Source of the DNA: a virus
Length of the DNA stretch: 24,417 nt
Strand: one strand, 5' to 3'
Virus record (IMG/VR): IMGVR_UViG_3300032240_000481
Span: 1 to 24,417 of that record
The notes beneath the pieces are model-generated. The model did no database searches. It saw nothing but the letters and a program-made list of their open reading frames with translations, and was not told the DNA's origin. Shown here piece after piece: positions 1 through 24,417 of the stretch. The translations under genes and the position numbers were made by a program. Positions within the stretch are counted from its first letter, which is position 1, and each line of letters begins with the position of its first letter.

Positions 1-200
1 GCGGTAAGGTTCTTTTTAGCGTTGAGCGCCTCATACGCGGCCACATAATCGGCCGTGCTCATGCTGGCCCCATGGGGCGGGTATAAGCGCTTCTCCGCGC
101 CTTTGCTCTTAAGTTTGCGGTGTTTGCCGGTGCACTTGGCGTGGTGCGCCATGATGCCATCGCGCGCGGTTTTATATGTGGTTTTTCCGATAGTTATCAT
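1..200 (-). CDS. Partial small basic protein, C-terminus beyond the left edge
   Basis: An open frame runs leftward from an ATG at 200 through at least 66 codons and leaves the window without a stop. The start follows a GGAG ribosome binding site 8 bases upstream, and its ATG overlaps the TGA of the preceding gene (197-448), so the two are probably translationally coupled. The protein begins MITIGKTTYKTARDG and is rich in Lys, Arg and His, with a HHAKCTGKHRK stretch at residues 19-29 that might contact nucleic acid or metal. I do not recognise the family. It is the sixth gene of a leftward chain of overlapping small genes. The evidence for coding is the overlap, the ribosome binding site and the absence of stops; the function is unknown. 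Confidence 0.7.
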   Translation of the reverse strand, partial: MITIGKTTYKTARDGIMAHHAKCTGKHRKLKSKGAEKRLYPPHGASMSTADYVAAYEALNAKKNLT

Positions 201-448
201 GTTGTTTGCTCCAAAGTTATGCGGTCGCAGTAACACGCACAGCCATAATTAACCGGGCAGTGAGAATCATGGGTTAGCGTTACATAAAACACCCGCCGGC
301 TGCTTGGCCCTTGGTAGACTTCGCCCCCGTGTTTACGGGCTGAATTTTCTGCTTGCGTGCGGTTTATGTACGTGTACGGGTACAAATTACCGTCTTTGCG
401 CAGGCGGGCCAGTACGTGTACCCCCGTGTTTAATTTATAGGTTTGCAT
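197..448 (-). CDS. Hypothetical protein, 83 aa
   Basis: The ATG at 448 is preceded by AAGGAAATAAACC, a good ribosome binding site at normal spacing. The gene overlaps the stop of the preceding gene (435-623) by 14 bases and its TGA overlaps the next ATG, which fits a tightly packed phage early operon. The product starts MQTYKLNTGVHVLARLRKDG. It is mixed basic and polar with no membrane segment, and it has three cysteines close together near the C-terminus (GCACYC, about residues 69-74) that could bind a metal. I do not recognise the family. Small genes of this sort beside a phage control region often modify host functions, but nothing here specifies which. Confidence 0.72.
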   Translation of the reverse strand: MQTYKLNTGVHVLARLRKDGNLYPYTYINRTQAENSARKHGGEVYQGPSSRRVFYVTLTHDSHCPVNYGCACYCDRITLEQTT

Positions 449-623
449 GGTTTATTTCCTTAATGTTGAATGGGCTGGAATTAAGCCCCATTTGTTGACA
501 ATAGTCTGCGTGATCGGCATAACCCGCGTCCGCGCAGAATTCGTCTAGCACATCATTCAATGATTCACTGCTAGACTCAAAATCTACAGAGATGCCGTTA
601 TCTGTCCAGATTTCGTATTTCAT
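435..623 (-). CDS. Hypothetical acidic protein, 62 aa
   Basis: I chose the ATG at 623 (MKYEIWTDNG) rather than a TTG five codons upstream, because GGAG lies 9 bases before the ATG and the ATG overlaps the TGA of the 29-residue upstream gene. The protein is strongly acidic, with Asp and Glu runs in its middle (DFESSSESLNDVLDEF), and has no membrane segment. A beta-strand start followed by a helix is likely, giving a small alpha/beta fold. Small acidic proteins in phage early regions sometimes mimic DNA, but that is only a possibility here. The family is not recognised. Confidence 0.7.
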   Translation of the reverse strand: MKYEIWTDNGISVDFESSSESLNDVLDEFCADAGYADHADYCQQMGLNSSPFNIKEINHANL

Positions 624-709
624 GGTGTCATGCTCCAAAAATAGATGGCAAAGGGCAAGGCGATGCAGAATGCGAACGCCAGGGCATCAAAAAATTGTCG
701 AATAGTCAT
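620..709 (-). CDS. 29-residue single-span membrane microprotein
   Basis: A 30-codon frame runs from ATG at 709 to TGA at 620. Its ATG overlaps the TGA of the upstream gene (706-861), and its TGA overlaps the ATG of the downstream gene (435-623); a four-base ATGA junction at both ends is unlikely by chance and argues that it is translated. GGGGAAC lies just upstream as a ribosome binding site. The product begins MTIRQFFDALAF and has one hydrophobic span (about residues 10-25) ending in an aromatic cluster, YFW. The basic residue sits at the N-terminus, suggesting N-in topology. No function can be assigned. It could regulate a host membrane protein or be a lysis- or exclusion-type peptide. Confidence 0.6.
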   Translation of the reverse strand: MTIRQFFDALAFAFCIALPFAIYFWSMTP

Positions 710-861
710 AAGTTCCCCAGAAAAAAGTGGTCAAAATCAAATACTGCAACATAGAACCCGCGTGGGCTCGCGTGCACTTCGTACAGCCATGCGTCGGTGT
801 CTTCCATGGCCAAGGCATCGGCCAAGGCTTGGGCTGCGCCCTTTGTGGTGTAGTAGGTCAT
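706..861 (-). CDS. Hypothetical protein, 51 aa
   Basis: The frame is open from an ATG at 897, but the ATG at 861 is preferred because it overlaps the TGA of the preceding gene (858-1097) in an ATGA junction like the others in this operon. That start gives a 51-residue protein beginning MTYYTTKGAAQALADALAM. It has an Ala-rich helix (residues 9-20), then alternating strands ending in VAVFDFDHFFLGNL. This looks like a small alpha/beta domain with no membrane span. If the upstream starts at 897 or 882 are used, the protein gains up to 12 residues. I do not recognise the family. Confidence 0.65.
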   Translation of the reverse strand: MTYYTTKGAAQALADALAMEDTDAWLYEVHASPRGFYVAVFDFDHFFLGNL

Positions 862-1097
862 ATGGTGCAGCACCCACAGCATGGGGCATCGATGCATCGC
901 CCGCGTGCATTACGGGTGAATGTGCGATAAACCCCTTGATCGTTAAACGTCACTGTATCGACCCGACAATCACCCGGTTCACCCGTAATCCATGCCTGCC
1001 GGGTTATGGTGTCGAATTGGATCTCATCTCCGGGATAGATAGCCACCCCAGTACGTGCATCTCGCCCGCGATACTTTGCCTTCATAGTCTTAACCAT
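858..1097 (-). CDS. Hypothetical small beta-rich protein with Cys-rich tail, 79 aa
   Basis: ATG at 1097 follows AAAAGGGTAAACC, and the upstream leader matches that of the gene at 2096. The N-terminal part is basic (MVKTMKAKYRGRDARTG); a YPGDEIQFD segment follows, typical of a small beta-barrel, and the end is RGRCIDAPCCGCC, with five cysteines in the last 13 residues. From memory, proteins with this GRDARTG...PGD...CIDAPCCGCC layout occur in other proteobacterial phages, with no known function. The cysteine cluster suggests zinc or iron-sulfur binding. This is the first gene of the six-gene overlapping chain. Confidence 0.72.
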   Translation of the reverse strand: MVKTMKAKYRGRDARTGVAIYPGDEIQFDTITRQAWITGEPGDCRVDTVTFNDQGVYRTFTRNARGRCIDAPCCGCCTI

Positions 1098-1145
1098 GGT
1101 TTACCCTTTTCGTTTAGTTGATAGCGTGCACCAGTGCGCGCCCCA

Positions 1146-1166
1146 ATGCGGCCACCATGGCCGCAT
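1146..1166. repeat. Perfect inverted repeat between leftward genes
   Basis: ATGCGGCC (1146-1153) and GGCCGCAT (1159-1166) are perfect complements around a 5-base loop. The hairpin sits in the 73-base gap between the leftward gene 1171-1833 and the next gene starting at 1097. No T-run follows it on the minus strand, so it is not a standard intrinsic terminator. It is more likely an mRNA processing, stability or protein-binding element. Confidence 0.6.
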
Positions 1167-1170
1167 AAGG

Positions 1171-1833
1171 TCAAGCACTGGCCAGGCGCAGATTAATCAC
1201 CCGGTGGCGTGAGCCATGGGCAGGAAACCCCACAATGGCCGTGCGCTGACGCTGGCACAGCTGGCACGTGGCGCATGACACGTCAGCGCGCTGAGTGGCC
1301 GGGCAGATGACCACCGGGCGACCCGCTGGCGTGGTGGTGTTGCTGGTTTGCGTTGATGGCAGCACCACCACCACCGGGCCCGCCTGGTGGTCGGCCAGCG
1401 CATCGGCATCGGCCAGATCATTCGCGCTCAGATTGACAGTGAACCCCCACGCGTTGGCGTGTCGAATCCATGCAATGCTGGCCGCATCGCGATGGTGTGA
1501 ATACGTGAAACCGCGCTTACCTTGGTTTGCAGCCACCAGCTGGCCAAGCTTGACAGCGTCAACCGAACCGCTGGCCGTGGGCAGATCCCCGGCTTGGTTA
1601 TGACGCCACAGCTGGCCATCGGGCAGCTGCGCGATGGTTTCGCAAAATTGACCCCATGACGTGCCACGCGTGCCGGCGCTGACTGCAGCCCAATGCAGCG
1701 CCAGCGGGCCGCTGGCCGCGTAGCATTCGGCGCGCATCGCGCAGTCTGGCGGGCAGCTGGCGCGCTCAGTGGTGGAAACCGGGATCGGCCCGGTTTTCGC
1801 GTTTGCGCTTTTGGGGGTTAGATGTACTTGCAT
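1171..1833 (-). CDS. Conserved phage protein with two cysteine clusters (DUF7227-like)
   Basis: I place the start at ATG 1833 (MQVHLTPKSANAKTG), which has AAAGG 7 bases upstream; a longer frame from a TTG at 2001 would overlap the gene 1893-2096 and is rejected. The 220-residue product has cysteines at 27, 31 and 37 (CPPDC...CYA) and again at 177, 187, 190 and 193 (CPAT...CATCQLC). Between them lie the motifs LWRHNQAGDLP (75-85), NQGKRGFTYSH (103-113) and GFTVNLSAN (130-138). From memory this matches a family common in proteobacterial phages (DUF7227), whose function is unknown. The CxxxC...CYA opening and the CxxCxxC closing recall the phage Gp37/Gp68 group and radical-SAM-like metal sites. 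A metal-binding enzyme is therefore plausible but unproven. Confidence 0.85.
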   Translation of the reverse strand: MQVHLTPKSANAKTGPIPVSTTERASCPPDCAMRAECYAASGPLALHWAAVSAGTRGTSWGQFCETIAQLPDGQLWRHNQAGDLPTASGSVDAVKLGQLVAANQGKRGFTYSHHRDAASIAWIRHANAWGFTVNLSANDLADADALADHQAGPVVVVLPSTQTSNTTTPAGRPVVICPATQRADVSCATCQLCQRQRTAIVGFPAHGSRHRVINLRLASA

Positions 1834-1864
1834 GGTTTGCCTTTCGATTATTTGAGTGAATGAT

Positions 1865-1885
1865 CGGCCAGCGCGTGGCTGGCCG
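1865..1885. repeat. Perfect inverted repeat between leftward genes
   Basis: CGGCCAGC (1865-1872) and GCTGGCCG (1878-1885) form a perfect 8-base stem with a 5-base loop. It lies in the 59-base gap between the genes 1893-2096 and 1171-1833. It has the same geometry as the hairpin at 1146-1166 and lacks a T-run on the minus strand. It could be an mRNA structure or a protein-binding palindrome. Confidence 0.6.
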
Positions 1886-1892
1886 GGTTTGA

Positions 1893-2096
1893 TTACTTGA
1901 TTGTGATCATGCCAGGCATGGCCATAACGTGCCACAGCGCGCGGTTCGGTGCTTTGATAGCGCTCAATATCTTGGTGCCATCGGGCGCGCGCACTGTGCA
2001 AGATATATCGCCCATGCGGATATCGGCATTATTTGGAAACCCGGCCAGCAAGTTTTTAAGCGCTTTGGTGGTCAATGGTGTGGGCAAAGATTGCAT
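1893..2096 (-). CDS. Hypothetical protein, 67 aa, first gene of the leftward operon
   Basis: ATG at 2096 is preceded by GAGAGG at good spacing and by a 13-base leader that also precedes the gene starting at 1097. The product begins MQSLPTPLTTKALKNLLAGFP and continues with short strands (ADIRMGDISCTVRAPDG), suggesting a small alpha/beta protein without a membrane span. It is the promoter-proximal gene of the leftward unit, next to the control region, so a regulatory role is conceivable, but no helix-turn-helix is obvious. The family is not recognised. Confidence 0.7.
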   Translation of the reverse strand: MQSLPTPLTTKALKNLLAGFPNNADIRMGDISCTVRAPDGTKILSAIKAPNRALWHVMAMPGMITIK

Positions 2097-2126
2097 GATA
2101 AAAGCCTCTCATTTAGTTGATTGTGG

Positions 2127-2145
2127 CCGGCGCGGTTTGCGCCGG
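2127..2145. repeat. Perfect inverted repeat in the leader of the leftward operon
   Basis: CCGGCGC (2127-2133) and GCGCCGG (2139-2145) pair perfectly around a 5-base loop, 31 bases upstream of the ATG at 2096. It could be a hairpin in the 5' untranslated leader or an operator. It resembles the two hairpins further down the operon in stem length and loop size. Confidence 0.55.
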
Positions 2146-2179
2146 TTCAATTAATGTACGGCATTTCCTTACACTAGTT

Positions 2180-2722
2180 TTGCCCACATATTTTGACCTT
2201 CGATTGTGTGGGGTTATTGGGTGTGGATAGCGTGGGCGCGATTGTGGGCGTGTTTGGGGCTATTGTGGACAACGTGCCATTGACCGGGCTTAAGAGTGAA
2301 AACTATCATTTGTGGACAATGTGGACTACTTTAAATGATACGCTAGATGTTATGTGTTGTTGTAATACTAAGTAACTATACAGTATGTTGTAAGGCTCAC
2401 GATTCCTCACACCACGCCATTTGGCGAGCGATTGAAAAGTGGTGTCCACATTGTCCACATTGTCCACAAATTGATCGGCGCATGTTCATGGCCACATGGC
2501 CGATGACCCCGGCCAACGAGCCACCGGGTTGTGTGGACACTGCCCACATGACCCCCCACCAAAGTACTACGTTGTAAGGTTCTGTAAGGTTAGCGGCCGC
2601 GTGCTGGATGGCCGTTTGCTTTCGGCGCGAGGCCCCCGGGTAGGGCCGGCGGCCGAAGGTCACGGAAGCGGAGGGGCCACAAACAAAATTTTTTATAGCC
2701 CACATTGCCCACATGACCCACA
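2180..2722. repeat. Array of 9-base DnaA-box-like words (TTGTCCACA family)
   Basis: In the CCACA orientation I read sites at 2180-2188, 2442-2450, 2451-2459, 2460-2468, 2540-2548, 2696-2704, 2705-2713 and 2714-2722. In the opposite orientation (TGTGG) they are at 2222-2230, 2243-2251, 2264-2272, 2311-2319, 2320-2328 and 2532-2540. Exact TTGTCCACA or its complement occurs at 2264, 2311, 2451 and 2460; the others vary mainly at the first four positions. Two groups of three (2442-2468, 2696-2722) and one pair (2311-2328) are head-to-tail without any spacer. TTGTCCACA is one base from the E. coli DnaA box TTATCCACA and equals the box used by some GC-rich bacteria. They could be DnaA sites, iterons for a phage initiator, or operators. 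Confidence 0.75.
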
Positions 2723-2751
2723 AATTTTTAATTTTATTTTTTATGTATACT
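2723..2751 (+). promoter_or_regulatory. AT-rich tract with possible -10 box for the late genes
   Basis: Immediately after the last repeat cluster comes an almost pure A/T tract (2722-2744), then TATACT at 2746-2751, a 5-of-6 match to the sigma70 -10 hexamer, about 90 bases before the first terminase start. No good -35 hexamer lies at the usual spacing, so this may be an activator-dependent promoter with the adjacent repeats as binding sites. The A/T tract could equally be a DNA-unwinding element of an origin. Confidence 0.35.
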
Positions 2752-2843
2752 GGCCACGTTGGCTGGTTCATGTAGTTGCCGCCTCTGTGGAGCGCTTGCG
2801 CTATCTCTGGTAATTCCTCACCAACAACCTGCCAGGAGAGTTG

Positions 2844-3287
2844 ATGTTTGAAAGCCTACCTTTTGCACCGCGCAAGGTCGAAGCGACTGAGGCGCGTTTG
2901 CACCGCATCTACGAAGCCGCCAAGCTGGGGCTGAAAGGCGACTCGTTGGCGTTGGCGTCAGGCATGTTGCCATCCGAGTACCGGCAACTGGTGCAGCTTG
3001 ACCCCATCGCGGAGATGGCAGCGCAAAAGGGCAAAGCAGACGCTGAGATGGAAATGTCGCAGTGCCTGCACAAGGCAGCGCGAGAAGGCGACTCTAAAGC
3101 GGCGTTGGCAATCCTGCAAAACGTCCACGGCTGGGTGGCCAAGCAATCTATCACTATTGATGTTGACCAGCGCATCTCAGTCACCCAGGCGCTGCGCGAT
3201 GCTGAGTCTCGCGTCATTGACGTCATCGCCCATGAGCCCAGCCCCAAACTAGACCTAACACATGCAGAGCACCAAATACAGCGCTGA
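2844..3287 (+). CDS. Terminase small subunit
   Basis: The ATG at 2844 is preferred to the adjoining TTG at 2841; AGGAG lies 5 bases upstream. The 147-residue product would recognise the phage DNA for headful packaging and hand it to the large subunit. It opens with a helical segment (MFESLPFAPRKVEATEARL), then AAKLGLKGDSLALASGM (about residues 25-41), which reads as a helix-turn-helix DNA-binding segment, then a long charged helical region (AEMEMSQCLHKAAREGDSKA) probably used for oligomerisation. Its position directly before, and 26-base overlap with, the large subunit supports the call. Sequence alone does not allow a choice between cos and pac packaging; P22-type neighbours favour pac/headful. 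Confidence 0.8.
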   Translation: MFESLPFAPRKVEATEARLHRIYEAAKLGLKGDSLALASGMLPSEYRQLVQLDPIAEMAAQKGKADAEMEMSQCLHKAAREGDSKAALAILQNVHGWVAKQSITIDVDQRISVTQALRDAESRVIDVIAHEPSPKLDLTHAEHQIQR

Positions 3288-4785
3288 AGACGAACAAGAG
3301 CTGATGGCCCGGCTGTGGAGCCCGGCGATCAAGGACAACCCGTTGGCGTTTGTAATGTTTGCGTTTCCATGGGGCGTCAAGGGTACGCCGCTGGAGAACT
3401 TCACTGGCCCGCGCAAATGGCAGCGCGAGGTGCTGCTAGACATCGCCGAGCACATCAAACTGAACCAAGGCAAAGCAGACTTTGATGTGCTGCAAGAAGC
3501 CATCTCATCTGGCCGGGGTATTGGCAAGTCGGCGCTGGTCTCATGGATCACGATCTGGATGTTGGCCACCAGGATAGGGTCAACGACCATCATTTCGGCC
3601 AACAGTGAGTCTCAGCTCAGGTCAATTACCTGGGCCGAAATCACCAAATGGCTGGCCATGGCCATCAACTCACACTGGTTTGAGGTGTCAGCCACCCGCG
3701 TCATGCCGGCCAAGTGGCTGACTGAGCTGGTCGAGCGGGATTTGAAGAAGGGCACCCGGTACTGGGGCGTGGAAGGGCGGCTGTGGTCAGCCGAAAACCC
3801 CGACGCTTACGCTGGTGTTCACAACTTTGACGGTGTGCTGGTGGTTTTTGACGAAGCGTCTGGTATTGACGACTCGATCTGGGCGGTGACCGGTGGTTTC
3901 TTTACAGAAAACACGCCAAACCGCTTCTGGTTGGCGTTTTCCAACCCACGGCGCAACACCGGGTACTTTTACGAGGCGTTTAACTCAAAAAGAGCATTTT
4001 GGCGTACCCGAATCGTGGACGCCAGGACGGTCGAAGGCACCGACAAGGCGGTTTACAACCGAATTATTGACGAATATGGGCCTGACTCATCCCAAGCGCA
4101 CGTTGAGGTCTACGGCATGTTCCCCAGTGCGGGCGATGACCAGTTTATTGGCGCCGACATAGTGGACGACGCCATGGCCCGGCCCAAGTACAAGGACGCC
4201 AGCGCGCCAATTGTGATCGGCGTAGACCCAGCGCGGTTTGGAGCGGACGCAACGGTGATTGCGGTGCGCCAAGGGCGGGATATTGTCAAGATCATGCGCC
4301 ACAGGGGCGACGACACCATGACGGTGGTGGGGTATGTGATTGAAGCGATTGAAGAATTTAAGCCTGCGCTGGTCGTGATCGACGAAGGCGGGCTGGGCGC
4401 GGGTATTGTGGACAGGTTGAAAGAGCAGCGATACAAGGTCAAAGGCATAAACTTTGGAAATAAATCCAAAAACCCGATCATGTACGGTAATATGCGCGCG
4501 CAGATGTGGGGAGATATGCGAGAATGGCTGAAATCTGCTAGTATCCCTAGCGACAGGTTCTTGAAGACGGACTTGATTTCGCCTATGATGAAGCCTGACT
4601 CACGGGGAACAATCTTCTTGGAAAGCAAAAAGGAAATGAAAGCTCGCGGTCTTGCCTCACCCGACGCTGCTGACGCTATTTGCGTCACGTTTGCCTTTCC
4701 AGTGGCACATCGTGAATATGTCGAACCCAAGCGCACCGCTAGAAGCTACGGTAGCGCAGTGTCTACAGGATGGATGGGGTCATGA
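3262..4785 (+). CDS. Terminase large subunit (packaging ATPase and nuclease)
   Basis: A 507-residue two-domain packaging motor. The N-terminal ATPase has a Walker A loop GRGIGKS at 84-90 and a Walker B strand VLVVFDEA at 192-199 with Asp197-Glu198. The C-terminal RNase H-like nuclease shows its acidic residues in VIGVDPARFG (Asp322), VVIDEGG (Asp374) and SPDAADA (Asp468, Asp471). The length is normal for the family. The start overlaps the small subunit gene by 26 bases, and the stop overlaps the next gene in an ATGA junction, so translation of the packaging genes is probably coupled. The protein docks on the portal encoded at 5505, drives DNA into the prohead and cuts the concatemer. Confidence 0.95.
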   Translation: MQSTKYSAEDEQELMARLWSPAIKDNPLAFVMFAFPWGVKGTPLENFTGPRKWQREVLLDIAEHIKLNQGKADFDVLQEAISSGRGIGKSALVSWITIWMLATRIGSTTIISANSESQLRSITWAEITKWLAMAINSHWFEVSATRVMPAKWLTELVERDLKKGTRYWGVEGRLWSAENPDAYAGVHNFDGVLVVFDEASGIDDSIWAVTGGFFTENTPNRFWLAFSNPRRNTGYFYEAFNSKRAFWRTRIVDARTVEGTDKAVYNRIIDEYGPDSSQAHVEVYGMFPSAGDDQFIGADIVDDAMARPKYKDASAPIVIGVDPARFGADATVIAVRQGRDIVKIMRHRGDDTMTVVGYVIEAIEEFKPALVVIDEGGLGAGIVDRLKEQRYKVKGINFGNKSKNPIMYGNMRAQMWGDMREWLKSASIPSDRFLKTDLISPMMKPDSRGTIFLESKKEMKARGLASPDAADAICVTFAFPVAHREYVEPKRTARSYGSAVSTGWMGS

Positions 4786-5036
4786 AAAAAGTTTCTTTGA
4801 GCGTTGGTCGCGGCGAAAAGTTGCCGGTGTCCAAGGGCGCAGGTCTGACTGAGAAAGGCCGCGCTAAATACAACGCTGCTACGGGCTCCAACCTTAAGGC
4901 GCCAGCACCCAACCCTAAGACCAAAGCGGATCAGGGTCGCAAAGATTCATTTTGTGCAAGGATGGAAGGCGTTGTAAAGCATGCCAAAGGCGATGCCGAA
5001 CGCGCTAAAGCGTCACTCAAACGATGGAAATGTTAA
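4782..5036 (+). CDS. Small basic protein (DUF6321-like), 84 aa
   Basis: The ATG at 4782 overlaps the terminase TGA and has AGGATGG 8 bases upstream; an alternative ATG four codons earlier is less likely. The product is very basic and Gly/Ala-rich. It has an ordered set of motifs: VGRGEKLPVSKGAGL, GRAKYNAATGSNLKAP, then KDSFCARMEGV and a C-terminal SLKRWKC. From memory this is a conserved family of phage and bacterial small proteins (DUF6321), function unknown. The conserved cysteine-aromatic ends and Lys content suggest nucleic-acid binding. It is the first of four tiny basic genes between terminase and portal. Confidence 0.8.
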   Translation: MKKVSLSVGRGEKLPVSKGAGLTEKGRAKYNAATGSNLKAPAPNPKTKADQGRKDSFCARMEGVVKHAKGDAERAKASLKRWKC

Positions 5037-5037
5037 T

Positions 5038-5190
5038 ATGGCTACTAAACCCGGCTTGTATGCCAACATCCACGCCAAACAGGCACGTATCGCCGCCGGC
5101 AGCAAAGAGAAGATGAGGAAGCCAGGTTCGCCTGGCGCGCCCACTGCCAAAGACTTCAAAGATTCAGCCAAAACTGCAAAGAAGAAGTAA
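5038..5190 (+). CDS. Small basic protein, 50 aa
   Basis: ATG at 5038 lies one base after the previous stop. The product begins MATKPGLYANIHAKQARIAAG and ends in KTAKKK; about a quarter of its residues are Lys or Arg, with Gly/Pro-rich linkers (RKPGSPGAPTAKDF). I recall the MATKPGLYANIHAKxxRIAAGS...MRKPG layout from many environmental phage genomes, always unannotated and near the packaging genes. It is probably an unstructured, nucleic-acid- or capsid-associated peptide. A longer upstream start at 4981 would overlap the previous gene and is rejected. Confidence 0.75.
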   Translation: MATKPGLYANIHAKQARIAAGSKEKMRKPGSPGAPTAKDFKDSAKTAKKK

Positions 5191-5191
5191 C

Positions 5192-5329
5192 ATGCCGCTT
5201 GTCAAATCCAAATCTCCCGAAGCATTTCGCAAAAACATTAAGGCCGAGGTCAAAGCGGGCAAGCCCGTTAAGCAGGCCGTGGCAATTGCGTATGCAGTCA
5301 AACGTGCAGCCCCGAAAGGAAAGAAATGA
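5192..5329 (+). CDS. Small basic protein, 45 aa
   Basis: ATG 5192 to TGA 5329 gives MPLVKSKSPEAFRKN followed by IKAEVKAGKPVKQAVAIAY and a basic tail (VKRAAPKGKK). It starts one base after the preceding stop, and its TGA overlaps the next ATG. The layout S-x-EAF-x-KN-x(2)-AE-x-xAGKPxKQAVAIAYxVKR is one I recall from many phages and bacteria as a recurring short conserved protein of unknown function. It is probably helical, positively charged and DNA- or RNA-binding. Confidence 0.75.
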   Translation: MPLVKSKSPEAFRKNIKAEVKAGKPVKQAVAIAYAVKRAAPKGKK

Positions 5330-5505
5330 GCAAGACCCTCGCCCCTATTGCTAAACTGAACAGCCGCGAACCCAAGATGTCGGGCGCTGGCATGCCAGCA
5401 CGCAACAAAGAGACTTACTCTCCATCTGCGCCTTGCCATGCCACGATTCCATCGGGCAACAATGTCAAGGCAACGGTGGACAAAGTCCTTAACAAGATCA
5501 AATAA
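5326..5505 (+). CDS. Small basic protein, 59 aa
   Basis: The gene starts at ATG 5326 in a four-base overlap with the previous stop and ends with TAA at 5505, whose last base is the first base of the portal ATG. The product begins MSKTLAPIAKLNSREPKMSG and ends ATVDKVLNKIK. It is moderately basic, low in hydrophobic residues and probably largely unfolded. It is held in place by overlaps at both ends. The family is not recognised, and the function is unknown. Confidence 0.7.
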   Translation: MSKTLAPIAKLNSREPKMSGAGMPARNKETYSPSAPCHATIPSGNNVKATVDKVLNKIK

Positions 5506-7688
5506 TGGCAGATTACACAGGCATTGCGGCTGCTGGCGCAGTGGCCGAAGGCGGTAAACCTAAAAAGAGCGCGTCTGACATCTTGGCCACAGCCCGTGCC
5601 AGGCTTGATCTGGCGGTGTCCGCGCTATCTGAAAGCCGCGAAGATGAAATTGACGATCTGAAGTTTTACGCCGGCTCGCCCGACAACCACTGGCAGTGGC
5701 CCGCCGACGTGCTGGCCACCCGTGGCGCGGTGCAGGGCCAGACGATCAACGCCCGGCCTTGTCTGACGATCAACAAGCTGCCCCAGCATGTGCGCCAGGT
5801 CACCAACGACCAGCGCCAGAACCGGCCGGGGGCCAAGGTTATCCCGGTGGATGACAACGCCGACGTAGAAGTGGCCGACATTTTCAACGGCATGATTCGG
5901 CACATTGAGTACATCAGCGACGCCGATGTGGCCTACGACACTGCTTGTGAAAACCAAGTTTCTTACGGCGAAGGTTATCTTCGCTTGCTGACCGAGTATT
6001 GCGACGACAACACGTTTGACCAAGACATCAAGATTGGCCGTGTGCGCAACTCTTTTTCGGTCTATATGGATCCAACCATCCAAGACCCAACTGGCGCAGA
6101 TGCCAAATGGTGCTTTGTTACTGAAGACGTAACCAAGGCCGAGTTTGAGCGGATGTATCCTGACGCTGCGCCCATTACAACGCTGCAATCGCTGGGTGTG
6201 GGCGATCAATCGATCAGCAACTGGCTCAATGAAGACACGATCCGCATCGCAGATTACTACTACATTGACTACGACCGCACGACGCTGAACCTGTACCCCG
6301 GCAACGCTACGGCGTTTGAAGGTACGCCAGAAGACAAGCAACTGCGGGCGATTTACGGCAAGCCTAAGAAATCACGCGAGTCTGACCGTCCAAAGGTCAA
6401 ATACTGCAAGATCAATGGCTACGAAATTCTTGAAGAGCGCGAGTGGGCGGGCAAATACATTCCCGTGATCCGCATTGTGGGCAATGAATTTGAGGTTGAC
6501 GGCCGTTTGTATGTGTCGGGTTTGGTGCGCAACGCCAAGGATGCCCAGCGCATGTACAACTACTGGGTGTCCCAAGAAGCCGAGATGCTGGCCTTGGCGC
6601 CCAAAGCCCCGTTTATTGGCTACGGTGGTCAGTTTGAGGGCTATGAAGACAAATGGAAAACGGCCAACACGCAAAACTGGCCGTATTTGGAAGTCAATCC
6701 AGACGTTACAGACGGCCAAGGCGGCATGTTGCCATTACCCCAGCGGGCACAGCCGCCAATGGCCTCCAGCGGCCTATTGCAGGCCAAGGCGGGGGCGTCT
6801 GAAGACATCAAGAGCACCACCGGTCAATACAACGCATCTTTGGGCATGGGTTCCAACGAGCGTTCGGGCAAAGCCATCCTTGCGCGCCAGCGCGAGGGCG
6901 ACGTAGGTACTTACCACTATGGGGACAACTTGGCCCGTGGCGTGCGCCATGTGGCCCGTCAATTAGTGGACTTGATCCCCAAAATTTACGATACTCAGCG
7001 CATCGCTCGCATTATCGGTGAAGATGGCGAGACCAAGATGGTCAAGATCAACCCTGATCAAGAGCAGCCGGTCAACAAGATTGTTGATGAACGCGGGGTT
7101 GTGATGGAGAAAATCTACAACCCAAGCGTCGGCAAGTACGACGTGGTGGCAATCACTGGCCCAGGCTACGCGACCAAACGTCAAGAGGCACTGGAAGCAA
7201 TGGCACAACTGTTGCAAGGCAATCCTCAACTGTGGGCTGTGGCCGGTGACCTGTTTGTCAAGAACATGGATTGGCCAGGCGCCCAAGAGATGTCCAAGCG
7301 TTTTGCCAAGACCATTGACCCCAAATTCTTGTCGGACGGTGAGGACAACCCGGCGTTGCAAGCGGCCCAACAACAAATGCAGGCCATGGGCGCTGAGATG
7401 GAGCAGATGCACACGATGATTAAAAACGTGGGCAAATCCATTGAGATGCAAGAGCAAGAGCGCAAGGATTTTGAGGCCCAGGTCAAGGCGTATGAAGCTG
7501 AAACCAAACGCATTGCTACGGTGCAAGCCAGCATGTCACCAGAGCAAATTCAAGATATAGTCTTGGGTACAGTGCACGGCATGATCACGTCTGGCGATCT
7601 GGTCAGCGAGATGCCTGGCCGGGAGCAGAATGAGATGATGCCTGAGTCGGCTGAATATGCGCCTCAACAACAAGGGATGCCACAATGA
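5505..7688 (+). CDS. Portal protein, P22-like
   Basis: The 727-residue length matches the P22 portal (725). The dodecameric ring sits at one capsid vertex; DNA enters and leaves through it, and it binds the terminase and later the gp4-like adaptor. Recognisable segments are LSESREDEIDDLKFYAG near residue 41, RPCLTINKLPQHVRQVTND at 84-102 with the following NRPGAKVIPVDD, and SGKAILARQREGDVGTYHY near 452-470 leading into a DNLARGVRH helix and DLIPKIYD. The last ~120 residues are Gln/Met/Glu-rich and helical (QQQMQAMGAEMEQMHTMIKN), like the P22 portal barrel. TerL lies upstream; scaffold and coat follow only after a 4-kb insert. Confidence 0.95.
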   Translation: MADYTGIAAAGAVAEGGKPKKSASDILATARARLDLAVSALSESREDEIDDLKFYAGSPDNHWQWPADVLATRGAVQGQTINARPCLTINKLPQHVRQVTNDQRQNRPGAKVIPVDDNADVEVADIFNGMIRHIEYISDADVAYDTACENQVSYGEGYLRLLTEYCDDNTFDQDIKIGRVRNSFSVYMDPTIQDPTGADAKWCFVTEDVTKAEFERMYPDAAPITTLQSLGVGDQSISNWLNEDTIRIADYYYIDYDRTTLNLYPGNATAFEGTPEDKQLRAIYGKPKKSRESDRPKVKYCKINGYEILEEREWAGKYIPVIRIVGNEFEVDGRLYVSGLVRNAKDAQRMYNYWVSQEAEMLALAPKAPFIGYGGQFEGYEDKWKTANTQNWPYLEVNPDVTDGQGGMLPLPQRAQPPMASSGLLQAKAGASEDIKSTTGQYNASLGMGSNERSGKAILARQREGDVGTYHYGDNLARGVRHVARQLVDLIPKIYDTQRIARIIGEDGETKMVKINPDQEQPVNKIVDERGVVMEKIYNPSVGKYDVVAITGPGYATKRQEALEAMAQLLQGNPQLWAVAGDLFVKNMDWPGAQEMSKRFAKTIDPKFLSDGEDNPALQAAQQQMQAMGAEMEQMHTMIKNVGKSIEMQEQERKDFEAQVKAYEAETKRIATVQASMSPEQIQDIVLGTVHGMITSGDLVSEMPGREQNEMMPESAEYAPQQQGMPQ

Positions 7689-8047
7689 AAGCGTGTGATT
7701 TTGTAGGGTTGCTGTTCTTGGCGCGGGACGTGACGCATAGCGTTCACTTGAACACCCGCAGTTACAGCAAACATGTGGCGCTCAACATTTTTTATGACCG
7801 TATCATTGATGCGGCAGATGATTTTGCTGAAGCGTATCAAGGCCGGCATGGTCTGATGGGGCCGATCACGTTGCATTCGGCTACAAAAACAACCAACATT
7901 ATTGAGTTCTTGGAAGACTCGCTCAAACAGATTGAAAACGCTCGATATGAAGTGGTTGACAAAACCGACATGTCGTTGCAACAGCTCATTGACAACATCA
8001 TTGAGATTTATCTCAGAACCCTGTACAAACTTCGCTTTTTGGCATAA
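7685..8047 (+). CDS. Dps/ferritin-like four-helix protein (DUF5856-like), 120 aa
   Basis: The start overlaps the portal stop (ATGA). The protein is helical with a ferritin/Dps-style set of His and acidic residues: DVTHSVHLNT (His18, His21), SKHVALNIFYDRIIDAADDF (His30, Asp38, Asp42, Asp45), then EAYQG (Glu49). Ferroxidase proteins space such residues along helices A and B. From memory, phage proteins of the DUF5856 family share the LARxxTHxxHxxTxSYxxHxALxxFYDxIID pattern. It may bind iron or simply use a ferritin-like fold in the virion or in host take-over. The gene is short (120 versus ~150-170 residues for Dps), so helix D may be minimal. Confidence 0.65.
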   Translation: MKACDFVGLLFLARDVTHSVHLNTRSYSKHVALNIFYDRIIDAADDFAEAYQGRHGLMGPITLHSATKTTNIIEFLEDSLKQIENARYEVVDKTDMSLQQLIDNIIEIYLRTLYKLRFLA

Positions 8048-8056
8048 GGACACATC

Positions 8057-8326
8057 ATGGCAAACTACACACAAGCAGCCGCAACGACCCAAGTCAAAGT
8101 TGGGGCTGGCAAACTGTTCGGCATCTTTGTGTCAGCATCTTCAAGCGGCACTTTGACAATTTATGATTCTGGCGCGTCTGATACTAATGACCCAAAAATT
8201 GTTAATACGTTTACTGTGACCGCAGGCACAACCTACTTAAACATTCCCGCCGGTTTGTATTTTAACAAAGGCTTGTACATTGTTTTAGCGGGTACTTCAG
8301 CAGCATTTACTGTTGCTTACGAATAA
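8057..8326 (+). CDS. Small beta-rich, probable virion protein, 89 aa
   Basis: AAGGA lies 6 bases before the ATG. The product is Thr/Ser/Ala/Gly-rich with alternating beta-strand segments (TQVKVGAGKLFGIFVSASS, GTLTIYDSG, TFTVTAGTTYLNIPAGLYF, GLYIVLAGT) and no Cys. It looks like a compact beta-sandwich or jelly-roll, as in head-decoration or tail-fibre accessory proteins. Such genes recur beside fibre genes in environmental phages. Its place at the left end of the fibre module supports a structural role. Confidence 0.65.
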   Translation: MANYTQAAATTQVKVGAGKLFGIFVSASSSGTLTIYDSGASDTNDPKIVNTFTVTAGTTYLNIPAGLYFNKGLYIVLAGTSAAFTVAYE

Positions 8327-8335
8327 AGGTTAATC

Positions 8336-8833
8336 ATGGCCGTCTTTCTCTCCCCTGTGGGCGGCGCTGCGGCCCAGTTCTTTACCAATAGCGGCGTAAT
8401 CCTGTCTGGCGGCAAATTGTATACTTACGCAGCGGGAACAACTACACCCAAAGCTACATACACGTCTTCTAGCGGCGGGACGGCCCATACCAATCCAATT
8501 ATTCTAGATTCCGCAGGGCGTGTGCCTGGCGGCGAAATTTGGCTGACTGCGGCGCCGTACAAATTTATGTTGTACACATCAACAGATGTGCTTATTGCGA
8601 CATACGACAATATTTCTGGTCTTGGCGCAGCAGAATTCCAAGTGCAAAATTTTACCGGCACTGGGTCGCAAACAATATTTACGTTGACCAACGCATCATT
8701 GGGTGAAAATTTTACCTTTGTGTACATCAACGGTGTGTATCAGCAGAAAAACACATATACCGTGTCGGGCACAACTTTGACGTTTTCGCAAGCGCCGCCG
8801 TACACGTCGTCCATTGAAGTTATGTATAACTAA
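8336..8833 (+). CDS. Head-binding tailspike/fibre N-terminal-domain protein
   Basis: The 165-residue protein opens MAVFLSPVGGAAAQFF and then shows SGGKLYTYAAGTTTPKATYT (about 26-45), NPIILDSAGRVPGGEIWL and PYKFMLY. That order (GGKxYTYxAGTxTPxxTYxxxxG...NPxxLDxxGR) is the signature of the P22-tailspike-type head-binding domain, which attaches spikes to the tail hub. The C-terminal half (FTGTGSQTIFTL...VYINGVYQQKNTYTV...) resembles a beta-sandwich repeat found in fibre proteins. It lacks any enzymatic beta-helix, so it is probably an adaptor to which the following fibre or spike binds. It has a weak ribosome binding site and sits two bases before the next gene. Confidence 0.75.
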   Translation: MAVFLSPVGGAAAQFFTNSGVILSGGKLYTYAAGTTTPKATYTSSSGGTAHTNPIILDSAGRVPGGEIWLTAAPYKFMLYTSTDVLIATYDNISGLGAAEFQVQNFTGTGSQTIFTLTNASLGENFTFVYINGVYQQKNTYTVSGTTLTFSQAPPYTSSIEVMYN

Positions 8834-8835
8834 AT

Positions 8836-9738
8836 ATGGCCAACAGCAAAATCTCTGCGCTAACTTCTGCAACTACAGTTGCAGGATCAGAGGTTTTGCC
8901 AATTGTTCAAAGTAGCGCAACTGTCAAAGTATCTGTTGCCGATTTGACGCCCGGTCTTGGCACTATTACAGCAGCTAAAGGCGGCACGGGCCAAACGTCT
9001 TATGCGGTGGGAGACTTGCTTTATGCCGACACCACCACAACCCTTGCAAAACTTGCTGATATAGCCACAGGAAATGCGCTTATCTCTGGCGGTGTATCAA
9101 CTGCGCCAAACTGGGGAAAGATCGGTCTTACAACCCATGTGTCAGGTATTTTGCCCGTTGCCAACGGCGGTACAAACGCATCTAGCGCCAGCATCACGGC
9201 ATTCAACAACATCACGGGTTATTCAGCGACGGGTGCAACAGGTACAACCACTACAAATTTGGTTTTTAGCACCAGCCCAAGCATTACCACGCCAACATTA
9301 ATTGGCAATGCAACATTAAGCACGGGCAACCTAGTCCAAGGCACAGCAGCAAAAGGCGTTAACTTCACAGCCAACACTCCGCAAGCGGGAATGACCAGTC
9401 AATTGCTTAACTGGTATGAACAAGGAACTTGGACACCCACTCAAGGCACGGGGCTCACTGTCATTGGTTCATTTAGTTCATCAGGAACATATACTAGAGT
9501 TGGTAGGGTTGTTACAGTAACTGCTCAACTTTCTGGGTCAACTTCTGTGGCAACCGCTGGCGGTGGCGTTGATATTTGTGCTGGTTTACCCTTTGCGGCA
9601 GGTACAACTTCATTGGGTACTGCAATTGGCATTTGGACAGCGCCAACAGGTGCGGTAATAATTTCAACAACGATATATGCAAGTTCTGCTATTTCAGCAG
9701 TATCTACCATCTTAATTTCTGCAACTTATCAGGTGTAA
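8836..9738 (+). CDS. Tail fibre protein with GGTG repeats
   Basis: The 300-residue protein has an N-terminal segment (MANSKISALTSATTVAGSEVLP), then GTITAAKGGTGQTSYAVGDLLYAD and a later LPVANGGTNASS. These KGGTGQTSY and NGGT elements are typical of trimeric phage fibre shafts. The C-terminal part starts at LNWYEQGTWTPTQGT and continues with strands (GTYTRVGRVVTVTAQLSG, GGVDICAGLPFAAG), a domain I associate with receptor-binding tips. Composition is Thr/Ser/Ala/Gly-rich throughout with no long helix. No clear ribosome binding site precedes the ATG, which lies 2 bases after the previous stop, so translation is probably coupled. Confidence 0.75.
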   Translation: MANSKISALTSATTVAGSEVLPIVQSSATVKVSVADLTPGLGTITAAKGGTGQTSYAVGDLLYADTTTTLAKLADIATGNALISGGVSTAPNWGKIGLTTHVSGILPVANGGTNASSASITAFNNITGYSATGATGTTTTNLVFSTSPSITTPTLIGNATLSTGNLVQGTAAKGVNFTANTPQAGMTSQLLNWYEQGTWTPTQGTGLTVIGSFSSSGTYTRVGRVVTVTAQLSGSTSVATAGGGVDICAGLPFAAGTTSLGTAIGIWTAPTGAVIISTTIYASSAISAVSTILISATYQV

Positions 9739-9741
9739 ATC

Positions 9742-11511
9742 ATGGCGCTCACAAAAGTTTCTTACTCCATGATAAATGGAGATGTGTTAAATGTTTTGGA
9801 TTACGGCGCAGTTGATGGCGCAGATAGCACTGCTGCATTTGTTGCTGCTATAACTGCCGCATCTGCAAGTAAAAAAACCATTTTTGTTCCTGCTGGCACT
9901 TATTCTTGCGGTCAAATTGATTTACTGTCCAACATTACAATTTTTGGTGAACCTGGGTCAATTATTAAACGCACGGGAAATTTAGGCTGGATGCCTACAA
10001 GCGGTTCAACAAACATTACTATTGACTCAATTCAATTTGACAACAATGCGCCAGGAACAGCGGGCGCAAACAAATATTGCATAAGCGTTTTAAATGTTAC
10101 GGTAACAAATCTAACCATTCGTAATTGCGACTTTTACAATGGATATGACATTGCAATTAAAAATGCAGGGCCAGATGGAATTTATATTTCAAATGTTGGG
10201 TCAGGCGCACCATCGTCAACACGCAACAATTTTCTAATTGAAAACTGCACATTTGATAGTTTTACAAGAAACGGCATTTCCATCACCAATGGCGCAAATG
10301 GTGTGGTTATTAGTAATTGCTTGTTTACCAATTGCGGATTGCGAGGCATTGATGTTGAAGCCGATTACGGCACATATACATACATTAAGGATATGACAAT
10401 TCAAGGATGCAGATTTATTAACAATGGCGCTGGAAGCATTCGAGGAACTGACGTTGTTGGCGGTGGGTTGCAGTTTGTTAGTTCTACGCCAGTAACATAT
10501 CACAGCAACAATGTGGAAATTATTGATTGTTATTTTTCTACGCCAACCGCCGTGAATACACTTGGCATATCTTACTTTTTGATTGACAGCACACAAAATT
10601 TCCACATGAGTGGTTGCACATTTGATGTGCCTGGGTCTGCGTCTGTTCATACGGTAACTTTTGAATCCGGCGCATACGGTTCACAATACGGGCTAATTGA
10701 AAACAACGTTTTTAAAGTTTCTGTTGAATCTTTTGCATTTGCATTAGTTCAGTTTAACAACAATCAATTTATTGGTTCATTGGCATCTTTAACAAGCGCA
10801 GCGACTGGGGTTCGTAAAACCATATCAAATAATTTATTTTATGCGGCCGGGTCTGGGGCAACTTCTCCAATAGCTATTGGGTCAATTGGAACGATGATAA
10901 CCAACAATGTTTTTTATGATGATCGTGCATCTTCTGTGCCAACGTATGTCATCAAATATAACCCTGCCGACACGACCACACTTAAAGCGATAGATTGGAC
11001 AATTTCAAACAATGTAGTTAATTCAATAACTTCAAGATTTGGTTTTTTCTTTGATGTAGCAAATGGAACTTCAACTTTTGGTGTGCAAAACGTCAGGTTT
11101 AGAGGCAATGATATTTCGGGATGTACGCAGGGGATTGAATTTTCTACTGGCGGCACTTTACCAAGTTGCTTTGATATTGACGTGACGGACAACACATTTT
11201 CCGGGCTTACAAGCGTTGCCCTCAATATGAATGGTGTTTCAGGCTTTAATTGTGTAGGTAACTCAATTACAAATTGCGCCACCAATACTATTGCGCTAAA
11301 CATAAATCGTTCTGAAAGATATCTTTGCGCCAATAACCGCGTTAACGATACGCGAAGCGGCAGCGCAAGGTCTACGTATGCTATCTCTGCTCAAAACACA
11401 ACCGGCGGTGGCCCTACATCATTGCTATCTTCCAATTTAAGCAACAACACACAAAGCGGGTTTAACATTGCTGGCGGTGAAGGCACATCAGTTAACAATA
11501 CTGCATATTAA
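9742..11511 (+). CDS. Tailspike with right-handed parallel beta-helix (pectate-lyase-like)
   Basis: The 589-residue protein starts MALTKVSYSMINGDVLNVLDYG, which contains the N-terminal VLDYGAxxDGxxDxTxAFxxAI motif of phage pectate-lyase-like spikes, and continues with IFVPAGTYSCGQ. It then carries many short coils with Asn-rich turns (LTIRNCDFYNG, FLIENCTFDSF, VVISNCLFTNCG, MTIQGCRFINNG), the repeat pattern of a right-handed beta-helix. Such spikes bind and often cleave surface polysaccharide; I cannot identify the catalytic residues or substrate. The gene is visibly much more AT-rich than portal or coat, which points to recent acquisition. The head-binding partner is probably encoded at 8336. 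Confidence 0.85.
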   Translation: MALTKVSYSMINGDVLNVLDYGAVDGADSTAAFVAAITAASASKKTIFVPAGTYSCGQIDLLSNITIFGEPGSIIKRTGNLGWMPTSGSTNITIDSIQFDNNAPGTAGANKYCISVLNVTVTNLTIRNCDFYNGYDIAIKNAGPDGIYISNVGSGAPSSTRNNFLIENCTFDSFTRNGISITNGANGVVISNCLFTNCGLRGIDVEADYGTYTYIKDMTIQGCRFINNGAGSIRGTDVVGGGLQFVSSTPVTYHSNNVEIIDCYFSTPTAVNTLGISYFLIDSTQNFHMSGCTFDVPGSASVHTVTFESGAYGSQYGLIENNVFKVSVESFAFALVQFNNNQFIGSLASLTSAATGVRKTISNNLFYAAGSGATSPIAIGSIGTMITNNVFYDDRASSVPTYVIKYNPADTTTLKAIDWTISNNVVNSITSRFGFFFDVANGTSTFGVQNVRFRGNDISGCTQGIEFSTGGTLPSCFDIDVTDNTFSGLTSVALNMNGVSGFNCVGNSITNCATNTIALNINRSERYLCANNRVNDTRSGSARSTYAISAQNTTGGGPTSLLSSNLSNNTQSGFNIAGGEGTSVNNTAY

Positions 11512-11520
11512 GGATAAATC

Positions 11521-11880
11521 ATGGCAATTGAATTTAAATGGTCTGTTAACAAAGTCAAAGTAATTCAAGACAACCTTATTGTTCAAGTTGAATTGATAGT
11601 TACGGCAAATGATGAAGAAAACACAGCATCGGCTGCTTACACTTGTGATTTGGTGCGGGGTAATTCTTTTATTCCTTATGAGCAGTTGACAGAACAACAG
11701 GTACTTGATTGGTGTTTTGAGCCAAAAGTTTATGTTTGGAAAGACATTGACGGCAATGATCAACAGACCATCAAGTATATTAAAGCCGACGGTGAAACCC
11801 AAGTAACGGGTCAACTTGAACGCCAGTTGGCCCAAAAGGCTGCTGAACCGGCTTTACCCTGGGTAGAAATTCCAGCATAA
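11521..11880 (+). CDS. Small conserved phage protein next to tailspike, 119 aa
   Basis: AAGGA precedes the ATG. The product begins MAIEFKWSVNKVKVIQDNLIV and reads as strands then helix: VQVELIVTANDEENTASAAYT, LVRGNSFIPYEQLTEQQVLDWCF, and a C-terminal LERQLAQKAAE. From memory, small proteins with this order (KVxVxxxxxVV...V...V..T.DxxxxSA...F..YEQLTEQQVLxW) are found beside fibre genes of many phages and some are grouped as DUF7936. It could be a fibre assembly or attachment factor. Its stop lies just before the scaffold reading frame. Confidence 0.7.
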   Translation: MAIEFKWSVNKVKVIQDNLIVQVELIVTANDEENTASAAYTCDLVRGNSFIPYEQLTEQQVLDWCFEPKVYVWKDIDGNDQQTIKYIKADGETQVTGQLERQLAQKAAEPALPWVEIPA

Positions 11881-11933
11881 TGCTGACAAACCTTACCGGC
11901 GGGGTACACCGGGGAATCTTAGGATTCATTGAA

Positions 11934-12716
11934 ATGACTGAAGAAGTCCAACAAAACCTAGCGGAAGTAGACTCCGCGCCAGCAACGGAAGTGACGGCCA
12001 CTCCTGAGACTGTTGAAAGTACGCCGGTAGTCGCTGATGAGCAGAAAGAACCTTCTAGGGTTTTTACCCAAGAAGAACTGGATGCAGCCATCGGCAAACG
12101 CCTTGCAAGAGAGCAACGTAAGTGGGAACGAGAACAAGCGCAGCGTCAGTCTGAACAACAGACGCTACAAGCAGCCCCGGCAGCATCCGCTGACCAGTTT
12201 GAGTCTACTGAAGCCTATGCGCAAGCACTGGCCCTCCAGAAGGCAGAAGAGCTGATCGCCAAGCGTGACCAAGCCAGGCAGCAGTCGCAAGTTCTTGAGA
12301 GCTACCACGATCTTGAGGAAGAAGCGCGGAGTAAATACGACGACTTTGAACAAGTTGCCTACAACCCCAAACTTCCAGTTACGAACGTGATGGCTGAAAC
12401 GATTCAGTCTTCGGAGATTGGCCCTGAGTTAGCGTACTACCTCGGGTCTAACCCTAAAGAAGCGGAACGTATCTCACGCATGACGCCCTTGAGCCAGGCG
12501 AAAGAGATTGGGAAAATTGAAGCCAAATTGGTTTCAGCGCCCCCGGTCAAGAAAACAACGTCTGCGCCAGCACCGATTTCGCCCGTGACGGCTCGCTCCT
12601 CTGGAGCGCCGGCTTATGACACGACAGACCCACGGTCTACCAAGACCATGAGTGCCTCAGAGTGGATTGAAGCCGAAAGAGCCCGACAGATGAAAAAGAT
12701 GCAGGCAACCCGCTAA
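11934..12716 (+). CDS. Capsid scaffolding protein
   Basis: The frame is open from ATG 11880, which overlaps the previous stop by one base, but the ATG at 11934 (MTEEVQQNLAEVDSAP) has AGGA 9 bases upstream and begins the typical acidic scaffold sequence, so I use it. The 260-residue product is acidic at the N-terminus, then highly charged and helical (LDAAIGKRLAREQRKWEREQAQRQ), with further coiled-coil segments and a basic C-terminus (EWIEAERARQMKKMQATR). The latter is the kind of region used by P22 scaffold to bind coat. It should direct prohead assembly and leave before DNA packaging. Its position directly upstream of coat confirms the role. Confidence 0.85.
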   Translation: MTEEVQQNLAEVDSAPATEVTATPETVESTPVVADEQKEPSRVFTQEELDAAIGKRLAREQRKWEREQAQRQSEQQTLQAAPAASADQFESTEAYAQALALQKAEELIAKRDQARQQSQVLESYHDLEEEARSKYDDFEQVAYNPKLPVTNVMAETIQSSEIGPELAYYLGSNPKEAERISRMTPLSQAKEIGKIEAKLVSAPPVKKTTSAPAPISPVTARSSGAPAYDTTDPRSTKTMSASEWIEAERARQMKKMQATR

Positions 12717-12736
12717 ATTTTTAAAGGACTTTTTCC

Positions 12737-13936
12737 ATGGCTAACAGTATCTTAACCATCGACATGATCACGCGCAAAGCGCTTGAGATTCTCGAAAACA
12801 ACCTGGTCTTGACCCGTAACGTGAACCGTCAGTACGACGACAGCTTTGCTGTTGAAGGCGCCAAGATTGGTTCGACCCTGCGTATTCGCCTGCCTGACCG
12901 CGCTTTGGTGACCGACGGTGCCGCCTTGCAAGTTCAAGACGACAACGAGCAGTTCACCACCTTGACCGTGTCAACCCAAAAGCACATCGGCGTGAACTTC
13001 ACTTCTGCCGAATTGACCATGCAGTTGGATGACTTCGCAGAGCGTGTGTTGAAGCCACGTATCAGCCAATTGGCCAGCTCCATCGACGCTGACGTTGCCA
13101 ATGCTTACAAGAGCATCGGTAACACCGTGGGCACGCCTGGCACCACTCCTTCTACTTCTTTGGTGCTGTTGCAAGCCCAGCAGAAGCTGAACGAGAACGC
13201 CGCTGTAATGAACCCCCGTTATGCCACCGTCAACCCCGCCGCTAACGCTGGTTTGGTCGAAGGCATGAAAGGTCTGTTCAACCCCACCGACACCATCTCC
13301 CGCCAATTCAAAAACGGCATGATGGGTATGGGCGTGTTGGGCTATGACGAGATCAACATGTCTCAGTCCATCAAGCAGCACACCACCGGCACTCGCGTTG
13401 CCACTGGCGCCACCACTGGTGCTGCCGTGACTTCTGAAGGCGCCTCCACGCTGACGTTGACTGTTGGCTCTACTGAAACCATCACCGTTGGTGACGTGTT
13501 CACGATTGCTGGTGTTTACGCTGTGAACCCACAAACCCGTGAATCCACTGGTTCGTTGTTCCAGTTTGTGGCTTTGGCATCTTCGACCACTAGCACCACT
13601 GCTACCGTGACCGTGGCGCCTATGTACTCAGCAACTCATGCTCTGGCTACTATGTTGACTTTGCCTGCTAACTCCGCAGCCGTGGTGTTTGTGGGCGCTG
13701 CTTCAACCCAGTACCCCCAGAACTTGGTTTACCACAAGGACGCCATCACGTTCGCTACCGCCGACTTGTTGCTGCCCCAAGGCGTAGACATGGCCGCGCG
13801 TGCCGTTCACAATGGCATCAGCTTGCGCGTGGTTCGCCAGTACGATATTAACAACGACCGGATGCCGTGTCGTATCGATGTCTTGTACGGTTTTTCCACC
13901 ATTCGTCCTCAGATGGCCTGCCGCATTTGGGGTTGA
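12737..13936 (+). CDS. Major capsid (coat) protein, P22 gp5-like
   Basis: The 399-residue protein starts MANSILTIDMITRKALEILE and continues with LENNLVLTRNVNRQYDDSFA, GAKIGSTLRIRLP (41-53) and VSTQKHIGVNFTSAELTM (78-95), the N-terminal pattern of the P22 coat family (HK97 fold). A beta-rich segment at about 232-330 (GASTLTLTVGSTETITVGDVF onward) occupies the place of the P22 insertion domain. The end (YDINNDRMPCRIDVLYGFSTI) matches the final strands. It is slightly shorter than P22 coat (430). AAAGGA precedes the start, codon use is strongly biased to common codons, and a terminator follows, all consistent with very high expression. Confidence 0.93.
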   Translation: MANSILTIDMITRKALEILENNLVLTRNVNRQYDDSFAVEGAKIGSTLRIRLPDRALVTDGAALQVQDDNEQFTTLTVSTQKHIGVNFTSAELTMQLDDFAERVLKPRISQLASSIDADVANAYKSIGNTVGTPGTTPSTSLVLLQAQQKLNENAAVMNPRYATVNPAANAGLVEGMKGLFNPTDTISRQFKNGMMGMGVLGYDEINMSQSIKQHTTGTRVATGATTGAAVTSEGASTLTLTVGSTETITVGDVFTIAGVYAVNPQTRESTGSLFQFVALASSTTSTTATVTVAPMYSATHALATMLTLPANSAAVVFVGAASTQYPQNLVYHKDAITFATADLLLPQGVDMAARAVHNGISLRVVRQYDINNDRMPCRIDVLYGFSTIRPQMACRIWG

Positions 13937-13943
13937 TTTTGAC

Positions 13944-13963
13944 GCCCCTTCGGGGGTTTCATT
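13944..13963 (+). terminator. Intrinsic terminator after the coat gene
   Basis: GCCCC, a TTCG tetraloop and GGGGT (13944-13957) form a short GC stem 8 bases after the coat stop, followed by TTTCATTT and, further on, a run of seven T (13972-13978). The stem is short, so termination may be only partial. Confidence 0.65.
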
Positions 13964-13992
13964 TCGTAACATTTTTTTGAAAGAAATCTATC

Positions 13993-14403
13993 ATGGCTAC
14001 TCTTCCTAATGGCGCAGGCGGTTACCAAGTTGGTGACGGCAATCTGACTGAAGCTCAACTTGGCGTACAAACTATCCCCGCTACTTTGACAGCAGACACT
14101 ACCCTGACTGCCGCTCAAGTGGCAGTTGGTTTGGTTGTTTGCAAAAAAGCCTCGGACGCTACATTGACTGTTACATTGCCTACCGCAGCGTTGCTTGATG
14201 CAGCAATTACCAGCGCAAAAGTTGGTTCAGCTTTTGAGTTAACAATCTGCAACAATAACGATACCGGTTCGTCGTCTACTGTGCCTGTCACCACCGGCAC
14301 TGGTATTACGATCTTCGGTTCAGTCACTGTCCCACGTTTTGGTGCGTACACGTACCGTTTCGTGAAAACTGGCGACGCAACTTACTCGGCTTTCTTGAAG
14401 TAA
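13993..14403 (+). CDS. Probable capsid decoration/head protein, 136 aa
   Basis: The product starts MATLPNGAGGYQVGDGN and is rich in Ala, Thr and Val with regular strands (TLTVTLPTAALL, AFELTICNNNDTG, TVPVTTGTGITIFG, GAYTYRFVKTGDATYSAFLK). There is no signal peptide or membrane span. It lies between two terminators directly after coat, the usual place for a capsid-surface protein made in high amounts. The beta-rich composition fits a small sandwich domain. I do not recognise a specific family. Confidence 0.7.
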   Translation: MATLPNGAGGYQVGDGNLTEAQLGVQTIPATLTADTTLTAAQVAVGLVVCKKASDATLTVTLPTAALLDAAITSAKVGSAFELTICNNNDTGSSSTVPVTTGTGITIFGSVTVPRFGAYTYRFVKTGDATYSAFLK

Positions 14404-14408
14404 TTAAT

Positions 14409-14430
14409 GGGGGCTTCGGCCCCCGTTTTT
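14409..14430 (+). terminator. Strong intrinsic terminator
   Basis: GGGGGC (14409-14414), TTCG loop and GCCCCC (14419-14424) form a perfect 6-base GC stem followed by G and five T. It lies 5 bases after the stop of the 136-residue protein and 11 bases before the next ATG. Confidence 0.85.
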
Positions 14431-14441
14431 AAGGAACAATC

Positions 14442-14858
14442 ATGCCAAATACCCAAGCAGTCGGCGTTGCATATAGCGACCCCGAATTTACTACCTGCTA
14501 CGCAAGCCAAGAAATTGGCTATAGCGCAGCAGCCCAAGGTGCGGTAACGCAATTGACCAGCAAATCAACCGGCGTGACGCTGAACAATAGTGCTGGCCGC
14601 ATCACAATGAACGGCGCCGCTTTGGCTGCTGGCGCTGCGGTTTCGTTTGTTTTGACCAACTCATTGATTTCAATCAATGACACGATCATTGTGAACGTTT
14701 CCAGCAATACTACGGGCAGCGCACTTGGTGCGTACACCACTTACGTTTCGTATCTGGCTGCGGGTTCTGCTTTAATTACGTTGCGGAACTTGACTGCGGC
14801 TACTTCATATTCTGAAGCTGTCATCATCAACTTTTGCATCATCCACGGCGCAAGCTAA
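14442..14858 (+). CDS. Probable capsid decoration/head protein, 138 aa
   Basis: AAGGA lies 6 bases before the ATG. The product starts MPNTQAVGVAYSDPEFTTCY and continues with QLTSKSTGVTLNNSAGRITM, VSFVLTNSLISINDTIIVNV and LRNLTAATSYSEAVIINFCI. I recall this arrangement (AVGVAYxDPxF...VTQxTSKSTGVTLNxxxGxITM...A.VSFTLTNSxI...INFxII) from proteins that follow the coat gene in other phages, where no function is assigned. It is beta-rich and soluble. It could be a decoration protein; it is not clearly related to its 136-residue neighbour. Confidence 0.75.
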   Translation: MPNTQAVGVAYSDPEFTTCYASQEIGYSAAAQGAVTQLTSKSTGVTLNNSAGRITMNGAALAAGAAVSFVLTNSLISINDTIIVNVSSNTTGSALGAYTTYVSYLAAGSALITLRNLTAATSYSEAVIINFCIIHGAS

Positions 14859-14864
14859 TTAACC

Positions 14865-14890
14865 AGGGGGCTAATCACCCCCTTCTTTTT
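14865..14890 (+). terminator. Intrinsic terminator ending at the next start codon
   Basis: AGGGGG (14865-14870), a 7-base loop and CCCCCT (14878-14883) form a stem followed by TCTTTTT up to 14890. The ATG of the next gene is the very next base, so any transcript that continues has its ribosome binding region inside the hairpin. Confidence 0.75.
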
Positions 14891-15088
14891 ATGCCAGTTA
14901 TTTACATGTCGCATGAAGTCCACGGTGCCAAAGTTGCAACGATGGAACTTGAAGCTATAGAAGACGAAAAAAATGGCTGGACACGCTATACTCTTGACAC
15001 GCCTGATGTTGTTGAAGAGGCGGCTCCACAGGAAGTAAAACGTAGACGTGGCCGTCCTACTATTGAGGCGGTCGAACAAGGAGCGTAA
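14891..15088 (+). CDS. Small protein with AT-hook-like tail, 65 aa
   Basis: I use ATG 14891 (MPVIYMSHEVHGAKVATMEL); an in-frame ATG at 14906 is the alternative. No ribosome binding site is visible because the terminator hairpin occupies the upstream region. The N-terminal strand VIYMSHEVHGAKVA and ELEAIEDEKNGWTRYT make a small domain I recall from other phages. The C-terminus KRRRGRPTIEA contains an RGRP core like an AT-hook, which binds the minor groove of AT-rich DNA. It sits between decoration protein and gp4-like adaptor. The function is unknown; DNA contact inside the head or at the connector is an inference. Confidence 0.7.
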   Translation: MPVIYMSHEVHGAKVATMELEAIEDEKNGWTRYTLDTPDVVEEAAPQEVKRRRGRPTIEAVEQGA

Positions 15089-15090
15089 AG

Positions 15091-15807
15091 ATGGCCACCT
15101 ACTCTGCTGCCGATCAGATCAACCGGGCGCTGCGGCTGCTGGGTGTGCTGGCCGAAGGCGAAACGCCTTCTGCGTCAGTGTCTCAAGACGCTTTGATGGC
15201 GCTCAACCAGATGATCGACTCATGGAATACTGAGCGTTTGTCTATATTCAGCACCCAAGATCAGGTGTTTACTTGGCCTGCTGGATTCATCAACCGAACC
15301 CTTGGCCCCACTGGCGACTTTGTAGGCAACCGGCCAATACTGTTGGACGACGCTACCTACTATCGTGACCCAGGCACCAACGTGTCGTTTGGTATCAAGT
15401 TTATCAATCAGCAACAGTATGACGGCATTGCAGTCAAGACCGTAACATCTACATACCCGCAAGTGTTGTTTATCAACATGAGCTATCCTAACGTTGACAT
15501 GTACATCTATCCCAAGCCCACGCGGGATTTGGAATGGCACTTTATTTCAGTTGACGAGTTAGATCAACCCGCTACTTTGGCAACCAACATTTTGTTCCCG
15601 CCTGGGTATCTACGTGCTTTCACGTACAACCTGGCCATGGAATTTGCGCCTGAGTTTGGCGTTGAGCCTAGCCCTCAGGTGCAGCGCATCGCCATGACCA
15701 GCAAGCGCAACTTGAAGCGCATCAACAACCCCGATGACGTCATGTCGATGCCTTACGCCATCGTGGCCACTCGCCAGCGCTTTAACATCTATGCCGGCAA
15801 TTACTGA
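15091..15807 (+). CDS. Head-tail adaptor, P22 gp4-like tail accessory factor
   Basis: CAAGGAG lies upstream of ATG 15091. The 238-residue protein begins MATYSAADQINRALRLLGVL, then ALMALNQMIDSWNTERLSIF (about 33-52), the helical N-terminal core of P22 gp4, the adaptor that binds under the portal ring and closes the packaged head. It continues with a strand-rich part (VLFINMSYPNVDMYIYPKP) and a helical end (YNLAMEFAPEFGVEPSP, KRNLKRINN). It is longer than P22 gp4 (166 residues), as many environmental relatives are. The stop overlaps the ATG of the gp10-like gene, its binding partner in the tail, supporting coupled production. Confidence 0.85.
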   Translation: MATYSAADQINRALRLLGVLAEGETPSASVSQDALMALNQMIDSWNTERLSIFSTQDQVFTWPAGFINRTLGPTGDFVGNRPILLDDATYYRDPGTNVSFGIKFINQQQYDGIAVKTVTSTYPQVLFINMSYPNVDMYIYPKPTRDLEWHFISVDELDQPATLATNILFPPGYLRAFTYNLAMEFAPEFGVEPSPQVQRIAMTSKRNLKRINNPDDVMSMPYAIVATRQRFNIYAGNY

Positions 15808-17246
15808 TGAAAACGCCTATCCTTGGCTCGACCTACGTGGCCCGCAGCGTCAATGCTGCGGATGCCCGTATGGTCAATCTGTTTCCAGAAGTCATCCCTG
15901 AGGGCGGTAAAGAGCCTGCATTCTTGCAGCGTTGCCCAGGCTTGTCGCTTTTGTCGGCGGTAGGCAACGGCCCGGTTCGTGGGTTGTGGGCGTTCTCATC
16001 GGACGACGGCGTGGGTTTTGTGGTATCGGGCACCGAGCTTTACAAGATTAACAACGCTTACGTGCCTACGCTAATTGGCACCGTGGCGGGCACTGGGCCG
16101 GTCAGCATGGCCGACAACGGCACGCAGCTGTTCATCGCAGCCAACGGGCCCAGCTATATTTACAACAACACCACTGGCGGCTTTGGCCAGATCACAGACC
16201 CTGACTTTCCGGGTGCGGTGACAGTCTGCTATCTGGACGGCTATTTTGTGTTCAACGAGCCCAACAGCCAAAAGATGTGGGTGACCGCCCTTTTGGACGG
16301 CACATCCATTGACCCGCTTGAGTTTGCAAGCACCGAAGGATCGCCTGATGGCTTGCTGGCCGTGGTGTCCAACTTCCGTGAGGTTTGGGCCTTTGGCACG
16401 AACTCTATCGAGGTCTGGTACGACTCAGGCGCCACAGACTTTCCCCTGCAACGCATCCAAGGCGCGTTCAACGAGCTTGGTTGCGCGGCCCCTTACTCTA
16501 TTGCCAAGATGGACAATGGCCTGTTCTGGCTGGGCCGCGATCGACGGGGGCAGGGCATCGTTTACCGGGCCAACGGGTACCAAGGCCAGCGCATCTCGAC
16601 CCACGCGGTTGAATGGCACATCCAACAATACAGCGACATGTCGGACGCCATTGCGTACACTTATCAACAGGATGGCCACAGCTTTTACGTGCTGATCTTT
16701 CCCACGGCCAACACCACTTGGGTGTACGACGCGGCCACCCAAGCCTGGCATGAGCGGGCCGGCTTTGTTGACGGCGCGTTTACCCGGCACCGCAGCAACT
16801 GCCAGATGGCGTTCAACAACAAAATTGTCGTTGGCGACTTTGAAAACGGCAACATCTACGCCTTTGATCTTGACGTGTACGCTGACAATGGCCAGATTCA
16901 GAAATGGCTTCGCACCTGGCGGGCGCTGCCCACGGGTCAAAACAACCTTAAGCGCACGGCCCATCACAGCCTTCAGATCGACCTAGAAACCGGCGTTGGC
17001 TTGAATCTAGGCCAAGGTAGCGATCCAATGCTCATGCTGCGCTGGAGCGATGACGGTGGCCATACGTGGTCAAACGAACACTGGACACCGATTGGCAAGA
17101 TTGGCGCGTATTACCAGCGTGCCTTTTACCGCCGGTTGGGCATGACGCTCAAACTGCGGGATCGTGTCTATGAGCTGTCCATGACTGACCCCAACAAAAT
17201 AGCGATCATGGGGGCTGAATTGATTTTGAGCCCGACCAATGCCTAG
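15807..17246 (+). CDS. Packaged-DNA stabilisation protein, P22 gp10-like tail hub
   Basis: The 479 residues match P22 gp10 (472). The N-terminal motif MKTPILGSTYVARSVNAADA with RMVNLFPEVIPEGGKEPAFL is characteristic of the family, followed by a beta-propeller-like series (LYKINNAYVPTLIGTVAGTG, VSMADNGTQLFIAANGPSYI, VWAFGTNSIEVWYDSGATDF, then DRRGQGIVYRANGYQ). In P22 a gp10 hexamer sits below gp4, keeps DNA in and carries the tailspikes and needle. Its start shares a base with the previous stop, and its end overlaps the next gene by 8 bases. The calling is strong; partner identities are inferred from order. Confidence 0.88.
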   Translation: MKTPILGSTYVARSVNAADARMVNLFPEVIPEGGKEPAFLQRCPGLSLLSAVGNGPVRGLWAFSSDDGVGFVVSGTELYKINNAYVPTLIGTVAGTGPVSMADNGTQLFIAANGPSYIYNNTTGGFGQITDPDFPGAVTVCYLDGYFVFNEPNSQKMWVTALLDGTSIDPLEFASTEGSPDGLLAVVSNFREVWAFGTNSIEVWYDSGATDFPLQRIQGAFNELGCAAPYSIAKMDNGLFWLGRDRRGQGIVYRANGYQGQRISTHAVEWHIQQYSDMSDAIAYTYQQDGHSFYVLIFPTANTTWVYDAATQAWHERAGFVDGAFTRHRSNCQMAFNNKIVVGDFENGNIYAFDLDVYADNGQIQKWLRTWRALPTGQNNLKRTAHHSLQIDLETGVGLNLGQGSDPMLMLRWSDDGGHTWSNEHWTPIGKIGAYYQRAFYRRLGMTLKLRDRVYELSMTDPNKIAIMGAELILSPTNA

Positions 17247-18246
17247 CCCAAACGCAACGCCCACGCCCATTACGCCCCCCAGGGTGCCGTTGATCGACCC
17301 GCGCACCGGGTTGATCGACCGGGCGTGGTATTTGTTTTTTCTGTCGCTCAATAACGCTGCGACAAACATTTACGACAACGTAGATGTTGGCCCTAGCCCC
17401 GAGTCACTGATTGCGGCGTATGACGCCGCCCTGCGCACGCTGGCCGATGAGGTGGGCACGCAGCCCGTGCCTGCCGACTTCAGCGTCGAGCTGGCCAAAC
17501 AAATTGAAGCGGCGGGCCTGAGCCCTTACGCGCCTGGTTTGCTGTCACAAGTGGCCGAGATGCAAAAGCAGATTGATGCGCTGAATCTGTTGCCGCCTCC
17601 GGCCCAAGGCACCGTGACTGCGGTGACCGCTACGGCGCCGGTTGTGTCGTCTGGCGGCACTGCGCCCGACATCAGTATGCCTGCGGCCAACACCACGACT
17701 AATGGCTATTTAACCTCGACTGACTGGAATACGTTCAACAACAAAGGGTCTGGCACGGTAACCTCAGTGGCCGCGCTGACTCTGGGCACTTCGGGCACCG
17801 ACCTGACGTCCACGGTTGCCACCGGCACAACCACCCCGGTCATTACGCTGAACGTGCCCACGGCGTCGGCCAGCAACCGTGGCGCGCTAAGTTCAACCGA
17901 TTGGTCAACATTTAACAATAAGCAAGCCGTGTCAGCGCCGGTCACCAAAACCGCTGACTTTACCGTAGCGGCCACTGACTTGTGGTTGATTAACAATAAG
18001 ACCGGTTCGACCTGTACAGCCACCTTGCCAACGGCGTCGTCCTATTCGGGGCGTATTCTGCATTTCCAGAACTACCAGGCCCAGACGCTTGTGTCAGCGG
18101 CCAGCAATGTTGTCCCGCTGGCCGGGGGCGCTGCCGGCACGTCGATTCTCTTGGCAAGTACGGGAGATTCTGCGACACTTGTGTCTGATGGCTCAAACTG
18201 GCTGATGACACAATACATCCCGAACAACATCCTACTTTTGGAGTAA
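17239..18246 (+). CDS. Tail fibre or tail-needle candidate with STDW-FNNK repeats
   Basis: The gene begins inside the end of the gp10-like gene. The 335-residue product has a Pro-rich N-terminus and RVPLIDPRTGLIDRAWYLFF (15-34), which I recall as an attachment segment of phage fibres. A helical stretch follows (LAKQIEAAG, SQVAEMQKQIDALN), then two copies of a repeat, GYLTSTDWNTFNNK (156-169) and GALSSTDWSTFNNK (215-228), and a C-terminal beta domain (TCTATLPTASSYSGRILHFQ). It occupies the place of the P22 gp26 needle gene, immediately after gp10, so it may plug or extend the tail tip, although its sequence is fibre-like rather than coiled-coil needle-like. Confidence 0.7.
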   Translation: MPSPNATPTPITPPRVPLIDPRTGLIDRAWYLFFLSLNNAATNIYDNVDVGPSPESLIAAYDAALRTLADEVGTQPVPADFSVELAKQIEAAGLSPYAPGLLSQVAEMQKQIDALNLLPPPAQGTVTAVTATAPVVSSGGTAPDISMPAANTTTNGYLTSTDWNTFNNKGSGTVTSVAALTLGTSGTDLTSTVATGTTTPVITLNVPTASASNRGALSSTDWSTFNNKQAVSAPVTKTADFTVAATDLWLINNKTGSTCTATLPTASSYSGRILHFQNYQAQTLVSAASNVVPLAGGAAGTSILLASTGDSATLVSDGSNWLMTQYIPNNILLLE

Positions 18247-18249
18247 CCC

Positions 18250-18585
18250 ATGACTGTCACTGTCAAAGTCCTTGTACCGGCCAAAATCGTTGAGGCCAGC
18301 CAAACAACCCAGTACACAGCTACTGGTGTTACGGCCATCATCGACAAGTTCACCGCAACCAATTACAGCGCAACTGCTGCGACCATCAGCGTCAACTTGG
18401 TCACTGTGGCCGGGTCTTCGGGCAATCTGAACCTGATCACCAAGACCAAGACGCTTCAGCCTGCTGAGGTCTATACTTTCCCCGAGTTGGTGGGCCAGGT
18501 GCTGGGTGTGGGCGACTTCATCAGCACCATTGCAGGCACTGCCACTTCTATCAACATGCGCGTCAGTGGCCGTGAGGTGACATGA
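18250..18585 (+). CDS. Small beta-rich protein, 111 aa
   Basis: GGAG precedes the ATG by 6 bases. The product starts MTVTVKVLVPAKIVEASQTT and reads as alternating strands (QYTATGVTAIIDKFTATNYS, TISVNLVTVAGSSGNLNLIT, TLQPAEVYTFPELVG, SINMRVSGREVT). It looks like a small immunoglobulin-like or jelly-roll domain, with no catalytic signature. It lies between the fibre gene and the cupin gene, overlapping the latter by four bases. A virion or fibre-accessory role is likely; I do not recognise the family with certainty. Confidence 0.65.
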   Translation: MTVTVKVLVPAKIVEASQTTQYTATGVTAIIDKFTATNYSATAATISVNLVTVAGSSGNLNLITKTKTLQPAEVYTFPELVGQVLGVGDFISTIAGTATSINMRVSGREVT

Positions 18586-18920
18586 TCCATCACCACTTCA
18601 GCGCAGGCGTCTATGCCAAAGAAACCCGCATTCCAGCGGGGTATGTCTTGGTTCAGCACGCCCACAAGCATGACCACCTGTCCATTTTGGCCAGCGGGTC
18701 TGTTGAGCTGGCGGTTGATGGTGAAAAATCAGTTGTTCATGCGCCTGCCTGCCTGACGATTCCCGCAGGCAAGCATCACGCCATAAAATCAATCACAGAC
18801 GTTGTGTGGTATTGCGTACACGCCACCGATTGCACAGATGAAGATGAGATTGACGAAGTGCTAATTGAGTCTGGCAATATGGAAGAAATGAAAGAGTTGG
18901 CTGAAAGCCTGAAGGAGTAA
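18582..18920 (+). CDS. Cupin-fold metal-binding protein, 112 aa
   Basis: ATG 18582 overlaps the previous stop and has GAGGTGAC upstream. The protein has a His-rich cupin motif 1 (GYVLVQHAHKHDHLSILASG, with His26, 28, 30 and 32) followed by strands and a motif-2-like TIPAGKHHAIKSI (His65, His66). The family folds as a small beta-barrel and binds a divalent metal; members range from enzymes to sugar-binding or regulatory proteins. The C-terminal ~25 residues are acidic and helical (EMKELAESLKE). Inside a virion-gene cluster it may be a structural carbohydrate-binding module or a host-metabolism gene; no substrate can be inferred. Confidence 0.8.
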   Translation: MIHHHFSAGVYAKETRIPAGYVLVQHAHKHDHLSILASGSVELAVDGEKSVVHAPACLTIPAGKHHAIKSITDVVWYCVHATDCTDEDEIDEVLIESGNMEEMKELAESLKE

Positions 18921-18923
18921 ATT

Positions 18924-19676
18924 ATGCCTTGGTCATTTATTGTCCCCGCTGCGGTCAGTTTGTTTTCTGCAAGTCAGAACCGCAGCGCCGCGTCGCAAGC
19001 ATCTGATACTGCCAATCAAGCATCTGATCGCGCGCAAGCGCTGCAATACCAGATGTTCAAAGAGCAGCAAGGATTGCAAGAGCCTTTTCGCCAAGCAGGC
19101 GTTAATGCGTTGGCCAAGATGCAAGATCAATACAGTGGAATGCCGGCAGCGTTTACGGGGCAAGTTGATCTAACCCAAGACCCCGGTTATGCGTTCCGGC
19201 TGTCTGAAGGCCAGAAGGCGTTGGATAGAAGTGCTGCCGCAAGGGGTGGTTTGATCTCAGGCGGGGCCATGAAAGCTGCGCAACGCTTTGGTCAAGAATC
19301 AGGCAGTCAGGAGTATCAAAACGCCTACAACCGGGCGCTGACAGGCTACAACGCAAATGTGGCGCGTGAGGCCACAGGCTACAACCGTCTAGCGTCTATG
19401 GCCGGCGTGGGTCAAACCTCAGCCAATACGCTAACAGGTGCAGCCGGCACGTATGGCTCCAACGTGGGCAACGCCATGATCAACCAAGGCATCAACGCTG
19501 GCAACGCAGGCATGGCCGGGACACGGGCGATGACGTCCGCGTATGGCGACATTGCCAATCTATATGGCCGCACAAGTCCTAACTTCAGCAGCTTGTATGG
19601 TGGTGGTGGCGGTGGTTATTATGGCGGCGAATACGGCACCGGCAGCCGCGCTGGAATGATCGACACGCCTTTTTAA
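18924..19676 (+). CDS. DNA transfer (ejection) protein, P22 gp7-type position
   Basis: AAGGAG precedes the ATG. The 250-residue protein starts with a hydrophobic MPWSFIVPAAVSLFSASQN and an Ala/Gln/Ser-rich helix (ASQASDTANQASDRAQALQY), then FKEQQGLQEPFRQAGVNALA, DLTQDPGYAFRLSEGQKALD, AARGGLISGGAMKA and repeated GYNRLASMAGVGQTSANTL. It ends in a Gly/Tyr-rich tail (GGGGGGYYGGEYGTGS). I recall this order (P-L-S..GLI-SGGA-K...YN..LA..AG.GQTA) from phage proteins annotated as DNA transfer proteins that ride in the head and are injected. It is the first of three consecutive large ejection-protein candidates, as in P22 (gp7, gp20, gp16). Confidence 0.75.
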   Translation: MPWSFIVPAAVSLFSASQNRSAASQASDTANQASDRAQALQYQMFKEQQGLQEPFRQAGVNALAKMQDQYSGMPAAFTGQVDLTQDPGYAFRLSEGQKALDRSAAARGGLISGGAMKAAQRFGQESGSQEYQNAYNRALTGYNANVAREATGYNRLASMAGVGQTSANTLTGAAGTYGSNVGNAMINQGINAGNAGMAGTRAMTSAYGDIANLYGRTSPNFSSLYGGGGGGYYGGEYGTGSRAGMIDTPF

Positions 19677-19685
19677 GGGTAAATC

Positions 19686-21248
19686 ATGGCACTTGACTTT
19701 GGAATTCTTCAGCCCGCAAACATCAGCGGCCAGCTTCAAGCTGGCCAAGAGTCTGCCATGCGCAACCAGTTGGCCCAGCAACAGTTGGCGTCAGGTCAAA
19801 TGCAGCAGGAAAAAGCTGGTTTAGAAATGCAGCAGTTTAAGCGCAGGCAGTCTGCGTTGGATAAGTTTCTAAGCGAAGCTGAAAAAGGTGGCCATACAGG
19901 TGACCCCGAAGACGTCGCAAAAAATTTCTTTAATTTTGCGATCACAAGCGGTGACCCATCAGTTGTAATGGCCGCTCAACAAGCGTTGATGGCAGCCAAA
20001 GAGCGCAAACAATATCTTTCTGAACGCACGCCGGGCGCCGCCGCGCCGGCAACTAATGCTCTTGCCATAACGTCGCGCCATGAAGGCGTCCCACAACCTG
20101 CGCCCGCAGGTTCAGAAGATCGCTTGGGCGATTTCATCTCGCAGATTGAAGCAAAACAAAACGCGCCGATGCCTATGCCTGCGGTCACTGGTCGCCCGAT
20201 TCAGCCTGAGATGGCGGTTGCGCCCAACGCGCCTGCTACCGCCGCGCCTGCGGCCAACATGCTTGCACCTGCCGCCGCGCCTGCCGCTGCTGCGCCAGTT
20301 AACGCATTGGCTGCGCCGGCATCGGCGGCTGTTAATCCTGCGGCAGCCTTGCAAGCCAAAATTATTGATTTGCAAATGCGCTATCCAAGCGGTGTTGCAA
20401 AGCCTGAAATTGAAATGCTTACTAAGCAGTTAAACGAAATGCAGAAGTTGCACGTTGTTGGCGATTCTTTGCTGAACGGAGCTGGGCAAGTGGTTGCCAC
20501 AGTACCAAAGACAGCTACGCTATCTGAGTTTGAAAGACTGCTGGAAAAATCTAATTTAACCCCAGATCAGCAGATACAAGCTAAACAAGCATGGATCGCC
20601 AAACACGTTACGCATCCACCGGGCACAAACGTCAGCGTAAAACTTCCCCCGTTAGAGGGCGCTGAACAAAAAGGCAAAGGCGAATACAACATTAAAGCGT
20701 ATGCGACTGTTGCTCAAAATGCTGATCTTGCGCGCAAATTGTTGCCCGCGTTAGACGTCACCCAATCAATTTTGGACAAAGGTTTTACTACCGGCTGGGG
20801 CAGCGAAACTGTAACTGGCGCCGCGCGTGTTCTTGGCGCGTTGGGTGTGGAAGGCGCAAAAAACTACGCTACAGATGCGCAAACATTTTTGGCCCAAGGT
20901 CGTCAAGCGTTGTTGCAACGTCAACTGGAACAAAAAGGTACGCAGTCCGAAGGTGATGCCGCCCGTATGGAGCAAACATTTGTTCAGTTAGGCAATACAG
21001 TAGACGCCAATAAGTTTTTGGTTGCGTCAGCCAAAGCACAAGCTAAACAATCAATATCGCAACAAAAATTCTATGAAAATTGGTGGAATAAGAACAAGAC
21101 ATACGAAGGCGCGGAAACAGCATGGGTAAATGGTGACGGGAGTAAATCTATTTTTGATTATCCAGAAATGAAAGCCTACGCGCCTAAAGGTGCGCCGGCT
21201 GCAAATAACCGCCCTTCTTTGGGTTCCATTTTTAAATCTCCATCATAA
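19686..21248 (+). CDS. Putative virion ejection protein, Pro/Ala-rich, 520 aa
   Basis: AAGGG precedes the ATG. The N-terminal ~60 residues are Gln-rich and helical (MRNQLAQQQLASGQMQQEKA). A Pro/Ala-rich linker spans roughly residues 115-225 (APATAAPAANMLAPAAAPAA is part of it), and a helical C-terminal half follows (YATVAQNADLARKLLPALDV, FLAQGRQALLQRQLEQKG, KAQAKQSISQQKFYENWW). No enzyme motif is evident. The position after the DNA-transfer protein and the size correspond to P22 gp20. The flexible linker suits a protein that must unfold to pass through the tail. The assignment rests on order and composition, not on recognised homology. Confidence 0.65.
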   Translation: MALDFGILQPANISGQLQAGQESAMRNQLAQQQLASGQMQQEKAGLEMQQFKRRQSALDKFLSEAEKGGHTGDPEDVAKNFFNFAITSGDPSVVMAAQQALMAAKERKQYLSERTPGAAAPATNALAITSRHEGVPQPAPAGSEDRLGDFISQIEAKQNAPMPMPAVTGRPIQPEMAVAPNAPATAAPAANMLAPAAAPAAAAPVNALAAPASAAVNPAAALQAKIIDLQMRYPSGVAKPEIEMLTKQLNEMQKLHVVGDSLLNGAGQVVATVPKTATLSEFERLLEKSNLTPDQQIQAKQAWIAKHVTHPPGTNVSVKLPPLEGAEQKGKGEYNIKAYATVAQNADLARKLLPALDVTQSILDKGFTTGWGSETVTGAARVLGALGVEGAKNYATDAQTFLAQGRQALLQRQLEQKGTQSEGDAARMEQTFVQLGNTVDANKFLVASAKAQAKQSISQQKFYENWWNKNKTYEGAETAWVNGDGSKSIFDYPEMKAYAPKGAPAANNRPSLGSIFKSPS

Positions 21249-21260
21249 GCGAGGGCGTAT

Positions 21261-22865
21261 ATGGCTGACCAATTTCGCGATCAGATCAATACGGCGCGCC
21301 GTGCTGGGTATACCGACGATGAACTTGTTGGGTATTTAAAAGATAAAGACCCCCGCGTTACGCAAGCATTAGACGCAGGCTATAAGCCTACAGAAATTAT
21401 GCAATACCTTGCGCCTGCTTTGTCAACAGGCGAAGAAGTCTTGCGTAAGACGGGCGTTGCCGTTCGCGGGGCCACTGAGGCATTAGCGCCGGCTACGGCG
21501 GGCGCAACTGCTGGATTTATGATGGGCGGCCCCGTAGGCGCGGGGATAGGCGCGTTGGCCGGTGGTTTGGCCGTGCCTGCCGCTGACGTATTGGTGCAAG
21601 GCTACAACAAATTGGCCAACGATAACGTTCGCTTACCGTCGCAAGTTATTTCCAGCATGATTCCCGGCCCCCGTGCCGAAACTCCAACTGAACGGGTAGT
21701 TCAGTCAAGCGCGGGCGCGCTAACAGGAACCGCCGGTTCTGTGGCCGCCGGGCGTAAAATTGCGCAATTGGCGGCGCTCCCCACGCCTGCTGGCGCTACC
21801 CCCATGGTCGCGCCTGGCGTTACCGCAATTGCCCAAGAAGCCGCACGGCGGCCAGTTGGGCAGATAGTTGCCGCACCGCTTGCTACCGCAACAGGGCAAA
21901 CTGTTACTGAGTTAACTGATAACCCATTGGCGGGTTTAGTTGCCGGTGTTGCTACCGGCGCGGCGGCGGGTGTGCGGCCTACTAAACGCGGCGCGGTTCC
22001 AACCGCAGAAGAACTGTTGGCCCAATCTAAAGCCAATTACGACATTTTAGATAAGTCAGGGTTTCAACTTGACACCGCGCTGTTTAAACAGCACATGGCT
22101 TCGCTTCCCGCCAAACTTCGGTCTGACGTTGGCTATGTTGAATCCGTAAACCCAAAAGTGGCCGGGGCGTTCAAAGAACTTTTGTCGGACGCGCCTAAAG
22201 ATGTGGCTGAAATTACAGCGTTGCGAAAAATTATTGGGGGCGCGGCAGGAAGTGCAGATAAAACTGAACGTATGGCAGCTATGAAGTTGCTTGACGAGTT
22301 TGACAATTACGTGTTAAACGCGCCGCCAAGCGCCATTATTAGCGGCGATGCTAAAGCAATGCAAGCATGGAAAGCCGCCCGTGCTGATTACGCCAAAGTT
22401 AAAAAATCAGAGTTAATTGAAGACATTGTTGCTCGCGCCGAAGTTTCGCAATCCGGCAAAGAACCCACCATTGCACAAGGCTTGTCCGCGCTGGCAAAAA
22501 ACAATAAAAAAATGCGCTTTTTTACGCCAGATGAACAAGAAGCAATTCGTGAGGCGGCTAAAGGTGGGTCTTTGCAAGGCTTGCTTCGAACCATCGGTAA
22601 GTTTTCACCTATGACGCCGGCGGCAGCCATTTTTACCGCAGTCAATCCTTATGGAGCATATACGGCAGCAGCGGGTATGGCGGCAAAAGAACTTGCTACG
22701 GCTCAACGTATGCGGCAAATAAACGCGCTTTCTAGTCAAATGCGTCTGGGGCAAACGCCGCAAGTGCTTGAAGGCCCGTTGGCAAATCAACCCGTATTCT
22801 TTTCGCGCAGCGCGCAAAACATGCTCGGCCCTGTTCAGCAAAGTCAGAATGCTTTAGCACCATGA
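21261..22865 (+). CDS. Putative virion ejection protein with glycine-zipper segment, 534 aa
   Basis: GAGGG precedes the ATG. The N-terminus (RDQINTARRAGYTDDELVGY, YKPTEIMQYL) carries a repeat seen in several phage virion proteins with xAGYxxxEIxxYL elements. A glycine-zipper-like segment (AGATAGFMMGGPVGAGIGAL, about 80-99) could insert in the inner membrane, and a second Ala/Gly-rich hydrophobic segment is near 200-240. The rest is helical, with a hydrophobic Ala-rich part near the C-terminus. By position it corresponds to P22 gp16, which helps DNA cross the inner membrane. Its stop overlaps the next ATG. Confidence 0.65.
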   Translation: MADQFRDQINTARRAGYTDDELVGYLKDKDPRVTQALDAGYKPTEIMQYLAPALSTGEEVLRKTGVAVRGATEALAPATAGATAGFMMGGPVGAGIGALAGGLAVPAADVLVQGYNKLANDNVRLPSQVISSMIPGPRAETPTERVVQSSAGALTGTAGSVAAGRKIAQLAALPTPAGATPMVAPGVTAIAQEAARRPVGQIVAAPLATATGQTVTELTDNPLAGLVAGVATGAAAGVRPTKRGAVPTAEELLAQSKANYDILDKSGFQLDTALFKQHMASLPAKLRSDVGYVESVNPKVAGAFKELLSDAPKDVAEITALRKIIGGAAGSADKTERMAAMKLLDEFDNYVLNAPPSAIISGDAKAMQAWKAARADYAKVKKSELIEDIVARAEVSQSGKEPTIAQGLSALAKNNKKMRFFTPDEQEAIREAAKGGSLQGLLRTIGKFSPMTPAAAIFTAVNPYGAYTAAAGMAAKELATAQRMRQINALSSQMRLGQTPQVLEGPLANQPVFFSRSAQNMLGPVQQSQNALAP

Positions 22866-23086
22866 CGGACTACCAAGTACTCTTCAACATCGCCGTCGCC
22901 ATCGCCGGGTTTTTTGGCGGGTGGACGCTCAACCGCATCTACATCGCCATCGACCGGCTGGACGGCGACGTGCGTAACATGCCACATAACTACATAAGCA
23001 AAGACGACTACAAAGCCGACATCCGCGACATCCGCGAGATGCTGGGCAAGATTTTCGACAAGCTCGACAACAAGGCTGACAAATGA
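22862..23086 (+). CDS. Small membrane protein with short coiled coil, 74 aa
   Basis: ATG 22862 overlaps the previous TGA. The product has one N-terminal membrane span (about residues 6-24, LFNIAVAIAGFFGGWTL) and then a charged, helical C-terminal part (KDDYKADIRDIREMLGKIF, then DKLDNKADK). I recall this layout (membrane span...SKDDYxxDIxxIKxMLxxIFDKLDxKADK) from many phages at the boundary of virion and lysis genes, unannotated. It could be a lysis-cassette accessory, such as a spanin-like or antiholin component. No lipobox is present. Confidence 0.7.
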   Translation: MTDYQVLFNIAVAIAGFFGGWTLNRIYIAIDRLDGDVRNMPHNYISKDDYKADIRDIREMLGKIFDKLDNKADK

Positions 23087-23087
23087 A

Positions 23088-23645
23088 ATGGATCCCATCA
23101 CGGCTTTTGCCCTGTGCAAAAGCGCCTACGAAGGCATAAAGGGGTGCATATCGGTCTACCAAGACCTAAAGAAGACGGGCAATGACCTGTCCAAGATCAC
23201 CAACGAAGTCGGCGGCGCCCTGTCGAACTTCTTCAAGGGCCATGCCGAGCTTGAGGCCAGCCATGAAAAAGCGCAAGTTCAACGTGAAGAAGGAGTCAAA
23301 GACGACTTGGCCACCCAAGCCATAGACAATGTCATGTATTTGCGCCAGACTAAGCAGTTCTACGCCGATTTGGAGAAAATGGTGCGCTGGGAGATGGGAA
23401 TGCCCGATCTCTGGCACGACATTGTGGAAGAATACCAGCGCTTGCTGGATCAAAAATCGGAACAAGCGGCGCGTGAATTGCACGAAAAACGGGTAAAGGC
23501 ATGGCGGCGACAAAGATTAAAAAATCAAATAGCGGACAGAGCGCTGGAAACGGCGCTGGTTCTTTTCGTAGCCGCTTACCTGATATGCCTAATGTGGATA
23601 ATCAGTCTGCATCATCGGGGCCGCTTGGGTATGTTTTTGTCCTGA
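23088..23645 (+). CDS. C-terminally membrane-anchored helical protein, 185 aa
   Basis: ATG 23088 lies one base after the previous stop. The N-terminal part MDPITAFALCKSAYEGIKGC with ISVYQDLKKTGNDLSKITNE and the following helical region (AELEASHEKAQVQREEGVKD, FYADLEKMVRWEMGMPDLWH) precede a basic stretch (KRVKAWRRQRLKNQ) and a membrane span near residues 152-172 (LETALVLFVAAYLICLMWII). I recall MDPITAF...-starting proteins with a terminal membrane span from environmental phage genomes next to holin genes. A basic stretch before the span suggests a cytoplasmic N-terminus. The function is unknown. The last 145 bases overlap the next gene in another frame. Confidence 0.7.
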   Translation: MDPITAFALCKSAYEGIKGCISVYQDLKKTGNDLSKITNEVGGALSNFFKGHAELEASHEKAQVQREEGVKDDLATQAIDNVMYLRQTKQFYADLEKMVRWEMGMPDLWHDIVEEYQRLLDQKSEQAARELHEKRVKAWRRQRLKNQIADRALETALVLFVAAYLICLMWIISLHHRGRLGMFLS

Positions 23646-23848
23646 TACTATTTGTGATTGTGTTTGCGTTGCTGATGCCTGTCATCGGCCTGATGTACGT
23701 GGACACCATGGTGGTGAAGCGAGAGGCCAAGGCCCAAATGGAAAAGACCGAAAAACTGCGCAAGCAAATTGAAGAGGAAAGAAAAAATGCTAACCCTATT
23801 CTCCAGCCTAATCAGTTTCCTGATGGGCGGCCTACCAAAAATCCTTGA
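23501..23848 (+). CDS. Single-span membrane protein with coiled coil, overlapping gene, 115 aa
   Basis: The frame begins inside the preceding gene (145-base overlap) and ends inside the next (62-base overlap). The first ~40 residues are polar (MAATKIKKSNSGQSAGNG...), then a strong membrane span (GYVFVLILFVIVFALLMPVI, about 43-62) and a charged coiled coil (VKREAKAQMEKTEKLRKQIE). This topology is like an inner-membrane spanin subunit, but the outer partner with a lipobox is not visible. The alternative start at 23585 (MPNVDNQ) would keep the span and shrink the overlap to 61 bases. Retention of a clean span and coil in the non-overlapping part supports a real gene. Confidence 0.65.
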   Translation: MAATKIKKSNSGQSAGNGAGSFRSRLPDMPNVDNQSASSGPLGYVFVLILFVIVFALLMPVIGLMYVDTMVVKREAKAQMEKTEKLRKQIEEERKNANPILQPNQFPDGRPTKNP

Positions 23849-24293
23849 CTTTATTCAAGACCGCGCCGACAAGAAGCATGAGCTTGCCCTTGCAGCCATG
23901 CAGACCGAGCGCGAACTGACCTTGAAGAAAGCCGGCCTGGAGGCCCAAGAGCGCATTGAGCACATCCAGACTGAGCAAATTCAGATCAACGCCGAGGTCA
24001 CCAACAACCAGACGGCCATGCAAGAGCGCCAGGCGCTTTATGCGCACGATGTAGCGCTGGGCCAAGGGGCCAGCACCTGGGTGATCAACATGCGCGCAGC
24101 AACCCGCTCAGTGATCACCTACGGCATGTTCGTGATGTTTATGTTCGTCGAAGTGTTTGGCTTTTATTACGCCTGGCATACAGACGTGGCGTTTACGGTA
24201 GCGCTTGACCAATTGTGGGACGATGAGACCCAGATTATCTGGTCGTGCATCGTTAGCTTTTGGTTTGGCGGCCAAGCATTCAAGTCAAAATGA
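23787..24293 (+). CDS. Putative holin, 168 aa
   Basis: ATG 23787 is chosen over a TTG at 23769 because GAGGAAAG lies 5 bases upstream. The product has a short hydrophobic N-terminus (MLTLFSSLISFLMGG), a long charged helix (about 22-90, with ERELTLKKAGLEAQER), a membrane span near 109-130 (VITYGMFVMFMFVEVFGFYY) and a second hydrophobic aromatic segment near 149-162 (QIIWSCIVSFWFGG). Its TGA overlaps the start of the endolysin, the classical holin position. Holins form the timed inner-membrane lesion that releases endolysin. The central coil is unusual for a canonical small holin, so a non-holin membrane role remains possible. Confidence 0.7.
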   Translation: MLTLFSSLISFLMGGLPKILDFIQDRADKKHELALAAMQTERELTLKKAGLEAQERIEHIQTEQIQINAEVTNNQTAMQERQALYAHDVALGQGASTWVINMRAATRSVITYGMFVMFMFVEVFGFYYAWHTDVAFTVALDQLWDDETQIIWSCIVSFWFGGQAFKSK

Positions 24294-24417
24294 ACGTCAG
24301 CGCCAAAGCTGTTGAGATGATCCAGCACCATGAAGGCATCAGGTACAAGGCGTACCGGTGCCCAGCAAAACTTTGGACAGTAGGAGTCGGACATGTACTT
24401 TACCCAGATCAAGCAAA
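24290..24417 (+). CDS. Endolysin, lysozyme-type (GH24), truncated by the window end
   Basis: ATG 24290 overlaps the putative holin stop (ATGA). The 42 complete codons begin MNVSAKAVEMIQHHEGIRYK and run through AYRCPAKLWTVGVGHV. They contain the catalytic triad spacing of T4/P22-type lysozymes: Glu15, eight residues, Cys24, five residues, Thr30, followed by the VGxGH segment. Cys in the middle position, instead of Asp, is also found in P21-like and some other phage lysozymes. No N-terminal signal-anchor span is present, so release should depend on the holin. The C-terminal part is outside the window. Confidence 0.85.
   Translation, partial: MNVSAKAVEMIQHHEGIRYKAYRCPAKLWTVGVGHVLYPDQA

Follow-up and report, generated by a model that had tools for sequence, protein, structure and literature searches.

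The alpha protein of phage P4 is a primase-helicase with a C-terminal origin-binding domain, and its type I iterons occur at ori and crr in both orientations. In PICI/SaPI origins, an AT-rich region lies between two sets of iterons (PMC6092414), and these are recognized by the C-terminal domain of a primase-helicase that loads itself (PMC7581432). The NrS-1 primase-polymerase has an 8-nt template motif present twice, a tail fold called novel, and no iteron array (PMC7102993). Work on the PLE RepA/iteron modules and the origin-directed nuclease of ICP1 has shown that an initiator DNA-binding domain covaries with its origin and that the two are exchanged as one module (PMC8263062).

The window analyzed here (24,417 nucleotides, the whole of the stretch taken from virus record IMGVR_UViG_3300032240_000481) contains a noncoding array of short direct repeats that very probably constitutes the iterons of the phage replication origin, read by the phage's own primase-helicase. 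Fourteen 9-mers of the form NN[GA][TC]CNA[CT]A lie between 2180 and 2722, eight on the plus strand (starting at 2180, 2442, 2451, 2460, 2540, 2696, 2705, and 2714) and six on the minus strand (2222, 2243, 2264, 2311, 2320, and 2532). Exact period-9 spacing without spacers is found at 2311–2328, 2442–2468, and 2696–2722. These counts, orientations, and tandems are the same as those given by a sequence-only reading of this DNA, which had also correctly placed the array between divergent transcription units and without a credible gene. Small minus-strand genes lie to the left and the terminase operon to the right, where terminase, portal, and P22-type head genes are found, and no ORF inside the array is credible. 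Nine of the 12 copies of TGYCCACA in the window sit within 2161–2730. With up to one mismatch, TTGTCCACA occurs nine times in 2161–2760, compared to 0.26 expected from dinucleotide shuffles (maximum of 3 in 1,000) and 0.30 per 600 bp over the remaining window sequence, so the word is not frequent outside the array. A nucleotide search of the array against phage records returned chance matches only, and Rfam, tRNA, and terminator scans gave no match.

Features of the array region and adjoining terminase genes, in window coordinates
Feature	Position	Strand	Basis or remark
Outlying unit TTGCCCACA	2180–2188	+	9-mer scan
Left iteron arm (units 2222, 2243, 2264, 2311, 2320)	2222–2328	−	2311–2328 is a spacerless pair
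AT-rich core between arms, candidate unwinding element	2329–2441		Composition
Right iteron arm, spacerless GTGTCCACA TTGTCCACA TTGTCCACA	2442–2468	+	Further units to 2548
Inverted unit pair, minus 2532–2540 with plus 2540–2548	2532–2548		9-mer scan
GC-rich element GGGTAGGGCC..ACGG..GCGGAGG..CAAACAAATTTTTT	2629–2694	+	Alignment of 15 loci
Terminase-proximal period-9 triple TAGCCCACA TTGCCCACA TGACCCACA	2696–2722	+	Period-9 spacing
Putative terminase small subunit (TerS)	2844–3287	+	Position, overlap with TerL; no family match
Terminase large subunit (TerL)	3262–4785	+	PHROG 2

The AT-richest 50 bp of the core (2330–2379) are 74% AT, compared to a window mean of 48%, and the inverted unit pair is also kept in eight relatives (L001, L002, L004–L008, and L062). 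A search of IMG/VR with TerL yielded 80 close relatives, and added primase searches brought the set to several hundred loci, of which 176 distinct loci were analyzed for the array. Upstream of the terminase genes in these 176 loci there are 2,941 lag-9 repeats of 9-mers, compared to one in control DNA of equal length. The AT-richest 50 bp of the array region average 80% AT versus 65% elsewhere. Units to the left of this stretch are mostly on the minus strand (369 versus 112 plus) and those to the right mostly on the plus strand (668 versus 170 minus), so that in the window and in its relatives alike an AT-rich stretch is flanked by two iteron sets. Of nine relatives with records of 32–43 kb, eight have tandem units at a single place, unlike the two separate sites of P4; the ninth has a different unit. 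Seven matching MAG contigs in a genome collection carry mostly betaproteobacterial labels, with one labeled actinobacterium and one Mucilaginibacter. They are likely binned viral fragments, and no host was therefore assigned.

The place of the array is conserved, but its letters are not, so the conservation among related phages that the sequence-only reading had set as a test holds for the array and often fails for the unit. The 9-mer varies by lineage (TTGTCCACA, TTGCCTACA, CTGCCAACA, TAGCCGACA, TGACCCAAA/T, TTGTCCATA, and others), and within the frame T1T2G3T4C5C6A7C8A9, bases 4, 6, and 8 vary most. Between the array and the terminase genes, most relatives also conserve the GC-rich element followed by AACAAATTTTTT. 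About 15 relatives carry a second array in the iteron-to-terminase interval, made of GTTAGT-4-ACTAAC palindromes (37 at spacing 4 and 8 at spacing 8; L012, L015, L016, L019, L024, L025, L031, L034, L037, L041, L043, L046, L048, L050, and L280), which look like repressor operator sites. The window has TGTAAGG repeats at 2387, 2571, and 2583, in a position similar to that of these palindromes.

A primase-helicase gene lies left of TerL, in the same order and on the same strand, in all 213 loci carrying both, and the array is present with it in every one. The distance from the end of the primase gene to the start of TerL has a median of 3.5 kb, with the minus-strand operon between them. The window contig ends about 3.5 kb left of TerL, short of this gene, which is why the sequence-only reading did not see an initiator. 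In L001, a close relative of the window (TerL 99%), the primase-helicase is encoded at 4240–6510 and adjoins a family A DNA polymerase. It is barely credible that the units are instead sites of a small DNA-binding protein from the minus-strand operon: HTH-like small proteins do occur there at some loci (HTH_31-like in L085, DnaA_C in L084), but the most widespread family of the operon is present in only 101 of 176 loci, compared to array and primase in all 213. Since none of these small HTH proteins is universal, they were rejected as the reader. The operon commonly includes a DUF7227 protein (PF23872), found in the window at 1174–1830 on the minus strand.

The primase-helicase of the relatives is of the PrimPol/D5 type, with an AEP-like primase, a D5/NrS-1-type helicase, and a C-terminal winged helix; in these relatives, the array and an AEP/D5-type primase-helicase whose C terminus is a DNA-binding domain thus belong to one replicon. 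Its sequence profile matches NrS-1 at an E value of 2e-10. An AlphaFold model of residues 636–756 combines helices with a helix-turn-helix and a wing of two strands (pLDDT 85), and residues 725–730 fall in the predicted wing hairpin. Foldseek found no PDB match at E ≤ 0.001 for the isolated C-terminal domain, and the weak matches were mostly winged helices. The full model (pTM 0.38) matches the NrS-1 CTR (Foldseek, 1e-14), poxvirus D5/E5, African swine fever virus PrimPol, DNA-bound SaPI PriRep1, and an AEP primase domain. The NrS-1 primase-polymerase (6k9c/6lrb; PMC7102993) is the closest solved relative of the helicase part; unlike NrS-1, the present phages have an iteron array.

Alignment of the primase-helicases revealed that the last strands differ along with the unit, at residues 725, 727, and 730 (L001 numbering), which belong to the wing of the winged helix at the C terminus. 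Across 130 loci, residue 727 and base 8 agree without exception: arginine occurs with C (96/96) and glycine, serine, or alanine with A or T (34/34). In a scan of all primase columns against base 8, R727 ranked first (0.85 of 0.88 bits). Residues 725 and 730 go with base 4, where a K..D wing accompanies T. Three or more [TA][GA]TCCA[CT] words are present in 56 of 58 loci with K725 and in 3 of 117 loci without it (114/3/2/56; Fisher P = 1.8e-39, uncorrected for kinship), and all 54 loci with D730 carry at least four. The exceptions with K725 and no T units are L044 and L247. When every primase column was scanned for the T versus non-T distinction, D730 (0.84 bits) and K725 (0.81 bits) stood out of a possible 0.92, with the next column at 0.42. 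On a phylogeny of the remaining primase sequence, up to residue 660, 13–14 of 15 independent unit-class contrasts agree with K725 and none is opposite; for R727, nine of nine contrasts agree. Predictions were made for a second set of 76 loci, whose arrays have <5% of 60-mers in common with those of the first and whose proteins are often closely related to it. Base 8 was predicted correctly in 51 of 51 scorable loci (only one being a non-R case). For base 4 the prediction was right in 42 of 47; all five failures were arrays dominated by CCC that go with a K..D wing. The window array itself mixes T and C at base 4, and such mixed arrays indicate that reading of this base by the K..D group is not strict. 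For base 6, which is A, C, G, or T depending on lineage, the primase column scan yielded no single reader column outside those that mark clades. As judged by covariation, the unit letters are shown to be set by wing residues 725, 727, and 730 of the phage primase-helicase, and it is by covariation that the C-terminal domain is assigned as reader of the iterons. The window's own initiator is predicted to have a GR[IL]KSR..[DE]TKKH wing. M725 primases are accompanied by units of the GACTA or GTCATGT type (L241, L242, L261, L278, L279, L282, L283, and L284), and M725 is a possible further letter of the code.

The terminase genes show no comparable pattern. Because the array adjoins TerS, and because the GC-rich element and the triple nearest TerS do not covary, the array might be a packaging site bound by the adjacently encoded small terminase subunit. 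We consider this very unlikely, given that the best columns for the T versus non-T distinction reach only 0.29 bits in TerS and 0.27 bits in TerL, compared to 0.84 bits in the primase. In addition, TerS is 95%–97% identical between L003/L029 and L001/L002, yet their units differ. TerL is 99% identical in the same comparison and each unit is accompanied by the matching wing; unit and wing therefore change together while the terminase stays constant. TerS and TerL were rejected as readers of the T class, since neither has a tracking column and the unit does not follow TerS residues as it should at a pac or cos site. A narrower role is conceivable for the two non-covarying elements. The terminase-proximal triple stays GCCCACA where the other units of a lineage have changed, and hence does not covary with the wing. 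Together with the GC-rich element, for which a packaging site or a terminator are candidates and at which no intrinsic terminator was called, it may serve in packaging or transcription.

The sequence-only reading had also suggested that the phage borrows host DnaA. To our knowledge, DnaA-box specificity is nearly universal in bacteria, and TTGTCCACA is one letter off TTATCCACA; a distant relative (MW202483) even encodes a DnaA-domain-IV-like protein (PF08299, 1e-17). However, about 110 of 165 classified relatives have units other than TCCACA, and those found at the same place, such as CTGCCAACA, TAGCCGACA, and TGACCCAAA, are not DnaA boxes. The unit follows primase residues instead, and a near-universal specificity could not follow units that change. 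Recruitment of host DnaA to a phage origin is thus highly improbable, and host DnaA is refuted as a general reader because the DnaA-box consensus is not kept across the units of relatives. The reading is therefore borne out in part: the array is real, of iteron or operator type, and probably a phage origin for a phage initiator encoded beyond the window, whose wing the unit tracks, but its suggestion of host DnaA does not hold. The DnaA_C-like protein of MW202483 was likewise dismissed as a general reader, as no such family is general. That protein stands alone at L084:7083–7379, and MW202483 has a putative origin region with GTTTACATAAAC and ACTACCAAC repeats.

Covariation supports binding of the units by the primase-helicase. 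It identifies the reader of the unit and not the start of replication, and autoregulation would yield an equal signal. The array could accordingly be an operator through which the primase-helicase, or a winged-helix relative, controls the divergent minus-strand and terminase promoters while replication starts elsewhere. Such an operator would suit the position between divergent units, and ordinary-looking palindromic sites are present in the same region of the relatives described above. Even so, we regard it as unlikely: no strong promoter was called, and an AT-rich core with inverted arms and a self-loading-helicase reader are features of origins (PMC6092414). Units that flank an AT-rich core in opposite orientations, with a C-terminal reader, follow the plan of PICI/SaPI origins. 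As in the pri-rep-ori regions of SaPI Rep, SaPI5 PriRep1, and the E. coli PICIs (PMC6092414, PMC7581432), short iterons form two sets with an AT-rich middle, the C-terminal domain of a primase-helicase or Rep is the reader (here as predicted from covariation), and iterons differ where alleles differ. P4 alpha likewise has an origin-binding domain at its C terminus, with iterons in either orientation. Unlike the PICI/SaPI systems, the present phages are a P22-like podovirus family with spacerless 9-bp units, their array is beside the terminase genes and about 3.5 kb from the initiator gene, and the code is resolved to residues by covariation. The covariation of initiator DNA-binding domain and origin resembles that of PLE RepA modules, which differ in having a RepA_N initiator of unrelated fold, two groups only, and no residue code (PMC8263062).

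Several observations count against an origin. SaPI origins adjoin rep, whereas here about 3.5 kb, including the minus-strand operon, separate the primase gene from TerL, and the array is not directly downstream of the initiator gene; an initiator-adjacent origin is true of SaPI/SCC and is no requirement of the mechanism. The terminase-proximal triple does not covary. No GC-skew extremum lies at the array in the window, in four partial relatives, or in one complete genome, and the minimum that the sequence-only reading proposed to look for is not there. GC skew at the array is uninformative and neither supports nor excludes an origin. If the array fires as an origin, which we infer from its layout and reader, the winged helix would bind the units, one per 9 bp, and the primase-helicase would assemble on both arms. 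The AT-rich core would then melt and the helicase load itself, after which the phage PolA-type polymerase, encoded just upstream, would take over.

An abundant, uncultured family of freshwater phages thereby gains a predicted origin and initiator. Among the loci, initiator specificity has switched no fewer than ten (base 8) to twenty (unit class T) times, and the corresponding change in the DNA can be seen next to it. With such a dataset it becomes directly testable how an initiator alters jointly with a dozen scattered sites while replication is kept. The loci also caution against taking every DnaA-box-like array in a phage contig for a set of DnaA boxes. We give roughly even odds to the proposal that the phages fall into mutually exclusive replication-specificity groups, in which the wing code (727 for base 8, 725 and 730 for base 4) has repeatedly been switched in concert with as many as 14 scattered origin units, perhaps in response to origin-recognizing parasites or nucleases. 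If these specificity groups are true, they would constitute a natural, readable code of winged-helix/DNA recognition.
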